The notes under the pieces are model-generated. The model saw only the letters and a program-made list of their open reading frames with translations. It searched no databases and was not told where the DNA came from. A DNA stretch of 64,000 bases, from positions 1-64,000 of the forward strand of contig JAHBNG010000019.1 in NCBI GenBank assembly GCA_019217005.1, in the 5' to 3' direction. This document shows, piece by piece, positions 1 through 64,000 of this stretch; position 1 is the stretch's first letter; every line of letters begins with the position of its first letter. The stretch comes from Chloroflexi bacterium TSY. GTDB lineage: Bacteria; Chloroflexota; Anaerolineae; Caldilineales; Caldilineaceae. A program made the translations under genes and the position numbers.

Positions 1-1782
1 CAAGCCAAGATGGGCCAATATACCATCCAACTGTTCCCTATTGGACCAGAATATACATTCTTTTTGAGCCAGTACCTTGGCCTCTTCGGTAAGTCCCTCG
101 TGGGCGAAAAGCCAGGTTTGGATGGCAATCGGATCATATTCCTCTTGGACAAGCTTGACCTGTTCGAGCATCGCCTGCAAAACTGCCACGCCGACTTTGC
201 GGTCTGTCACCCACTTACTTTGGCAAACCCATGTAACGCCACTGTAAGCTGCCAGGATGTCGACCTCTTTCTCTTTGCCCGATGACAGCTGAACCCGATG
301 ATTCAGGTAGTGGAGGATCGTGGGTAATTGAATATCTTCCTGGCTGTTAAAGAACCTACCGGGTAGCGGCTGCTTACGATGATTCTGATTACTCAACAGA
401 ACTTGAGCCATAAATACCTCAGCCAGATAGCCCTTGTAATCATGAATTCGTCTGGCCAGCTTGCGATATCGATCATCGAGTTCGCCGCGGACCCGGGCTT
501 GGCTTTGGCCCTCCAATTCAACCCGGCCCCATACCTTGATAAACTCAAGCAGAATGGGGTCATCCACTCCATGAAACCAGTTGCCAAACTCCTTATAGTC
601 AAGCAAATCTCCGCGGGAGAGGCGTACCAGCACTTCGCGAATCATCTCCAAAGAGACATCCGTGCCTTCTTTGGCCTTTAGTTCGCGTTGAATCCGCTCC
701 AGGCTGATCTTACGTTCTTCCTCCTGTGCCGAGAGATAGAGAATCCATTTGGTGATGTTGTGCTCATTAATGCGTCCAATCCAGCCATTGACCTGTTCAT
801 AGAGTTCAGCCCAAATGAAGCCAGAGGATATGTCGATAGCCAGTACACTATTAATGGACTCCTCATCGACCAGGGATGCCTTCAATTCAGCAGCTTGCTG
901 GACCACTGCTGCGATATAAAATGGATTCCCACCACACCGTTCGGCAACGATCGGGGCCATTACCTCCGGCACGGTGATGTCGTAATAATGCGCTGCTCTC
1001 TTGACCAGTTCGGCACCCCAGAAACCGGACAATTCTTCAATCGGTTTGCTGCGGAAACGCCCAAAGAGCGCACCCCGACCCAAAATCTCTCTCGCCAGAA
1101 TGCTCATGGCTGAACCAGTTACAAAATGGGGGCAGGTGTAGGATTCCACAGCGTTTTGCATGTAGCCCACGATGCGAAATTTATCATGCGGCAGGTGGGT
1201 ATTTTGGAATTCGTCCAGGAAGACGACTATGGTCGAATCATCTGAATCTGAAATACGCCGTGGAATCTCTACAGCATCTTGTTGGGGATTCGTCGTGCGA
1301 CCTTCGCGCATTGGTTTGTACCAGCCGAGCAAGCGTCCTAAACCGCTGATTCTGGGTTGCACTGTGCGTGCAGCTTCCATTTCCGCAATTAAGCGATCAA
1401 TATCCATCGTATCGCGAATGATCTCTGGCCTACGCGTATGAAAGGCAAAGTAATAGCGCATAAAGTTTTCGACATATTTCAATGCGAAGGTCAAAGGGTC
1501 CGATTGTGTATCTGGAAATGAAAAGTAGACCGGCACAACTGCATCGGGACTTTGCGGATCCTGCTCGAAAAAGAGACGGTTGACAACACGACGAAAGATC
1601 TCCGTCTTGCCCATGCGCCTCTGTCCGAGGAGTACAGTAGACATGGCGCGACGCGTCGCGGCTTTGCGCGCCGTCTCGTAAAAATATTCAAGGAACTCGG
1701 AGCGGTCTGTAAAAATTTCGTCCAGGACCTGCGGCTTGATGACCCAGGGATCTGACGGGAAAGATAAAGGATTATCTGGCAT
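1..1782 (-). CDS. AAA ATPase with C-terminal nuclease-like domain (3' end outside window)
   Basis: The reverse strand is open without a stop from ATG at 1782 to the window edge (594 codons). A ribosome site (GGAGA) lies about 6 nt upstream of the ATG. Residues 50-60 read VLLGQRRMGKT, a Walker A motif, and a later VVFLDEFQN is a Walker B. The middle part resembles archaeal-type/STAND AAA ATPases. Near the C-terminus KEVDILAAYSGVTWVCQSKW fits a PD-(D/E)xK (QxK) nuclease-like core, as in DUF234/Mrr-type fusions. Function is unknown; such proteins are often linked to defence or mobile DNA. The stop codon is outside the window. Forward-strand open frames here are shadows. Confidence 0.85.
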   Translation of the reverse strand, partial: MPDNPLSFPSDPWVIKPQVLDEIFTDRSEFLEYFYETARKAATRRAMSTVLLGQRRMGKTEIFRRVVNRLFFEQDPQSPDAVVPVYFSFPDTQSDPLTFALKYVENFMRYYFAFHTRRPEIIRDTMDIDRLIAEMEAARTVQPRISGLGRLLGWYKPMREGRTTNPQQDAVEIPRRISDSDDSTIVVFLDEFQNTHLPHDKFRIVGYMQNAVESYTCPHFVTGSAMSILAREILGRGALFGRFRSKPIEELSGFWGAELVKRAAHYYDITVPEVMAPIVAERCGGNPFYIAAVVQQAAELKASLVDEESINSVLAIDISSGFIWAELYEQVNGWIGRINEHNITKWILYLSAQEEERKISLERIQRELKAKEGTDVSLEMIREVLVRLSRGDLLDYKEFGNWFHGVDDPILLEFIKVWGRVELEGQSQARVRGELDDRYRKLARRIHDYKGYLAEVFMAQVLLSNQNHRKQPLPGRFFNSQEDIQLPTILHYLNHRVQLSSGKEKEVDILAAYSGVTWVCQSKWVTDRKVGVAVLQAMLEQVKLVQEEYDPIAIQTWLFAHEGLTEEAKVLAQKECIFWSNREQLDGILAHLGL

Positions 1783-2129
1783 GAATTGTCTCCAGTATGC
1801 ACATGTTATGGAGACCATTATAACATAGACGAATCTACAATCTGAGTCTGTTAAGCCTACACCTCATACGAATGACAAGCCACCAAACGGCCGCCCCTCA
1901 CGTTTCTAAATTCCGATCGCTCAGGCGGCCAGTGGCCATGGTACATAATTCGGTCTTAAAGGAACACCTACTTTTGGCCTTAATGCGTCTAAGCTGCTCA
2001 TCCAAGCCGGGGTCTTTGAAACAGGATTTCACTCTTGTTAGGAATGAGCCGTAAATAACTTGGGCATTTGAAGATTGTGAGAGTAGAGATAGAGAGATTC
2101 GGCCCTTATAATCTCTAATCTCTCAGTCT
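1783..2129. other. Intergenic region, no gene seen
   Basis: AT-rich spacer between the ATPase start and the first miniature element. A purine-rich GAGAGTAGAGATAGAGAGA stretch and a similar TCTCTAATCTCTCAG stretch lie at 2079-2125. No coding signal, RNA or convincing promoter was recognised. Confidence 0.5.
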
Positions 2130-2270
2130 CAGTAGATCCAAATTTGGCGTTTTTGGCTATTTTCAGTCGAGATTGCAGGGATTTTGGAGTCATTTATTCA
2201 GATTTCGGTTACAGAAAACAACCTATTTCATATCTGAAAATCGCCCAAATCTAACGCAAAAACTAGATAT

Positions 2271-3771
2271 CTTTACTTTCTGGTAAAAGAAAAGAGATGA
2301 GGTGAGAAATGTGACAAAAAGCGGTTAGCGTTTCATCCTAAAGGTAGAGAACCCAAAAAGGAGGAAGGAATGCTAACCGCGCCAGAAATAACTATAGCAG
2401 TACTGATGAATGTATTGCAAGTAACGCCGGTGGGAACAAACGTAAATGTAATGCGTCTGATGTGGGCGATGATGAATGGGTCGTTTCTGAAAAGTCGAGG
2501 AGCAATCCATAGTGGATTGAGTGAAAGCGGGTTTGAAGATGAGGAGCTCCGGCGAAGCTGGTGGAGCTTTCGATATGGATCATGGGATATTGCAAGCCTG
2601 CTCATCGTGGCAAGAAGAAGTGGAGTGGAAAGGGAATGGGAGGCAAAAAAGTTAGAAGGATACCGAGTGAAAAGCATAGATATCACAGGGTTCTGGCGAC
2701 CGAAGCTGCAAGGAAAGTGAACCGACTCTATAACTCAACGGCTCGTCGGGCATTGCCCGCGCTCATCTTTGGAGTGATGATAAGCTCGGGGGAGATAGGC
2801 GGGAAACGAGTGCCACTGCTCAAGGCAATCATGAGATGCGAGGTAGGCACAAAGGAAAGTGAGTTTCGGAAAAAGCTGCTGAAAGAGACCAAGAAATCAC
2901 TGGAGTCAGACGAAGTGGCGGTGGTCGATGCCGGGTTTACAATCAGAGAAATGCTAGAAAGCGACGTCGACCGATTTGTCCTTCGGGAAGCGATTAACTG
3001 CACAGCGCGCCGCAATGAGTTACCCGAACGTAAGGAAAAAAGGCAGACCACCCGAATATGGTGATATTGTGCGTCCGCTCTCTCGATGCTATAGGGGAAA
3101 GCGACTCGAGGCCACAACTCCAGACTCGTTTGGTCAATTTGTCTATAGTGGTCGCCTGATTCGCTATCAAGCATGGCACAATCTCGTCCCCAGGACAACC
3201 AAGGTGGATACAGCCAACCGCACCTATTCGATTTACGTCTTTCAGGATCCTGCTTATCACACACCTTTGGTTCTGGCGACCGTCATGGCTTTACAAGCTG
3301 AAACCATTTATCTTTTCTCTCTGGAGCGCTGGCCTGTTGAACATCCCCCCTTGGCTTCCAAGCAGATGATTGGCTTACATCGTCAATTTGTTCATGCCGA
3401 TGAGGCTTGCTTCCGCTTACCTGAACTGGGGCTGCTTGCTGGCAATCTTCTTTCCCATTTAGCCGCTTCTCTTCCTCCCATACCGACTGGCTACTGGGAT
3501 CGAGAGCCTCAATCCACTCCCGGCAGGCTGCGCCGTGTTCTCTCGAGTGCTCTTTTTCCAACTCCTGACCAACTCGACCCTGACTTTCGGAAAAAGGCCT
3601 CGGTTTCACACCATTTCCCTAAAGGCGTTCTCGCTCATCGCCGCCTCAATGCCGCTGCTTAAACTAGCCGAGCACTATTTTTACATTTTATCCCGTTTTT
3701 TCAGGGTGGATTCTTTTTTCCGCCCCTTTCGGTTTGCCCTTTGTCACTCAAGCCTTTACCAGAAAGTAAAG
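2271..3771 (+). mobile_element. IS4-like insertion sequence, copy 1 (1501 bp)
   Basis: The ends are inverted repeats CTTTACTTTCTGGTAAA. The insertion is flanked by GATAT at 2266-2270 and 3772-3776, a 5-bp target duplication confirmed against the empty copy of the host repeat at 32330-32544. It carries one transposase gene broken by frameshifts. Two further copies lie at 13119-14611 and 48139-49622, all in the same orientation. Confidence 0.92.
2370..3662 (+). pseudogene. IS4-like transposase, frameshifted (IS copy 1)
   Basis: Starts at ATG 2370 after AAGGAGGAAGG. The first frame runs to a stop at 2720, where a G run in CAAGGAAAG is one base shorter than in the other copies. The middle frame holds VAVVDAGF (first catalytic Asp) and ends near 3040 at an A6 run. 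The third frame runs to 3662 and holds VIQDPAYNTPL-like and YLxRWPVExxxLxxK motifs. The last matches the Y(2)R(3)E(6)K signature of IS4-family DDE transposases. An intact protein would be roughly 430 residues. At least two frame breaks make this copy inactive as sequenced, unless the A6 break is programmed or a consensus error. Confidence 0.88.
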
Positions 3772-3968
3772 GATATCGACCGGCAAATTTGTATTTATGT
3801 CAACTGTTTAGCCAGAATTCTCTCTCAAAACCTGAAATTTGGATCTACTGAGTCTCTAATCTCGCACGAACTGTACAAGTTATTAAATTCCCATTCTTTA
3901 GCAAGCAATTTAGAAATATCCGCTTTACCCGTGTATGATATGGACGTGAAGAATTCTCAATATTTCAA

Positions 3969-4056
3969 TTAAGTGCTTATCCGAAAAGTTCTGTGGTGAT
4001 GCATTCTCACCCGAGTCTCTCTCTGGATTCACAACCACTTTTCAGATAGGTTCTAA
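3969..4056. repeat. Miniature inverted-repeat element, family B, copy 1
   Basis: About 88 bp with end CTTATCCGAAAAGTTCTGTG and the inverted counterpart CACAACCACTTTTCAGATAGG. Related copies lie at 27629-27716 and 56307-56396. This one ends 17 bp before the next gene's start codon. Confidence 0.75.
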
Positions 4057-4073
4057 GAATCCAGGAGGAACAC

Positions 4074-5072
4074 ATGGACGACACCTTATTTGGCACCAGA
4101 AACAGACGCGGTGATTGGCAACCCTTTGGCAGCATCGCTGCGAGCCCTCGTTATCTGATTCCGCCCCAACCGGTGAAATTGCTGAAGTGGATTTTCGGAT
4201 GGCATGGCTACATCTTTCCTTGGCCCTTTCTATGGACACTCATCACCCTTGCATGTTGGTTTTGGCTGACGCCTTCCTTTGAACAGATGCGCAATTTAGA
4301 GATTGGCTGGCTTTCGTTCATTTTTGTTCGTAATGCTGTCATCGTCTTTATTTACGCAGGTCTGTTCCATTTGCATTTTTATATGAAGCGGACTCAAGGA
4401 AACCAATTCAAGTACAATGCTCGCTTTCTGGAAACAGACAATCCCAAGTTTCTATTTAGGCATCAGACCAAAGACAATCTCGTGTGGGTTTTCCTCAGTG
4501 GCGTCCCAATCTGGACGGCCTATGAAGGGTTGACGCTGTGGGCCTATGCCAACGGCTGGATCCCCATGATCAGTTGGGCACAGTATCCCATCTACTGCAC
4601 CGTCTTCTTTTTCTTGATACCGATCATTCGGGATATCCATTTTTATCTCGTCCACCGTTTGTTGCACTGGCCACCTCTGTACCGCATTGCCCATGAAGTC
4701 CACCACCGCAACATCAATCCAGGCCCGTGGTCCGGTCTGTCCATGCACCCGGTTGAGCATCTCTTCTACTTCACGGGCATCCTCATTCACTGGGTCATCC
4801 CGTCTCATCCGGTGATCGCCATGTGGCATATCTTCCACGCCGGCCTTTCTCCCCATGCTGGACATGCCGGTTTTGAAAAAATGGTTCTAAAAGATGGGGT
4901 GTCGGTGGATACAGGAACCTACTACCATTACCTGCATCACAAATACTTTGAATGCAACTACTCGGGTGATGGGGCCAGCTTTTTGGATAAATTCTTTGGT
5001 ACCTTTCACGATGGCACTGAAGAATCTACGGAGTCTTTAAAGCAAAGGCTGCGGAATCGAGCGCCTGCGTAG
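4074..5072 (+). CDS. Fatty acid hydroxylase / sterol desaturase family membrane protein
   Basis: 332 aa, ATG preceded by CAGGAGGAACAC. Likely a di-iron, membrane-embedded oxygenase acting on a lipid C-H bond. Histidine clusters typical of the family are visible: HFYLVHRLLH, then HEVHHRN, and near the C-terminus YLHHKYFECNYSG. Several hydrophobic segments lie before and between the clusters (residues about 45-65, 75-95, 140-160, 165-185, 220-245). It stands alone with no obvious operon partner. The substrate cannot be read from the sequence. The upstream region is occupied by a family B repeat, which may have replaced the native promoter. Confidence 0.85.
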   Translation: MDDTLFGTRNRRGDWQPFGSIAASPRYLIPPQPVKLLKWIFGWHGYIFPWPFLWTLITLACWFWLTPSFEQMRNLEIGWLSFIFVRNAVIVFIYAGLFHLHFYMKRTQGNQFKYNARFLETDNPKFLFRHQTKDNLVWVFLSGVPIWTAYEGLTLWAYANGWIPMISWAQYPIYCTVFFFLIPIIRDIHFYLVHRLLHWPPLYRIAHEVHHRNINPGPWSGLSMHPVEHLFYFTGILIHWVIPSHPVIAMWHIFHAGLSPHAGHAGFEKMVLKDGVSVDTGTYYHYLHHKYFECNYSGDGASFLDKFFGTFHDGTEESTESLKQRLRNRAPA

Positions 5073-5210
5073 CAGTTTTAGTCGCTATAGCCAAGGATAT
5101 GGCCATGATCAATTTACGAAGGGGCAAAGCAGCGTAGCCTATTGCGATACATACCCTATGTGCCGCACACCTTCCCCCAATGTGAAATATACCCGTATAA
5201 TCGGTCTATC

Positions 5211-6083
5211 CTACTTTAGACCGGTCGTCACGACACCTTCCATGATGTTTCGTTGGGCCAGAAAAAACATGATTACGGGGGGAATCGAATAGATGATCGC
5301 CGCTGCCAGCGTGATGGTGACAAAGATTTGGCCGCTTACATCGCCTGGGTTGGAATAGGTGGGCGTGGCCAGCTTGACAGCTAATGTGGTCTTGGCATCA
5401 TCCAGGTAGATAACGGGTGCGATCCAATCACCCCATACCGCAACAAAATTCAAGATAAATGAGGTCACGAGTGCCGGTTTGGCGTTGGGTAAAAAGATAC
5501 GCCAGAAGACGAGAAAGGGACCGGCACCATCTACCTCGGCGGCGTCTTCCAACTCGGTCGGAATGGCGGTGAAGAATTGGCGGAAGAGAAAGATGTAAAA
5601 GGGCGAAGCCGCAATGCCCCACAAGAACCAAGGCCAGTAAGTGTTGGTCAGACGTAGACGGGCAAAGATCACAAACTGGGGAATGATGGTCACAATGGCT
5701 GGAACCATCAGCAGTGAGATCACAATCGCAAAGAGCTTGCCTTTGCCAGGTGCATCGAGTCGGGCAAAGGCAAAGCCAACCATGGCACTTGTGATGACCG
5801 TTAAGGTAGAGAACATCGTCGCCAGGAAGGTAGAGTTCCACGTATAGCGAAAATAAGAGATCCAGGTCAGGGCACTGACATAATTGTCCCAGCGTAGAGG
5901 GTCGGCCACAATAACCGGCGGATACTGAGTGAATTCCGGTTCTGATTTGACCGAAGAGAGCAGCATCCATACCACTGGCGCGGCAATAATCAGGCTGACG
6001 CTATAGAGAATCAGATAGGAGACCAGCTTGCGCAGGTATTTTTGTCGTCGATCGCGTTGCGCTCTTTTGCTTCGTTGTGTCAT
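5211..6083 (-). CDS. Carbohydrate ABC transporter permease (MalG type)
   Basis: 290 aa inner-membrane subunit of a binding-protein-dependent sugar importer. The EAA loop that docks the ATPase reads ELEDAAEVDGAGPFLVFWRI. Six hydrophobic segments are visible, the first at about residues 20-42, and the C-terminus ENxMEGVVTTGLK is the usual MalG-type ending. Its ATG follows directly after the stop of the upstream permease gene (TAAATG), so the two are translationally coupled. It is the last gene of a three-gene operon with the second permease and the binding protein. No ATPase gene is nearby, so a shared MsmK-like ATPase is likely (inference). Confidence 0.92.
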   Translation of the reverse strand: MTQRSKRAQRDRRQKYLRKLVSYLILYSVSLIIAAPVVWMLLSSVKSEPEFTQYPPVIVADPLRWDNYVSALTWISYFRYTWNSTFLATMFSTLTVITSAMVGFAFARLDAPGKGKLFAIVISLLMVPAIVTIIPQFVIFARLRLTNTYWPWFLWGIAASPFYIFLFRQFFTAIPTELEDAAEVDGAGPFLVFWRIFLPNAKPALVTSFILNFVAVWGDWIAPVIYLDDAKTTLAVKLATPTYSNPGDVSGQIFVTITLAAAIIYSIPPVIMFFLAQRNIMEGVVTTGLK

Positions 6084-7058
6084 TTACTTTTCTTTTCCAG
6101 CAATATCGACTTCATAGTAGACCCAAAAACGGCTGGACCAGAAGACGACAATGGTCAGCACCACAATCACGATAAAGAGAAGCCACATGAGGGCAAGACC
6201 ATAGCCAAATCGTGAAAAGGTGAAGATTTGCCGCATCACATGGACAACAAAGAAGTAGGCCGCCCTAGGTGGCACCGAGCCCATGCGTCCTCCGGCCAGC
6301 AACATGGGTAGAGCAAATTGCTGCAGTGAGCCAATAATGGCCAGAATCAGTTGGAAGAAGATGACGGGCGTCATCAGAGGAATGGTCACGTGGCGAAAGA
6401 CGCGCAAAGTCGATGCCCCATCCAAAAAGGCGGCCTCTTCCAATTCGCGCGGAATGCCTTGCAGACCAGCCAGAAAGATCACCATGCCGACGCCCGCACC
6501 CTGCCAGACAGACAGCATGGTCAATGCGGGCAGCGCATATTCTGTGGTCCAGAGGATGGCCGTACCCGGTCGAAAGATACTGATTATGGCGTTAATCACC
6601 CCATTGTTCGGGTCCAGGAGAAGACGCCAGGCCCATACCGCGCCCACAGCAGGAATAATGCTGGGTAAGTAGAAGAGCGTGCGAAAGAAGCCGCGGGCGC
6701 GGATGCTCTGGTTGAGGATCAACGCCAGGATGAAGGAGAGGACCAACCAAATGGGGACGTTCAGGAGACTCCACAAGAGTGTACGTCGAAACGCGTGCTG
6801 CGCCTCTGAATCCAGAAAGACGCGCTCATAGTTGCGCGTTCCAATCCACTTGACCGTATCCACGTTGAGGCCATCATAGTTGGTAAACGAAGTCAAGAGA
6901 CCAACCACAAGCGGGATGACGCCCAGGGCAATAAAGCCAATCAGCCAAGGACTAATCATTGCATAAAAGGCCAGTCTCCTGGTGGTACGACGGCTACGCC
7001 GCGACCACCAGGAGCGCTTTTCGGGATGCATGGAAGAAGTCGTTGTGTGGGAACTCAT
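6084..7058 (-). CDS. Carbohydrate ABC transporter permease (MalF type)
   Basis: 324 aa inner-membrane partner of the downstream permease. The N-terminus is Arg-rich and cytoplasmic (WWSRRSRRTTRR), followed by six hydrophobic segments. The EAA docking loop reads ELEEAAFLDGASTLRVFRHV. Its ATG overlaps the stop of the binding-protein gene by 4 bp, the usual sign of coupling. The transported sugar is not identifiable from sequence. Confidence 0.92.
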   Translation of the reverse strand: MSSHTTTSSMHPEKRSWWSRRSRRTTRRLAFYAMISPWLIGFIALGVIPLVVGLLTSFTNYDGLNVDTVKWIGTRNYERVFLDSEAQHAFRRTLLWSLLNVPIWLVLSFILALILNQSIRARGFFRTLFYLPSIIPAVGAVWAWRLLLDPNNGVINAIISIFRPGTAILWTTEYALPALTMLSVWQGAGVGMVIFLAGLQGIPRELEEAAFLDGASTLRVFRHVTIPLMTPVIFFQLILAIIGSLQQFALPMLLAGGRMGSVPPRAAYFFVVHVMRQIFTFSRFGYGLALMWLLFIVIVVLTIVVFWSSRFWVYYEVDIAGKEK

Positions 7059-8444
7059 GCCCCAACCTGGTCGATGCCGTCTTGAATGGCGAGATTGGTC
7101 TCGGCTTCCAGCTTCGCTAGCAATTCATCGAAGCTGATTTCACCGTTGAGTGCCTGTTCATAAAATTGAATAAAGAGGCTGGCTACGACCCCAGGTTCCC
7201 CGCCCTGCAAGAAGGGATTAAATTTCACAGACGTGTCTGCGAATTCCATCTCTTTTTCAAGCACTTCCCATACTTGGGTGCGATAAACGCCCTCGCTCGG
7301 GATCTGATCGTACATAGAGAGCATCGCGGGCACACCCCACCCGCTGGCCGCGCGGTTCTGCGCCGGTTCTTTTGCGTTGTACCATTCGAAGACTGCGTAG
7401 GCTTCATCTGGATGGTTGGTGGCTCCAGTGACAATGGACCCGGTTGCTGTGATGGTTGGGCTGCGCTTGACGCCTTTCCAGGTGGGAGCGGGCAACATAA
7501 CGATGCGTCCTTCATCGATCTTGGGCTTCACTTCATCGCTGGACCAGATCAACATGCCTCCACTAAACCAGAAGCCATACTGGACGATGGACAACTCGCC
7601 ATTGGCAAAATCCTGGCCTGGCCAAGACGGGCTTGGACTGATGGGGCTTGAACTGACCTTATTGGCGGCCAGTTGATAGTGGTATTCAACGGCCTCACGT
7701 GCCAGATCATTTTGCACCAGATCGATTGCTCTAAAGTCTTCAGTGAAGAGCGAACTGCCCAGCCCTTCCAGCCAGACCATCCAGTAGCGATCGACCCAAT
7801 TGATGCCGATATCAAATCCACGCTGGGCCACCCGATCGCCATCAAACTTGGTCAACTGCTCACCATAAGCGGCTACCTCTTCGTAGTCCATTGGCTCGGT
7901 AAAGCTAGGGATGGGCAATTCTGCCTCTTCAAGCGCATCCAGGTTCATCCAAAGGGTGAGATCCGGCGACCAGTCCTTGACCATGCCGTAGACATCCCCA
8001 TCACCAATTTCCAATGCGCCGCCACTGGAGCGGTAGTAGTTATTGGCTGGTGCCAGATCCTCCACGCTGATCACATCGCTCAGATCGATGTATGGTTGCA
8101 GGTTTAGCGGGATATTGCGCTCTAACAGGAGCGGAAATTGTGGCGCTTGCAAACGAAAAATATCGGGTGGTGTGCCGGCTGCAAGCTTGGCAAAGTAGCT
8201 GGTGGCATCTGGCTCGAGACGGCTGATGCTAATCCCTGAGTTAGCCTCCTGGAACTGATCGATTTCGGCCTGGGTCAGTTCTGGCTCATACATCATATAT
8301 TCGATGGTGATTTCCTCGGCTGAAGCCGGCTGGCTCGCGCCCGTTTCGCTGGCATCTGAGCCTGGTTGAGCAGCCGTACAGGCCACTAACCAACTGCAAG
8401 AAACTACGACGACTTAGACCTCCTGATGGACTCTTTTTGTTCAT
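7055..8444 (-). CDS. Sugar ABC transporter substrate-binding lipoprotein (frameshift in signal peptide)
   Basis: The family 1 extracellular solute-binding body is intact from 8386 to 7055 (about 443 residues; AGTPPDIFRLQ is typical). The natural start is ATG at 8444 with AAGGAGAATCC upstream. It encodes a Tat-like leader MNKKSPSGGLSRRSFLQLV. That leader is out of frame by one base with the lipobox VACTAA of the mature protein, so there is an indel near 8388-8400. As sequenced the leader is lost, either by real mutation or by a consensus error. First gene of the three-gene sugar importer operon. Confidence 0.85.
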
Positions 8445-8495
8445 TTGGATTCTCCTTGACTACGTAACCGATGTCATTTCGTAATATTTAGGTTC

Positions 8496-8605
8496 TGTTG
8501 ACATTTAGAGTGCGCCCACAGAGCGTTGGTTGCGTTGAGCGTTGCTTTCCTCGAGAGGTTGTGGTGCTACGCACCCACTTTGTGAACAAATGTCAACGGC
8601 TCCTA
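8496..8605. repeat. Imperfect inverted-repeat element
   Basis: Begins TGTTGACATTTAGAGTGCG and ends with the inverted counterpart ACAAATGTCAACGG. The inner parts GCGCCCAC and GTGCTACGCACCCAC are also roughly complementary. About 110 bp, non-coding, probably a miniature element. No second copy was noticed in the window. Confidence 0.5.
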
Positions 8606-8694
8606 GTGATAAACACATACATCTCTAAAATGCCAAGTATGGGCATGGTTCATATTTGACGAAATGTGGTTGACAAGTATCGCGGAGCCAGCAT

Positions 8695-8839
8695 TCTCTA
8701 TTACACGCAGTAGACATAATCCTGCATTTCTCAGTCAAAACAGACTCGAGCGTGCCAAATGGTCCGAGATTCTCTACTGCGTCTTTTTTCGCCATTTGAA
8801 CGCTCTACCTCTGAGAAATCCTACTGCGTGTAATCTCTA
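8695..8839. mobile_element. 139-bp mini-element with tyrosine-recombinase att ends
   Basis: Bounded on both sides by the 6-bp core TCTCTA (8695-8700 and 8834-8839). Inside these are inverted 13-bp arms TTACACGCAGTAG (8701-8713) and CTACTGCGTGTAA (8821-8833). The same core and arms bound the double-recombinase element at 41104-43220. It has no coding capacity, so it is best read as a non-autonomous derivative mobilised in trans (inference). An inner inverted pair TTTCTCAG/CTGAGAAA and a partial arm CTCTACTGCGT near 8771-8781 are also present. Confidence 0.78.
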
Positions 8840-8906
8840 ATGCGGCGTCTACTCGACGAATACCGGAATTCGAGAATGCTGTGCCATGCATGGCGACTCC
8901 GCAGTA
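8840..8906. repeat. Target-associated palindromic repeat (family R), copy 1
   Basis: Starts ATGCGGCGTC at the mini-element junction and ends with GCCATGCATGGCGACTCCGC. It resembles the reverse complement of 41036-41103 and, more loosely, 56023-56070. The palindrome core recurs at 21343-21391. Such repeats seem to carry the recombinase target. Confidence 0.55.
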
Positions 8907-9352
8907 GAATTGTAACGGTGGCATATGCTCACTTTGAACCATGCCCAAATATGGTTCCGATTCAGTGGGTGTGAAATCAGAGGGGGATGCTTGGCCAGTA
9001 TGGCATCGTCCAAATCTGTTCCCAGTCCGGACTTTCTGGTGGCGTACCATAGCTGTTTTCAATTATCAGCGGACTTGTCAATGCCTCATGGTGATCCGAA
9101 TTGGTCGTTGAGCATTGTTCATCAATCTAATGCCGGTTGGGGAATTATGCAATAGTCTATCGATTGAATAAATGATTGTCAAACGTCGAAACAGTAGATT
9201 GCTGACAATTACCTAAATCACAATCTATAGCAAGGACGAGCGCATCGGCACAGCTATGAGCATTAAATAAGTTGAACATGTCGTTCTCGAGTGAAACGAA
9301 GAATCTATATTCAAGTTACTTAATTCCGGTTCCACAGCAATGATTCTGATTG

Positions 9353-9365
9353 AAACTGGTATAAT
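9353..9365 (+). promoter_or_regulatory. Extended -10 promoter for the Gfo/Idh gene
   Basis: TGGTATAAT (TATAAT at 9360-9365) is an extended -10 element without a good -35 box. It lies 180 bp before the start codon at 9548. Between them, GTTGGTT/AACCAAC-type inverted stretches at 9417-9470 could be an operator. Confidence 0.45.
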
Positions 9366-9547
9366 ATTTTCATCCCCTAATATTTACGGTTGTCTGAGGA
9401 ATTGTGTGGTTGTCAGTTGGTTTATTGTTTAGTTGGTTGGTGAACAAACGAGCAAACCAACAAACCATCCAACATTTACCCCACAAAATCTCAAAGAGCC
9501 ATATTTATTTACACGTCCAGCAATCAATATCAATTTCTGGAGGAATC

Positions 9548-10606
9548 ATGAGCAATACCCTGAAAGTGGGTGTCATTGGCATCGGTGGTATTTCGCGTAC
9601 GCACATGCCCGGTTGGGCAGCGTCCGCACATGCTGAAGTAGTGGCGGGCAGCGACATTAACCAAAGCGCGCTACAAGAATGGGGTGCAACCCACGGTGTC
9701 ACCAAACTAGCCACCGATCCGGCCGAACTCTTCAGCAACCCCGCTATCGACATCATCGACGTCTGCACGCCCAACATGTACCACGCACCGCTCGCCATCG
9801 CTGCCTTGGACGCAGGCAAACACGTTATCTGCGAAAAGCCGCTCGCCCCAACGCCTGACGAGGTGCGACAGATGATTGCTGCTCGCGATCGCTCTGGTAA
9901 GGAGTTGATGACGGCCCAGCACTTTCGCTTCAAGGGCAATTCCCAGGCCATGAAAGATCACATTCAAACCGGCGTGCTGGGCGATATCTATCATGCACGC
10001 AGTTGGATGATGCGCCGCAATGGGTTTATCCCCACCCCCTCCTTTCTGCAGAAGAAGCACAGCGGCGGTGGCCCCTGCATCGACATCGGCGTACATGTGC
10101 TCGACCTGACGCTCTGGCTCATGGGGAATCCGCAACCAGTTGTGGTTTCAGGTGTGGCCAAAGCACCGCTGGCCCATCTACCCGGCCAATTTGCGGCCTG
10201 GACGCGCACACCCGTCGATTCATCACAATGGGACGTAGAGGACTTTGCCGCGGCCTTTGTGCGCTTTGAAAACGGTGCCACGCTGATGCTCGAAGTCAGT
10301 TGGCTGCTCCATCATGACATTGAGGGCGAAGACATGCAGATTTGGCTCTATGGGACTGAAGGAGGATGTCATTGGCCCAAGGCCGATTTCCTCTCGACCA
10401 ACTTCGAGACGCGTCAACTGCTCAATAGCACTCTTAAGCTGACCAAAGATACAATGGAACCTCACGCACTCGAGTGTGTGGCCTTTGCCAAAGCCTTGGC
10501 CGAAGGCGCGCCGTCGCCTGTGCCGCCCGAACAGTCCTTACAGGTCATGTCCATTTTGGACGGCATCTATCGCAGCCAAAAAGAAGGTGGCGAAGTACGA
10601 ATCTAA
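9548..10606 (+). CDS. Gfo/Idh/MocA family NAD(P)-dependent oxidoreductase
   Basis: 352 aa. The start is ATG 9548 with GGAGGAATC in front, in preference to an upstream in-frame ATG at 9404. The N-terminal Rossmann fold reads VGVIGIGGISRTHMPGW, followed by the family signature CEKPLAPTPDEVRQM. The C-terminal part is the usual alpha/beta dimerisation domain, and GGGPCIDIGVHVLDLTLWLMG contains the family's conserved catalytic-region Asp and His. It probably oxidises or reduces a sugar or polyol at a single carbon. The adjacent sugar importer (divergent) fits, but the substrate is not known. Confidence 0.92.
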   Translation: MSNTLKVGVIGIGGISRTHMPGWAASAHAEVVAGSDINQSALQEWGATHGVTKLATDPAELFSNPAIDIIDVCTPNMYHAPLAIAALDAGKHVICEKPLAPTPDEVRQMIAARDRSGKELMTAQHFRFKGNSQAMKDHIQTGVLGDIYHARSWMMRRNGFIPTPSFLQKKHSGGGPCIDIGVHVLDLTLWLMGNPQPVVVSGVAKAPLAHLPGQFAAWTRTPVDSSQWDVEDFAAAFVRFENGATLMLEVSWLLHHDIEGEDMQIWLYGTEGGCHWPKADFLSTNFETRQLLNSTLKLTKDTMEPHALECVAFAKALAEGAPSPVPPEQSLQVMSILDGIYRSQKEGGEVRI

Positions 10607-10615
10607 CTATACGGT

Positions 10616-10822
10616 TTGTTAACAACGTTTATCGGTCCCCAGTTCCGACCACAGGAGAATTATACTGTCGGGTTAGACTCCGATATCTACGCCGAAGCCT
10701 CTCTCGAATTACTCAGCTTATTGGGCTTCAAAATCTGGTATGGTTATGGTCGCCTTGACCGTGGTAGTGATGAATTTATCACCCAGGGTCAAAGAACACT
10801 GAGAGAGATGAAACCGAAATAG
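10616..10822 (+). CDS. Small hypothetical open frame
   Basis: 68 codons between two genes of the same strand. The residues (FIGPQFRPQENYTVGLDSD) look protein-like and the frame fills most of the gap. There is no clear ribosome site and no family is recognised. It may be a remnant of a larger gene. Confidence 0.25.
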   Translation: MLTTFIGPQFRPQENYTVGLDSDIYAEASLELLSLLGFKIWYGYGRLDRGSDEFITQGQRTLREMKPK

Positions 10823-10873
10823 GGGCTGACTTTTTACAACATGGAACGTACGTATTGCATAGGGAGAGAATTC

Positions 10874-12496
10874 ATGTCTACAACCGTTACCTGTGGCGAA
10901 GCCCTCGTCAACCTCCTTGAAAAATATGGGGTCAACATTGTTTTTGGTATCCCCGGTGTTCATACTCTTGATCTCTATCGCGGGCTACCCAACAGTGCCA
11001 TTCAGCACGTGCAGGCACGCCATGAACAAGGGGCTGCGTTTATGGCCGATGGCTATGCCCGCGCCAGCGGCAAGCCGGGCGTCTGCTTTCTCATCTCTGG
11101 CCCGGGCGTCACCAACGGACTGACCGCCATCGGTCAATCCTTTGCCGATTCGATACCCGTTTTGATGATCTCCAGCGACGCGGCCTCCTACACACTGGGC
11201 AAAGGGTGGGGCTGTCTTCACGAAGTACCGGACTTGAACGCGGTCACCGCACCCTTAACGGCCATGAGCGCCATCGCCATGACGCCCGACGACGTGCCGG
11301 CGTTAATCGGTCAGGCGTTCAGCATCTTCACCTCCCAACGCCCCCGCCCCGTCCACATTGCAATTCCAATTGACGTGCTGGCGATGCCGATTGATTTATC
11401 AAATGGTAAAGCGTGGCATCCGCGCGGCCTGCCCACTCGCCCCATGCCCGACCCGACTGCGGTGACGGAAGCTGCGACCATCCTTGCCGCGTCAGAACGC
11501 CCGTTGATTTATGTGGGTGGCGGCGCGGTCGATGCATCTGGTCCGCTAACGGAAATCGCCGAACTACTCAACGCCAGCGTAGTCAGCAGCAATGCGGGCA
11601 AAGGCATCATACCTGATTCCCATCCACTGAACTGTGGCGGTGGTATCTGGCGGAAAGCGGTGCAGGCGCATGTCGCCGAGGCCGACTGCATTCTGGCGAT
11701 TGGCACCGAACTGTCGGAAACCGATAGCTTCATCGAAAAGCTAGACATCAACGGCAAGCTGATTCGCATAGACATCGACCCTTACAAGATCAATGATCTC
11801 TATCCAGCCGACATTGGCATCGTGGCCGACGCGGAGGCCACTGCACAGAGTCTGATGGTGGCATTGCGGGCGCAAGGAACCCAAGGGACAATGCGCAATA
11901 CACGCGCCGTTGTTGCGCAGGTCATCAACACCACGCTGGCGGATGTATCGGCGAATGAGGCGCAGCACCTCAAAGTGCTCGACACGTTACGTGAGATTTT
12001 GCCTGCGAACACCATCATCGCGGGCGACATCGCACAACTGGTCTATACCGGCTCCTTTGCCATGCCGGTGGAGCACCCTCGCCTATGGCATTACCCCGCT
12101 GGTTACTGCACGCTGGGTTGCGGTCTGCCCAATGGCATCGGGGCCAAACTGGCTTTGCCCGAACAGCCAGTGATTGTGTTGGCCGGGGACGGTGGCTTCA
12201 TGTTTACAGGCAACGAACTGATCACCGCCGCCGAGTTGCAGATGTCACTGCCGATTGTCATCTGGGAGAATGGTGGTCTGCTGCAGATCAAAGAGGATAT
12301 GGAGAGTCGCAACATCGAGCCAGTGGGCGTTGAGGGGGTGAATCCCGATTTTGTCATGTTGGCACAGGCCATGGGCTGCGATGGCGTGACGCCCCAGAGC
12401 ATGGCAGAATTCGCAACGAGCGTCACGGACGCATTGACGGCAGGTCGGCCAACCGTGATCGTGTTAACGCAAGGGGCCGATTGGCTGCTTGTATGA
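10874..12496 (+). CDS. Thiamine-diphosphate-dependent enzyme, acetolactate synthase-like (AruI-like)
   Basis: 540 aa, start at ATG 10874 after AGGGAGAGAATTC. Domain order is the standard N-terminal PYR (residues 1-170), central (190-330) and C-terminal PP domain. The catalytic glutamate sits in ARHEQGAAFMADGYARASG. The ThDP/Mg motif begins GDGGFMFTGNEL and ends in VIWENGG. The overall pattern resembles 5-guanidino-2-oxopentanoate decarboxylase and related 2-oxo-acid decarboxylases more than biosynthetic acetolactate synthase, and no regulatory subunit is adjacent. It follows the oxidoreductase in the same direction, so the two may act in one catabolic route. Confidence 0.87.
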   Translation: MSTTVTCGEALVNLLEKYGVNIVFGIPGVHTLDLYRGLPNSAIQHVQARHEQGAAFMADGYARASGKPGVCFLISGPGVTNGLTAIGQSFADSIPVLMISSDAASYTLGKGWGCLHEVPDLNAVTAPLTAMSAIAMTPDDVPALIGQAFSIFTSQRPRPVHIAIPIDVLAMPIDLSNGKAWHPRGLPTRPMPDPTAVTEAATILAASERPLIYVGGGAVDASGPLTEIAELLNASVVSSNAGKGIIPDSHPLNCGGGIWRKAVQAHVAEADCILAIGTELSETDSFIEKLDINGKLIRIDIDPYKINDLYPADIGIVADAEATAQSLMVALRAQGTQGTMRNTRAVVAQVINTTLADVSANEAQHLKVLDTLREILPANTIIAGDIAQLVYTGSFAMPVEHPRLWHYPAGYCTLGCGLPNGIGAKLALPEQPVIVLAGDGGFMFTGNELITAAELQMSLPIVIWENGGLLQIKEDMESRNIEPVGVEGVNPDFVMLAQAMGCDGVTPQSMAEFATSVTDALTAGRPTVIVLTQGADWLLV

Positions 12497-12631
12497 AGAG
12501 TGATTCTTCTTGTCTCCTATACTTTGCTCTGTATGAAAACCATAGTTTGCTCTCTCTGGTAGGGCTGTCGAAAACTACGGTTTCTATAGATGTTCAGATA
12601 ATGTTTTTCCACGCAAAACAGTAGCTTGTCA

Positions 12632-12681
12632 GCATTTCAGCCGGTCAGCCAGAAAGCTGACTCGCTGACTGGCTGAAATGC
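12632..12681. repeat. Long hairpin downstream of the ThDP enzyme
   Basis: GCATTTCAGCC and GGCTGAAATGC are inverted, continued inward by GTCAGC and GCTGAC. The loop is about 14 nt. There is no T-run, so it is not a classical terminator. It could be a transcription-end structure or a small palindromic repeat. Confidence 0.6.
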
Positions 12682-12785
12682 CGTCAACGACAGGAAAATC
12701 TTTTCCTGAAAGGCTATAAATAAAAACTTAATTGGATTTACTTTGAATCAGCGCCACGGCTCGTTCAGCGATCACCAAAATATCT

Positions 12786-13118
12786 CTAGTCTTTATGTCC
12801 CACAGTGATAACAACTTTACCCTTGTTGTGCCCGTTTTCATAATACCTATGCGCGTCGGCTGTCTGGTCCAATGGATAGCATCTATCAACGATCGGTCTG
12901 ATCTTTCCTGCTTCAATCAGCTCTTTAATGAAAATTAGATCTTCTGAACGGGCGCTTGACATTGCACAGATTACCTTCTTGCTGCCGATTATCGAAGTTC
13001 GTAGCATTTGAAAAAGTTGTTTCATTTTAAAGCTGGCTAAAAGATAGCGCCCGTTTGGCTTTAGCGAGTCTTTGCACGTTGAAAACGAACTCCTTCCTAA
13101 TATATCAAATATAAGGTC
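12786..13118 (-). pseudogene. Zinc-binding alcohol dehydrogenase, 3' fragment truncated by IS copy 2
   Basis: The frame is open from the IS boundary at 13118 to the stop at 12786 (111 codons). It encodes DLIFDILGRSSFSTCKDSLK, NGRYLLASF and the C-terminal ADAHRYYENGHNKGKVVITV typical of NAD(P)-dependent MDR/quinone oxidoreductases. The N-terminal two thirds is missing and is not found on the far side of the IS. The IS also lacks a target duplication here, so a deletion or rearrangement accompanied or followed the insertion. Confidence 0.85.
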
Positions 13119-14611
13119 CTTTACTTTCTGGTAAAAGAAAAGAGATGAGGTGAGAAATGTGACAAAAAGCGGTTAGCAGTTCATCCTAAAGGTAGAGAAC
13201 CCAAAAAGGAGGAAGGAATGCTAACCGCGCCAGAAATAACTATAGCAGTACTGATGAATGTATTGCAAGTAACGCCGATGGGAACAAACGTAAATGTAAT
13301 GCGTCTGATGTGGGCAATGCTGAATGGGTCGTTTCTGAAAAGTCGAGGAGCAATCCATAGCGCATTGAAAGAAAGCGGGTTTGAAGATGAGGAGCTCCGG
13401 CGAAGCTGGTGGAGCTTTCGATATGGATCATGGGATATCACAAGTCTGCTGGGGTCGTGGCAAGAAGAAGTGGAAAGGGGAATGGGAGGCAAAAAAGTTA
13501 GAAGGGTACCGAGTGAAAAGCATAGATATCACAGGGTTCTGGCGACCGAAGCTGCAAGGGAAAGTGAACCGACTCTATAACTCAACGGCTCGTCGGGCAT
13601 TGCCCGCTCATCTTTGGAGTGATGATAAGCTCGGGGGAGATAGGCGGGAAGCGAGTGCCACTGCTCAAGGCAATCATGAGATGCACGGTTGGAACAAAGG
13701 AAAGTGAGTTTCGGAAAAAGCTGCTGAAAGAGACGAAGAAATCACTGGAGTCAGACGAAGTGGCGGTGGTCGATGCCGGGTTTACAATCAGAGAAATGCT
13801 AGAAAGCGGCATAGACCGATTTGTCCTGCGGGAAGCCATTAACTGCACAGTGCGCCGCAATGAGTTCCCCAAACGCAAAGAAAAAAGGCAGACCACCTGA
13901 ATATGGTGATATTGTGCGTCCGCTCTCTCGCAGCTATAAGGGAAAGCGACTCGAGGCTACAACTCCGGACTCGTCTGGTCGCTTTCTCTATAGTGGTCGC
14001 CTGATTTGCTATCAAGCATGGCACAATCTCGTCCCCAGAACAACCAAGGTGGATACAGCCAACCGTACCTACTCGATTTACGTCATTCAGGATCCGGCCT
14101 ACAACACACCTTTGGTTTTGGCGACCGTTATGACTTTGCAGCCTGAAACCATTTATCTTGTCTACCTGGAACGCTGGCCTGTTGAACATCCCCCCTTGGC
14201 TTCCAAGCAGATGATTGGCTTACATCGTCAATTTGTTCATGCCGATGAGGCTTGTTTCCGCTTACCTGAACTGGGGCTGCTTGGCAATCTTCTTTCCCAT
14301 TTAGCCGCTTCTCTTCCTCCCATACCGACTGGCTACTGGGATCGAGCCTCAATCCACTCCCGGCAGGCTGCGCCGTGTTCTCTCGAGTGCTCTTTTTCCA
14401 ACTCCTGACCAACTCGACCCTGACTTTCGGAAAAAGGCCTCGGTTTCACACCATTTCCCTAAAGGCGTTCTCGCTCATCGCCGCCTCAATGCCGCTGCTT
14501 AAACTAGCCGAGCACTATTTTTACATTTTATCCCGTTTTTTCAGGGTGGATTCTTTTTTCCGCCCCTTTCGGTTTGCCCTTTGTCACTCAAGCCTTTACC
14601 AGAAAGTAAAG
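13119..14611 (+). mobile_element. IS4-like insertion sequence, copy 2 (1493 bp)
   Basis: Same CTTTACTTTCTGGTAAA ends and gene order as copy 1. The flanks (AAGGTC left, TGGGGTG right) share no target duplication, which suggests that DNA next to the element was lost by recombination. It truncates a dehydrogenase gene on its left. Confidence 0.92.
13218..14502 (+). pseudogene. IS4-like transposase, multiply frameshifted (IS copy 2)
   Basis: Same protein as in copy 1 but broken by its own set of indels. There is one extra G near 13478, loss of GC in GCCCGCTCATC (near 13608), the shared A6 run near 13880, loss of GCT near 14282 and loss of AG in GATCGAGCCTC (near 14345). Catalytic and YREK motifs are present piecewise. 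Not functional as sequenced. Confidence 0.88.
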
Positions 14612-14922
14612 TGGGGTGTAATTGCCTATTTGTTTGGGCCTGCAATTGTGCAGGCCGTCGGCCCAAACAGGGGCCTGCGGCGGCACTCAACAATCAAATG
14701 CATATCGACAACTTTTTGTCGAAATTGATCCCGTAAGGGCCTATGACGGTTTGGAAGAAGTGGATTTGATTGGTAAATAACCCCAATTCGGGGGTTTGAT
14801 TAAAGAGGCGTAGAAACCGGGGCTCTTTTCAAACTCCGAACTCAGGTTAAATATCCCACGTGGAATGAAAAATGTGGGGAACAGGGTACGGGCGCACGGT
14901 TTGCCCAGGTCAAATCGAGCGC
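14612..14922. other. Intergenic region with hairpins
   Basis: Contains a hairpin TTTGGGCC...GGCCCAAA at about 14629-14667 and a terminator-like AACCCCAATTCGGGGGTTT near 14780. No gene was recognised. An open frame crossing from the IS into this region has no support. Confidence 0.5.
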
Positions 14923-15117
14923 CTATTCATCCTTTGATTGTTCATCATTCGCGCGCACCGCTATAATCGAGAAAGGAACCCACCAAATCGCAATGATAAT
15001 CCAAGTGACGGTTTGGGCTGATTCGTGTCCCGCCAACAATTTTGAGGCGACAAGTATCGCCAAGGCACCAATCAGAGAAATGATGATCATAGAGACTACT
15101 GGACTTTTAAATTTCAT
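14923..15117 (-). CDS. Small two-helix membrane protein
   Basis: 64 aa. The start is ATG 15117 with an excellent ribosome site (AAAGGAGGATTAGC). Two hydrophobic helices (about residues 8-28 and 36-54, VTWIIIAIWWVPFSIIAV) are joined by a short polar loop, and the tail is charged (RANDEQSKDE). No family is recognised and its role is unknown. The strong ribosome site and membrane-like composition argue that it is real. Confidence 0.65.
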   Translation of the reverse strand: MKFKSPVVSMIIISLIGALAILVASKLLAGHESAQTVTWIIIAIWWVPFSIIAVRANDEQSKDE

Positions 15118-15187
15118 GCTAATCCTCCTTTCTAATAAAAATTATTATCCTCAGAGTGTCGTATTCAATTGCTCCGCGGTATAATAT

Positions 15188-17793
15188 TCACCGCTGAACT
15201 AAGGGCAAGAACGTCTGTTCCGTTACTAAATTGTCTACATCGGGCGTTGGCGTTGCCACCAGTTCCGGTGTTGAGGTCGGAATGACAGTTGGATTTGTTG
15301 TCGGCACTACTGTCGAGGTCGGTGCTGGGTCAACCGGGGTCGAGGTGCGACGGTTCGACCAGGCCGGTGCTTGGCCGGTTACATTCAGCGCACGCAGCGT
15401 CGTCCCATCAGCCTTCACGACAAAGAGTCGCCAATTTGCGTTTTCTCCTGTATCTAAATGCCGCTGAAAGATGATCCATTCCCCAGTGGTGGACCATGAG
15501 GGCCCTAGAGATGGCTGACCGGCTGGGCCGTTGGTCAGTTGTCTGTAGTTGTGGAGGTTGCCATCATTCGCCACATCGGCCAACCAGATTTCGCGTTGCC
15601 CCGTCAAGTTGGCAGAGAAGGCCAACGTGTGGCCGTTGGGCGCAAAGTCAGGGTTGCGATAGTCGGCACCTTGCAAGCAATCCTTTGTGTTGTTGATCAG
15701 ATTGACAATGCAGACGTTGGCTGGCTCATAAACGCCAAAACCAGCATTGTTGCAGAATCCTTCATTGCGATAGACGAGCCAGTGCTGATCGGCAGAGAGA
15801 GCGATATCGTTGCCTAAGGTAGATCTGGCTTGAACCAGCATCTGCAGGGCTGTGCCAAAGTGCGGTTCGGCCACGCGACAGACGCCCGGGATGACATTGG
15901 GCGTTACAAACTGCCGCCCCACAGTGCTGGCGAAGTACTGTGCATTTGTTGCAATGTCATAGTCGAGCAGTTTATCGTGTTGCACAAATGTGCCTGTGCT
16001 GCCGGTAGACATAGAGCGTATGCGAATGGCCGCATCATCGTAATAGTAGAGGTTGGCGCCATCGTTGGAGAAGTGTGGCTTTCGGCCAGCGGCTAGCGTC
16101 TGTTCCATGCCTAAGTTGGCGAACGTACGTGCTCGAATCTCCTTGTTTATCTCGTAGACAATCGTGCCGCTGAAGGGCAAATCCGTGCCTCGTGCATCAG
16201 CCGCGGCATCTGCCTCGCCCGAACGCGGCCCAATGATACCATTTCCATCGATGGCGACAAGCTGATAAAAGTAGCGCGCGTTGTCCAATTCAACATCGAC
16301 AAATGAGTTCCCTTCTACGAATTTACGCGTGATCTCGCTATAGGGTCCGCCGCGAGTCACCCCACGAAAGACGCGATAACCCCGAATGCCACTTTCATCA
16401 GATGACGACGTCCACGTGAGCCGAATGGCACCATCCGCTGGTGTGGCCTGTACGTTACCGGGCGCGGTGGGCGGGCTGCTATCTAATCTGACATGTGCAG
16501 ACCAAATCTGTTTAGGGTGATTACGGTCGTCTTGCCACGCCAGCCAAGCACGGGTTTCGTTGCCCGTACTTTCGATGGTAACTGCAATGTGTCGCTGTTC
16601 AGATGTCGCTGGTCGTTTTCCCTGCTCATCCTCCACTTGGACGGTAGCAAAGTTCTGACCACCATCTAGTGACGTCGAAAGGATGAGATCACTCTTCTGC
16701 GACAACGTACTTCTGCTGTAGCGTACCCAGGGCAGGACAATTTGGCCATTGGTATCCACTATCATATCCCAGTCGGAGACATGAAGGTCACCGCTGAGGT
16801 TGGTCACCGGGCGCGGTTCGCTCCAAGTCATTCCACTATCGGTTGAGTGTCGTATCTGAATGTTTTGGCGAGGGTCGTTGACATGATAATAGCCTACGTA
16901 AAGCCTGCCGTCGGGGGCCAACCCCAGTTCAGGGAAGCTCGCATCTGGACCGCTGTACGCCTGGTTGGGGCCAAAGGTCCGCCCACCATCAGTCGAGCAG
17001 CTTCCGTGGATGGCAAAACGAGCGCGCGCCTGTCTTCCCAGGCTACACAGACCGTTCCGTGGTCGGCTCTTAAGCTCATGCGCGGACCGCGGAATTGAGG
17101 GACACGGCCTGCGCCGGACAAATCGTTGACGACTACCTGCTGAAGATTTTGCCTGTCACCATCGAAGCTCGTTAGAATCAAGTCATATCCATCCTTGGTT
17201 CCCTGTTCGTTTAACACGTGGACAAGCACGTAGATACGTCCAGTTATCTGGTCGATGGCTAGTTTGGGATCATGCAGGTCGCGGGAACTGGGGTTACCTG
17301 AAATAAGAGTAGTCTGGTCAAAAGTCAGCCCGCCGTCTATAGAACGAGCAAGGCGTATATCGTTGACTTTGTTATTCCCTTCGCGATAGCGAAGGTACCA
17401 GATGACCCAAAGGGAGCCATCAGGATGGACAGCGATCGCCGGATCGTCTGTTTCTATATCATAATCTAGATTGCTGATGCGGGTGTTGGCACTCCACGAG
17501 GCTCCGCCGTCAGTGGATTTGGCCAGGTATACTTCGTCGCGATTCAGCTTGCGACGGTCGTCCATCCAGACGGCATAGACAGTGTCGCCTGCATTGGCCA
17601 CGTCCGGTTTACCTGCGTCCCTGATCAGGCCGACATCGGTGATCTGTACGTTTGGGTCGACGATGCCGTCAGCCTGGACTATCTGCTGGCCCAAGATCAA
17701 TGAAGCCAGAAAAATTAGCATGATGATCAGAATGGACGCAATCGTCAAGAGCAGATGTTCGATGTGAGTTGGCTTGGGGGAAGAGATATTCAC
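15188..17793 (-). pseudogene. Secreted sialidase-like BNR / FN3 / WD40-like protein, one frameshift
   Basis: Starts at 17793 with an N-terminal hydrophobic segment (about residues 13-40). The N-terminal half holds BNR/Asp-box repeats (STDGGASWS, SIDGGLTFD). The frame breaks at a GC run (17021-17028): removing one GC restores reading into CSTDGGRTFGPN. The downstream part adds another Asp box (STDSGMTWSEP), a fibronectin-III-like domain (PPTAPGNVQATPADGAIRLT) and a TolB-like propeller. A Pro/Thr linker precedes the C-terminal FLPLVQR, an ending I associate with secreted Chloroflexota proteins. About 870 residues if repaired. It probably binds or trims glycans outside the cell, but the catalytic residues of true sialidases are not demonstrated. 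Confidence 0.8.
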
Positions 17794-18063
17794 TGTATTT
17801 GTTGCCTCTCCAAGATGAATCGAGCACGTTATCTACGCAAATCTTATAAACATTCATGCCGATCATTGTAGCGATAACCCAAGGAAAAGGAATGGTCCCA
17901 AAGGTGTAAAAGAGGGTTTATTTTGAGCCCTGTTTCGATTTTTTTCGACCAGAGGATACAAATGAATGTGGTGAGGCGTCATCACCACATGTGGTGATTG
18001 ACGTGGTGATTGATAACCCAGGAGGTGGTGAGAGTAACTAAAAAAACGACAGGATCGTTTTCA

Positions 18064-20875
18064 TCATACCAAATCGAGTTCGGCCGCGCGGCGGACGGCC
18101 GCCCGACGGCTGGTCACTCCAAGCTTGCTGTAAATGTTTTTGGTGTGGGTACGCATGGTGTTTAGAGACACGGATAATTCGCGGGCAATTTCTGGGCCGT
18201 TTAATTCCGTCCCCAGCAGTCTGAGCACGTCAAGCTCACGTTCACTCAAGGGCTCGATTAAAGGCTGAGTGATGGAGGGACTGTCATTCGTCTCCTTCAA
18301 AGCCGACATCTGCCCAAACGCTACCAACAATTGACGAACATAATTCAAGGCGATACCCTGTTTCATGGCCTCGCGCAGCAGTGTCATCATGGCCTCGCCT
18401 TCGTTTACAAAGAGTTGAACGTAGCCCTCCGGTTCAGCCAGCGTCAGGGCACGCTCCAGAGCGGCAAGCGCCGGCGGCAAATCGCCTTGCGTTTCGTGAA
18501 CGATTGCCTGCAGCACGAGGATTTCAATCACGCTTCCCATACGCTCCCCTGCCACTGCTGCTTGCAAAAGGCGCGCCAGTAATTCCACTATCTCGTGAAT
18601 GGAACCATCGGGTTGGTCCCGTTTATACTGCGCGATGAGAACTCTAGCCAAGGTGATGTGCTCGAACTCGCGCAGATAGCTGAGGTCGTCATGAGCAGAC
18701 AGGTCTCGTTCACGCACCCACCCCAAGGCTTTGGTCAACTGACCTTGGGCAATCCACACTTGGGTCTTTAACGCGGCAATGGGGCGCACATCGGGGAGAG
18801 GGCTTCTATAATAGAGGCGCTCCGCCTTGTGATACAGGTCGAGCGCACCATCCCAGTCACCCTCTACCTTTTTTATGCGAGCCTGAGCGATACACAGACG
18901 ATGCTGCCAATCCGGTAACGCGGCCTGCCTACCTGCTTCCTCACTACGCAGTAGGTACTCTCTGGCAGTTTCCAGATTGCCCCACTCACAGTGTAACTCA
19001 CCCAGCCCCATGTACAGATTCGCCATTCCCCACAGTGTACGTTCACCCAGCTCTGTGGGAAGCTGCAGTGACCGCTGATATGTATTCAGTGCCTCGTGGA
19101 GACGACCTTGTTCTATCCGAATGTCTGCCAAGACATATCCGATTTCGATCGCGTCACGCGCCTTGCCGGCCAGCAGAAAACTATCTCTTACATCGGCAAA
19201 GGAGCGGTGAGCAGTCTCTAGATTTCCGCCCGCCCAGGAGGCAAGCCCCAGAAGCGTAGCGGGAATTGCGCGCTCATGATAGTCGTCCTCTGGGAGGAGG
19301 TCAAGTGCCCGCCGAGCATATCTCATACTACCTTGCACATCACCGAGAGCCTGCGCCAGATAAGCACGAGCACCAGCTACGGTCGCTGACAACGACCGAA
19401 ACTCGTCTTCATCGACAACGATCATCCCTGGGGATTTCATCTCTGTGACCGTCACCTCTGATGATGGAATTTCTGGTCGCTCACTCGTGTCAGCCGTCGG
19501 GTCCGTCGCGACGCCCAGCCATTGTTCAGCGTCGCGCAAGCGAGGCTCGGCGGCCTCCAACTCCCCAGCGCTCAGTAACGACCAGGCATACGCAACGCAG
19601 AGCACGGGTCTGTTGCGGATCAGTTCGTCGGGGAGTGCCTTTAGCCAGCCAAGCACCGTGGCGTTTTGGTGATTTCTGTCGATTGCTCGCCATGTTGGCT
19701 CGAGCAAGCCTGCAGTGCGCTCGAAATCTGCAGCGGCCAGCGCGTGGCGGATCGCAGCGGACGGCAAATTGTTCTGCTCATACCAGACGCTTGCCCGCTG
19801 ATGCAGGTTTGATACCTGCTCAGGCTGTGTCTCCATCAAGCGTGCTTGCAGAACCTCGGCAAAGAGGTGATGATAGCGGTACCACTGACGATTCTCATCG
19901 AGCGGAATGACAAACAGGTTGCCGCGCTTCAGGGCCTCCAGCATCTCTCGACCATCTTTCTGCCCAGTAACGGCATCGCACAGTGGACCACTTGATTGGT
20001 CGAGAATAGACGTTTGCAGCAAGAAGCTGCGGACACGTTCGGGCTGCTGTTGCAGAACTTCTTCGACCAGATAGTCAAGGATGAAATGGTGGCTGCCGGT
20101 GAACGCCTGGATAAAGCTGGTGGTATCGGCACGCCCCTGCGTAGAGAGTGTCCCTTGCAAGGCAAGGGCTGCCATTTGCAGCCCAGCAATCCAACCTTCG
20201 GTACGGGCTTCCAGGGCAGTGATCTCTTCTGCTGAGAGGTTCAAGTCCATCATCTGGTTCAGAAATTCAGCGGCTTCAGCAGGCGTAAAACGCAAATCGG
20301 CAGATCGCAGCTCGGTCAGCTGGCCGCGCACGCGGTATCGAGCCAGAGGGAGTGGCGGATCTTCACGGGTGGCAATGACCAGATGCATCTGGGGCGGCAG
20401 GTGCTCCAAGAGGAAGATCAGGGCATCGTCAACTGCTTTGGCGTCAAGTACGTGGTTAGTCATCCAGGACGAGGATGAATTTGTCCGGAGCGATGGCGAT
20501 CTCATTCAGCAACACCGTCAGTATCGATTCGGTTGGCAGTGACTGGGAGGATTGGAGCAGGCCCAATACCTCTTCGCCAATGTTCACCATAATTGTCTGC
20601 AAGGCAGCGACAAGGTAACCCAGAAAGCGGGTAGGGTCATTATCCCCTTCGTCTAACGACAGCCATGCGACCGGTCGCTCGCAATTGGCCACCCATTCAC
20701 TGACCAGTGTGGTCTTGCCAAAGCCAGCTGGGGCAGAGATGAGGATCAGTTTGTGACCAAACCCCTGGTTTTGACCTAGACCTTCGTTCAGCCGCTCCAT
20801 CAGGTGGGGGCGAAGGACGAGGTTCGGCCGCTGAGGGGGGATGTAGAGTTTCGTAGCTAAAATTGGCGTACTCAT
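18064..20875 (-). pseudogene. MalT/LuxR-family large ATPase transcriptional regulator, one frameshift
   Basis: ATG at 20875. The N-terminal P-loop reads LISAPAGFGKTTLV and the Walker B-like stretch is FILVLDD. At about 20457 one extra A turns an expected TAC into TAACC and creates a stop; the next frame continues as HVLDAKAVDDALIFLLEHLP. The middle part is a long TPR-like region. The C-terminal LuxR helix-turn-helix (PLSERELDVLRLLGTELN...TMRTHTKNIYSKLGV) is intact, ending at 18064. About 935 residues if repaired. Family members bind an inducer, oligomerise with ATP and activate nearby catabolic genes. TATAAT lies 7 nt before the ATG, so the transcript may be leaderless. Confidence 0.88.
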
Positions 20876-20918
20876 GGTTGCAATTATACAATACACCCCA
20901 ACGACCTATACTAATAGA

Positions 20919-20961
20919 ATAGCCTGTGTCAAAGGGTTCATTTATACACTTTAGGACACAC
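20919..20961. repeat. Partial miniature element of family C
   Basis: CATTTATACACTTTAGGACACAC resembles the right end of the family C repeats at 29933-30010 and 35977-36049. The left side (TGTGTCAAAGGGTTCAT) is shortened. It sits just upstream of the MalT-like gene. Confidence 0.5.
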
Positions 20962-20972
20962 TATCTTAGAAC

Positions 20973-21193
20973 TCATACTTGTATCCAATGCTCCGACGTT
21001 TTAAGCTTGTCCAACGCTTCTTTCGATGCATAAAACCTTACGTACCCACACTCACCACGGGGAGGAATTTGGCAGAAGAAAACCAACCTGATGCCAATTT
21101 TGGCAGTAAGTCTGGACCGTGTCCTCCTTCAGCGTCAATCGTTTTCTTGTAGCGATATACTTTGTCTGAATTGCATTCTGGACAGGGCTTCAT
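20973..21193 (-). pseudogene. Small zinc-ribbon protein, frameshifted
   Basis: ATG at 21193 preceded by AAAGGAGAATCG. It begins MKPCPECNSDKVYRYK, a CPxC half of a zinc ribbon. The reading frame then shifts after FLPVV; the other frame continues ECGYVRFYASKEALDKLK, the second half with CxxCG-like spacing if a few bases are restored. The break lies among GTG repeats (about 21051). About 70 residues if intact. The family is known only as small Zn-ribbon proteins and the function is unknown. Confidence 0.65.
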
Positions 21194-21225
21194 CGATTCT
21201 CCTTTAGATATCGCACTAGCTTATA

Positions 21226-21303
21226 TTTTTAAAATAAATTCGACTGTTCTACTCGACTGAAATCGGTCAAATTTATTTTAAAGCTATGGCAGTGCTCAGT
21301 AGA
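21226..21303. repeat. Miniature inverted-repeat element, family E, copy 1
   Basis: TTTTAAAATAAATTCGACTG on one side and CAAATTTATTTTAAA on the other are inverted. The extended sequence including TATGGCAGTGCTCAGTA matches the reverse complement of 24079-24161. About 78 bp, non-coding. Confidence 0.65.
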
Positions 21304-21342
21304 GCTAATGCTCGCCTCAGGTGAAGATTTAAGTATCAGTAG

Positions 21343-21391
21343 ACCGCAGTGGAGTCGCCATGCATGGCGACTCCACTGCGGTCTGCCCTGA
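21343..21391. repeat. Perfect palindrome around GCCATGCATGGC
   Basis: The arms GCAGTGGAGTCGCCATGCA and TGCATGGCGACTCCACTGC are exactly inverted with no loop, extended by AGACC/GGTCT. It shares GGCGACTCC and CCATGCATGG with the family R repeats at 8840-8906 and 41036-41103. Confidence 0.75.
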
Positions 21392-21523
21392 AAAAAAGGG
21401 CAGCAAGAGAAGAGAGAGGGGTTAAAGGCCGCGTTGAATAAGAAGCGGGTCCAAGTTGACCCGCCAGAGTGGGTGGCGTCGTTGCCTGTGCCCAACGCAA
21501 ATCAGTTGTAGTGAGCACCGTAC

Positions 21524-22727
21524 TTAGGCGGTCGGTGCCAAGAAAACCTTGAAGCCGAGGGACTCGAGGGTTTTGAGTGCGCCGGCTTGTGCATGCTCCT
21601 TGCGTCGTTTGAGAAAGAAGTCGCCGCCGAGTTCTTCAAAGACGGCATCGGGCTTGTCGATGAGATGATAGACGATGGTCAAGATGGAATGGGCCACGGC
21701 AATAGCTGCCCGCTTGGCTCCGCGTCGTGCCTTGAGACGGTGGAACTGTGCGGCGAGATAGGTGTCCTTGGTGCGAGAGGAGGGCGGTGACTAACCATTT
21801 CTGGCCCTTTCGTCGGCGACCACTCTTGCGTTTGCCCGCCGATTCGTTGTTGCCAGGACAGACACAAGCCCAGGAGGCCAGTTTCTTAGCTGAGGGCCAG
21901 CTTTCGACCGAGGGACCGATCTCCGCCAGAATTATCTCGGCGACGACTCGCCCCACACCGGGAATGGCATCTAGGCGTGCGATGAGGTCAGCATGCGGAG
22001 CCATGAGGACCCCAATCTGTTGATTGAGGGCATCAATGCGTACATTCAGGTGATCGAGATGATGCAGAACTTCTTGCAGCATAAAACGATGATGAGGACG
22101 GACCAGTCCCGTCAACGCATCAACCAACTGGGGAATCTTGGCCCGCAGCCGCTTTTGTGCCAAGTCAGCCATGGCTTCTGGGTCCATCTCATCTGCAATC
22201 AGGGCCTCGATCATCTGGCGTGCCGATACACCTTGGATGCTCGTGACCACCGATCCCAACTTGACGTTGGCATCTTCCAACACCTTATGCAGGCGATTGA
22301 CTGCCGCACTCTTCTCTTGCAAGAGACGCGTCCGATAGCGCGTCAGGTCTCGCAAGTCCCTTTGCTCCACATCTGGAATGAAACTGCGCTCCAGCAGTCC
22401 ATAACTCATCAGTTTCGTGATCCAGGCCGCATCGCTCTCATCCGTCTTGCGACCAGGCACCTGTGCCAGATGGCGGGCATTCACAATCCAGACCTCAAAA
22501 TGCTCATGCAACACATTGTAGATCGGTTTCCAATACACTCCGTACTCCATCGCCACATGCGTGATCCCATACGACGACAGCCACGACCTCAACCCCTCCA
22601 ACTCGACCGTCGTTGTCCCAAATCGCTTGCGCACCTGCTCCATCCTCCCTGATTCATCTACCACACACGCCACTACCATCCGCTTGTGAACATCCAGGCC
22701 GCTGCACTTCGGAAACATCACTTCCAT
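21524..22727 (-). pseudogene. IS110-family transposase (RuvC-like DEDD), frameshifted near the C-terminus
   Basis: ATG at 22727. The DEDD domain reads GLDVHKRMVVACVVD, VAMEYGVYWKPI (one residue shorter than the usual ESTG form) and GRKTDESDAAWI. The Tnp20-type domain has LDAIPGVGRVVAEIILAEIG and CPGNNESAGKRKSG. Near 21787 the frame changes; the other frame continues RTKDTYLAAQFHRLKARRG and ends at 21524 (KVFLAPTA). A few family residues also seem missing at the break. Family members move without terminal inverted repeats, guided by an element-encoded RNA. Element ends cannot be fixed here, and this copy is probably inactive as sequenced. Confidence 0.85.
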
Positions 22728-22960
22728 CTTCCTTTCCTTTCGCAGCCGCTTATGTGTACCCGATTGTGAGCACAGTCTGCCCTGCGTGTTTCGTCCCGAG
22801 GAACGTCCACATCCCGTGGTGCGTCGGTGTACACCAATCTAGCTACTGAGCGTTCTTTACTTGACCACGGACCTTTCCCGATTTCTGTTCGGCGGCTGCC
22901 ACCACACTTTAACACATTTTTCATCCCCTGTTGTGTTGGCTCACCGCATGTTTATCTACT
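22728..22960 (-). ncRNA. Candidate bridge-RNA region of the IS110 element
   Basis: This stretch lies directly upstream of the transposase start, the position where IS110-group elements are known to encode their bridge RNA. It is GC-rich with local hairpin potential (for example GTGGTGGCAGCCGCC, and CACCACGGGATGTGG) and has no credible gene. The assignment rests on position only. Loop complementarity to target and donor could not be tested because the element ends are unknown. Confidence 0.35.
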
Positions 22961-23009
22961 GAGTATTGCTGTCGTTGGTTGCAGCAGTTTGTTTGGCAAC
23001 CAGTAGAAT

Positions 23010-23177
23010 CTATTTATCCTCAGATTCCGTTTGCTCTTTTAGGACGCCAGAGTCCTCTAGGTTCTTCTTCAAATCTTCAAACTCTTTCCGCAAGCTGCCT
23101 ATAAGACCCCAAGAAATGATCCCAAAGGTCATTCCAATGGCGCCAAGGGCCATTCCCATTATGCCGAACGCTTCCAT
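23010..23177 (-). CDS. Small membrane protein with cytoplasmic coiled-coil tail
   Basis: 55 aa. The start is ATG 23177, which has GGGAGGACTTTA in front, in preference to an in-frame ATG 18 nt upstream. A single Gly/Met-rich hydrophobic helix (MEAFGIMGMALGAIGMTFG) is followed by a charged segment (LRKEFEDLKKNLEDSG) likely to form a coiled coil. Similar tiny proteins are common in bacteria and uncharacterised. Confidence 0.65.
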   Translation of the reverse strand: MEAFGIMGMALGAIGMTFGIISWGLIGSLRKEFEDLKKNLEDSGVLKEQTESEDK

Positions 23178-23229
23178 TAAAGTCCTCCCGCCCATGCGTT
23201 ATAACAAATCAAAGACCGTGAATATCCCC

Positions 23230-24021
23230 TTATAAGAATCGTGCGAACCATCTGAGTGCATTGCGCCACATCGTCTGAGTGAATTGATGCGCTACGCCAT
23301 CCTCGAGTATGATCTCCAGCCTCTCGGGACATTCAGCATAGATTGCCGCAAGCGACTGCACGAACCGTTGTGCGCCGCCGGGCGGTATCAACCGATCGTC
23401 AGCGCCACACTGGAATGATAGAGCCGGACAGTGTTGGTAGTGTGCCAAGTTGGTGAGTGGATTGCACCGATCATAACAGGCCTGGACGTAGGTATTCGGT
23501 GCGCTCAGCGGTATCGTCGATCCGGGGCGTAACCAATCCGCCTCCGCCAGCGCAGCCGCTACGACAACGATCCGCTGATCCTGCGCCGCGGCCACCACGG
23601 CAATATTCCCGCCCATCGAAATACCACCCATCCCCACCGATGACGCCACGTTCAATTCGGCCACTGCCCATTCAATAATCGACGGAACTTCTGCCGCCGT
23701 CTCCGCCAGGATCGACCAGAAATGGCGATACACATGTCCGTTGGTGGGACTGCGAAAACTCCCATCTGTCGGATCGATGACTTCCTGTTCTGATGTTCGG
23801 CTCCGCTCACCATGATCAACGGGATCGAAACTGAGGGCCACATAGCCAGCCACAGCCAGCTCGCGCAGATATTCGCGGACGGCCTCTTTGCTGTCCGTGA
23901 AGCCAGGCAGCCAGATGACTAGCTTGCGGTTGGCGACCTGTGTCGGTTCTGCCCATAGAAGTGGGATGTCCGATACAGTGGCTGTTTGCATCGATTGGAG
24001 ATTGACTTTTTGGATGCGCAC
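23230..24021 (-). CDS. Alpha/beta hydrolase (dienelactone hydrolase-like)
   Basis: 263 aa, probably a cytoplasmic serine hydrolase. The nucleophile elbow reads GGISMGGN, the likely acid is in CGADDRLIPP and the histidine in DGVAHQFTQ, so the triad is complete. The oxyanion region is LVIWLPGFTDSKE. The start is taken as GTG 24021 because a TTGACA/TAAACT promoter ends exactly 6 nt before it. An internal ATG at 23991 is the alternative. No operon partner; substrate unknown. Confidence 0.85.
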   Translation of the reverse strand: MRIQKVNLQSMQTATVSDIPLLWAEPTQVANRKLVIWLPGFTDSKEAVREYLRELAVAGYVALSFDPVDHGERSRTSEQEVIDPTDGSFRSPTNGHVYRHFWSILAETAAEVPSIIEWAVAELNVASSVGMGGISMGGNIAVVAAAQDQRIVVVAAALAEADWLRPGSTIPLSAPNTYVQACYDRCNPLTNLAHYQHCPALSFQCGADDRLIPPGGAQRFVQSLAAIYAECPERLEIILEDGVAHQFTQTMWRNALRWFARFL

Positions 24022-24056
24022 TTGGGTAGTTTAATTTAGCGTAGTTGGCTTGTCAA
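24019..24056 (-). promoter_or_regulatory. Sigma-70 promoter giving a leaderless transcript
   Basis: On the minus strand TTGACA (24056-24051), a 17-nt spacer and TAAACT (24033-24028) are followed by 6 nt and the GTG start codon of the hydrolase. The predicted transcription start therefore falls on the start codon. Confidence 0.6.
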
Positions 24057-24078
24057 ACGTCATTTGTGCTTTTGAAAA

Positions 24079-24161
24079 TTATACTGAGCACAGCCATAAA
24101 TTTAAAATTAATTTGTCTTCTTCACCCGACTAAAACTGTGCGAATTGATTTTAAATTTATA
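24079..24161. repeat. Miniature inverted-repeat element, family E, copy 2
   Basis: ATAAATTTAAAATTAATT and AATTGATTTTAAATTTAT are inverted. The whole unit is the reverse-orientation relative of 21226-21303, including the ACTGAGCACAGCCAT end. Confidence 0.65.
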
Positions 24162-24229
24162 AACTCGTGCGGTATAAAATACGAAAATAGTAAAATTCGT
24201 ATTTGCGAGAATCTAAAGAGAGGAATACC

Positions 24230-24658
24230 ATGACGAATAAAACCAGAATCGTCTTTGAACATATCCACATCATTAGTGCAGATCCTGAGTCGACTGCATC
24301 GTGGTATGTAAACGTGCTAGGCGGCGAAGTGACCGGCGTCTTTGAAATTCGGGATGCACCGCAAATCGCTGTCGCCTTCGATGGGATAACCATCCTCATT
24401 CGTGGCCAAAGAGCGGGCGAACAGCCGAGCAATCCCAAGAAGCTACAATCCTTCAATGATTTCGTCAGCCACAATGAGTGGGGCATGGATCACTTTGCTT
24501 TCACTGTGCGTGGAGATCTTGATGAGTTCTGTGACAATCTCAAGCAAAAAGGCGCGACATTCTCGGTTGAGCCCCACGAGTTTTCACCGGGTTCTCGTCT
24601 GGCTTACCTTGAAACACCTGATGGGGTGAGTATCGAGCTTGTACAGGCGAAACGATAG
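24230..24658 (+). CDS. VOC (glyoxalase/bleomycin-resistance) family protein
   Basis: 142 aa, start at ATG 24230 with AGAGAGGAATACC upstream. One full VOC unit: beta-strand start FEHIHIISADPESTASWY, middle GMDHFAFTVRGDLDEF and end YLETPDGVSIELVQAKR. The metal-ligand positions (His in EHIHI, His in MDHFAF, Glu in SIELV) are present, so it may be a lyase or dioxygenase rather than a binding protein. TATAAA near 24172, just right of a family E repeat, may be its -10. Confidence 0.85.
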   Translation: MTNKTRIVFEHIHIISADPESTASWYVNVLGGEVTGVFEIRDAPQIAVAFDGITILIRGQRAGEQPSNPKKLQSFNDFVSHNEWGMDHFAFTVRGDLDEFCDNLKQKGATFSVEPHEFSPGSRLAYLETPDGVSIELVQAKR

Positions 24659-24742
24659 TTTTGGGAATAGATTGTACTTTCGCCTAGTAATTGTGTCGAT
24701 GACGACGATCAATGAGTGATGATCGTATTTTCATCTTGGATT

Positions 24743-25909
24743 CTAGTTGACTATTTTGCTTAGGTCAATCACATATACCTGCCGTGACCCTTCGTGAACC
24801 GAATCAAAACTAACCATCGACCCATCGGGAGACCAACGCGGATGGAGATCGCAGCGCCAATCACCTGTAATATGCGGTGCATGACGAAACTCGCCGATCG
24901 TTGTCATTGTATTTCCGGCAACGTCGTAAAGGAACAGACGGGCGAGACGTTGCGGATTGTTCGGATAGGTATCACAGACGATCCAGCGATAGTCTGGTGA
25001 AAAGCCAAAATGGCCATCAGGAGGAAAGAGGCCCTTGCCAAAGGGCGTGATGGTCTGTTGACGATCTAACAGGCAAACGAACTGCATATCACCGATTGCG
25101 TCTGTCGTCACAATGATCCGTTCTGGATCTTGCCACGCAAAGTGGGAGACTCGATTGCCGAAGGGAATTTGGCAGTCAAGTTCCGTGCCATCTGGATTGA
25201 TTGTCCAGAGCGATGACAGATGACCTCCCTCAGGCTTGGCGACGCGACAGAAAAATAAGAGACGACTACCGTCTGTGTTAAAGAGGACATGATTGAACCA
25301 GTGAGGTTGGTTGAGCAACTCGGGCACAGCCAATATCTCCGTGAGATCTGCCAGCGAAAGGAGCAAGCGAGACGCACCTGTCTGCAAATTGAGAAGAAAG
25401 AGGCCGTCATCTGTTGGGCGCGGAATCAACGTTTCTGTTTGATAATGATCATTGGCGTATCCAACAACCTTCCGACAATACCTCATGCGGGCAAAGTTGA
25501 GGCCGATCGCAATCGGTTTCGTGGGCGAGATGGCCGCAATGGCACCGTGGATGGTTCGCTGTGAACCCGTCTCCGGGTTAATTGCCCGCGAAACCAAGGC
25601 TCCATCCTCCCAATCATTGTGTGTAATCTCTTCTCCAAACCCCACATCGATCCAATGCATCATTGACCCTTGTTGAAGGTTAAACGCTCTGGTTTGGCTG
25701 ATCGGCTTGATATGGCCTGCAGTGGTTTCGACAAGAGCAACAGTGGCTTCGTCGTTCTGCTCTACTGCCCGTTCGTGGAAATCGGTCTCTAGAACAAGAT
25801 AATGAGTCTGTGCCTGATTCCAGGGCGAGATGTCGTAATAGCCAAAGAAGTGGTGTTTTGGTCCTTGGGTGATCGGTTTTGCGATAAAGTCATATTTTGA
25901 AGTGATCAT
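24743..25909 (-). CDS. Beta-propeller protein, oligogalacturonide lyase-like
   Basis: 388 aa without a signal peptide, so probably cytoplasmic. Propeller blades are visible as repeated strand patterns. The C-terminal CDLHPRWSPDGSMVSFDSVH and RQVYVIDLSK are hallmarks of the oligogalacturonate-lyase-like/TolB-type propellers, and HHFFGYYDISPWN starts the fold. True lyase activity is not established; relatives also occur in glycan and polysaccharide loci. It ends a co-directional run of genes (27.7-24.7 kb, minus strand), starting 17 bp after the methyltransferase fragment. Confidence 0.72.
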   Translation of the reverse strand: MITSKYDFIAKPITQGPKHHFFGYYDISPWNQAQTHYLVLETDFHERAVEQNDEATVALVETTAGHIKPISQTRAFNLQQGSMMHWIDVGFGEEITHNDWEDGALVSRAINPETGSQRTIHGAIAAISPTKPIAIGLNFARMRYCRKVVGYANDHYQTETLIPRPTDDGLFLLNLQTGASRLLLSLADLTEILAVPELLNQPHWFNHVLFNTDGSRLLFFCRVAKPEGGHLSSLWTINPDGTELDCQIPFGNRVSHFAWQDPERIIVTTDAIGDMQFVCLLDRQQTITPFGKGLFPPDGHFGFSPDYRWIVCDTYPNNPQRLARLFLYDVAGNTMTTIGEFRHAPHITGDWRCDLHPRWSPDGSMVSFDSVHEGSRQVYVIDLSKIVN

Positions 25910-25926
25910 AAGGTTCTCAACTTCAT

Positions 25927-26067
25927 TTATCTTCTCTCAACGAAAAAAGGACACGGCCTGTTGCGATCGGCGAAAAACTTGTCCCACCACGGCTCTTGAC
26001 GGTTCTGCAGCAATCTGTCGAGCATTCCCAAGACATCATCATTTGTGTAAATCAGCTTGTGTGTCAT
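25927..26067 (-). pseudogene. SAM methyltransferase, N-terminal fragment only
   Basis: A 46-codon frame from ATG 26067 to TAA 25927. Its end PWWDKFFADRNRPCPFFVE matches what I know as the N-terminus of a class I SAM-dependent methyltransferase group (xFWDxFYxxRxxPIPFF), but it stops before the SAM-binding fold. It lies 33 bp after the PTPS-like gene and 17 bp before the propeller gene. Most likely a truncated relic of a methyltransferase that belonged to this cluster. Confidence 0.5.
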
Positions 26068-26099
26068 GCTCTATTCTGTTGAACCAATTTGGTTTGGCT

Positions 26100-26489
26100 T
26101 TATCTGCTCTGCTGTAACTCCAGCCGATACGACGCCCACGCGATCTCATTTTCCCAAATTCGTACTGTTAGGGCGTCTAAATTGTCAGCTTGAATACGTT
26201 CAGCCAGTGTTTGGCAGATAATGCGTGTAAAATGCTCGATGCTTGGATTGAGTCCAGCAAATTCCGGTTGATCATTGAGCGTCTGATCACGATAATGGGC
26301 GACAATTGCTTCTAGATTCTCTTCCACATCCACAATATCGACCATGTAACCGTGTTGATCCAGCTCTTTCCCCTCTAACTGTAATTCCAAATAGTAGTGA
26401 TGTGAGTGTTTGAAATTTTCTGGCCCCCAATCACCGCCGATCAGAAAGTGTTGGGCGACAAAATCACGCTTGGCTGCGAGAGTATACAT
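26100..26489 (-). CDS. 6-pyruvoyl-tetrahydropterin synthase / QueD-like protein
   Basis: 129 aa, ATG 26489 with AAGGAG upstream. Zinc ligands typical of the T-fold family are visible: AQHFL near the N-terminus and the HSHHYYLELQLEG pair. The C-terminal Glu lies in NPSIEHFTRII. The Cys expected a few residues before the HxH pair in QueD is absent (GPENFKHSHH), so the reaction may differ from carboxy-tetrahydropterin synthesis. It lies between a dehydrogenase and a methyltransferase remnant, all on the minus strand, suggesting a pterin-related pathway. Confidence 0.85.
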   Translation of the reverse strand: MYTLAAKRDFVAQHFLIGGDWGPENFKHSHHYYLELQLEGKELDQHGYMVDIVDVEENLEAIVAHYRDQTLNDQPEFAGLNPSIEHFTRIICQTLAERIQADNLDALTVRIWENEIAWASYRLELQQSR

Positions 26490-26506
26490 ACTGGATGCTC
26501 CTTCGT

Positions 26507-27514
26507 TTAATCTTGATATATTAACAGCACTTGAACGAGCTCTTCTGGTTGTTGGTCAATCAGCACATAGGCGTCAGCAGCTTGTGCAATTGGGTAACGA
26601 TGTGTAATCAACTGGGAGCAATCCAACTCTTGTAACATTTGCCACGCAAGATCCAGACGTCGCACTTTGTCCCAACGTCCGCTGACAGTCGGGTCAATCG
26701 TACTTACTTGGCTACTCATTAAACGAATGCGGCTGCGGTGAAAGTCACCGCCAAGATTTAGTTGAGCTTGCTTTTGCCCATACCACGAACCAATCACGAC
26801 GCGTCCACTATAGCCTGTTACGGCAATGGCTTGATCGAGTGCCGTTGGATTGCCAGATAGCTCATAAACGAGATCAAAATCAGAGAGTCGATGCAATGCT
26901 GCGGTGGACGTCATCGCATCCATCGCTCCGAAAGCAGAGCCAAGCTCTCTGCGTCGTTCAAATTCGTCGATTACCACGAATCTGCCCAATGGATAATGGC
27001 CTAAAATAAATGTCGTTAAGAGACCCACAATTCCCTGCCCAAAAACAGCAACCCGTTCTCCCACGAGAGGTCGGCCATCCATCACAAAGTTAATGGCCGA
27101 TTCCATATTAGGCAGGAAAGCTGCCTGCTCTGGTAAAAGACCATCTGGGACGAGGAGCAATTGGCTGGGCTCTGTAACAAAGTGGCTTTCGTGAGGATTG
27201 AAGGCGAAGACCAGGCGGCCAATCCAGCTATCAAGATCGCTTCCGCCGACGTCAATCACATGACCAACTGCGGCGTAGCCATATTTCAGTGGATAGCTCA
27301 CTTGATCCATCAATCCAGGAATCGTCGCATCAATACGCAATTCCTGAGGAACTTGGCCTCGATAAAAGAGCATTTCTGTTCCAGGGCTGATGGCCGATAG
27401 AAGTGTCCAGACAAGAACTTGATGCGATTCTAATTTCGGAATCGCATCTTGTCGAATCGCGATCTGACCCGGTGCTTCAAAGTAAACGCCTGTACGTGAC
27501 TTTCTTTGCTTCAT
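26507..27514 (-). CDS. Medium-chain (zinc-type) dehydrogenase
   Basis: 335 aa, start at ATG 27514 (GAAGAG 5 nt upstream) rather than the in-frame GTG 27520. A GroES-like N-domain (LLSAISPGTEMLFYRG) is followed by a Rossmann domain with AVFGQGIVGLLTTF. Catalytic zinc Cys residues are not evident, so it may be a zinc-free MDR member. Adjacent to the PTPS-like and RibD-type genes, which suggests that it acts in the same cofactor- or pterin-like pathway (inference). Confidence 0.85.
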   Translation of the reverse strand: MKQRKSRTGVYFEAPGQIAIRQDAIPKLESHQVLVWTLLSAISPGTEMLFYRGQVPQELRIDATIPGLMDQVSYPLKYGYAAVGHVIDVGGSDLDSWIGRLVFAFNPHESHFVTEPSQLLLVPDGLLPEQAAFLPNMESAINFVMDGRPLVGERVAVFGQGIVGLLTTFILGHYPLGRFVVIDEFERRRELGSAFGAMDAMTSTAALHRLSDFDLVYELSGNPTALDQAIAVTGYSGRVVIGSWYGQKQAQLNLGGDFHRSRIRLMSSQVSTIDPTVSGRWDKVRRLDLAWQMLQELDCSQLITHRYPIAQAADAYVLIDQQPEELVQVLLIYQD

Positions 27515-27628
27515 AAACACTCTTCGCTCATCAGACGGACGTATGCAACTTCCTGGAATGTCGGCAGTTTAATCACCTACTTGCACACTTTCTGTAAGAA
27601 AGACCTTTTCCATAGATGGGCCAACACT

Positions 27629-27716
27629 CTTAGTACTTATCCGAAAAGTTCTGTGACGTTGTATTCTCGCTCGGGAAACCGGTCGAACTCACAACCACTT
27701 TTCGGATAGGTTCTTA
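27629..27716. repeat. Miniature inverted-repeat element, family B, copy 2
   Basis: ACTTATCCGAAAAGTTCTGTG and CACAACCACTTTTCGGATAGG are inverted ends, as in copies 3969-4056 and 56307-56396. Its right end supplies the stop codon of the RibD-type gene (TAA at 27716-27714). Confidence 0.8.
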
Positions 27717-28427
27717 CTTGGCTCTTCCCCAGACGACCATATCCGTACCTACTTGTGTATAGACAATGTCATCCAAGCGAGGAAAGCTTTGAGAGTCAGA
27801 TGGTTGTTTTTGGCTTGGTGAGCAGATACAGGGCATTCCGCCTAGAAAAGTCGGTGCAATTGTTACAACAACATAGTCAGCCAACTTCTGTGTCAAAAAG
27901 CTGGTCAAGATCTGCGAACCGCCTTCTACCATAATCGAGCAAATGCCCTCTTTTCCCAACTGTTTCAGTAAAGCATGCAAATCCACTCGCCCACTCTCAT
28001 CCGATAACGGCAGAAAACGTGCGTCGTTTTCTGAAAACTTGGCCAATCGTCTCGGATCTGGTTGCGCTGTGGCAACCCAGACTGTCTTGTGGACCTGAAA
28101 GAGGCGAGCATCTGGTGGCAAGCGCAGTTGACTATCAACGACAACGGGTCTTGGGTTTTTCCCAGTTGCCAACCGGACATTCAAACGTGGATTATCAGCC
28201 AATATCGTTCCGATGCCAACCAGAATTACATCATGTACCGCGCGAAGCGAGTGCGTTAACTGTAAAGATTCATGAGAACTCAAAGTTGTCGGCTGTCCTG
28301 GAACTGCTGCAATTGATCCATCCAAGCTTTGAGCATAGCTCAACGTCACGAAAGGGTATCCCATCTGTTGATGATGATGGATAGCTTGTTGCGCAAGATC
28401 GGCAACGAGCGTTGACAGGTCAGGCAT
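27714..28427 (-). CDS. RibD C-terminal domain / dihydrofolate reductase-like reductase
   Basis: 237 aa, start at ATG 28427 (GAGGTG 8 nt upstream) in preference to GTG 28430. Family motifs: VTLSYAQSLDGSIA, GIGTILADNPRLNV and EGGSQILTSFL. In riboflavin synthesis this fold reduces the ribosylamino group with NADPH; standalone versions serve other pterin or flavin-like routes. No RibA, RibH or RibE is nearby, so the gene probably belongs with the PTPS-like protein and dehydrogenase downstream. A family B repeat was inserted at its 3' end. Confidence 0.85.
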   Translation of the reverse strand: MPDLSTLVADLAQQAIHHHQQMGYPFVTLSYAQSLDGSIAAVPGQPTTLSSHESLQLTHSLRAVHDVILVGIGTILADNPRLNVRLATGKNPRPVVVDSQLRLPPDARLFQVHKTVWVATAQPDPRRLAKFSENDARFLPLSDESGRVDLHALLKQLGKEGICSIMVEGGSQILTSFLTQKLADYVVVTIAPTFLGGMPCICSPSQKQPSDSQSFPRLDDIVYTQVGTDMVVWGRAK

Positions 28428-28443
28428 CACAATTCACCTCATA

Positions 28444-28513
28444 GCCACTTCGTTTAAACTTCGAACAATTGTCCCTCGATAGAAGACGATTCTATTGTCC
28501 GACGTTTAAGTGG
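28444..28513. repeat. Miniature inverted-repeat element, family G, copy 1
   Basis: GCCACTTCGTTTAAACTTCG with ACAATTG opposite ATTGTCCGACGTTTAAGTGGC form an imperfect 20-bp inverted repeat, about 70 bp in total. A related unit lies at 37082-37162. Confidence 0.6.
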
Positions 28514-28622
28514 CGCCTCGATCAGTGTATTGGACAAGGGTGCATTAGACAAGAATAAAGTAAGCATACCACAACCAACCTGAACGTTCAATCGTTACGT
28601 GGTGAAACAACCGTTCAATTTC

Positions 28623-28651
28623 TTGACGATATACTTTCATTTAGGTATACT
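28623..28651 (+). promoter_or_regulatory. Sigma-70 promoter of the tRNA-Leu gene
   Basis: TTGACG (28623-28628), a 17-nt spacer and TATACT (28646-28651), about 92 bp before the mature tRNA. No other gene lies between. Confidence 0.75.
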
Positions 28652-28743
28652 CTGAATATTGTACATGAGTACAGCAATCCGTTTTGGATTACAAGAAAAA
28701 TGGAATTTGATAGCTGTACTTGGTCCATCAATAATTCAAATAC

Positions 28744-28829
<86 letters not shown>

Positions 28830-28838
28830 CGTTCAGAG

Positions 28839-28873
28839 GCAAGGTTAGGGGATTTCCCCCTAGCCTTGTTTTG
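28839..28873 (+). terminator. Rho-independent terminator after tRNA-Leu
   Basis: GCAAGGTTAGGGG and CCCCTAGCCTTG form a strong stem with a short loop, followed by TTTT. Confidence 0.88.
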
Positions 28874-29071
28874 GTTGAGGAACTATCGCCCATGACGGTT
28901 TGAGAACTATAATATATGATGTATTATGGACTTGTGTCAAGAACGAAAATCGCTTAATGACCGATCTGCGCCCGTTGCAGACAATTGATCAGACGTATTG
29001 CACTCGAAATCGACCCGATGCTATGTTGAACATGTTTAAGATTAGGAGCACTCACGACCACGGAGCAAGCC

Positions 29072-29515
29072 ATGCGCTACCAACTCGAACTCGATATTGA
29101 CCTGCCACGAGAGCGGATCATCGAACTGTTCCTCGACACCCAAAACCTCGCCAAATGGCAGCCAGACCTTGTCAGTTTCGAGCCCCTCGGCGGAGATAAG
29201 CCGCGTGAAGTAGGAGCGAAGTCAAGGCAGGTTCACAAGATGGGCCGGCGCGAAGTCGAGATGATCGAGACCATTACTGTGCACAACTACCCTGACCAGT
29301 TCTCTGCGACCTATGAAGCGGACGGCGTCTGGAACCTCATCGAGAACCGTTTCGTCGATATCGGCGTGGGCAAGACCAAGTGGATTCTCGACAGCGAATT
29401 CCGATGCAGCGGCTTCATGAAGATTATGGCTTTCTTCATGCCCGGTATGTTCAAGAAGCAGACGTTTACCTTCATGAAACGGTTCAAGGACTTCGCCGAA
29501 AACTCAGGTGGTTGA
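29072..29515 (+). CDS. SRPBCC (polyketide cyclase/START-like) family protein
   Basis: 147 aa. It starts MRYQLELDIDLPRERIIELF, the usual first strand and helix of the helix-grip fold, and ends with the long C-terminal helix (TFMKRFKDFAENSG). The fold binds hydrophobic ligands; the specific role is unknown. The ribosome site GGAGCAAGCC is weak. A 37-codon frame overlaps its stop (ATGA). Confidence 0.82.
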   Translation: MRYQLELDIDLPRERIIELFLDTQNLAKWQPDLVSFEPLGGDKPREVGAKSRQVHKMGRREVEMIETITVHNYPDQFSATYEADGVWNLIENRFVDIGVGKTKWILDSEFRCSGFMKIMAFFMPGMFKKQTFTFMKRFKDFAENSGG

Positions 29516-29628
29516 TGAGCAAGAAGCTACCGAATGTTAACGTGCTTCCCGACATATCGCTTGATATTACCCGTCGTGTTGATCTGTTCGGTGAGACCCA
29601 CGAGGTTTTGATCAATTTGCAGCGTTAG
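29515..29628 (+). CDS. Very small open frame coupled to the SRPBCC gene
   Basis: 37 codons beginning in an ATGA overlap with the preceding stop. The sequence includes LPNVNVLPDISLDITRRVDL. The overlap suggests coupling, but the frame is short and matches no family known to me. It may be the start of a truncated gene. Confidence 0.25.
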   Translation: MSKKLPNVNVLPDISLDITRRVDLFGETHEVLINLQR

Positions 29629-30170
29629 ATGTCGTATAACAATACGTTGCACCGGAGCACGCTCGTCTTTTGGCTTTTCAACGTCGTCTCCTTTGTTTAC
29701 GCTTCTTGATTATTCAAGCATTCATCGCATTGAGTTGCGTGCCCGGTGAACTTGGTCGGTAGGCCCAAAAACGTCTGCACCTTCAACACCTTCCACAAGA
29801 GAACCAAACACCACAACGAGAAAGCTTACCCCAGCACGACCAAGCCACAATTGCAGATTGCGAAGTTTATCAGCCACAAAAGCTGCGGCTAGTGCAGTTC
29901 GGATCCGACCTATCTTCTCGCTCAACGCAGGAGAGTGTGTACTACAAAGTGTGTAAATGAACACCGTTCAGTCAGAGAATCGCTGCATTTACACACTTTG
30001 GGACACACTCCCACACAGGACGAGAACTGTTGTTGATACCAGACAATGAAGCGCAGCGGGCTTGGACTAAACTTCAATTTTTGCGATTCCGATGATTCTT
30101 TTAAAATTAACAGGTGACGGCTCAGCAACCCAAACTTGACAATTTATAAGTGGTGGCTTATGCTTTATGC
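29629..30170. other. Intergenic region with a miniature element
   Basis: No supported gene. A minus-strand frame of 80 codons exists at 29722-29964, but its start lies inside the family C repeat. The region also holds the promoter of the ArsR gene at its right end. Confidence 0.5.
29933..30010. repeat. Miniature inverted-repeat element, family C, copy 1
   Basis: GAGTGTGTACTACAAAGTG(TGTAAATG) and the inverted (CATTTACA)CACTTTGGGACACACTC are about 25-bp ends of a 78-bp unit. A related copy is at 35977-36049. Confidence 0.78.
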
Positions 30171-30171
30171 A
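30136..30171 (+). promoter_or_regulatory. Sigma-70 promoter giving a leaderless transcript
   Basis: TTGACA (30136-30141), a 17-nt spacer and TATGCT (30159-30164), then 6 nt, then the ATG of the ArsR-family gene at 30171. The predicted start site coincides with the start codon and there is no ribosome site. Confidence 0.68.
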
Positions 30172-30500
30172 TGCAGAACACGACTACGGCTGAAACCAAG
30201 ATCTTCCAGGCGCTGGCGGACCCTAGTCGGCGGTCGATCTTCGAGTCGCTCACACGGGGTGAAGCAGCAGTGAAAGACCTGACGGCGCGTTTCGACATCT
30301 CACAACCGGCGGTTTCGCAGCATCTCGCTGCGTTGAAAGATGCTGGCTTGGTAATAAGTCGGCGTGAAGGGCGTTGCGTCTACTACCGAGTGGAGCCGCG
30401 CGGGATGAAGCCACTGTTCGACTGGATCGCACACTACCGCACCTTCTGGACGGAGCGCGTCGATCGCCTTGAACAACTGCTGGAGGAAATGGACGAATGA
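30171..30500 (+). CDS. ArsR-family transcriptional regulator
   Basis: 109 aa, winged helix (KIFQALADPSRRSIFESL, then ISQPAVSQHLAALKDAGLV and the wing RREGRCVYYRVEP). The metal-binding Cys pair of classical ArsR is absent, as is usual for the subgroup paired with AHSA1/SRPBCC proteins. ATG 30171 is chosen because the promoter places the transcript start there; a GTG at 30150 would be inside the promoter. Its last codons overlap the start of the SRPBCC gene (ATGA), so it is probably an autoregulated pair. Confidence 0.9.
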   Translation: MQNTTTAETKIFQALADPSRRSIFESLTRGEAAVKDLTARFDISQPAVSQHLAALKDAGLVISRREGRCVYYRVEPRGMKPLFDWIAHYRTFWTERVDRLEQLLEEMDE

Positions 30501-30937
30501 CTTCCACAGACAAGCGTGCACAATCCTACACGGACTCTATTTCGCTTGAATTCGACTTACATCACCCGCCTGAAAAGGTGTGGCGTGCACTCACAGACCC
30601 CGACCTTCTCGCGGAGTGGCTGCTTCCCGTTATTGATGCAAAGCGAGAGCTGGGCTCGGCGTTTGCCTTCAAAGCGCAGCCGCAGCCCGGTTGGGACGGC
30701 ATTGTAAATTGCCGGTTCATTGAGAACAATCCGCCTTGGAAGCTCAGCTATACGTGGGTTGTTGGCGAAATCGATACCGTCGTGACCTTCACGCTCACAC
30801 CAACAGAGTCGGGCACGCGCCTTTCCCTTGTGCAGTCGGGTTTCAAGCCGGACCAGAAGCAGGAATTCGGCGGTGCGTTTTATGGCTGGAAGATGATGGG
30901 CAAGAAGCTGGTCGACCTACTTGCGAGGCTCTCATGA
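30497..30937 (+). CDS. AHSA1/SRPBCC-domain protein
   Basis: 146 aa. Motifs: LEFDLHHPPEKVWRALTDPD and WLLPVIDAKRELG at the N-terminus, with a C-terminal helix ending GWKMMGKKLVDLL. It is co-translated with the ArsR gene (4-bp overlap). Such pairs are common in soil and aquatic bacteria, where the ArsR protein is thought to control the START-like protein. Ligand unknown. Confidence 0.88.
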   Translation: MTSTDKRAQSYTDSISLEFDLHHPPEKVWRALTDPDLLAEWLLPVIDAKRELGSAFAFKAQPQPGWDGIVNCRFIENNPPWKLSYTWVVGEIDTVVTFTLTPTESGTRLSLVQSGFKPDQKQEFGGAFYGWKMMGKKLVDLLARLS

Positions 30938-31087
30938 GCGAGTAGAAACTCACTGCCTACTGGCTACCCGCCGGTTAAGTTACATGGAGCTTAACCAAAA
31001 CCGCAAATACAAAACAACAAAAAGATAACGAACTTCGAAAGACGAGCGCTTAAATTTAGCAAAATGCCCACAAAGAGTAGATAAGGT

Positions 31088-31720
31088 ATGTCTGTAAAAC
31101 CAGAAAACGTCGATCAATATTTGGAAAGTGGTTGTGGCCGATGCGAGTTCGGTGGTACGCCACAGTGCAAAGTACAATCTTGGGATGAAGAACTTCGTTT
31201 GCTTAGAGGAATACTTCAGGAGTCAAGGTTAACCGAAGAATTAAAATGGGGTGCGCCCTGCTATACACATAACGGTAAAAACATCCTAATGCTGAGTGCA
31301 CTCAAGGAAAGTGTGACAATTTCATTCTTTCGGGGGGCACTAATGAAGGACCCTGAAAATGTTTTAGAAAAGCCTGGTGAAAACTCCAGATTTGCCCGGT
31401 ACATTCGATTTACGAATGTGGAAACAGTTGCTACGCTGAAACCTGCTATTCTTCGCTACATTCAGGAAGCCATCGAGCTTGAAAACTCCGGCAAGAAAAG
31501 TGACGTCAGCAATGATGTGCCACTGGAATATCCGGAGGAGCTGATTCAAATGTTTGAAGCGAACCCCGATTTTGAAGAAGCCTTTTCTGCCCTCACACCA
31601 GGGCGGCAGCGCGGCTATCTGATACATTTCACATCGGCGAAACAATCAAAAACCAAAACTGCACGCATTGAAAAGTGTATGCCGAAGATTCTCATCGGAA
31701 AGGGCTGGAACGAACGGTAA
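31088..31720 (+). CDS. YdeI/OmpD-associated (DUF1801-type) family protein
   Basis: 210 aa. The N-terminal DUF1801-like part includes ELKWGAPCYTHNGKNILMLSAL and FFRGALMKDPENVL. The C-terminal OmdA/YdeI part has PEELIQMFEANPDFEEAFSAL and GRQRGYLIHFTSAKQSKTKTARIEKC. It is an accessory, frequently exchanged gene of unclear function, perhaps linked to stress resistance. A weak ribosome site (ATAAGGT) precedes ATG 31088. Confidence 0.88.
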   Translation: MSVKPENVDQYLESGCGRCEFGGTPQCKVQSWDEELRLLRGILQESRLTEELKWGAPCYTHNGKNILMLSALKESVTISFFRGALMKDPENVLEKPGENSRFARYIRFTNVETVATLKPAILRYIQEAIELENSGKKSDVSNDVPLEYPEELIQMFEANPDFEEAFSALTPGRQRGYLIHFTSAKQSKTKTARIEKCMPKILIGKGWNER

Positions 31721-31764
31721 AGATTTGACTGAAGAAAAAGGCAAATAACAAGCGCATGTACCCA

Positions 31765-31809
31765 GGCAAAATAAAGCAGCGCCGCTTCCTTATGCTGCTT
31801 TATTTTGCC
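31765..31809. repeat. Perfect 16-bp hairpin
   Basis: GGCAAAATAAAGCAGC and GCTGCTTTATTTTGCC are exact inverted repeats around a 13-nt loop. The AT-rich stem and lack of a T-run argue against a simple terminator. Function unknown. Confidence 0.8.
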
Positions 31810-31895
31810 CGTGATGCGAAAGTTAGGTTTAAGAGAATGCTGCATCTCGCGCGTGAACGAGCGATAGACAAAATAAATGGGGAGGGAAAACGGAG

Positions 31896-32285
31896 ATGAT
31901 CCACGGGAGCTGTCACTGCGACGCAGTTCAATGGCAGTTTGAAGGCCAGCCAGACGGCGCAACCGCCTGCAACTGCACTGTATGCCGCCGTTACGGCGTA
32001 CTTTGGGCATATGACTACGAGGACGAAGGCATAAAGGTCTCTGGCAAGACTCAACCCTACGTCCGCGGCAAGGCGATTGAGTTCCATTTCTGTTCTGTCT
32101 GCGGTTGCGTCGCCTTCTGGCGTGCGCAGCACGCTGATGATCAAGGGCACCGCCGCATTGCCGTTAACCTTTGTCTCGCTGAACCTGATGCTGTGGCACA
32201 GATACCTATCGACCATTTTGATGGGCTCGACACATTTGAAGGCTTGCCGCGAGACGGCCGCTGTGTCGCTGACTACTGGTTCTAG
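31896..32285 (+). CDS. GFA/CENP-V family protein
   Basis: 129 aa. Zinc-binding cysteines are visible as GSCHCDAVQW, ACNCTVCRRYG and FCSVCGCVAFW, the glutathione-dependent formaldehyde-activating (Gfa) fold. Single-domain Gfa proteins of this kind are usually of unknown substrate, and formaldehyde metabolism should not be assumed. ATG 31896 is preceded by GGGGAGGGAAAACGGAG. Confidence 0.9.
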   Translation: MIHGSCHCDAVQWQFEGQPDGATACNCTVCRRYGVLWAYDYEDEGIKVSGKTQPYVRGKAIEFHFCSVCGCVAFWRAQHADDQGHRRIAVNLCLAEPDAVAQIPIDHFDGLDTFEGLPRDGRCVADYWF

Positions 32286-32329
32286 CAAGGTATGCTATTT
32301 TTCGCACGCTGAGTGTAAGGAAACAGACT

Positions 32330-32544
32330 CAGTAGATCCAAATTTCAGGTTTTGAGAGAGAATTCTGGCTAAACAGTTGACATAAATACAAATTTGCCGG
32401 TCGATATCTAGTTTTTGCGTTAGATTTGGGCGATTTTCAGATATGAAATAGGTTGTTTTCTGTAACCGAAATCTGAATAAATGACTCCAAAATCCCTGCA
32501 ATCTCGACTGAAAATCGCCAAAAACGCCAAATTTGGATCTACTG
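32330..32544. repeat. 215-bp miniature element, family A, intact copy
   Basis: Ends are CAGTAGATCCAAATTT and AAATTTGGATCTACTG. Flanks AGACT (32325-32329) and ATACT (32545-32549) may be a degraded 5-bp duplication. It is the uninterrupted counterpart of 2130-3850. It ends 5 bp before the start codon of the next gene. Confidence 0.9.
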
Positions 32545-32549
32545 ATACT

Positions 32550-33014
32550 ATGAATTCAAAAGTATCCACATGCCTTTGGTTTAACGGAAACGGGGTAGAA
32601 GCAGCTCAATTTTATACCTCACTCATTCCCAATTCTTCGATTAAAACGGATCTGACGACAAACGAAGCGCCGCTCATTGTGGAGTTCACGTTGGATGACG
32701 TACCGTATCAGGCTCTGAACGGTGGGCCAAATTTTCAGTTCAATGAGGCGGCGTCCATTGTTGTTGAAACCGAAGATCAAGCAGAAACAGACAAGCTTTG
32801 GCAGGCACTTACGGCCGATGGCGGTCAAGAAAGCATGTGTGGCTGGCTTAAAGACAAGTTCGGTTTATCTTGGCAGATCGTGCCTCGCCCAGTGATTAAG
32901 CTACTAAACTCGGACGACAAAGCTAGCGCTGAGCGTGCTATGAATGCAGTGTTAACCATGAAGCGACTGGTCATAGCAGACATTGAAAAGGCGGCCTTCT
33001 CAAATGATGACTAA
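32550..33014 (+). CDS. VOC family protein, PhnB/3-demethylubiquinone methyltransferase-like
   Basis: 154 aa. VSTCLWFNGNGVEAAQFYTSLIPNS is the typical start and GWLKDKFGLSWQIVP the typical end of the PhnB-like VOC group. The fold is clear; the enzyme activity is unknown, and the methyltransferase name is historical. ATG 32550 lies just 5 bp behind a family A element and has no ribosome site. Native upstream signals were therefore displaced, and expression must use sequences within the repeat or be lost. Confidence 0.88.
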   Translation: MNSKVSTCLWFNGNGVEAAQFYTSLIPNSSIKTDLTTNEAPLIVEFTLDDVPYQALNGGPNFQFNEAASIVVETEDQAETDKLWQALTADGGQESMCGWLKDKFGLSWQIVPRPVIKLLNSDDKASAERAMNAVLTMKRLVIADIEKAAFSNDD

Positions 33015-33180
33015 CTTAACCTTTTCGACACTTGTCGATTGCGACAATGCTCCCCAAAAACAGGTGATCCAAGATTTCAATATTGCGTTTGCATAGGGCC
33101 ATGTCACGGGTGTTTTGACCTTTTTAACTGAAGAGGTGAAATGGGATATCGTCTCGCCAGAAGAGTTTACAGATAGTGCC
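33007..33180 (+). pseudogene. SnoaL/NTF2-like protein fragment with internal stop
   Basis: ATG 33007 overlaps the end of the VOC gene. The frame encodes APQKQVIQDFNIAFA, then a TAG at 33094-33096, then GHVTGVLTFLTEEVKWDIV in the same frame. This is the N-terminal pattern of NTF2-like (SnoaL) proteins. The remainder is missing, ending against the convergent gene at 33167. A decayed remnant. Confidence 0.6.
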
Positions 33181-33607
33181 CCATCTGATATAGTTCAGTT
33201 TCGTTTGTCTCTTGGCCGTAAATGAACCCGATTAAAATGCCTGTAATTGCATAATGTAGTGTCCCCAATATACCTTGGACCATAATCCACGTTCCGACTG
33301 ATGGAATCATAAATCTAGCTGGAAGATCGAATGCGACAAATGGAACCATAATGAATCCTATCAATAATCCAAATTTAAGCCCTCTTACTATAGGGGAACC
33401 CTTGAAATTTGTGATTGGATATAATAGGGAAAAGGCAATTCCAGCGACAATCGTTTGAGACAGAGCGAAGTAAAGTGTAGGAGGATTCCGCAGAATTGAA
33501 ATACCCGAAAAATAGTCTCCAGCAATTGCAAAACCTAATACTCCTTGTATAACAAAACTTGAAATAAAGTATGCAAGCGCACCTAAAATAACTTTTTTGT
33601 AGTACAT
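33167..33607 (-). CDS. Four-helix integral membrane protein, unknown function
   Basis: 146 aa. Hydrophobic segments at about residues 6-28, 47-65, 78-98 and 105-130, e.g. LYFALSQTIVAGIAFSLLYP and WIMVQGILGTLHYAITGILI. No catalytic motif was noticed and no family is assigned with confidence. Base composition is more AT-rich than its neighbours, which may point to recent transfer. GGAAGG lies a few bases upstream of ATG 33607. Confidence 0.68.
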   Translation of the reverse strand: MYYKKVILGALAYFISSFVIQGVLGFAIAGDYFSGISILRNPPTLYFALSQTIVAGIAFSLLYPITNFKGSPIVRGLKFGLLIGFIMVPFVAFDLPARFMIPSVGTWIMVQGILGTLHYAITGILIGFIYGQETNETELYQMGHYL

Positions 33608-33650
33608 TTTTCCTTCCCATTTTTAATGTTAGGACTTACGCAGAATCCTC

Positions 33651-33686
33651 TTTCGTAAGGGCAAGATATATCTTGCCCTTACGAAA
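33651..33686. repeat. 36-bp perfect palindrome
   Basis: TTTCGTAAGGGCAAGATA is followed directly by its exact reverse complement. The preceding TTAGGACTTACGCAGAATC is reminiscent of a widespread miniature-element end. It separates the convergent-side membrane gene from the SRPBCC gene. Confidence 0.8.
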
Positions 33687-33703
33687 CTCCAACATACCCA
33701 CTC

Positions 33704-34201
33704 TTATTTGGCGTTGAGGACAGATTCGATGTGATCTGCCAGCTTGGAGAAGGACTGTTCCCAACCACCAGCGCCAGGGGAATCTGCTGGGACACCTGCG
33801 TGGGTCATCGTCATTTTTGTACGGCCACCCAAATCTTCCAACTGCACGATCACTTCGGTTGTTTCAGGATGCCCTTCAGGCATGCCCATGGCAGCAGGCG
33901 ACAGTACATTGCCATGTTCATCAGCCATGCTATCGGTATAGACGAGACGCTCGTTCGGGGCAACTTCACGATATTCACCTGTGAACCACATTTTCATGCT
34001 GCCATCGGGCGATGCCATGCAAATCAGGTGCTTGCCACCGACGCGCACATCCATGTCGGCAACCGGCACTGTGAACCCTTTCGGCCCGTACCATTGTTTG
34101 AACTGTTCAGATTGTGTCCACATTTGCCAGATCAGATCCGTGGGTGCATCGAAAATTCGTTCAATTACAACTGCATCTTTCGTCGAAGTGTTGTCACTCA
34201 T
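33704..34201 (-). CDS. AHSA1/SRPBCC-domain protein
   Basis: 165 aa. VIERIFDAPTDLIWQMWTQS and FKQWYGPKGFTVPVADMDVR are AHSA1 hallmarks, and WEQSFSKLADHIESVL is the closing helix. Its start overlaps the stop of the ArsR-family gene by 8 bp, so the two are co-translated. This is a second, separate copy of the regulator/START pair seen at 30171-30937 but in the reverse order of strands. Ligand unknown. Confidence 0.9.
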   Translation of the reverse strand: MSDNTSTKDAVVIERIFDAPTDLIWQMWTQSEQFKQWYGPKGFTVPVADMDVRVGGKHLICMASPDGSMKMWFTGEYREVAPNERLVYTDSMADEHGNVLSPAAMGMPEGHPETTEVIVQLEDLGGRTKMTMTHAGVPADSPGAGGWEQSFSKLADHIESVLNAK

Positions 34202-34541
34202 TATCTTTTTCCTTATTGTTCAATTGATTGATATAGTCGTCCATGCGGTCAAAGCTTGCCTCCCAAATATGGCGATACTGCTCTGTCCACCTGGAAATTT
34301 CTTGTAGGGGCGTTACGTCGATGGTGCAGGGTCGATATTGCGCATTTTGCCCCTGTACGATTAACCCTGCACGCTCCAATACTTTGATGTGCTTAGAAAT
34401 CGCTGGCAACGTCATATTAAACGGCTCTGCGAGTTCGTTGACGGTTGCTTCCCCCTCCGCCAAACGTGCTAAAATTGCCCGCCGCGTCGAGTTTGCCAAT
34501 GCTGCAAAGGTCTGGTCTAGTCTATCGTCATCGCTCCTCAT
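34194..34541 (-). CDS. ArsR-family transcriptional regulator
   Basis: 115 aa winged helix: FAALANSTRRAILARLAEGE, then NMTLPAISKHIKVLERAGLI. No metal-binding Cys. ATG 34541. A sigma-70 promoter (TTGACA 34618-34613, 17-nt spacer, TATTAT 34595-34590) is followed by the perfect palindrome GGTTAATTAACC at 34571-34582 and CAACTAGTTG next to it, a good candidate for its own operator. Autoregulated pair with the downstream AHSA1 gene (inference). Confidence 0.92.
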   Translation of the reverse strand: MRSDDDRLDQTFAALANSTRRAILARLAEGEATVNELAEPFNMTLPAISKHIKVLERAGLIVQGQNAQYRPCTIDVTPLQEISRWTEQYRHIWEASFDRMDDYINQLNNKEKDNE

Positions 34542-34562
34542 GGTTATGATTCTACCTTATTC

Positions 34563-34618
34563 AACTAGTTGGTTAATTAACCGATTGGTATAATACACTA
34601 ATTTGTTCTATTTGTCAA
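34563..34618 (-). promoter_or_regulatory. Promoter and palindromic operator of the ArsR/AHSA1 pair
   Basis: TTGACA and TATTAT with 17-nt spacing on the minus strand. The palindrome GGTTAATTAACC (34571-34582) starts 8 bp downstream of the -10 and covers the start site. CAACTAGTTG (34563-34572) adjoins it. Confidence 0.7.
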
Positions 34619-34746
34619 GCACTTTGCCCAAATTCGATCAAAATTCAACTCTTTGCCTACCACGTTCATCGACGTCCTCAACAAAAGCACAAATGAGACA
34701 TCTTCTCACTTAAATTTGGTGTCTTGCCATAATTGAGATAGAATCT

Positions 34747-35131
34747 GTCAAGATTCGGCTGACTGATTCGCGACGTGCTTTGGTAGAGATTTTCGTACAA
34801 AGCAAACAGATTTTGAGTACCGAGCAACTCTGTGCTCTCGCTTTGCAGCGTCATCCTGATTTGGGGCGAGCCACCGTTTATCGCACTTTGGAAAAGCTAA
34901 TTGAGTTGGAGTTGGTTCAACGTATTCACGACCAGCAAGGATGTCATCATTATCTTGCCGTTATGGATGATGACCCGCAAGCCTTGCTTATCTGTAGCGA
35001 CTGTCAGCGAGTTTACATCCGCTCCGTTTGATGTGCTTGAGCAACTAACGAAGACGCTCGAACAGGCAACGGGATACAGCATTCAAAAGCAGATTCTACA
35101 GCTATCTGGAATGTGTGCTGATCGTCAATAA
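34747..35131 (+). pseudogene. Fur/Zur-family regulator, degraded
   Basis: Family features: VKIRLTDSRRALVEIFVQ, RHPDLGRATVYRTLEKLIEL (winged helix), CHHYLAV and the CxxC of LLICSDCQRV. After this the frame breaks (stop at 35031); another frame continues EFTSAPFDVLEQLTKTLEQ and ends GMCADRQ. The break fits deletion between two GAGT repeats near 35009. No ATG/GTG start is available for the first helix, so the 5' end is damaged as well. It precedes a Zn/Mn ABC transporter that it would once have controlled. Confidence 0.75.
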
Positions 35132-35996
35132 CATTATGTTCAATAGGAAAAGCGAAGCTGCATATCACAGAACATCTGCATCTGCGTTGGCATTACATAA
35201 TGTGACCGTACGCTACGGCAATGTTCGGGCGCTTGAAGACTTCACACTAGATGTGAAGCAGAGTGAACAAATCGCGATCGTTGGGCCCAACGGTGCAGGC
35301 AAGAGTACACTCTTTAAGGTCATTACTGGACTCGTACGTCCTAGTACAGGGAGAGTTGATGTTTATGGCAGCAGGCCAAATGAGCATATCTGTATCGGTT
35401 ACGTTCCTCAAAGTAGCCAGATTGATTGGCGTTTTCCGGTCACTGTTTTCGATGTAGTAATGATGGGACGTGTAGGCAAGATCGGTTTATTCCGCTGGGC
35501 GGGCCAGCAGGATCGGGTATCGGTGATGAGTGCACTCCAAGCAGTAGATATGTTGCATTTGGCCAAACGTCAAATCGGTGAGCTTTCTGGTGGTCAGCAA
35601 CAACGTGTTTTTCTCGCTCGGGCATTAGCACAAGAGGCCCATATCCTCTTGCTCGATGAACCTCTCTCCGGTCTAGATATGCCGAGTCAAGAAGCGATTC
35701 TGAAAATTTTAGCTGATCTACAGACGCGCAACATGACCATGTTGGTTGCGATACATGATTTGGGTCAAGCGGCAGAAAGTTTTCATCAAGTGTTGTTACT
35801 CAATCGACGCATCATTGCCCGAGGTGTACCGAAAGAAGTATTTACGCATTCGAATCTCGTAGAGGCATATGGTGGTCGCTTCCAAATGATGCCTTTTATC
35901 AATGATGAGAGAGAAAACGGTTTACACAGACACCAATCAGGTATGATCGATGAGACAAAAGCCGATATCAAGGACAGCGTGTCCCAAAGTGTGTGA
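35115..35996 (+). CDS. Metal (Zn/Mn) ABC transporter ATP-binding protein, ZnuC/MntB-like
   Basis: 293 aa. Walker A GPNGAGKST, Q-loop PQSSQIDWRFPVTVFDVV, signature ELSGGQQQRVFLARALAQ and Walker B ILLLDEPLSG. The WRFPVTVxDVVMMGR stretch is typical of the manganese/zinc family. The start is GTG 35115, overlapping the broken Fur gene; ATG 35136 is the alternative. A family C repeat has inserted at the 3' end and supplies the last residues and stop. No substrate-binding gene is present. Confidence 0.88.
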   Translation: MLIVNNIMFNRKSEAAYHRTSASALALHNVTVRYGNVRALEDFTLDVKQSEQIAIVGPNGAGKSTLFKVITGLVRPSTGRVDVYGSRPNEHICIGYVPQSSQIDWRFPVTVFDVVMMGRVGKIGLFRWAGQQDRVSVMSALQAVDMLHLAKRQIGELSGGQQQRVFLARALAQEAHILLLDEPLSGLDMPSQEAILKILADLQTRNMTMLVAIHDLGQAAESFHQVLLLNRRIIARGVPKEVFTHSNLVEAYGGRFQMMPFINDERENGLHRHQSGMIDETKADIKDSVSQSV

Positions 35997-36049
35997 ATGG
36001 AGACCGGTTGGTCAGAGAACCTACTCTGTTTACGCATTTTGTCGTACGC
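35977..36049. repeat. Miniature inverted-repeat element, family C, copy 2
   Basis: GCGTGTCCCAAAGTGTGTGA and the opposing TTTACGCATTTTGTCGTACGC are the ends. The middle GGTCAGAGAA matches the GTCAGAGAA of copy 1 (29933-30010). It overlaps the ATPase stop codon and separates it from the permease gene. Confidence 0.7.
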
Positions 36050-36079
36050 GCCCATATCAAAGAAGGACCATTCGATTCG

Positions 36080-36955
36080 ATGATTCACAACGGAATTGAT
36101 CTCTTGATCACTCCATTGGCTTACGGATTTATGTGGCGAGGACTCTTGGCAGCGATCATGGTTGGGATCATTTGCCCGATATTAGGCTCTTATATGATCC
36201 TCCGCGGAATGGCCTTTTTGGGCGATGCTCTGGCTCACATTATCCTGCCTGGAGTTGTTCTTGCTTATTTGCTCGGTTGGCCTTTGGCGTTGGGTGCACT
36301 ACTGGTTGGGATTTTGGCAGCCCTTGGCATTGGCGCTCTAAGCCAAGGAAGCGAAATCAGAGAAGATACGGCTATTGGGATTATCTTTGCCGGCAGTTTT
36401 GCACTGGGTATTGCGATGATTAGTACAGTAAGCAACTATGCTGTCGACCTTTCTCATATTCTCTTTGGCAACATTTTAGGGGTTTCTACGTCCGATCTTT
36501 GGTTAACGCTCGGCTTGGGGCTATTGGTGCTTGCTACGGTTTTTATCTTTTACAAAGAATTCCTGGTCTTGGCATTTGATTCAACTTTGGCGGTCGTCTT
36601 ACGTCTGCCAGAGCGCTTTCTGCGTCATCTCCTCTCCATATTGATCGCGGTTACAATTGTCACGGCATTGCAAACCGTTGGTGTTGCGCTTGTACTTGCA
36701 ATGCTTGTTACACCGGCAGCGACCGCTCAATTGCTCACGCATCGCTTGTCTACGATGATGCTCACCGCAGCCCTCATTGGTGTCTCCTCAAATGTAGTAG
36801 GCCTCTACCTCAGCTTTTACCTCAGTATTGCTTCTGGTCCGGCGATGGTTCTTGTTGCCACGGCTATTTTTGGAGTAGTCTTTCTTCTTGCACCGCGCCG
36901 CGGCATCGTATTCCAATGGCGACGAAACTTTGCTCAAGATACAGTTCGTGGTTAA
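36080..36955 (+). CDS. Metal (Zn/Mn) ABC transporter permease, ZnuB/MntC-like
   Basis: 291 aa with about eight hydrophobic segments. ILRGMAFLGDALAHIILPGV is the signature of the ABC-3 (metal) permease family, and VGVALVLAMLVTPAATAQLL follows the usual pattern. The start is taken as ATG 36080; an in-frame ATG at 35993 would add residues encoded by the inserted repeat. It acts with the preceding ATPase to import Zn or Mn, with a binding protein that must be encoded elsewhere. Confidence 0.9.
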   Translation: MIHNGIDLLITPLAYGFMWRGLLAAIMVGIICPILGSYMILRGMAFLGDALAHIILPGVVLAYLLGWPLALGALLVGILAALGIGALSQGSEIREDTAIGIIFAGSFALGIAMISTVSNYAVDLSHILFGNILGVSTSDLWLTLGLGLLVLATVFIFYKEFLVLAFDSTLAVVLRLPERFLRHLLSILIAVTIVTALQTVGVALVLAMLVTPAATAQLLTHRLSTMMLTAALIGVSSNVVGLYLSFYLSIASGPAMVLVATAIFGVVFLLAPRRGIVFQWRRNFAQDTVRG

Positions 36956-36997
36956 GCTTCTACTGCATCATCTAGCCTTATATTTCGGGTTAAGTAG

Positions 36998-37032
36998 GCA
37001 CGCCTCGTGCCGGTCGCCGCACGAGACGTGCT
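36998..37032. terminator. Hairpin downstream of the metal transporter
   Basis: GCACGCCTCGTGC and GCACGAGACGTGC form a stem around a CGGTCGCC loop. There is no T-run, so it may be a transcription-end structure or a palindromic repeat. Confidence 0.45.
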
Positions 37033-37081
37033 CGCTGAACAATGGTCTAATAACCCCTATTTTTCGCATGAATGATGCACT

Positions 37082-37162
37082 AGTCACATTATTTAAACTT
37101 CGTACTTTCGTCCACAATTCTGCTAGAGTAAAAATACTGCGAATGTACGGAGTTTAAGTGAC
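37082..37162. repeat. Miniature inverted-repeat element, family G, copy 2
   Basis: GTCACATTATTTAAACTTCG(TAC) and the opposing (GTA)CGGAGTTTAAGTGAC are inverted ends of an 81-bp unit, related to 28444-28513. It ends 27 bp before the next start codon. Confidence 0.6.
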
Positions 37163-37188
37163 TTCTCTATTAGGAGGCGTTAATATCA

Positions 37189-38094
37189 ATGAAGATGCAT
37201 TTTGACAAATCAATCTATTTGCTGGATGGTGGAATGGGCCAAGAACTGATTAAGCGAGGCGTGAGGGGCAACGAGGTACTTTGGTCTGCGAATGCCTTAT
37301 TCAGCAGTCCCACAGTTGTGCAAGAAACTCACGAAGCCTATATCGAAGCGGGCGCCGACATTATCACCACGAATACCTACTGTACAACACGGGCCCGTTT
37401 TGACCGCCTCAACTTAGATGACCGTTTTGTTGAACTCAACCAACTGGCTGGTCAGTTGGCCCAGCAAGCGCGAGAAGAGCGGGATCGACCGGATGTATTG
37501 ATTGCCGGTTCATTGCCGCCCTACTATGGCACCTATCGACCTGAACTGGTGCGCTCGTTTGCGGAGCTTGTACCGATCTACCAAGAACAAGCCGAGGTTT
37601 TGGCCCCATATGTCGATCTCTTTCTCTGCGAAACCATGTCCACTGCCGAGGAGGCGCGGGCCGCAGCAACGGCCGCTATAATGACGGGCAAACCTGTTTG
37701 GGTAGCCTGGACGCTGCAGGATGATGGTTCAGATAAGTTGCGCAGTGGTGAGACGCTTCTGGAAGCAGTGCAAGCGCTCAATGAGTTATCGATCGAAGCT
37801 TTCCTCGTGAACTGCTGTGCTCCTGAAAGCATTACCGCTTCCATGCCTCAGCTGGTCACGTTAAGTTCGCAGCCTGTGGGAGGGTATGCCAATGGATTTG
37901 TCGCAATCCCTGATGATTGGTTGATCGAGGACAGTGTGGATGAACTCGGGTCACGAACCGATCTCGGCCCCGAGTCTTACGCAGAACATGTCGCAAGGTG
38001 GCTCTCGGCGGGAGCTCGAATTGTGGGTGGGTGTTGTGAGGTGGGGCCGACCCACATTGCGCGATTGAGAGTATTAATTGATTCCAATTCCTAA
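37189..38094 (+). CDS. Homocysteine S-methyltransferase-family protein
   Basis: 301 aa, start at ATG 37189 (GGAGGCG upstream). N-terminal LLDGGMGQELIKRG, TNTYCTTRARF and the three zinc cysteines in VNCC and GGCCEVGPTHI match the MmuM/YitJ-type TIM barrel. It transfers a methyl group to homocysteine or a similar thiol (family knowledge). It is B12-independent in MmuM-like members. It stands at the head of a co-directional run of small genes. Confidence 0.9.
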   Translation: MKMHFDKSIYLLDGGMGQELIKRGVRGNEVLWSANALFSSPTVVQETHEAYIEAGADIITTNTYCTTRARFDRLNLDDRFVELNQLAGQLAQQAREERDRPDVLIAGSLPPYYGTYRPELVRSFAELVPIYQEQAEVLAPYVDLFLCETMSTAEEARAAATAAIMTGKPVWVAWTLQDDGSDKLRSGETLLEAVQALNELSIEAFLVNCCAPESITASMPQLVTLSSQPVGGYANGFVAIPDDWLIEDSVDELGSRTDLGPESYAEHVARWLSAGARIVGGCCEVGPTHIARLRVLIDSNS

Positions 38095-38121
38095 ACCCAT
38101 CCAAAAATCTGAAGAGCAATT

Positions 38122-38721
38122 ATGAAAAAAATACAAGTCCAAGGACTTCATCACATTACCCTGAATGGGGCCGACCGCCAGACGTCAATCGACTTTTGGG
38201 AAGGAGTGTTGGGCATGCCCTTCATCTTTGATCAGCCGAATCTGGACGTACCGGAGGAAGGTCATCTCTATTTTGACGTTGGGGATGGTCGTACGACCTT
38301 GACTGTCTTCACCAATGAATCACGCCGACCTGATGCTGCGCCAAATCCCAACGGGATCGGCAATGTGCATCATCTTGCATTCAATGTCTCGCGGGCAACC
38401 TATACCCAAGTGGTCAAACGACTGGATGAGCGGGGGATCAAGCACAGCGGCAACAAGGATCGGGGATTTATGGATTCCATCTACTTTCGGGATCCCCTTG
38501 GTCAACTCATCGAATTGGCCTGTTACAAGTTTGACCCCCCCGTGGGCGTGACGCACGCGACAGTGCTATTGGAAGCACATAAGTTGCGAGTCGAACGGGG
38601 TGCCTATAACATTAGCGATGAGCATTTGACGGATGCGATCGAGCTACTGACGGAGCGTACAACCCACTCTTTGTCGGCTGATCGCAGCGTCAAGAATGCA
38701 TATACCGCACAAGTCGAGTAA
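38122..38721 (+). CDS. VOC family ring-cleavage dioxygenase-like protein
   Basis: 199 aa. GLHHITLNGADRQTSIDFWE opens the VOC unit, NVHHLAFNVSRATY holds the second metal His and LIELACYKF the Glu, so all three metal ligands are present. The C-terminal extension (about residues 140-199) is helical. Possibly an extradiol-type dioxygenase or lyase; substrate unknown. Starts 27 bp after the preceding gene. Confidence 0.87.
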   Translation: MKKIQVQGLHHITLNGADRQTSIDFWEGVLGMPFIFDQPNLDVPEEGHLYFDVGDGRTTLTVFTNESRRPDAAPNPNGIGNVHHLAFNVSRATYTQVVKRLDERGIKHSGNKDRGFMDSIYFRDPLGQLIELACYKFDPPVGVTHATVLLEAHKLRVERGAYNISDEHLTDAIELLTERTTHSLSADRSVKNAYTAQVE

Positions 38722-38767
38722 GCACCCATACAGCGCCGTTTTATTACATTAGCATGGAGAATCACCG

Positions 38768-39130
38768 ATGGATAAATGGTACACGAGACCGGTGCTCTTT
38801 GTCACGGAGATTGAGCGCGCTATCAAATTCTACACCGACCTACTGGGTTTTCACCAACTTTGGACGCACGAAGAGGATGAGCGTCCAATCGTGACCCAGG
38901 TAAATCGTGGTGAGTGCGAGATCATTTTGGCCCTGAACGCAGAACGTGTAGGCAAATCGCGGCTTTTCATTTCACTGGAGACCGACGAGATGAGAGCGTT
39001 CCAGGGAGAGATTGCTGCAAAATCAATCCCTACAGAACGGACATGGTGGGGATATCCTGTGATTGAAATCAAGGATCCAGACGGCAATGAACTACTATTT
39101 CCTTTAGACGAACAAGAAGGAAAAGACTGA
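38768..39130 (+). CDS. Glyoxalase-superfamily (bleomycin-resistance-like) protein
   Basis: 120 aa, ATG 38768. RPVLFVTEIERAIKFYTDLLGF is the typical opening and IKDPDGNELLFPL the closing motif. The metal His positions are replaced (KWYTRPVLF), which fits a ligand-binding, non-metal member such as bleomycin/antibiotic-binding proteins. GGAGAATCACCG upstream is a fair ribosome site. Confidence 0.87.
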   Translation: MDKWYTRPVLFVTEIERAIKFYTDLLGFHQLWTHEEDERPIVTQVNRGECEIILALNAERVGKSRLFISLETDEMRAFQGEIAAKSIPTERTWWGYPVIEIKDPDGNELLFPLDEQEGKD

Positions 39131-39230
39131 ACAGAGCTTCGTACAATTGTCAATCGCTGAATTGTCGAATTGCTGAATGTTTAATGAGGGGGGCTTGGAA
39201 TCTCGTTCGTTATTCATCCGTTGAGGGCCT

Positions 39231-39938
39231 ATGGAACCAACAAAATTAATTATCATTGAAGGAATTATGGGGTCAGGTAAGTCCACAACTGCTGAGTTTC
39301 TTGATGTTCAACTTCGAGTCAAAGACATTGAAACTCGGTTACTGTTGGAAAGCAATGAAACCCATCCGATTCAGATGAGAGATCCGGCGTTTTCGGAAAC
39401 GGTCGATGACTGGATGGCCGAACGTGTTGACAAGTGGCAAGCATTTGTCAATGTTGCTATGGACTCGGAGTGCGTCACAATCCTAGATGGACAGTTATTT
39501 CATGAAAATGTTGACTCTCTGCTATATTTTGATGTGGCTGAATCAACCATTGAAGCGTTTGTAACCCATATATACGACATCATCGATTGTCTGAATCCGA
39601 CCCTGATCTACTTTTACCAGGACGATATTCGTGCCTCCATTAGGAAGACGTTCGATAGGAGAGGATCAGGGTGGGAGACGTGGCAGATCGACTGGAAAGT
39701 ACATGACCGTCCATATGGTCAGAAGAGAGGACTTGAAGGGTTTGATGGCTTTGTGCAAATCTACTCTGCGCATCGGAACCTGACTGACCGACTTTTCCAG
39801 AGTTTTTTGAAGAGGAAGCTAGCGATCGAAAATAGCTCGGCTGATTGGCCTTATTTTCAAAAAGAGATTCTGGATTTTATAGGCATCGAACCAGAACAAG
39901 ACCACTCCAGAAAAATAAGTACCCAATTGGAGAAATAG
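39231..39938 (+). CDS. P-loop nucleoside/nucleotide kinase-like protein
   Basis: 235 aa. Walker A is IIEGIMGSGKSTTAEFL and a DGQLFHE stretch resembles the Asp of nucleoside kinases. Later DRPYGQKRGLEGFDGF is conserved-looking. The family is the broad P-loop kinase group sometimes found near aminoglycoside or thymidylate kinase relatives; the substrate is unknown. No ribosome site stands out before ATG 39231. The next gene starts 11 bp after its stop. Confidence 0.78.
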   Translation: MEPTKLIIIEGIMGSGKSTTAEFLDVQLRVKDIETRLLLESNETHPIQMRDPAFSETVDDWMAERVDKWQAFVNVAMDSECVTILDGQLFHENVDSLLYFDVAESTIEAFVTHIYDIIDCLNPTLIYFYQDDIRASIRKTFDRRGSGWETWQIDWKVHDRPYGQKRGLEGFDGFVQIYSAHRNLTDRLFQSFLKRKLAIENSSADWPYFQKEILDFIGIEPEQDHSRKISTQLEK

Positions 39939-39949
39939 AATTTTGCAAA

Positions 39950-40600
39950 ATGCCGATTCATCATGATGCAACAACCCTCGCCAAAATCCAGTCCTATGCC
40001 ACATTGGCTAACAAAACCATCTTCGAAGTTGGTTGTGGCGACGGTCGGGTAACGAGATATATGGCGGATCCATCTACATTGCTCGTTGCTTGTGATCCAG
40101 ATTTGACCAGATTAACCGAAGCCACACGCACTGTTTCCGGCGTGCATTTTTTGGCAGGTTCGGGTTTGGATCTGCCATTTCCCGATTCGACCTTTGATCT
40201 CGTACTCTTTACCTTGTCCTTGCATCATCACGCTGATAGCGGTGCGGCTCTCGTTGAAGCTGCCAGAGTCTCGCGCTCCGATGGACGCATCTTGGTTTTG
40301 GAGCCATATGACAGCGAGCTAACGCAAATTTGCAATTTGTTCAATGATGAGACAGATGTATTGGCTGAAGCGCGAGCGGCAGTAGACAATACTCCTTTAC
40401 GGATTGTTGGCTCAGAGATTTTCAGCACTGAATGGCACTGTGAAGATAAGCAAGAACTGACCCAATGGCTTTTTGACTATTACGACTGCCCTTTCGACCA
40501 GAAGTTAGAACAACAAGTCCATTATCTATTGGGTGAGAAACTTAACGATACCCCTCTCGTTTTGGAAGACAAGACAATAATTTTTTGTTTGCAGGCTTAG
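39950..40600 (+). CDS. Class I SAM-dependent methyltransferase
   Basis: 216 aa, start at ATG 39950. Motif I FEVGCGDGRVTRYM, motif II ACDPDLTRL, post-motif FDLVLFTLSLHHHAD and motif III DGRILVLEP are all present. The substrate is unknown. A frame starting at 39845 overlaps the kinase gene and is less likely. Last gene of the 37.2-40.6 kb run. Confidence 0.88.
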   Translation: MPIHHDATTLAKIQSYATLANKTIFEVGCGDGRVTRYMADPSTLLVACDPDLTRLTEATRTVSGVHFLAGSGLDLPFPDSTFDLVLFTLSLHHHADSGAALVEAARVSRSDGRILVLEPYDSELTQICNLFNDETDVLAEARAAVDNTPLRIVGSEIFSTEWHCEDKQELTQWLFDYYDCPFDQKLEQQVHYLLGEKLNDTPLVLEDKTIIFCLQA

Positions 40601-41103
40601 CCATCCATTCCGTGAAATGCCTGTCTGAAGCGGAAAGTATGTGATTGCCTTGTCGCTACATCTCATCCCCCGTGACATAGATTACGGCGATATCAGTTGG
40701 CCAATCTGCATCGCTGCTGCAGAATGGACAGAATTCGAGATGCAACGCATTCTCACCCTAGAAACATGTTTTGAAACCTTGGCGGTCGCAATCAGCTCGT
40801 GAAACGGTTGTGAAGCAACACTGTAGCCAAACAGAATGACAGGCTTCGCAAAAATGCTGGCTTGAAAACTGGCCCAAAATCCGAAATGCTCTCCTAATAA
40901 GAAAGACACTTGACTGTTTCAGAGATCGGTTATACAATCTTCCACCGAGAGAATCACGATCGATTAGAGGGCTTGCATATAAGCAAGACGCTCAGATAAA
41001 TCTCTTCATAATCTCGGTCGATCCAAAATATGTCTTATCCCGCAGAGCCGCCATGCATGACGCCGCATTGGAGAATGTGGCTCTATTCGTCCCAAACCGG
41101 CAT
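40601..41103. other. Intergenic region next to the recombinase element
   Basis: No supported gene; a 75-codon minus frame at 40682-40909 matches nothing known to me. A TTGACT...TACAAT promoter-like pair with 17-nt spacing lies at 40911-40939, pointing toward the element. The right part, 41036-41103, is a family R repeat carrying half of the recombinase target. Confidence 0.5.
41036..41103. repeat. Family R repeat abutting the recombinase element
   Basis: Its reverse complement runs ATGCCGGTTTGGGACGAATA and on to GCGGCGTCATGCATGGCGG. It resembles 8840-8906 and the sequence after the unoccupied target at 56023-56070. It is the left flank of the double-recombinase element. Confidence 0.55.
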
Positions 41104-41143
41104 TAGAGATTACACGCAGTAGACATAAAAGTTAAAGTGGTTG

Positions 41144-43165
41144 CTATTGAAAAGTTGATTCAAAGGCATTCTCCAAAGTGGGACCCCAAATAGCGGGGTC
41201 AGGTTCAGGGATAGCGTAAACAGAATGTGAAGCCATAGCGGCTAAATAATGCTGCTGAATGGTTTCATCGTAGAGCTGTGCATAAAGCATGGTGGTATCG
41301 ATATGAGTGTGCCCCATGAGTTTCTGCAAGGTAGTGATGGGCATAAGGCCACTGTTGAGCAAACGGGTGGCAAAGGTATGGCGCAAGCGATGAGGAGTGA
41401 CGCCCTCTAAGTTAGCTTGGGCGGCAAAGGCATGAAGATGGTTGCGCACATAATTGGCTCGAAGAGGTAAGCCATCGCGTAGTAAAAGCGGGGAATGAGT
41501 AGCCAGGTCATCGGTGCGATGTTGCAGATGGGCATCGATGGCAAGAGCAGTGCGTTGGGTAACAGGCAACCGACGGTCACGATGGGATTTGGCATCTCGA
41601 ACGAGCAGAGTCTGTGTATCCGAATTCCAGTCAGAAACGAGCAGAGCTTGCACTTCGCCCATACGTAGCCCAGCATCAACCAGAATAAGAAACCAAGCAC
41701 GGTCAAGGAGGTCGGAAGGAGAAAGGCTCTGAGCCGTTGAGTTTAAGACGAACTGTTCAAGTTGAGCAAATTCATGCTGGCGCAACGGACGAGGTAAGGT
41801 AGTGGGTCGTTTGAGACGTTGAATGCGATATAAAGCCGGAGCGATCGACTGGCCACATTCTTCAGCAAAATGCAGAAAACACTTGAGGGTACAAATAAAA
41901 TGATTGATGGTATGGACGGAATACTCTAAGTCACATAGGTGGGTGATGTAGTCTTGGAGATCGCGCCGTCTTAGTTCGGATAAGCTGGAGAGCATGCGCT
42001 GGTCGAGCATCCATTGCCAACCGCGTTGGAGTTCGCCAAACCACTGAAGGGCTCGTTCCCGCCGATAGAGGGCTTTCCAGCGTAATTGCTGGTGGAGAAG
42101 TAATGAGATGATGGGTTGATGAAGCCAGAGCGGCAATGAGGTGAGACGTTGACGGATCTCATCAGCAGACAAACAGATGCCAACAGCTGGCTCCACTGTG
42201 CGATGTTCAGAAGGCACAGTATTCTCTGTCTCTATTGCAGATGTCGTTCCTTCAATATCCGAGCATGCGGCTTGGCGAGACAACTGCTCCATAGCAGCTT
42301 CATAGTCGGCTCGCATATCAGGATTGGCACCATCGATGTAAATCTGGGTCGTTTTCAATTGACTGTGACCCAACCAATGAGAGAGACTAGGCAGTGGCAT
42401 ACGCGACTCTGCCATTCGTCTGGCGAAGGTATGGCGCAGGCGATGACAGGAGACCTCGTTCTCGGAGAGTCCGGCTTGCTGACGGTAATAATCGAGGCGC
42501 TCCTGGATTCCGCGGACACTGATGCCTTTGTGACGACGAGTCAGAAACAGATGGCTATCGACTGCATCAGGACGCTCATCCATATAGCTCACCAACAGCG
42601 CTGTGGTTTCTGGCGTCAACCAGACTCGACGCTCTTTGTTCCCTTTGCCGCGTACGCGCAGTGACCACAGTTCGTCCGGATTTATGGCAGCTTCAATATC
42701 GCCCATCTCTAGTTTCGACACTTCGCCCACCCGCAGGCCAACGTCGAGCATCAAGGCCAACATCACTTGGTCTCTTATCTGACCTTGACTCACGCTCCCC
42801 CATAACTGGCGGACGATGCGTTCCGCTATATCTCTGGGAAGATGGCAACCTGTATCCAGTCGGTGTAGACGCCACACCACCGGGTTTGACCAGCTTTCGT
42901 CTTCTGCCTCATCCGCCAAGTAGTCGAAAAATCGGCTCAACGTTGCCACTCTGCGATTGACCGTCGCACTGCTCATCCCCGCTTCGAGTTGCGCCGTTAC
43001 AAACGTCGTTATCTCTTGGCGACCTATCTCTCTTGGCCTTTTTTCTATCACCTGGCCAAATTGATTTAGGTCACTTTCGTAATGTTTTACAGTTTCGCTT
43101 TGCGGAGAAAGCATTCTCACATGGGCACAGAATCCTGTTACTGCGGCGCTAAATTCTTGGTTCAT
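41144..43165 (-). CDS. Tandem double tyrosine recombinase (two complete integrase domains)
   Basis: 673 aa, ATG 43165 with CTAGGAGGCCAAA upstream. Two full recombinase units follow each other in one chain, each with its own core-binding domain. Unit 1 (about residues 1-295) has R145 (GLRVGE), K174 or K177, H241-xx-R244 (HRLRH), H267 and nucleophile Y276 (TTQIYI). Unit 2 (about 340-650) has R501 (GLRMGE), K526, H592-xx-R595, H619 and Y628 (TTMLYA). Both catalytic sets look complete. A variable linker (about 300-335) joins them. It probably acts as a covalent dimer on the inverted arms at the element ends (inference). A remote alternative is a domesticated gene. Confidence 0.9.
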   Translation of the reverse strand: MNQEFSAAVTGFCAHVRMLSPQSETVKHYESDLNQFGQVIEKRPREIGRQEITTFVTAQLEAGMSSATVNRRVATLSRFFDYLADEAEDESWSNPVVWRLHRLDTGCHLPRDIAERIVRQLWGSVSQGQIRDQVMLALMLDVGLRVGEVSKLEMGDIEAAINPDELWSLRVRGKGNKERRVWLTPETTALLVSYMDERPDAVDSHLFLTRRHKGISVRGIQERLDYYRQQAGLSENEVSCHRLRHTFARRMAESRMPLPSLSHWLGHSQLKTTQIYIDGANPDMRADYEAAMEQLSRQAACSDIEGTTSAIETENTVPSEHRTVEPAVGICLSADEIRQRLTSLPLWLHQPIISLLLHQQLRWKALYRRERALQWFGELQRGWQWMLDQRMLSSLSELRRRDLQDYITHLCDLEYSVHTINHFICTLKCFLHFAEECGQSIAPALYRIQRLKRPTTLPRPLRQHEFAQLEQFVLNSTAQSLSPSDLLDRAWFLILVDAGLRMGEVQALLVSDWNSDTQTLLVRDAKSHRDRRLPVTQRTALAIDAHLQHRTDDLATHSPLLLRDGLPLRANYVRNHLHAFAAQANLEGVTPHRLRHTFATRLLNSGLMPITTLQKLMGHTHIDTTMLYAQLYDETIQQHYLAAMASHSVYAIPEPDPAIWGPTLENAFESTFQ

Positions 43166-43201
43166 TTTGGCCTCCTAGGGCTATTTTACCCCTTTTTTGG
43201 C

Positions 43202-43220
43202 CTACTGCGTGTAATAGAGA
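43202..43220. promoter_or_regulatory. Right attachment end of the recombinase element
   Basis: Arm CTACTGCGTGTAA followed by core TAGAGA. It lies 37 bp upstream of the cobalamin riboswitch, so the element borders that regulatory region. Confidence 0.7.
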
Positions 43221-43257
43221 ACGCCTCTGCGAGAATTGGATCGACTGAACCTAGTGA

Positions 43258-43455
43258 AGGTGCGCTAGTACCCGGATGTACGGCGCACAATGGGGGAAGC
43301 TCGGTGAAGTTCTAACCCTTCTCGGCTGTGGTAGAGCAGCCGAGAAACGTTAAAGAACCAGTCCGGCACTGTCCCGCAACGGTGATCAAATCATTAATAC
43401 TTATTGATTCATTGTTGAACATTAATGATTTGTAAGTCCGACCACCCGCCTTCAC
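43258..43455 (+). promoter_or_regulatory. Cobalamin (B12) riboswitch
   Basis: Conserved blocks in order: AAGGTGCG, the GGGGGAAGCTCGGTGAAGTTC segment, the B12-box-like CCAGTCCGGCACTGTCCCGCAACGGTGA and AAGTCCGACCACCCGCC. A hairpin CTTCTCGGCTG...CAGCCGAGAA and a variable AT-rich hairpin AAATCATTAAT...ATTAATGATTT lie between them. It controls the corrinoid importer that follows. Confidence 0.92.
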
Positions 43456-43557
43456 ACGATCATTCATTGTTGCCCGAAAAGCAATGGATTGATGTTCGTG
43501 TGCCACCTTCGTGGACAAAGGGGCCGGACGCACAGTATGACTTAACTTTGCGCTCGA

Positions 43558-43580
43558 CCCGCCAGTTGGCGGGTTTTTTA
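43558..43580 (+). terminator. Riboswitch-linked intrinsic terminator
   Basis: CCCGCC-AGTT-GGCGGG followed by TTTTTT, about 100 bp after the aptamer and 76 bp before the start codon. Transcription-termination control by B12 is the natural reading; an antiterminator could involve the aptamer's ACCCGCC 3' end. Confidence 0.88.
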
Positions 43581-43655
43581 TTTGGATGGAATTTTTTACA
43601 AATATTCAACTCCGGCGAATTTTCGTCAGGATTCAGTGCAGACCCAGGAGATAGT

Positions 43656-44918
43656 ATGAAAAATATCACTCAACAGACCTTAATACCATCTGTACTTTCT
43701 TTGTTGCTTTTGTTGCTTACAGCTTGTGTCGCGCCAGTCGTCTCTACGGATCCAGGGAACGAATCTGTCACAGCACAATCAAGCAACCAAGCAGAGAGCG
43801 CTCCTTTACACAATATGAGTGATGGCTGCGTTGAACAGTATGATGAAACGGTTGACTATTTCCCCGACAAAGCTGTTCTTTCCTATGGCAAAGGTCTGAC
43901 TGTCGAATATTTCAATCATTATAAGGTCGTAACCGTACTGAACCCGTGGCGGGGCGCAGAAGAGACGTTCCAGTATATCCTCGTGCAATGTGGAACGCCG
44001 GCACCGGACGGATATGATGCTTCCCAGATCATCGAGGTCCCAATCAATCGTTTTGTCACATTGTCAACCACCATTCTGCCCGGACTAGATGAGATGGAAC
44101 TGCTGGATCGATTGGTTGGAGTTGAAGAGTTCGATTACGTCAATACACCCACCGTGCGGCAACTGATCGATGATGGTACGCTGGCTGAAGTCAGTGATGG
44201 GGGTGTTCTTAACGTGGAATTGGTGCTAGAGCAGGAACCAGATCTAGTCATGACTTTTGCCTACGGTAGCCCTGAATGGGACGCTCACCCCAAGCTGCTT
44301 GAGGCCGGGTTGTTGACTGCAATCATGGCCGACTACATGGAGACTTCGCCACTCGGACGGGCTGAATGGATGAAGTTCACGGCACTCTTTTTCAACACGG
44401 AGGCTCAGGCAGAGGCAGCTTTTCAGCAGAAGGTTGAGCGCTACGAAGAGCTGGCTTCCCTTGCAAGCAACGTAACCGATAAACCGACTGTGCTCACCGG
44501 CATAAATCGTGGCGACTCGTGGCGCGTTTCAGGTGGTCAGAGCTACTTTGCGCGCTTCCTGCTTGATGCTGGAGCTGATTATCTATGGGCCGACGACGAT
44601 TCGATCGGCAGCATCCCCTTAGATTTCGAGGTTGTTTTCGACCGCGCAGCCGAAGCAGATTTTTGGGCACCCAATACTGGCAGATGGCGGACGTTGGAGG
44701 ACGTAGCAACCGATGACGCACGATATGCCGAGCTAGCTGCTTTTCAGAATGGAACCATCATCAATAACAATGCCAGCGTCAATGAATTTGGTGGCAATGA
44801 TTATTTTGAGGCTGGTGTAGCCAACCCCGACTTAGTCTTAGCGGATCTTCTGTCTATCTTCCATCCCGATTTGCTGCCAGACCATATGTTGGTCTTCTTT
44901 CGCCAGATCGATGAATAG
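43656..44918 (+). CDS. btuF: Corrinoid/iron-siderophore-type ABC substrate-binding lipoprotein
   Basis: 420 aa, start at ATG 43656 with CCAGGAGATAGT upstream; upstream in-frame codons lie in the riboswitch leader. Lipoprotein signal MKNITQQTLIPSVLSLLLLL ends in a TAC lipobox. The body is a class III periplasmic-binding fold (EVPINRFVTLSTTILPGLDEM, VRQLIDDGTLAEV, DLLSIFHPDLLPDHMLVFF). It binds the ligand outside the membrane and passes it to the permease. The B12 riboswitch upstream makes cobalamin or a corrinoid the likely ligand. Its stop overlaps the permease start by 8 bp. Confidence 0.85.
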   Translation: MKNITQQTLIPSVLSLLLLLLTACVAPVVSTDPGNESVTAQSSNQAESAPLHNMSDGCVEQYDETVDYFPDKAVLSYGKGLTVEYFNHYKVVTVLNPWRGAEETFQYILVQCGTPAPDGYDASQIIEVPINRFVTLSTTILPGLDEMELLDRLVGVEEFDYVNTPTVRQLIDDGTLAEVSDGGVLNVELVLEQEPDLVMTFAYGSPEWDAHPKLLEAGLLTAIMADYMETSPLGRAEWMKFTALFFNTEAQAEAAFQQKVERYEELASLASNVTDKPTVLTGINRGDSWRVSGGQSYFARFLLDAGADYLWADDDSIGSIPLDFEVVFDRAAEADFWAPNTGRWRTLEDVATDDARYAELAAFQNGTIINNNASVNEFGGNDYFEAGVANPDLVLADLLSIFHPDLLPDHMLVFFRQIDE

Positions 44919-46002
44919 TGATGGCTTGATCATGGCTGGCGTAACGCATACGCAATCGACACGAGGCTGGCAGCGCTATCTTCTGCTGGGGCTGGTCGGC
45001 GTGCTACTTATGCTCTTTGGCTTGAGCATTGTGCTTGGCTCTGTATACATTCCGATGATCGATATTCTGACGATTCTTCTGGGTGGTGAGGCACAAAAGG
45101 TCACATGGACCACAATTGTTCTCAAACTACGCTTGCCAAAAGCATTGACAGCCGTGCTGGCGGGTGCGGCGTTATCGGTCGCTGGCCTCCAGATGCAGAC
45201 GCTTTTCCGCAATCCGCTGGCGGGTCCGTTTGTATTAGGCATCAGTTCGGGTGCGAGTTTGGGCGTTGCGTTGGTTTTGCTGGGTGTGGGCACGAGCGGT
45301 GCATCCCTGTTAGCGGGATTGGGCATTCTGGGAGACTTTGGTGTGGCAGCAGCAGCATCTTTGGGTGCAGCAACGGTGCTGGGATTGGTGTTGTTGGTTG
45401 CGCATCGGGTCAATAACAGCATGACGCTGCTCATCTTGGGGTTGATGTTTGGTTATGCCACAAGTGCCCTTGTCAGCGTCCTGCTCTACTTTTCGATTGC
45501 TGAGCGGATTCAAGCATACATTTCGTGGTCGTTCGGTACGTTTGGCAATGTCACCTGGAGCCAGATGTGGGTTCTGGCACCGGCAGTATTAATTGCGCTA
45601 CTCATTGGTCATCTGTCCGCCAAACCACTCAATGCACTGCTGTTGGGCGAAACCTATGCACGCAGCATGGGGTTAACGGTCGACCGCGCTCGTTTCTGGA
45701 TTGTGACCAGTGCATCGATTCTAGCCGGGGTCGTTACGGCATTTTGCGGGCCGATTGCCTTTCTGGGCGTGGCCGTGCCCCACCTCTGCCGCAGCCTGTT
45801 CAACACGTCAGATCACCGGATCTTATTACCAGCCGTCTCACTTTTGGGGGCCAGTCTGGCGCTGGCAGCAGACCTGGTGGCTCGTTTGCCTGGTAGTTCT
45901 ATTGCGTTGCCGCTCAATGCCGTCACCGCTTTGCTCGGTGCGCCTGTCATCACTTGGGTCATCTTACGACGCAAGAATCTGCGTCAAGCATTTGCGGGGT
46001 AA
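44911..46002 (+). CDS. btuC: Cobalamin-type ABC permease (FecCD/BtuC family)
   Basis: 363 aa with about ten transmembrane segments. Family motifs: LRLPKALTAVLAGAALSVAGLQMQTLFRNPLA near residue 70, then GISSGASLGV and GPIAFLGVAVPHLCR. It forms the membrane channel of the importer. ATG 44911 overlaps the binding-protein stop; an internal ATG at 44932 is possible. Co-transcribed with the upstream and downstream genes under the B12 riboswitch. Confidence 0.92.
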   Translation: MNSDGLIMAGVTHTQSTRGWQRYLLLGLVGVLLMLFGLSIVLGSVYIPMIDILTILLGGEAQKVTWTTIVLKLRLPKALTAVLAGAALSVAGLQMQTLFRNPLAGPFVLGISSGASLGVALVLLGVGTSGASLLAGLGILGDFGVAAAASLGAATVLGLVLLVAHRVNNSMTLLILGLMFGYATSALVSVLLYFSIAERIQAYISWSFGTFGNVTWSQMWVLAPAVLIALLIGHLSAKPLNALLLGETYARSMGLTVDRARFWIVTSASILAGVVTAFCGPIAFLGVAVPHLCRSLFNTSDHRILLPAVSLLGASLALAADLVARLPGSSIALPLNAVTALLGAPVITWVILRRKNLRQAFAG

Positions 46003-46009
46003 TGCCTTC

Positions 46010-47014
46010 ATGACGCCCATTCTCGCAACCAGTAACCTCTCGATTGGGTATCGCCAGCCGCGTCAACCAGTCAATATTGTCTCCAGTCAACTGAACCTAG
46101 CCCTGCAACGGGGCGAGATGGTCTGCTTACTTGGACCAAATGGGGCAGGCAAGTCTACCCTGATGCGTACCCTGGCTGGGATGCAGCCGCCGCTTGATGG
46201 CTCTGTAAAGTTAGAGGGCGATGATGTCCATCGCTTGTCTCCCTCTGAACTTGCTCGTTCCCTGAGCATCGTGCTGACCGAGCGAATCGATGCCGGCAAT
46301 CTGACGGCTTATGAGTTGGTTTCATTGGGCCGCTACCCCTATACAGATTGGATGGGACGACTACGTGCATCGGATCATAATATTGTCCGCTGGGCTATAC
46401 AGGTTACGACTGCGGAGTCGTTGAGTGACCGTCCCGTGAATCAGCTCAGCGACGGTGAGCGACAGAAGGTTATGATCGCTCGTGCGCTGGCCCAGGAACC
46501 GACGATTATGCTACTAGATGAGCCGACAGCTTATCTCGATCTGCCCCGCCGGGTTGAAATCATCAACATGCTGCGCAACTTGGCCCGACAGGGCAACTGC
46601 GCCATTCTGCTCTCGACCCACGATCTGGATCTGGCTCTGCGTAACGCCGATCGCATTTGGCTGCTCTCTAACGGTGGCGTGATGTACATTGGCACTCCAG
46701 AAGAACTGGTTCTCAACGGAGCATTTGCTGCTGTTTTTCATAGCGAAGGACTGGAGTTTGACAGCAGCCAGGGAACATTCAAAGTACAGGGTGCATCACG
46801 CGGAACAATTGGCCTGCTTGGTAAAGGTGAAAGCACATTCTGGACAGCGCGTGCGCTGGAGCGGATCGGTTTCGAGGTTGTACGTGATGATCGGAGACAG
46901 CCGTTTCAGGTGCTTGTCCTCACGCAAAACGGCACGACCCGCTGGAAGACGATCGCGCCAAAGGGAGATCATGAGCACGCATCGTTGGCGGAGTTAATTC
47001 AACATTTGCATTAG
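46010..47014 (+). CDS. btuD: Cobalamin-type ABC ATPase with C-terminal extension
   Basis: 334 aa, start at ATG 46010, 7 bp after the permease stop. Walker A GPNGAGKST, signature QLSDGERQKVMIARALAQ (the usual SGG is SDG, as in many FecE-like ATPases) and Walker B IMLLDEPTAYLD. After the nucleotide-binding domain (about 250 residues) there is an 85-residue tail (GTFKVQGASRGTIGLLGKGE) not found in standard BtuD. It resembles a small ferredoxin-like sensory or regulatory domain, but this is inference. Its stop codon overlaps the start of a repeat element. Confidence 0.9.
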   Translation: MTPILATSNLSIGYRQPRQPVNIVSSQLNLALQRGEMVCLLGPNGAGKSTLMRTLAGMQPPLDGSVKLEGDDVHRLSPSELARSLSIVLTERIDAGNLTAYELVSLGRYPYTDWMGRLRASDHNIVRWAIQVTTAESLSDRPVNQLSDGERQKVMIARALAQEPTIMLLDEPTAYLDLPRRVEIINMLRNLARQGNCAILLSTHDLDLALRNADRIWLLSNGGVMYIGTPEELVLNGAFAAVFHSEGLEFDSSQGTFKVQGASRGTIGLLGKGESTFWTARALERIGFEVVRDDRRQPFQVLVLTQNGTTRWKTIAPKGDHEHASLAELIQHLH

Positions 47015-47190
47015 AGCGTGTTTTAAAAGTCTACCGAAAGAACTAGCAAACGCCGGTTGAGTCACGAAGTGGTATCGCTTGTACTGAGTTTGTATCGAAG
47101 TGAAACCAGCGTTTGCGGGTGGACCCGTTTGGTTTCGATACGCCTTCGGCTACTCAACCGGCTCTGATCTCACCTTTTAAAACACTCTCT
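47014..47190. repeat. Miniature inverted-repeat element, family F (177 bp)
   Basis: GAGCGTGTTTTAAAAG and CTTTTAAAACACTCTC are the inverted ends. The inner part contains CGCCGGTTGAGTCACGAAG and the opposing GGTTTCGATACGCCTTCGGC...CTCAACCGG. It begins at the stop codon of the ATPase gene, so it may also end transcription. The stretch 47191-47326 after it has no gene. Confidence 0.78.
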
Positions 47191-47326
47191 TAGAAGCCCG
47201 CCAGTTGAACTGTTGCTGTTCGCAGCACCGATTAATCAAGAGCTAACCTTCGCTCTTGGTATCATTTTCTTCATTAAAATTTTTTTATTCCCGTGGAACG
47301 GAAATATCGTACAATAAGGAGGGCAG

Positions 47327-48097
47327 ATGTTTGTTCTGAACGATCACCAGAGCCATCAAGCGCACTATGAGCGCGATGGATACACCATTTATCGAAATGT
47401 CCTGGATGCAGATCTGATTGCAGAGATCCAAGGCCATATTGCCTGGAGTCGGGAAAAATTGACTGTAGAGCATTCGGGACCATTCGCTCTCCACGACGCC
47501 TTTTTTGCTCGACTGGTCAGCGATTCTCGGCTGCTAGCGATTGCGGAGACGTATGTCGGAGCAGATATCGGATTATATTCCAGCCACTATCTGATCAAAG
47601 AACCCGAAAAGGGGCTACCGATATTATGGCACCAGGATTTGAGCTACTGGCCCCTAGAGCCACAGATCGTGGTGACGCTCTATTTGGCGATTGATCTGGC
47701 CACCCCAGAAAATGGCTGCATGAGGGTGATTCCTGGCTCTCATCGGTTGCTGCGAGACCATGCCGAATCGAGGGACAAACCAAACGTCTTTGGCAAAGAG
47801 TTGATCCTGAGCGAGGAGGAGTTAAGCCAGGCTGTGGATATTATCTTGCAGCCCGGAGATGTTGAAGTGCATCATCCTTTCATTATTCATGGCAGTGCAG
47901 CCAATACCTCTCCCCATCGTCGAGCGGCACTGCCCATGCGTTACATCCCCACAAGTACCTCAATCCTCGGTGAAACACGCGCTTGCACTTGGTTGTTGCA
48001 AGGTGAAGATCGGGGCGCAAGCCACGAATGGTCGCCTTGGCCACGTTATCGACCTGACGTTGATTATCCCTTTGTTGGCCATGAACGCTGGATTTAG
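47327..48097 (+). CDS. Phytanoyl-CoA dioxygenase (PhyH) family protein
   Basis: 256 aa, ATG 47327 with AAGGAGGGCAG upstream and TACAAT as a likely -10 near 47310. Fe(II)/2-oxoglutarate oxygenase: iron ligands in LWHQDLSYW (HxD) and a distal His in HHPFIIHGSAANTSPHRR, with the following Arg binding 2-oxoglutarate. NGCMRVIPGSHR is a PhyH hallmark. Cytoplasmic, substrate unknown. Single gene, with IS copy 3 immediately downstream. Confidence 0.92.
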   Translation: MFVLNDHQSHQAHYERDGYTIYRNVLDADLIAEIQGHIAWSREKLTVEHSGPFALHDAFFARLVSDSRLLAIAETYVGADIGLYSSHYLIKEPEKGLPILWHQDLSYWPLEPQIVVTLYLAIDLATPENGCMRVIPGSHRLLRDHAESRDKPNVFGKELILSEEELSQAVDIILQPGDVEVHHPFIIHGSAANTSPHRRAALPMRYIPTSTSILGETRACTWLLQGEDRGASHEWSPWPRYRPDVDYPFVGHERWI

Positions 48098-48138
48098 AAG
48101 CTTATATCCTTCTCATCTGTATTTCACGGATTCTTGAT

Positions 48139-49622
48139 CTTTACTTTCTGGTAAAAGAAAAGAGATGAGGTGAGAAATGTGACAAAAAGCGGTTAGCAGT
48201 TCATCCTAAAGGTAGAGAACCCAAAAAGGAGGAAGGAATGCTAACCGCGCCAGAAATAACTATAGCAGTACTGATGAATGTATTGCAAGTAACGCCGATG
48301 GGAACAAACGTAAATGTAATGCGTCTGATGTGGGCAATGCTGAATGGGTCGTTTCTGAAAAGTCGAGGAGCAATCCATAGCGCATTGAAAGAAAGCGGGT
48401 TTGAAGATGAGGAGCTCCGGCGAAGCTTTCGATATGGATCATGGGATATCACAAGTCTGCTGGGGTCGTGGCAAGAAGAAGTGGAAAGGAATGGGAGGCA
48501 AAAAAGTTAGAAGGGTACCGAGTGAAAAGCATAGATATCACAGGGTTCTGGCGACCGAAGCTGCAAGGGAAAGTGAACCGACTCTATAACTCAACGGCTC
48601 GTCGGCATTGCCCGCGCTCATCTTTGGAGTGATGATAAGCTCGGGGGAGATAGGCGGGAAGCGAGTGCCACTGCTCAAGGCAATCATGAGATGCACGGTT
48701 GGAACAAAGGAAAGTGAGTTTCGGAAAAAGCTGCTGACAGAGACGAAGAAATCACTGGAGTCAGACGAAGTGGCGGTGGTCGATGCCGGGTTTACAATCA
48801 GAGAAATGCTAGAAAGCGGCATCGACCGATTTGTCCTGCGGGAAGCCATTAACTGCACAGTGCGCCGCAATGAGTTCCCAAACGCAAAGAAAAGGCAGAC
48901 CACCTGAATATGGTGATATTGTGCGTCCGCTCTCTCGCAGCTATAAGGAAAGCGACTCGAGGCTACAACTCCGGACTCGTCTGGTCGCTTTCTCTATAGT
49001 GGTCGCCTGATTTGCTATCAAGCATGGCACAATCTCGTCCCCAGAACAACCAAGGTGGATACAGCCAACCGTACCTACTCGATTTACGTCATTCAGGATC
49101 CGGCCTACAACACACCTTTGGTTTTGGCGACCGTTATGACTTTGCAGCCTGAAACCATTTATCTTGTCTACCTGGAACGCTGGCCTGTTGAACCTCCCCC
49201 CTTGGCTTCCAAGCAGATGATTGGCTTACATCGTCAATTTGTTCATGCCGATGAGGCTTGTTTCCGCTTACCTGAACTGGGGCTGCTTGCTGGCAATCTT
49301 CTTTCCCATTTAGCCGCTTCTCTTCCTCCCATACCGACTGGCTACTGGGATCGAGAGCCTCAATCCACTCCCGGCAGGCTGCGCCGTGTTCTCTCGAGTG
49401 CTCTTTTTCCAACTCCTGACCAACTCGACCCTGACTTTCGGAAAAAGGCCTCGGTTTCACACCATTTCCCTAAAGGCGTTCTCGCTCATCGCCGCCTCAA
49501 TGCCGCTGCTTAAACTAGCCGAGCACTATTTTTACATTTTATCCCGTTTTTTCAGGGTGGATTCTTTTTTCCGCCCCTTTCGGTTTGCCCTTTGTCACTC
49601 AAGCCTTTACCAGAAAGTAAAG
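48139..49622 (+). mobile_element. IS4-like insertion sequence, copy 3 (1484 bp)
   Basis: Same ends as the other copies; TGAT at 48135-48138 and 49623-49626 is a possible 4-bp target duplication. Inserted 41 bp after the PhyH gene. Most similar to copy 2. Confidence 0.92.
48238..49513 (+). pseudogene. IS4-like transposase, multiply frameshifted (IS copy 3)
   Basis: Same transposase as at 2370-3662. Own lesions: loss of 9 bp between AGCT repeats near 48424, two fewer G near 48488, a missing G at 48605, a shortened C run and A run near 48880-48893 and a missing G near 48948. The C-terminal third, with the YREK motif, is open to 49513. Not functional as sequenced. Confidence 0.88.
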
Positions 49623-49797
49623 TGATGATTTGTTGCTAAGATAGATTAAAATAAGTTCGTTAAGCCTAGTTCCGCTCGGTCCAAGAGAGCACTCTGGAAT
49701 ATATCCTACTTATCATATATTTCATCTGTGATAATGAACTTATAGAATAGTCGTTGGCCAATGTTGTTGTATAACATGTTATGAGAGGAGAAATCAC

Positions 49798-51603
49798 ATG
49801 AAGCAAACCAGGAAATCGTCTTGGGTGGCTATTTTGTCGCTACTCTTGGTCCTCGCGCTCTTTGTCTCTGCCTGCGGCGCCCCAAGCTCAGCGCCCGCAA
49901 TAGAAGAAACAACTGAAGAGTCTGCCGAGACAGACGGGGGAACAGAGGAGACAGCAGAGGAAGATGCGGATGAAGAAGTAGCAATTGTTGATGAGTCTCA
50001 GATTGCGCGTGCGGAGGATGCAGCAGGGACAGTCGTTGTCAGTGACGAAGATGTGACAGCACAGCGTGATTTGAGCAAGTTCGGCGGTGAACGACATGCA
50101 GCTGCGACCTCTGATGCCGTCAGCTTTCACCCTTATACAACGACCGACACAGCCTCGAGTGGATATTATGGACTGATCTATGATGGTGCACTGTTGCGGC
50201 TCGACGAGAACACGTTGCAGTACATTCCGCACATGGCGGAGAGTTACTCGATTTCGGAAGACGGCCTCACCTTTACGTTCACACTGCGCGACAATCTGAT
50301 GTGGAGCGATGGCACGCCCATGACGGCCCATGACTGGAAATGGACCTACGATCAGATTACCAACGAAGAGAATGGCTGGCCATACTTGGGACAGTATCAA
50401 TTCGTTACGTCATACGAAGCGCTAGACGAACGCACATTACAGATGACCATCGACGAGGTTTACGCACCTGCTCTCGGTCAGATCTCTGGTGTCGTCACGC
50501 CATTGCCGCGTCACATCTGGGAAGACCTGCCTTGGGATGATCCAGAGGCAAATCCAGAGATCAATGCGCCGAGCGTCTCCTCAAGTGCCTACAAGCTAAA
50601 AGAGTGGAAGCGTGACCAGTACGTGATTTTTGAGGCGAATCCAGATTGGTGGTACAAGGGTACACCGCTGATAGAATCCCGCGTGACGGAGATCGTACCT
50701 GATCAGGATATCGTGTTTGAAATGTTTAAGAGCGGCGAAACAGATATCCACGGTTTGCGCCCTGAAAACTTGGATGAAGCCAAAGAGCTAGACAATATCA
50801 CCGTCTATGACTACTGGCCAGCCGCAGCAAGTTGGAGTTATATCGGTCTGAACACGCGAGAAGGATTTGCGACTGGAGACCTTCATGTACGTCGAGGCAT
50901 TAGTTATGCCATCGATAAACAACTGCTCACTGATGAGATCATGTTGGGGCAAGCAAAGCGTCTGTGTGGACCGTATCCAGATACTTCGTGGGTCTTTACC
51001 GAAGTTGAGTGCTACACATATGATGTTGACAAAGCAATTACCGAATTTGAAGAAGCTGGCTATACGTACGATGGGGAAACCATGCTGACGTCGGATGGGG
51101 AACCCCTCACGCTGAAGCTGATCTACGGTCCAAACACGAGCAGCATCCGCGAGTTGATTGCCGTGACGACACAGGATTATCTGAGTCAGATTGGGATCGA
51201 AGTAGAAATTCAGGCGCTTGAATGGGCGAGCTTCCTCGAGGCAACCGATGCAGAAGAGCCAGACTGGGATATGTTCATTGGTGGTTGGCGTGCCACCATC
51301 GAGCCACATATCATGTACACCATCTGGTCGGAAGCAAGCATCCCCAATCTCAACTCAGTGGCCTACATCAATAAGGATGTAGAGCAGATCTTTGAAGAAG
51401 GTGGATCAACTTACGATTTAGAAATCCGCAAAGAAAAGTATGCCGCGGCTCAAAGACAGATTGTAGATGATGCGCCCTATGTCTTCCTGTTCTATTCTAA
51501 GACCAATGTCGGTGTGAACGACCGCGTCAATGGTGTCGATCCGAGACCCATTGGTCTTGCGTGGAACTCCTCAGATTGGTGGCTGGAAGATCCAGGTGAA
51601 TAA
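49798..51603 (+). CDS. Peptide/nickel-type ABC substrate-binding lipoprotein (SBP family 5)
   Basis: 601 aa, ATG 49798 after GAGAGGAGAAATCAC. Lipoprotein signal with lipobox VSAC, then an acidic Glu/Thr-rich linker (EETTEESAETDGGTEE). Family 5 pattern: YIPHMAESYSISEDGLTFTF, WSDGTPMTAHDWKW and the C-terminal DAPYVFLFYSKTNVGVNDRV. It binds peptides or other small ligands outside the cell and works with the two permeases that follow. No ATPase gene (DppD/DppF) is present in the cluster. Confidence 0.92.
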   Translation: MKQTRKSSWVAILSLLLVLALFVSACGAPSSAPAIEETTEESAETDGGTEETAEEDADEEVAIVDESQIARAEDAAGTVVVSDEDVTAQRDLSKFGGERHAAATSDAVSFHPYTTTDTASSGYYGLIYDGALLRLDENTLQYIPHMAESYSISEDGLTFTFTLRDNLMWSDGTPMTAHDWKWTYDQITNEENGWPYLGQYQFVTSYEALDERTLQMTIDEVYAPALGQISGVVTPLPRHIWEDLPWDDPEANPEINAPSVSSSAYKLKEWKRDQYVIFEANPDWWYKGTPLIESRVTEIVPDQDIVFEMFKSGETDIHGLRPENLDEAKELDNITVYDYWPAAASWSYIGLNTREGFATGDLHVRRGISYAIDKQLLTDEIMLGQAKRLCGPYPDTSWVFTEVECYTYDVDKAITEFEEAGYTYDGETMLTSDGEPLTLKLIYGPNTSSIRELIAVTTQDYLSQIGIEVEIQALEWASFLEATDAEEPDWDMFIGGWRATIEPHIMYTIWSEASIPNLNSVAYINKDVEQIFEEGGSTYDLEIRKEKYAAAQRQIVDDAPYVFLFYSKTNVGVNDRVNGVDPRPIGLAWNSSDWWLEDPGE

Positions 51604-51608
51604 GCCCA

Positions 51609-52649
51609 ATGACTCGTTACATCATTCGACGTGCATCACAATCATTTACGGTCCTTTTTCTGACCACGATCATTGCGTTTTCGATCCAGCAGCTTGCGCC
51701 AGGCGGACCGCTCCAGTTTTTGGATGATGATCCATCTGCCACAAGTGCTGACCTGGCCCGCTTGCAGCGCCTGTACGGACTGGATCGAACCATTCCAACG
51801 CAGTATTTGGCGTGGATGACGGGAGAGGACTGGTTGCCCGTTTCGGAGTCTTTCCGTAGTGGACAATGCTTGAATGACGAAAGTCGGTGCGGCAAGGGGA
51901 TACTACGCCTGGATTTTGGCCGCTCACTCCATTGGCGGGGCGAATCTGTGCTGGATCTGATTGTCGAGCGCATCCCTGCATCGTTGCAGCTTGCGTTTGC
52001 CAGTCTGATCCTCAGCAACTTGATCGGGATCCCCCTTGGGATCATTTCAGCCTTTAAACGAGGACAGTGGCAAGACAACACCATTCGCGTTTCGACGGTT
52101 GTAACGAGTACAGTGCCAACATGGTGGGTAGGGTTATTGTTGCTGATTTTCCTGGGCAGTTATTTAAAGGTAGTACCGTTAGGAGGGATGCATGACGTTG
52201 GTGATGATTCATTCCTGAATCGACTCCATCACATTATTTTGCCTGCTTCCGTCTTGGCGATTGGTGGTGTGATCGGTACGTCGCGCATATTACGCTTTGA
52301 GATCCTTGAAGTCCTCAATCAGGACTATGTACGCACAGCGCGAGCGAAAGGACTATCGAGCACCACGGTGATTATTCGCCACGTTTTACGGAATTCACTG
52401 CTACCTTTTGTGACAGGGTTGAGCGGCATATTCCTGATTATCCTTGCCGGATCGATCTTATTTGAGAATGTATTTGCCTGGCCGGGTATGGGGCGTTTGG
52501 CGATTCAGGCCATTAATGCACGTGATTATCCATTGATGATGGCCTTCTTTGTGATTAGTGGGTTTCTCAGCGTACTCGGCTTGCTCTTTGTCGATATTCT
52601 ATATAGCATCGTTGATCCGCGTGTGAGATATGATTCAAGAGTAGGATAA
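51609..52649 (+). CDS. Peptide-type ABC transporter permease (DppB family)
   Basis: 346 aa, six transmembrane segments. YIIRRASQSFTVLFLTTIIA is the usual DppB start; the docking loop is YVRTARAKGLSSTTVIIRHV and PGMGRLAIQAINARDYPLMM follows. A Cys-containing insertion (GQCLNDESRCGKG) sits in the large periplasmic loop. Starts 5 bp after the binding-protein stop, so it is part of one operon. Confidence 0.93.
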   Translation: MTRYIIRRASQSFTVLFLTTIIAFSIQQLAPGGPLQFLDDDPSATSADLARLQRLYGLDRTIPTQYLAWMTGEDWLPVSESFRSGQCLNDESRCGKGILRLDFGRSLHWRGESVLDLIVERIPASLQLAFASLILSNLIGIPLGIISAFKRGQWQDNTIRVSTVVTSTVPTWWVGLLLLIFLGSYLKVVPLGGMHDVGDDSFLNRLHHIILPASVLAIGGVIGTSRILRFEILEVLNQDYVRTARAKGLSSTTVIIRHVLRNSLLPFVTGLSGIFLIILAGSILFENVFAWPGMGRLAIQAINARDYPLMMAFFVISGFLSVLGLLFVDILYSIVDPRVRYDSRVG

Positions 52650-52658
52650 GTTTAGGCT

Positions 52659-53720
52659 ATGGCACAGAGTACATTAACGCTTTCACCACAAAGCAAGCTC
52701 GTGCAAACGGAGCAGGAATTTAAAACACAAACATATTGGGGCGCGGTCTTTCGCAAGCTCTATGCAGATAAATTCGCTGTTCTTGGGTTTGTGCTGTTGG
52801 TCCTTGTTGTTTCGACATCGCTGTCGGCACCGTGGTTGGCAGACAATGTTCTTGGGTTTGATTATCGAAGAACCAACTTGCGCGAGCGAAATGATCCTCC
52901 CACTTGGGCCGAAGAGTCTTGGCCTGTTTTCCAGGAATTTACACGCAGTTGCGGGGATCGTTGCGAATGGGCACTATGGGGTCAGATCGTCCAGAACTCA
53001 ATAGCTGGATTCGGCGCTTGTGTGACCACTGAGCCAGGAACCTGCCATTGGCTGGGAACAGATGACGCTGGCCGCGATGTCTTAACACGTGGACTTTATG
53101 GCGGACGAATTTCTCTCATGTTTGGAACTGCTGTTGCCGCCACCACAATTACTTTGGGCATTCTGGTTGGACTGATCAGCGGTTACTATGCCGCAACGTT
53201 GATTGACGATGGCATCAACGCGATCATTATGACCTTGAGCAGTATTCCGGATCTGTTCTTTCTCATCATCCTCGTACCGATTTTCAATCCGGGTCCCATT
53301 GGGCTGGCCTTAATGGTCGGTTTTTTGGGGGGGTGGACAGGATTGTCTCGGTTGATTCGTGGCCAAATCTTCTCGATTCGCGAACGCGACTACGTTGTTG
53401 CCAGCCGCGCCATCGGTAGCTCACCGTGGAGCATCATGGTGAAACATGTTCTACCGAACGTGTCCAACATTATCATCGTGTCTGCCATTTTTGGTATCTC
53501 CGGCGCTATCATTGCCGAAGCAGGATTGAGCTATCTTGGAGTTGGGATTGGACCACCCAATGCGAGTTGGGGCAACATGCTGCGCGAAGCCTTGGGGAGC
53601 TATAGCAAGGCCCCTTGGTTGGTGATTGCCCCGGGCCTCTTTCTCTTCGTCACGAATCTTGGTATCCTCCTGCTCGGGGATGGCCTACGCGACGCGCTCG
53701 ACCCGTGGATCAAGAATTAA
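52659..53720 (+). CDS. Peptide-type ABC transporter permease (DppC family)
   Basis: 353 aa. DppC pattern: HWLGTDDAGRDVLTRGLYGG, docking loop YVVASRAIGSSPWSIMVKHV, and GIGPPNASWGNML near the end. A longer periplasmic loop with paired Cys (CGDRCEW, and CVTTEPGTCHW) is unusual and mirrors the Cys loop in the DppB partner. Last gene of the operon. Confidence 0.93.
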   Translation: MAQSTLTLSPQSKLVQTEQEFKTQTYWGAVFRKLYADKFAVLGFVLLVLVVSTSLSAPWLADNVLGFDYRRTNLRERNDPPTWAEESWPVFQEFTRSCGDRCEWALWGQIVQNSIAGFGACVTTEPGTCHWLGTDDAGRDVLTRGLYGGRISLMFGTAVAATTITLGILVGLISGYYAATLIDDGINAIIMTLSSIPDLFFLIILVPIFNPGPIGLALMVGFLGGWTGLSRLIRGQIFSIRERDYVVASRAIGSSPWSIMVKHVLPNVSNIIIVSAIFGISGAIIAEAGLSYLGVGIGPPNASWGNMLREALGSYSKAPWLVIAPGLFLFVTNLGILLLGDGLRDALDPWIKN

Positions 53721-53892
53721 TGGTGCTTCTTTATCAATCCCCTGAGATCCTGAAGAGCCGAATGAATAAATGTCGACTCATTTAACTGGGCCTACCCTTC
53801 CACTTTTTAGACAAAATCGTGCGGCCGTGAATTTCTGCCTCTGGCGAAACATCGGGACGCACAATGTTTATAGATGAGCCTACTCTTTTTAT

Positions 53893-53972
53893 GGGTGGTA
53901 TACCACAAATTGTGTAAAAGTTACTTGGCTTTTCTGAGAAAAGTCAATTTTGCACAATTTGGGATGCCACCC
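53893..53972. repeat. Miniature inverted-repeat element, family D, copy 1 (80 bp)
   Basis: GGGTGGTATACCACAAATTG(TGTAAAAGT) and the opposing (TTGCACA)ATTTGGGATGCCACCC are the ends. The other copy, 63102-63181, is the same length in inverse order. Confidence 0.82.
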
Positions 53973-53976
53973 TTTT

Positions 53977-54192
53977 TTATGTCTCTGGGTAAATCTGGAT
54001 AATGATTGGGAGATCGCCATCGACGGTTTCTCGGTAGCGAATTTCGCGTCGACCGTGTGTCCACGCGTAACGATGCCAAACATTGTTGGTGACATCCTGT
54101 ACAAGGAGACTATCATCTTGGATATCCTGATAGACAACGCTGTTAAAATGGTTGTAGAGATCGGCAAGTGTGTCAAAGGTTAATATAGCCAT
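53977..54192 (-). CDS. Small conserved-looking protein of unknown function
   Basis: 71 aa, start at ATG 54192, in preference to a longer frame. MAILTFDTLADLYNHFNSVV begins an alpha/beta pattern and RETVDGDLPIIIQIYPE ends it. No family is recognised. A sigma-70 promoter (TTGACA, 17 nt, TATAAG) ends 6 nt before the ATG, so the transcript is probably leaderless, which supports the gene being real. Its 3' end abuts a family D repeat. Confidence 0.6.
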   Translation of the reverse strand: MAILTFDTLADLYNHFNSVVYQDIQDDSLLVQDVTNNVWHRYAWTHGRREIRYRETVDGDLPIIIQIYPET

Positions 54193-54227
54193 ATCAATCT
54201 TATATCTTACATAGCTTGTTTTGTCAA
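54193..54227 (-). promoter_or_regulatory. Sigma-70 promoter giving a leaderless transcript
   Basis: On the minus strand TTGACA, the 17-nt spacer AAACAAGCTATGTAAGA and TATAAG, then ATTGAT, then the ATG at 54192. Same geometry as at 24019-24056 and 30136-30171. Confidence 0.7.
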
Positions 54228-54333
54228 TCCGACTATGTTTGCATAAAAATGTTCCCCATGCTATAGTCATTCCATCGCATTCAAGTCCCCCAAAATAAAC
54301 TCTATTCAGCTAAATCTATACTGCGGTTGTGGT

Positions 54334-54384
54334 GCAAACATGGTTTTCCGATAGCTTTACCAGATAGAGCAAAACCATGTTTGC
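54334..54384. repeat. 14-bp inverted repeat upstream of the sugar-binding gene
   Basis: GCAAACATGGTTTT and AAAACCATGTTTGC are exact inverted repeats around a 23-nt loop, 168 bp before ATG 54552. Possibly an operator or a miniature element. The rest of 54228-54551 shows no gene. Confidence 0.65.
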
Positions 54385-54551
54385 ATGCGAATCTCAGTAC
54401 CTTTTGTGCAATACTCATTACCTTTTCCAACACTCAACAGCAGAAAGAGTGAACTGGCCAACCTAATTTCGATGTGCTGGCGTTTGTACTCACTTTTTTA
54501 CAGTTGAGCCTTTCCATATCTTAAGAATCGTGGATTCAGGAGGAAACATAT

Positions 54552-55925
54552 ATGTCGAATCAAAACAGATCTATCATCAGTCGGCGCGATTTTCTGCGCA
54601 CGGCTTCGGCTGTCGGTGTGGGGGCCCTGCTCATGGCTTGTACACCGTCAGCTTCTCCAAGTAGCGATAGTGGCTCTTCTGCCTCAGCTGAAGGTGTTGA
54701 GATCAAACATTGGGCATTTTGGACGCAGATGGGCAAAATTCAAGAGATGCTCGAAGAGACGGATGAATTCAAGGAAGCCATCGGGAACAATACATGGGAA
54801 TATCGCAGCGGCATCGATCAAGAGGCTCGCCTTGCAGCCATTGCTGGCGGTACACCACCGGATGTAGGCACATTGGTCAACTATCTAGATTTCATGGCCC
54901 GTGGTGTTGTGATAGCGCTGGATGATTATATTGAAGCGAGCGATGTGATCAGCCCCGATAAGTTTATTGAAGGCAATTGGGAAGTTGTTCAATACAAAGG
55001 CAACGTGTATGGTGTTCCTGCCTATGAGTGCTTTGTACGACGAGGCCTTGGGTACAATGCGCGAATGGTTGAGGAAGCAGGATTGGATCCGGATAACCCG
55101 CCTGTTACGTGGGCTGAAACGTTTGCCTGGCACGAGGCGCTCACCAAGTTTGATGATGCTGGCAACTTGATTCAGATTGGTCTTGACCCATACGACGCAG
55201 AAGGCGGTGTTGGTCCTGGCAATGACGGCTGGTATTTAACTGAATCCTGGGGCTTCGAATACTTCAACGAGGATACCGGGGAATTCAATCTGGATGATGA
55301 GCGAATGGCGATCGGCCTTGAGACGATGGGAGAATTCATCAAACTCATTGGTCCAGACAACTTGGCAGGAATGCGCGGCGTGGAGGGCCAAGGGACGTGG
55401 GGTGGAGCCTTCAACGCTGAAGTACAGGCGATGATTGTTGAAGGATATTGGCATCCTGGCGAGACGGCTAACGAGAAACCCGAAGTCTCTGAAGTGCTCC
55501 GTACGACGTGGGTTCCTGTTCCGGAAGAGCGCCGGGGAACGCAAATTCAGTTTGGCGGTGGTCATATGGCCATGATCTTCGCTGAAGCCGAGCATAAAGA
55601 TGAAGCATGGCCAATCATTGAGTTTTTCCAATCAAACGCGGCATGCGATATCATCTTCAACAATATCGGGTGGCTGCCGGCTTATAAACCCTATTTCGAC
55701 AACGCAGATCCAAATACCTATACAGGTCTCAAGTTCTATTTCGATTCAATTGAGGAAACCAACTACTGGGGTCCATTTATTCGCAACGAAATTGGGAATT
55801 TCATTAACCAGAAGTTCCGAGAAGTACGCGAGCAAGTTTACCGCGGGGAGTTGTCCGGTGCAGACGCCGCCGCGAAGCTACAAGACGAGGCCGTTAAAGA
55901 ATGGAAAGCCGCAGGTTTCGGTTGA
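54552..55925 (+). CDS. Sugar ABC transporter substrate-binding lipoprotein (Tat-type leader)
   Basis: 457 aa, ATG 54552 after TCAGGAGGAAACATAT. The leader has SRRDFLRTASAVGVGALLMAC, combining a twin-arginine motif with a lipobox Cys. The body is family 1 extracellular solute binding (AAIAGGTPPDVGTLVNYLDF). It feeds the two permeases 500 bp downstream. The sugar is unknown. A Tat leader on a lipoprotein is common in Chloroflexota and Actinobacteria (family knowledge). Confidence 0.92.
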   Translation: MSNQNRSIISRRDFLRTASAVGVGALLMACTPSASPSSDSGSSASAEGVEIKHWAFWTQMGKIQEMLEETDEFKEAIGNNTWEYRSGIDQEARLAAIAGGTPPDVGTLVNYLDFMARGVVIALDDYIEASDVISPDKFIEGNWEVVQYKGNVYGVPAYECFVRRGLGYNARMVEEAGLDPDNPPVTWAETFAWHEALTKFDDAGNLIQIGLDPYDAEGGVGPGNDGWYLTESWGFEYFNEDTGEFNLDDERMAIGLETMGEFIKLIGPDNLAGMRGVEGQGTWGGAFNAEVQAMIVEGYWHPGETANEKPEVSEVLRTTWVPVPEERRGTQIQFGGGHMAMIFAEAEHKDEAWPIIEFFQSNAACDIIFNNIGWLPAYKPYFDNADPNTYTGLKFYFDSIEETNYWGPFIRNEIGNFINQKFREVREQVYRGELSGADAAAKLQDEAVKEWKAAGFG

Positions 55926-56011
55926 TCAATGAAAAATAGGTGATTCTTTCGCTATCAGCTATTAGCTGTTAGCTATCAGCGAGATCCAGTTAATCCAATT
56001 CACGTGGACTA

Positions 56012-56028
56012 GGCGTTCTCTAATACCG
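56012..56028. other. Candidate unoccupied target site of the recombinase element
   Basis: GGCGTTCTCTAATACCG carries the core TCTCTA at 56017-56022 without any insert. The left flank CCAATTC.CG...AGGCGT matches the outer flank of the element's right end (43221-43243, reverse strand), and the right flank ACCGGTTT.GG...TAGAGCC matches the outer flank of the left end (41040-41103, reverse strand). Confidence 0.65.
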
Positions 56029-56306
56029 GTTTCGGTCGGGTAGAGCCGCATGAGGGAATGCTGCGCCATATTGCAGATTAATTAAATAACTCTGGTATAG
56101 ATAGTCGAGTCCTATACCAGGATTAATTTGTTAAGTTGCAACATGGCGCGCCATACATGGTGACTCCGCGAACACAAGACACATTTTGGATCTACTGAGA
56201 CCATCAGACTGATCGTCTTGTCGGGCACAGATGGTGAAATGCTAATGGCTGATAGCTGACAGCTAATCGCTAAAATAGCAATATATTACCAAGCGACAAG
56301 TCTTCA

Positions 56307-56396
56307 CTTAAGAACCTATCCGAAAAGTGGTTGTGAGTCCATCCACCTTCTCGGGCGAGAATGCACCGTCACAGAACTTTTCGGATAAGCACTAAG
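56307..56396. repeat. Miniature inverted-repeat element, family B, copy 3
   Basis: AACCTATCCGAAAAGTGGTT and CAGAACTTTTCGGATAAGCAC are the ends, in the opposite orientation to the other two copies. It ends 23 bp before the permease start. Confidence 0.8.
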
Positions 56397-56419
56397 TTAG
56401 GCTACCATAAGGATTTCAG

Positions 56420-57331
56420 ATGTCCGTTTTTGCCAACGCACCCCGCACCCCGTTAGAACGACGTAAATTTTTGATGGGTGTTCTCTTTGCATCGCCATGG
56501 ATCATTGGATTCCTGGCATTTACTCTCTTTCCGATTGTTTCATCTCTCTATTATAGCTTTACTCGTTATGATTTATTGCGGGACCCCGTTTTTCTTGGAT
56601 TCGATAATTATGTTAATCTCTTTTCAGATGATGAAGATTTTCGGATCGTCGTTTACAATACGTTGTGGTGGGTGATGATTAGTGCACCCTTGGGCGTCTT
56701 ATCTGCCTTTTTGATGGCTGTTCTTCTGAACACCAATATTATTGGACGTTCTTTTTTCCGTGCGGTCTTCTTCTTTCCATCGATTGTACCAGTGGTCGTC
56801 ACGGCATTTGTTTGGCAGTTTTTGCTCAACATCCAGTATGGAGCCGTCAACTCAACATTACAATATCTTGGATTCCGCACAATTCCATTTTTATCCAGTC
56901 CTGATTTTGTCAAGCCGACATTGGTGCTTGTTCACATGTGGGCACAAGGAGCGGCCATGGTGATCTTCCTGGCCACCCTACAGGATGTTCCACGTACCCT
57001 TTACGAAGCCGCAACCGTAGATGGAGCCAATGCGTTTCGGAGGCTTTGGCACATCACCATTCCCATGGTGAGTCCGGTCATTCTCTTCAATTTGGTGATG
57101 AGTTTCATTGGTGGTTTTCAATACTTTACACTTCCTTGGTTATTGACCCAAGGAGGGCCAAACAAAGCAACTGAATTCTATACCCTCTATCTCTATCGAA
57201 ACGCATTTCTCTTTTTCCGGATGGGCAAGGCATCTGCTTTGGCCTGGATTCTGTTTATGATGATCATGTTATTTACATTTCTGATTTTCCGATCTTCTGG
57301 GCGACATGTCTATTATGCTGGGGGGAAATAA
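56420..57331 (+). CDS. Carbohydrate ABC transporter permease (MalF type)
   Basis: 303 aa, six hydrophobic segments; AAGGA precedes ATG 56420. The docking loop reads TLYEAATVDGANAFRRLWHI. Works with the MalG-type permease that starts 3 bp after its stop and with the binding protein at 54552. Its promoter region has been remodelled by a family B element. Confidence 0.93.
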   Translation: MSVFANAPRTPLERRKFLMGVLFASPWIIGFLAFTLFPIVSSLYYSFTRYDLLRDPVFLGFDNYVNLFSDDEDFRIVVYNTLWWVMISAPLGVLSAFLMAVLLNTNIIGRSFFRAVFFFPSIVPVVVTAFVWQFLLNIQYGAVNSTLQYLGFRTIPFLSSPDFVKPTLVLVHMWAQGAAMVIFLATLQDVPRTLYEAATVDGANAFRRLWHITIPMVSPVILFNLVMSFIGGFQYFTLPWLLTQGGPNKATEFYTLYLYRNAFLFFRMGKASALAWILFMMIMLFTFLIFRSSGRHVYYAGGK

Positions 57332-57334
57332 AGG

Positions 57335-58261
57335 ATGACGACCCAAACAGCCACACAGACTAGCACAACAGACCTTCAAACATCAGGGGGCATCAGCCAG
57401 TTACGTAAATTGAGCTTAACCGATTGGCTGATTGAAATTTTTAAATATTGCCTACTCATTGTTTTGGCAGTCAGTTTTGCGTTGCCCTTCTATTGGATGG
57501 TCTCATCTGCTGTCAAAAATGATGCCCAGGTCTATGTTGTCCCGCCAATCTGGTTTCCCAATCCGCAATTTTGGAACAACATCTGGGATGCTTGGACAAG
57601 CGAGAACTTCAATCTCTTTACGATCAATACGGTCTTTCGCTATGCAATCCCATTTACATTCGGCACTGTTTTGTCTTCGGCCATTGTTGCCTACTCCTTC
57701 TCTCGCATTCAATGGTGGGGGCGCAATGCTCTCTTCGCAATTGTACTAGCGACAATGATGATTCCTTGGTGGGTGCGCCTTGTTCCTCTCTTTGTGATCT
57801 TCCGAAAGCTTGGCTGGATCAATACCTTCTATCCTCTTGTCATCCCCGCCTTTTTTGGGAATGCATTTTTTATCTTCCTCCTGCGCCAATTCTTTATGAC
57901 CATTCCCAATGAACTCTCAGAGGCCGCAGTCATCGATGGTGCCAGTGAACTTCGCATCATGTTTCGCATTATCCTCCCGCTTTCCAAGCCAGCATTGGCG
58001 GTGGTTGCACTCTTTGCCTTCATGGATGCTTGGAACGACTACTTAGGACCGCTAATCTACGTAAATATCGAATCGCATTGGGTGCTTGCTTTGGGTGTGG
58101 AGCGACTACGTGGGGCAGTCTACGAAATTGGAAATAGGCAGCTTGCCTATCCTTACTTAATGGCAGTCAGTTCTTTAATTACCCTTCCCATTTTCCTCGC
58201 GTTTTTCTTTGCCCAGAGAACATTCATCGAGGGGATCTCACTATCCGGGCTAAAGGGGTAA
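57335..58261 (+). CDS. Carbohydrate ABC transporter permease (MalG type)
   Basis: 308 aa. Docking loop ELSEAAVIDGASELRIMFRI and C-terminal EGISLSGLKG typical of MalG-like subunits. The first ~35 residues are Thr/Gln-rich and cytoplasmic. Starts 3 bp after the MalF-type stop. No ATPase is encoded nearby. Confidence 0.93.
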   Translation: MTTQTATQTSTTDLQTSGGISQLRKLSLTDWLIEIFKYCLLIVLAVSFALPFYWMVSSAVKNDAQVYVVPPIWFPNPQFWNNIWDAWTSENFNLFTINTVFRYAIPFTFGTVLSSAIVAYSFSRIQWWGRNALFAIVLATMMIPWWVRLVPLFVIFRKLGWINTFYPLVIPAFFGNAFFIFLLRQFFMTIPNELSEAAVIDGASELRIMFRIILPLSKPALAVVALFAFMDAWNDYLGPLIYVNIESHWVLALGVERLRGAVYEIGNRQLAYPYLMAVSSLITLPIFLAFFFAQRTFIEGISLSGLKG

Positions 58262-58321
58262 GGTCCGAGTGCAGTTGACTTCAATAACCGTGTTTTCATA
58301 TAGAGCTCAGTTGCAGAAATT

Positions 58322-59110
58322 GTGCTACCTGATTACCCGTCAATCTTTTGGTTGACTGCCACTTTGGCGTTGATACTTATCGGTATTGGCAAGGCTGGCT
58401 TTGGTGGAGGCGTTGGATTGGTGGCGGTCCCGCTCATGGCACTAACAATCCCGGTGGCAGATGCTGTGGCATTGATGCTGCCTCTGCTGATGATTATGGA
58501 TATCTTTTCCATCCAACACTATTATACCCTGTTTAACCAACGGATCATTTTTACAATGATCCCAGGCGCCGTCGTTGGCATCATGCTCGGTGGTCTCTAT
58601 TTTCATCAATTCAGTGCCGATGAACGTACGATGCGTATGGGTATTGGGATTCTTGCCCTTGCATTTGTCCTCTTTCAAGCGAGTCGGGCTCTCATCTTTG
58701 GACGCCTGACCAAAAGCAATCCTTCTCCCATCATTGGAGTGATCATGGGTGGGATTTCAGGATTTACTTCTACTTTGGCACACGCGGGTGGACCACCAGC
58801 TTCTATCTACATTTTGCCTCAACAATTACCGCGCCAGGGGTTTGTTGGAACAACGGTGGTCTTCTTCTTTCTTGTCAACTGGATCAAAATGATTCCCTAT
58901 AGTTACTTGGGATTGTTTCAGGTTGGAGATCTACTCACGATCTTGATACTTTGCCCAATTTGTTATCTCGGCGTACGTTTAGGCATCTATTTAAATGGAC
59001 GTGTTGATGAGCAGTGGTTCAACCGCATCGTCTATACACTCCTCTTTCTGACAGGATTGCAACTTGCATCAGGTCGAAATTTGCACGATTTGTTTACCAT
59101 ATCCTTGTAG
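58322..59110 (+). CDS. TauE/SafE (TSUP) family anion exporter
   Basis: 262 aa, about eight hydrophobic segments. GKAGFGGGVGLVAVPLMALT is the first conserved TSUP half-motif and GGISGFTSTLAHAGGPPASI the second. Members export sulfite, sulfonates or related anions (family knowledge). Start GTG 58322, 60 bp after the permease gene and in the same direction, so it may be co-transcribed. Placement after a sugar importer is compatible with catabolism of a sulfonated sugar, but other TSUP substrates are possible. Confidence 0.85.
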   Translation: MLPDYPSIFWLTATLALILIGIGKAGFGGGVGLVAVPLMALTIPVADAVALMLPLLMIMDIFSIQHYYTLFNQRIIFTMIPGAVVGIMLGGLYFHQFSADERTMRMGIGILALAFVLFQASRALIFGRLTKSNPSPIIGVIMGGISGFTSTLAHAGGPPASIYILPQQLPRQGFVGTTVVFFFLVNWIKMIPYSYLGLFQVGDLLTILILCPICYLGVRLGIYLNGRVDEQWFNRIVYTLLFLTGLQLASGRNLHDLFTISL

Positions 59111-59117
59111 ACCATGT

Positions 59118-59183
59118 ATAGCTGTCAGCCAATAGCTGATAGCTGACAGCCGGTGGCTGACGGCTGATAGTTGATGGCTAAAC
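59118..59183. repeat. AGCTGATAGCTGACAGC-type repeat stretch
   Basis: Degenerate tandem units of TAGCTGATAGCTGACAGC and GGCTGACGGCTGATAG. Shorter stretches are at 55950-55980 and 56239-56271. Irregular units without spacers, so not CRISPR. Confidence 0.65.
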
Positions 59184-59225
59184 AGTAACCACCATTCATA
59201 CTACATTACCCAGGAGTAAACAGAT

Positions 59226-60518
59226 ATGACCTTCGAAACTGCCTTCACAATGGACACTTCCAGCATCAAGTTTGGCCCAGGCGTTACGCGTGAGGTTGGC
59301 TGGGATATGAAATCTCTAGGCGCCAAACGCGTGATGGTCGTGACCGATCCACACGTCGCAAAACTTGAGCCAGTGGGAATTACGTTGGAAGCATTGCGAA
59401 GCGAAGGCATTGACGCCGTGTTGTTCGACCAGACACGAGTTGAACCAACAGATGAGTCATTGAAGGAAGCGATTCAGTTTGCCACGGAGGGGAACTTTGA
59501 TGGATATGTTGGCGTTGGGGGCGGCTCATCCATTGACACAGCCAAAGCGGCCAATCTCTATACCACTCACCCAGCCGACTTCTTGGCCTATGTGAATGCA
59601 CCCATTGGAGAAGGGCGTCCGGTACCTGGCCCGTTGAAACCCTTGATAGGCATCCCAACAACCGCTGGAACCGGCAGCGAAACGACTGGTGTTGCTATAT
59701 TTGACCTCCTTGAGATGCATGCAAAAACCGGCATCTCGCATAGAGCGTTACGCCCTGTCATGGGCATTATTGATCCCCACAACACACGCACTCTGCCCAA
59801 AATGGTGGCAGCGGCTTGTGGCTTGGACGTTTTGTGCCATGCGTTGGAGTCGTTGACAAATCTACCCTACAGCCAGCGCCCAGCACCTGACCATCCACGG
59901 ATGAGACCAGCCTACCAAGGGTCAAATCCGATCAGCCACATCTGGGCTTCTCGCGCCATCGAGATGACGTCCAAATACATTGTCCGGGCAGTAGACGATC
60001 CGGAGGATGACGAGGCCCGTGGGGAGATGCTGCTGGCAGCAGCCATTGCAGGCGTTGGTTTTGGCAATGCGGGTGTCCATCTGCCCCATGGGATGTCTTA
60101 CCCTGTATCGGGTATGGTGCGCGAGTATGTTCCTCCAGGGTACCCAAATACGCATCCAATTATTCCGCATGGCATGTCAGTTATTCTCAATGCCCCCGCC
60201 GTTTTTCGCTTTACTGGTTCAACAAATCCCGAATTACATCTCTATGCGGCGAGTCTGATGAATGTAGATATCTCTGATGCCGCGCCAGAGGATGCGGGCG
60301 ATGTCTTGGCGGATGCCATCATCGACATTATGCAAAAAACTGGCATGCCCAATGGATTAGCCGCAGTCGGCTATGATCCAACTGATGTGGACAAATTGGT
60401 AGAAGGAACGCTCCCCCAGCATCGTGTGACCAAACTCTCCCCTCGCCCAGCAGGTGCGGAAGAATTGACGCAGCTTTTCCTCAATTCAATGAAGATATGG
60501 GATTCGTCAGAAGTATGA
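59226..60518 (+). CDS. Iron-containing alcohol dehydrogenase, hydroxyacid-oxoacid transhydrogenase-like
   Basis: 430 aa, ATG 59226 with CAGGAGTAAACAG upstream. GVGGGSSIDTAKAANLYTTHP binds NAD(P), IPTTAGTGSETTGVAIFD and the metal ligands in DVLCHALESLTN, HLPHGMSYPV and IIPHGMSVIL are all present. The sequence is very close in pattern to ADHFE1-type hydroxyacid-oxoacid transhydrogenases, which couple oxidation of 4-hydroxybutyrate-like acids to reduction of 2-oxoglutarate. Could oxidise a product of the sugar taken up by the neighbouring importer (inference). Confidence 0.9.
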   Translation: MTFETAFTMDTSSIKFGPGVTREVGWDMKSLGAKRVMVVTDPHVAKLEPVGITLEALRSEGIDAVLFDQTRVEPTDESLKEAIQFATEGNFDGYVGVGGGSSIDTAKAANLYTTHPADFLAYVNAPIGEGRPVPGPLKPLIGIPTTAGTGSETTGVAIFDLLEMHAKTGISHRALRPVMGIIDPHNTRTLPKMVAAACGLDVLCHALESLTNLPYSQRPAPDHPRMRPAYQGSNPISHIWASRAIEMTSKYIVRAVDDPEDDEARGEMLLAAAIAGVGFGNAGVHLPHGMSYPVSGMVREYVPPGYPNTHPIIPHGMSVILNAPAVFRFTGSTNPELHLYAASLMNVDISDAAPEDAGDVLADAIIDIMQKTGMPNGLAAVGYDPTDVDKLVEGTLPQHRVTKLSPRPAGAEELTQLFLNSMKIWDSSEV

Positions 60519-60526
60519 AAAGTGGT

Positions 60527-60555
60527 TTGACAGAGCTTCGTGTCTACTGTATAAT
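60527..60555 (+). promoter_or_regulatory. Strong sigma-70 promoter
   Basis: TTGACA (60527-60532), 17-nt spacer, TATAAT (60550-60555), both perfect consensus. Followed by ATCATATATCATATATAAT, an imperfect inverted/direct repeat that could be an operator. It points at the frame starting at 60596. Confidence 0.75.
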
Positions 60556-60595
60556 TTGAATCATATATCATATATAATGTTATTTTAAGTCAATC

Positions 60596-60916
60596 ATGGT
60601 TTTACCTGAACGACAACAAAATGGCTCTATCCAAGAGAGTCATTTACCAGCGCCAGTCAGCCATACTCATAATCGTAAAATTGTGGCTGTTTTTGTTGTG
60701 ACTCCTTCACCTGTTTCAGCGCCCATCGGCGGCGCGCCGCTTGTGACCACTCGAACCTTCCACGAATTAGCGAAAAACGAAATGAATGTGATTCGTCGGA
60801 GTATCGGACTGCGTCATCGAAGCCCAAGCTCCCCAATCAAGTGCTATGTTTCTCATCGACATCGGCATTCTCACGTTGACCAACAGATAGCTGGTCAACG
60901 TGTTGGTACCTATTAG
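60596..60916 (+). CDS. Hypothetical protein behind a consensus promoter
   Basis: 106 aa from ATG 60596. The residues (RKIVAVFVVTPSPVSAPIGG, then RRSIGLRHRSPSSP) resemble no family known to me. The main support is the consensus promoter 41 bp upstream. It could be a decayed regulator gene. Its 3' end contains the inverted repeat CACGTTGACCA...TGGTCAACGTG at 60872-60902. The stretch 60917-61184 after it holds no gene. Confidence 0.35.
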   Translation: MVLPERQQNGSIQESHLPAPVSHTHNRKIVAVFVVTPSPVSAPIGGAPLVTTRTFHELAKNEMNVIRRSIGLRHRSPSSPIKCYVSHRHRHSHVDQQIAGQRVGTY

Positions 60917-61184
60917 GTGCTAAGCTAATCAGACAGTTGGACAGCACAATATCGTCAGACATAAGCATTGCAAATGAGTATGGCTGACTGGCATATTTTC
61001 TCGTATTCTATCTCAGCATCGATGCTGATAGTCCCCTCTCCAAATAGCTTCTTCGCAAATCTACATCGGGCTTTCCTCACTTGTCTTTCTCTGTAAGTTT
61101 TCGTGCTTCCCTAGCGGTCTCTGTGAAACCTCAGTGCAACTCCGCGATACTATTTTGGTTGCAGCCTGTGGTCCGTACTATGTT

Positions 61185-62093
61185 CTACGCCTGCTGTTTC
61201 TCTTTGGCTGCTGCGATGTGTCGTGCAATCACATCGGCAAACCGCGTCTCGCTATTATCCTGCGGTTCATAACCGATTATCTTTCGAGCATTAGCGATGC
61301 TCCAAAAGGCATGGGGGTTATTGCTGATGCCATAGAAGATTTGGAAGGGAACGCCACGTTCATCGCGAATGTCTTGCGTCTCGATGCTCTTGACAAAGAG
61401 CTGTTGCATGTCGCGTTCGCTCAGATAGACCCCCAAAGCACGACGCATACAGCGCAAATCTCCCAATTCACAGCTCGACACATCCGTTTCGCGTGGTCCG
61501 CCAATGCGAATTTGGACATTTTCTAGTTGCTGACCCGTAGCTGGAGCAGTGCCGCTGGCAAATTGTGCTGAAGCTCGTGCTTGTTTGCCAACAGCAAAGA
61601 CAAATCCTAAATGTTCGTAGGTCTCTTTTGCCCAGCCATAATAATTATCGGAAAGTGCTCGGCCGTTTGGATCCACATAATCCCAAGAGCCATCTAGAAT
61701 TAATGGTTCATAATAATCAGCTGCGTGATTTGAGCTCGCCACGACCACTCGCCGCACTCCTTCTTCCAATGATGTCTGATAGATGTTGTAAGCCATCTGA
61801 ACATTGGAAAATTCATTCCAAAAACGCTTCTCGGGATCATTTCGTTCGTTCGGGTTTGTATTCCCCACAAAAGCAAAATGAACCACTGCATCCGCTCCAG
61901 AGAAGTAATGGCGATAACTATCTCGGTTGCGATCCACGAGATCGGTTACATGGACATTGGGGAGTTCTGCACCAGCCCGATTGGTCGTTCGAACATCCAG
62001 TAATGTGCAATCATATCGTTCAAGTAGGACAGGCAACACCTGGCCTGCAATTTTGCCACAGGCCCCAGTTACAACAACTTTCGATTTGGTCAT
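61185..62093 (-). CDS. NAD-dependent epimerase/dehydratase-type SDR
   Basis: 302 aa. Rossmann start KVVVTGACGKIAGQVLPVLL and active-site-like DNYYGWAKETYEHLG (YxxxK). SSNHAADYYEPL precedes it. The overall pattern resembles uronate dehydrogenase-like extended SDRs, which oxidise an aldose or uronate at C1. ATG 62093 lies 4 bp after the ETF alpha stop, so the two genes are probably co-transcribed. Confidence 0.87.
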   Translation of the reverse strand: MTKSKVVVTGACGKIAGQVLPVLLERYDCTLLDVRTTNRAGAELPNVHVTDLVDRNRDSYRHYFSGADAVVHFAFVGNTNPNERNDPEKRFWNEFSNVQMAYNIYQTSLEEGVRRVVVASSNHAADYYEPLILDGSWDYVDPNGRALSDNYYGWAKETYEHLGFVFAVGKQARASAQFASGTAPATGQQLENVQIRIGGPRETDVSSCELGDLRCMRRALGVYLSERDMQQLFVKSIETQDIRDERGVPFQIFYGISNNPHAFWSIANARKIIGYEPQDNSETRFADVIARHIAAAKEKQQA

Positions 62094-62097
62094 GATT

Positions 62098-63081
62098 TTA
62101 CGCCCTTAATCGTTTTTGCATCTCATTTGTCAGTGCGGGCACCATTTTATAGAGATCTTCTACAACTCCATACTTCGCCCGTTCAAAGATAGGTGCATCT
62201 GGATCCTTGTTGATCGCCACGATCACCTTGCTGGTACCCATTCCAGCCAGATGCTGAATTGCCCCGCTAATCCCACAAGCAATATAGAGATCCGGGCTAA
62301 CCGTTTTACCTGTTTGACCAACCTGATGCTTATAGGGGATATAGCCGGCATCGACTGCGGCGCGGCTCGCACCAACTGCTGCCCCCAAGATTTTTGCCAG
62401 GTCGGCGACCAGTTGAAAACCCAATTCAGGATCTTGAGCAACGCCCCGCCCGCCGGAGACGATTAGGTTGGCATCGGTCAACGAGATTTCACCTGTATCG
62501 GTACTACTTGTCGCTACGACCGTTATGGTGGGGATCTCATTGTTCAACGATACGGCGAATGGCTGAATCGAACCAGTTGTGGCTCCGGTTTCGGGCATGG
62601 AAAAGGTGCGAGGGCGCACGCTGGCAAATTGTTTGTCTGTGCTAAAGGTCACATCGGTCAAAATATTGCCAGAGTAGACTGTCCGCGTGGCGACCAGTTT
62701 CCCATCCTCGACACGTAAATCAGTTGCATCTGACGCGAGACCTGCTCCGAGATCGCATGCTGCTGCCGCACTTAGCTCTCGACCGCGAATGGTTGCGCTC
62801 ATCAGGACAATTTGGGAGTCGGTTTCGCTGATTGCTTGTTTCAACACGTCAACATATATACCCATCCGATAAGTTGCCAACGCATCGTCCTGTGCGTTAA
62901 GCACCGAATCCGCCCCATATCCAACCGCAGCCTCTGCAGCTGCCCCATTGTCATCACCCATAACGAGCGCAACCAGTGAGCTCTCTAACTTATTTGCTAG
63001 TTCACGCCCTTTGCCCAATACTTCCCAGCAGCTCGCTACAGCATCACCGTCAGATTGTTCAATCCATACTAAAACCGACAT
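62098..63081 (-). CDS. etfA: Electron transfer flavoprotein, alpha subunit
   Basis: 327 aa, ATG 63081 after GATGGGAGAAAAAG. FAD-binding C-terminal domain: [42 protein letters not shown] (positions about 205-245) with [20 protein letters not shown] and [20 protein letters not shown]. It accepts electrons from acyl-CoA or related dehydrogenases and passes them to the membrane quinone pool. The beta subunit gene normally lies upstream but is not adjacent here; a family D repeat and an unrelated gene occupy that position, suggesting rearrangement. Confidence 0.93.
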
Positions 63082-63101
63082 CTTTTTCTCCCATCATAGT
63101 C

Positions 63102-63181
63102 GGTGGTATCCCAAAATGTGTGTAAATTCGCTTTTTCTTTGAGAGACCAAGCGACTTTTACACAATTTGTGGTATACCACC
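63102..63181. repeat. Miniature inverted-repeat element, family D, copy 2 (80 bp)
   Basis: GGTGGTATCCCAAAATGTGT and CACAATTTGTGGTATACCACC are the ends. Same length as 53893-53972. It fills the gap between etfA and the next gene. Confidence 0.85.
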
Positions 63182-64000
63182 TCATAGTCTATAGTGTTCA
63201 TCAATCTCTGCTTGGTAAGTGGAGATCTCTCCAGACAGCATTTCGTCCAATCGGACGCGACGACCCAATACAGACGATTCTAGCATGGCAAAGGCGCAAG
63301 CAAGATCATGTAATCCTTCACGTCCGCTCGTCTCTGGATCGGTGCCAGATTCGATTGAGCGCAACCAATCCAACTGCTGGATGGCATAAGGATCCGTCAG
63401 GCCGAGAGGAAAGAATTGTTTGCGTTCATCATCCGATAAATCACGCTCAAAACGTTCGACAACAGGTTCACGATGGCCATCGTCGTCGATCAGTTCTCCA
63501 CCTTTGATACAACCCTTACTGCCATAGAAGGCTGGTGCACCAGGAATCGCTAATTCCTCACCGTGTCCAGCCCAGGACCAGAGGAGTTGAGCGACTGCTT
63601 CATTTTCGAAGCCAGCAACGGCCAAATATGTGTCATCCACATTGGCAGGTGTACTACCGCGAACGTTTCCTTGCGTATCCTGCAAGCTGCGTACCGGTTC
63701 AAAGGTCTTGGCAACCCCACTCCAAGCAACTTCGCCAAAGATGTAGCGCAGTAGATGAAATTGATGTACACTAATGTCAATCGAGCCACCACCTCCACCA
63801 AGCAGTTTGTCGCCGCCACGGCGTTTCGGCGACAACCTTATTTGGGGACCAGAGTCCACCAAGCGAACCAACCAGCGCCATTTGTGGCTCGCCGATCAAA
63901 CCGTTGCGAACTGCCCAACCAGCTGCCCGCGTGAATTGTCCTTGCCGTACATTTTCAAATGTACCGAGGGTGAGTCCATTTTTTCGCGCTCCATTCACCA
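63182..64000 (-). pseudogene. Gfo/Idh/MocA oxidoreductase, frameshifted, 5' end outside window
   Basis: The C-terminal part (LLGGGGGSIDISVHQFHLLRY, catalytic-region Asp/His pattern, ending EIDEHYRL at 63182) and the preceding part (GWAVRNGLIGEPQMALVGSL) are in different frames. One extra G in GGCGGC near 63820 separates them: removing it gives TPWRDKLLGGG. The N-terminal Rossmann part lies beyond the right edge. Probably a sugar dehydrogenase of the same group as 9548-10606. Broken as sequenced. Confidence 0.8.

Follow-up and report, generated by a model that had tools for sequence, protein, structure and literature searches.

A probable minimal transposable element of Chloroflexota with a fused double tyrosine recombinase, found mostly at the centers of palindromes

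A 64,000-nucleotide stretch of Chloroflexi bacterium TSY (here the window; positions 1 to 64,000 of contig JAHBNG010000019.1, assembly GCA_019217005.1) contains what is quite probably a minimal autonomous transposable element of Chloroflexota, with a fused double tyrosine recombinase and with insertion at palindrome centers. Comparison with relatives brings out a common plan: a length of 1.98 to 2.1 kb, 13-bp inverted ends, one gene, and 6-bp cores; the window also has a gene-less derivative with identical ends. Insertion at the center of a palindrome is seen in most, not all, of the readable cases.

The element, ends included, occupies positions 41110 to 43214; its inverted 13-bp ends are exact, and an equal 6-bp core lies outside each (Table 1). 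An earlier note, made from the letters of this DNA, had reported the exact inverted arms and the core TCTCTA at both ends of 41104 to 43220, and both the structure and the coordinates proved right. Its statement that the element carries nothing but the recombinase gene agrees with the list of open reading frames, which has one long frame (673 aa) between the ends, the rest being of 60 to 171 aa and all overlapping the long one. With its small size, terminal inverted repeats, a transposition gene only, and short direct repeats, the element shows the operational anatomy of an insertion sequence; the note's picture of a minimal IS-like unit moved by a tyrosine recombinase holds for the anatomy and the conserved ends, and the movement itself is suggested by comparison. 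A cobalamin riboswitch (RF00174, 47.9 bits) lies at 43241 to 43467, about 20 bp from the right core, and is followed by genes that by eye resemble an importer substrate-binding protein, a permease, and an ATPase.

TABLE 1 Features of the window, in window positions
Feature	Position	Strand	Sequence or basis
6-bp core copy of second element	8695..8700	+	TCTCTA
133-bp gene-less MITE-like copy (by sequence)	8701..8833	+	13-bp ends identical to the full element's
6-bp core copy of second element	8834..8839	+	TCTCTA
6-bp core copy, end nearest the gene's stop	41104..41109	+	TAGAGA (TCTCTA on the gene strand)
Terminal inverted repeat (13 bp), stop-codon side of the gene	41110..41122	+	reads TTACACGCAGTAG
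673-aa fused double tyrosine recombinase, the element's only gene	41144..43165	-	ORF, two Phage_integrase stretches, AF2 model
C module, about residues 334-648: core-binding and catalytic domains	41222..42166	-	R501 K526 H592 R595 H619 Y628
N module, about residues 1-296: SAM-like and catalytic domains	42278..43165	-	R145 K174 H241 R244 H267 Y276
Terminal inverted repeat (13 bp), start-codon side of the gene	43202..43214	-	exact reverse complement of TTACACGCAGTAG
6-bp core copy, end nearest the gene's start	43215..43220	+	TAGAGA
Unoccupied relative of the target	56012..56027	+	GGCGT-TCTCTA-ATACC within related structured repeat, arms partly complementary

With up to 2 mismatches, the 13-mer TTACACGCAGTAG occurs at 6 places in the window against 0.92 expected, a number reached in none of 100 shuffles. 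Four of the six matches are exact, two of them bounding the full element and two a second element at 8701 to 8833; the inexact matches at 26218 and 52939 have no partner end among the six. The second element, which the earlier note had not reported, has 19 bp in common with one end of the full element and 14 bp with the opposite end. Its length leaves no room for a gene of the 673-aa recombinase kind, and it folds as a single long hairpin (DNA parameters, z -5.47). Being gene-less, with ends common to the full element and the same target duplication, it is, on its sequence features, a MITE-like derivative of that element. The orientation of the core relative to the element ends is opposite in the two insertions. 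Elsewhere in the window, a palindrome of at least 40 bp lies at about 21343 to 21382; 18 bp of it recur in the target repeat next to the 8701 element, and it may belong to that system of repeats.

The 673-aa protein shows in Pfam two Phage_integrase (PF00589) stretches and an N-terminal SAM-like domain. Its AlphaFold2 model (pLDDT 79.9, pTM 0.57) has two pairs of a helical core-binding and a catalytic domain, the two recombinase folds being joined by a low-confidence linker at residues 298 to 328. Foldseek matches of the model include XerA, XerH, the Tn1549 Int, IntI4, lambda Int, and Cre, and at the sequence level each half of the protein matches solved Xer structures. Both modules carry the tyrosine recombinase signature (R, K, HxxR, H/W, Y), and the model and its Foldseek matches give the core-binding plus catalytic domain fold. 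In an alignment of 128 rows (the window protein, 120 database relatives, and 7 loci; a further alignment, A1, took 21 of the 120 relatives), 6 of the 12 catalytic positions are invariant and 5 have gaps only, in one or two rows, while H592 is replaced by C in L078 and is a gap in one row. As both catalytic sets are conserved across these sequences, both active sites of the fused protein appear to be under selection. The earlier note called the gene a tyrosine recombinase; its product is two such recombinases fused, which that note had not reported.

One could suppose that the recombinase serves some other purpose, such as chromosome dimer resolution or a phase switch, and that the element, if it moves at all, is moved by the host XerC/XerD. 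The best NCBIfam models for both modules are indeed XerC, XerA_Arch, and XerD, and the end of the element resembles Xer sites in its inner bases, which we take to be a candidate likeness. Nevertheless, each module lies under every Xer cut-off: the modules score 161.8 and 137.9 bits against 335.15 for XerC (whole protein, 292.7), 145.6 and 111.4 bits against 329.6 for XerD (whole protein, 252.6), and 155.8 and 131.8 against 220 for XerA_Arch and the integron-type model NF040815, whose cut-off the whole protein passes at 283.2 as the sum of two modules. The integron integrase model TIGR02249 gives the modules only 62.3 and 70.9 against its cut-off of 265. Together with a patchy distribution (8 of 396 and 3 of 400 genomes) and the location of the gene within its own conserved ends, the Xer scores leave such a housekeeping role very improbable.

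A tree built from 18 fused proteins together with single-module relatives groups the N modules in one clade (support 0.98) and the C modules in a second (support 0.95), which includes one further protein, P0169. The branching of the two clades is broadly parallel, as judged by eye, and is consistent, at the level of sequence, with one old fusion. Separately, three loci (L272 in G240:C476, L273 in G222:C19, and L275) encode an N-type recombinase of about 300 aa followed by a C-type one of about 500 aa in overlapping frames; this two-gene relative may be the unfused form of the fused recombinase. In L275, two imperfectly inverted 13-bp sequences stand 2,642 bp apart with unequal 6-bp flanks, and in L274, where ends were likewise looked for, none was convincing. 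There is also a related cluster, P0277, with a 400-aa protein, 30 members, and a longest contig of 2,641 bp.

The protein search scored the 7,994 candidates sharing most words with the query and reported 718 relatives; of the best 120 of these 718, 113 are 639 to 703 aa long, under a length filter by which single-module proteins of about 300 aa cannot be listed. The closest among these best 120 is itself a Chloroflexi bacterium TSY protein (590 aa, 97% identical over 89% of the query), which represents a cluster (P0001) of 40 member sequences. Family members were found in 8 of 396 genomes of one class draw, in 3 of 400 of a phylum draw, in 1 of 158 of another class draw with a relative as the query, and, when smaller sets were drawn, in 1 of 12, 1 of 3, and 3 of 25 genomes; the draws overlap, each includes its center, and those of 396, 400, and 158 genomes scored only some candidates per genome. 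Altogether, ten other Chloroflexota genomes (G001, G002, G003, G017, G025, G066, G152, G299, G320, and G632) have a member, the ten proteins being 34 to 54% identical to that of the window. There is one full gene per genome in G001, G002, G003, G066, and G299, where all candidates were scored; for the other five, only some candidates entered the count. The G632 protein is 60% identical to that of G017 despite the separate class of G632, whose class of 158 genomes differs from that of G003 (class draw of 396 from a larger group), and this suggests, as far as protein comparison goes, that the family moves horizontally.

The same kind of end recurs at every sequenced end of the ten relatives, in keeping with the earlier note's idea that related genomes would have such ends around other copies. 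Both ends are readable in seven loci (L074, L075, and L077 to L081) with elements of 1,978 to 2,079 bp bounded by inverted repeats of the same kind, and three more (L072, L073, and L076) are cut by contig ends and have a single end, again of this kind. Across the 19 ends of 11 elements, T1, T2, A3, A5, A9, and T11 are invariant, position 4 has C in 15 ends and T in the remaining 4, and the otherwise near-invariant position 10 has G in 18 ends and T at the lone end of L076. In L079, the gene terminates within the element end, whose last TAA serves as the stop codon. In view of these conserved ends in ten relatives and of the shuffles, chance alone as the source of the inverted 13-mers and the matching 6-mers is refuted for practical purposes. 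Other sequences bounded by such ends, on which the earlier note's reading depended, are represented by the 133-bp copy in the window and by a second end of a relative's element in G066 (L212, see below). Within the last 90 bases of L081, just inside the 3' end, there is a short tandem repeat, CGTGTAACCGACGGG, each unit of which contains a TGTAA resembling the element end.

Further searches delimit the family. The protein query of the genome contigs gave no match, and a degenerate motif pattern as a second scan returned three loci (L072 to L074). In viral contigs, the alignment query gave 68 loci with 19 stop-free frames of at least 550 aa, none of which matches the query; the longest viral match (L003) is two neighboring single integrases. 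A 14-mer end pattern in the same contigs found an approximate inverted partner within 4 kb at 3 of at least 120 loci, which we take as chance because none of the three has matching 6-bp flanks. Among plasmids, 3782 records match, 2 of them with a single place covering more than 80% of the query, and the best-listed matches are about 30% identical or less and fall on one or two separate recombinase genes or on unannotated stretches. None of 325 matching phage records covers 80% of the query. A search for further ends with one mismatch in G066, G152, G299, G632, and G017 gave 18 matches, at control level in G299 and G017, with no new pair in opposite orientation nearby.

Both borders can be read in eight insertions, namely, the two in the window, L075, and L077 to L081; L074 was left out, its right flank being masked. 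The two cores are identical in five of the eight and differ at one position in L080 (ACGCAC/ACGCAT) and at two in L075 (TGTGCA/GGCGCA) and L081 (CGCAGG/CGCCAG). As the core differs between genomes, it is, on this sequence comparison, not a fixed part of the element's site and goes with the target, contrary to the earlier note, which had counted it as part of the element's own site. The coupling sequences of Tn916 are likewise 6 bp long and may differ at the two ends. The three unequal pairs fit either such coupling sequences or the 6-bp footprint described for the SE elements (PMC10214605, PMC9345347). One possibility, to which we give somewhat less than an even chance, is that the element moves by copy-out and copy-in, as proposed for SE and Tn554, with one strand exchanged, the donor staying in place, and the old 6 bp traveling to one border. 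The core pairs of L075, L081, and L080 do look like a target core plus a former-site core, and in L075 only the left core matches the palindrome. Against this, the cores are identical in most insertions, the right core of L080, not the left, fits the flanking tandem repeat, so that no fixed side is seen, and mutation or Tn916-like coupling sequences explain the mismatches equally well.

The palindromic DNA outside the cores was not part of the earlier note. The flanks form a Watson-Crick run of at least 4 in six of the eight insertions, as against 1 of 56 cross-locus pairings. Counting the true pairing itself, only 4 of 40,320 permutations equal the observed runs and 1 of 40,320 equals the observed number of base pairs over the first six positions; when one flank is slid by 1 to 6 bases, no locus keeps a run of four. 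The exceptions are L080, which has no palindrome, and the window's full element, with a run of 1 bp (5 if G-T is allowed). When the rebuilt sites are folded as single-stranded DNA, six of the eight put the four middle bases of the core in a hairpin loop, and L080 and L081 give a predicted fold without such a hairpin. Four of the six predicted hairpins clearly beat shuffles (z -2.5 to -5.35), and the other two, in the window's full element and in L077, do not stand out from them (z -0.19 and -0.40).

How such a target is recognized can be read in two ways. We tentatively propose, at less than an even chance, that it is chosen by DNA shape and not by sequence: the fused pair, both halves being fully active, would accept short palindromes of any sequence that form a hairpin or cruciform whose loop has four bases, with one module for the element end and one for the stem, so that a single chain would pair donor and target. 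The left arms of the eight loci are only 30% identical over 7 positions, near chance, as against 75% over 7 for the element's own ends; moreover, L077 and L078, whose proteins are 49% identical, sit beside AGCTT and GTCGA, respectively. These figures, with the predicted looping of the core bases, speak against reading the target as plain double-stranded sequence, whereby a dimer would bind symmetric, lineage-specific arms with no hairpin or cruciform. That reading is a strong contender nonetheless, if short of an even chance, for the inner arms of Xer and lox sites are symmetric, symmetric binding needs no folded DNA, and, as noted, shuffled sequence does as well as two of the six predicted hairpins. 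Moreover, targets within a genome are alike: GCAT or GCGT beside TCTCTA in the window, and CCGTCGA-CCTGCG at both G066 insertions, while L073 and L074, from two genomes, share the core CGTCTC beside arms of C/G runs.

Some of the targets are dispersed repeats. A search in 3 of 7 relatives, together with the window, placed the target within such a repeat in three of the four cases, and the unoccupied sites seen are other copies of the repeat and not orthologous empty sites. The rebuilt L078 site has 20 matches in G066, which include the element's own two flanks and secondary matches. Three of them (L205, L206, and L207) are an unoccupied palindrome with the cores TCTGCG, CCCGCG, and CCTGCG; L216 has GTCGG...CCGAC in place of GTCGA...TCGAC; and the copies L208 to L211 are broken at the site. 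One more, L212 (L246 from 151, G066:C334), has the element's first 36 bases at the identical target position followed by unrelated sequence, with no partner end at up to 2 mismatches in the 19,080 bases fetched; this insertion could be read either as a relict or as a much larger derivative. The rebuilt L079 site has 67 matches in G017, making it an abundant hairpin repeat, in whose copies GACGG...CCGTC alternates with GTCGG...CCGAC (L240, L244, and L245); these paired variants show that maintenance of the stem need not depend on the element. The L075 target in G299 is single-copy, with a 16-bp stem, so a dispersed repeat is not required. Within the window, the third relative of the target repeat, whose site (Table 1) is unoccupied, has by eye an apparent insertion of about 72 bp at about 56070 to 56141, nested in the repeat as a hairpin with a GGTATAG...CTATACC stem and placed elsewhere than the element's site. 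We also considered integron attC sites for the target repeats; an Rfam scan of the window at gathering thresholds shows the cobalamin riboswitch only.

Bringing these observations to bear on the proposed element, we envisage that the fused double recombinase would join the element ends into a circle or a circular copy, with a junction of the form arm-6-arm, predicted to read CTACTGCGTGTAA-N6-TTACACGCAGTAG. This junction would then recombine with a host palindrome of like geometry (arm'-6-arm'), and cuts at the edges of the 6-bp core would leave borders of the form host arm-core-element arm. From what is understood of tyrosine recombinases, a synapse has four active sites, which two chains would supply. 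As the likeliest division of labor, we propose that the modules bind different partners, one the element arm and one the host arm, whereby one chain would bridge element and target.

Among known systems, the SE elements (SE-6283 and SE-6945) are described as also having inverted end motifs (C/C', imperfect, 13 to 19 bp), a 6-bp spacer at the circle junction, a 6-bp footprint, and two catalytic tyrosine recombinases (PMC10214605, PMC9345347); inverted ends with an adjoining 6-bp spacer are present in the window element too. They differ in having four genes, intA, tfp, intB, and srap (7.2 kb in SE-6945), whereas the window element has one fused gene in 2.1 kb. Their target sites, according to PMC9345347, have no detectable inverted repeat structure, in contrast to most targets of the fused-recombinase element, which are palindromic. 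Tn554 likewise has tyrosine recombinases, a 6-bp footprint, imperfect terminal inverted repeats, and a target preference (PMC10214605). Its tnpA, tnpB, and tnpC are separate genes and are accompanied by cargo, against one fused gene here. RIT elements (PMC3414803, PMC10214605) are also small, with tyrosine recombinases and inverted repeats (28 to 29 or 34 bp, depending on the paper), but have three consecutive separate recombinase genes in about 3.5 kb rather than one fused gene. SE, Tn554, and RIT, the nearest published kinds, act in a related manner by means of separate recombinase genes. The integron integrase likewise acts as a tyrosine recombinase on palindromic sites (attC) recognized by structure, according to PMC2727003. 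Unlike integrons, the window element was found with no cassettes, attI, or attC, and it falls below the integron model's cut-off. The Tn916/Tn1549-type integrases, which match in fold (6en0, 6en2, and 6emy), belong to large conjugative elements with a single integrase and targets that are not known to be palindromic repeats.

A literature search whose coverage excludes most subscription journals turned up nothing on tyrosine recombinases, fused or in tandem, that serve as transposases; nor does a tyrosine recombinase survey (PMC8138268) mention "fusion," "tandem," or "two catalytic" or a RIT paper (PMC3414803) "fusion" or "fused." Two complete recombinases in one chain are hence an arrangement without a description in the literature searched. 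Such a chain can be seen as a covalently linked equivalent of the XerC/XerD or IntA/IntB pairs, and the role of each half becomes addressable one tyrosine at a time. To our knowledge, transposase-only elements driven by tyrosine recombinases are barely described in bacteria. The closest likeness in habit is to the insertion sequences that target REP palindromes, which are small, transposase-only, and aimed at dispersed palindromes, as is the element here; those known to us use DDE, DEDD, or HUH transposases and not fused tyrosine recombinases. If the palindrome is read as shape, this would be a small one-protein system inserting DNA at hairpins, with a route to persistence by landing in abundant palindromic repeats. 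The element would then be the tyrosine recombinase counterpart of the palindrome-targeting insertion sequences and a stand-alone relative of the integron type of folded-site recombination.
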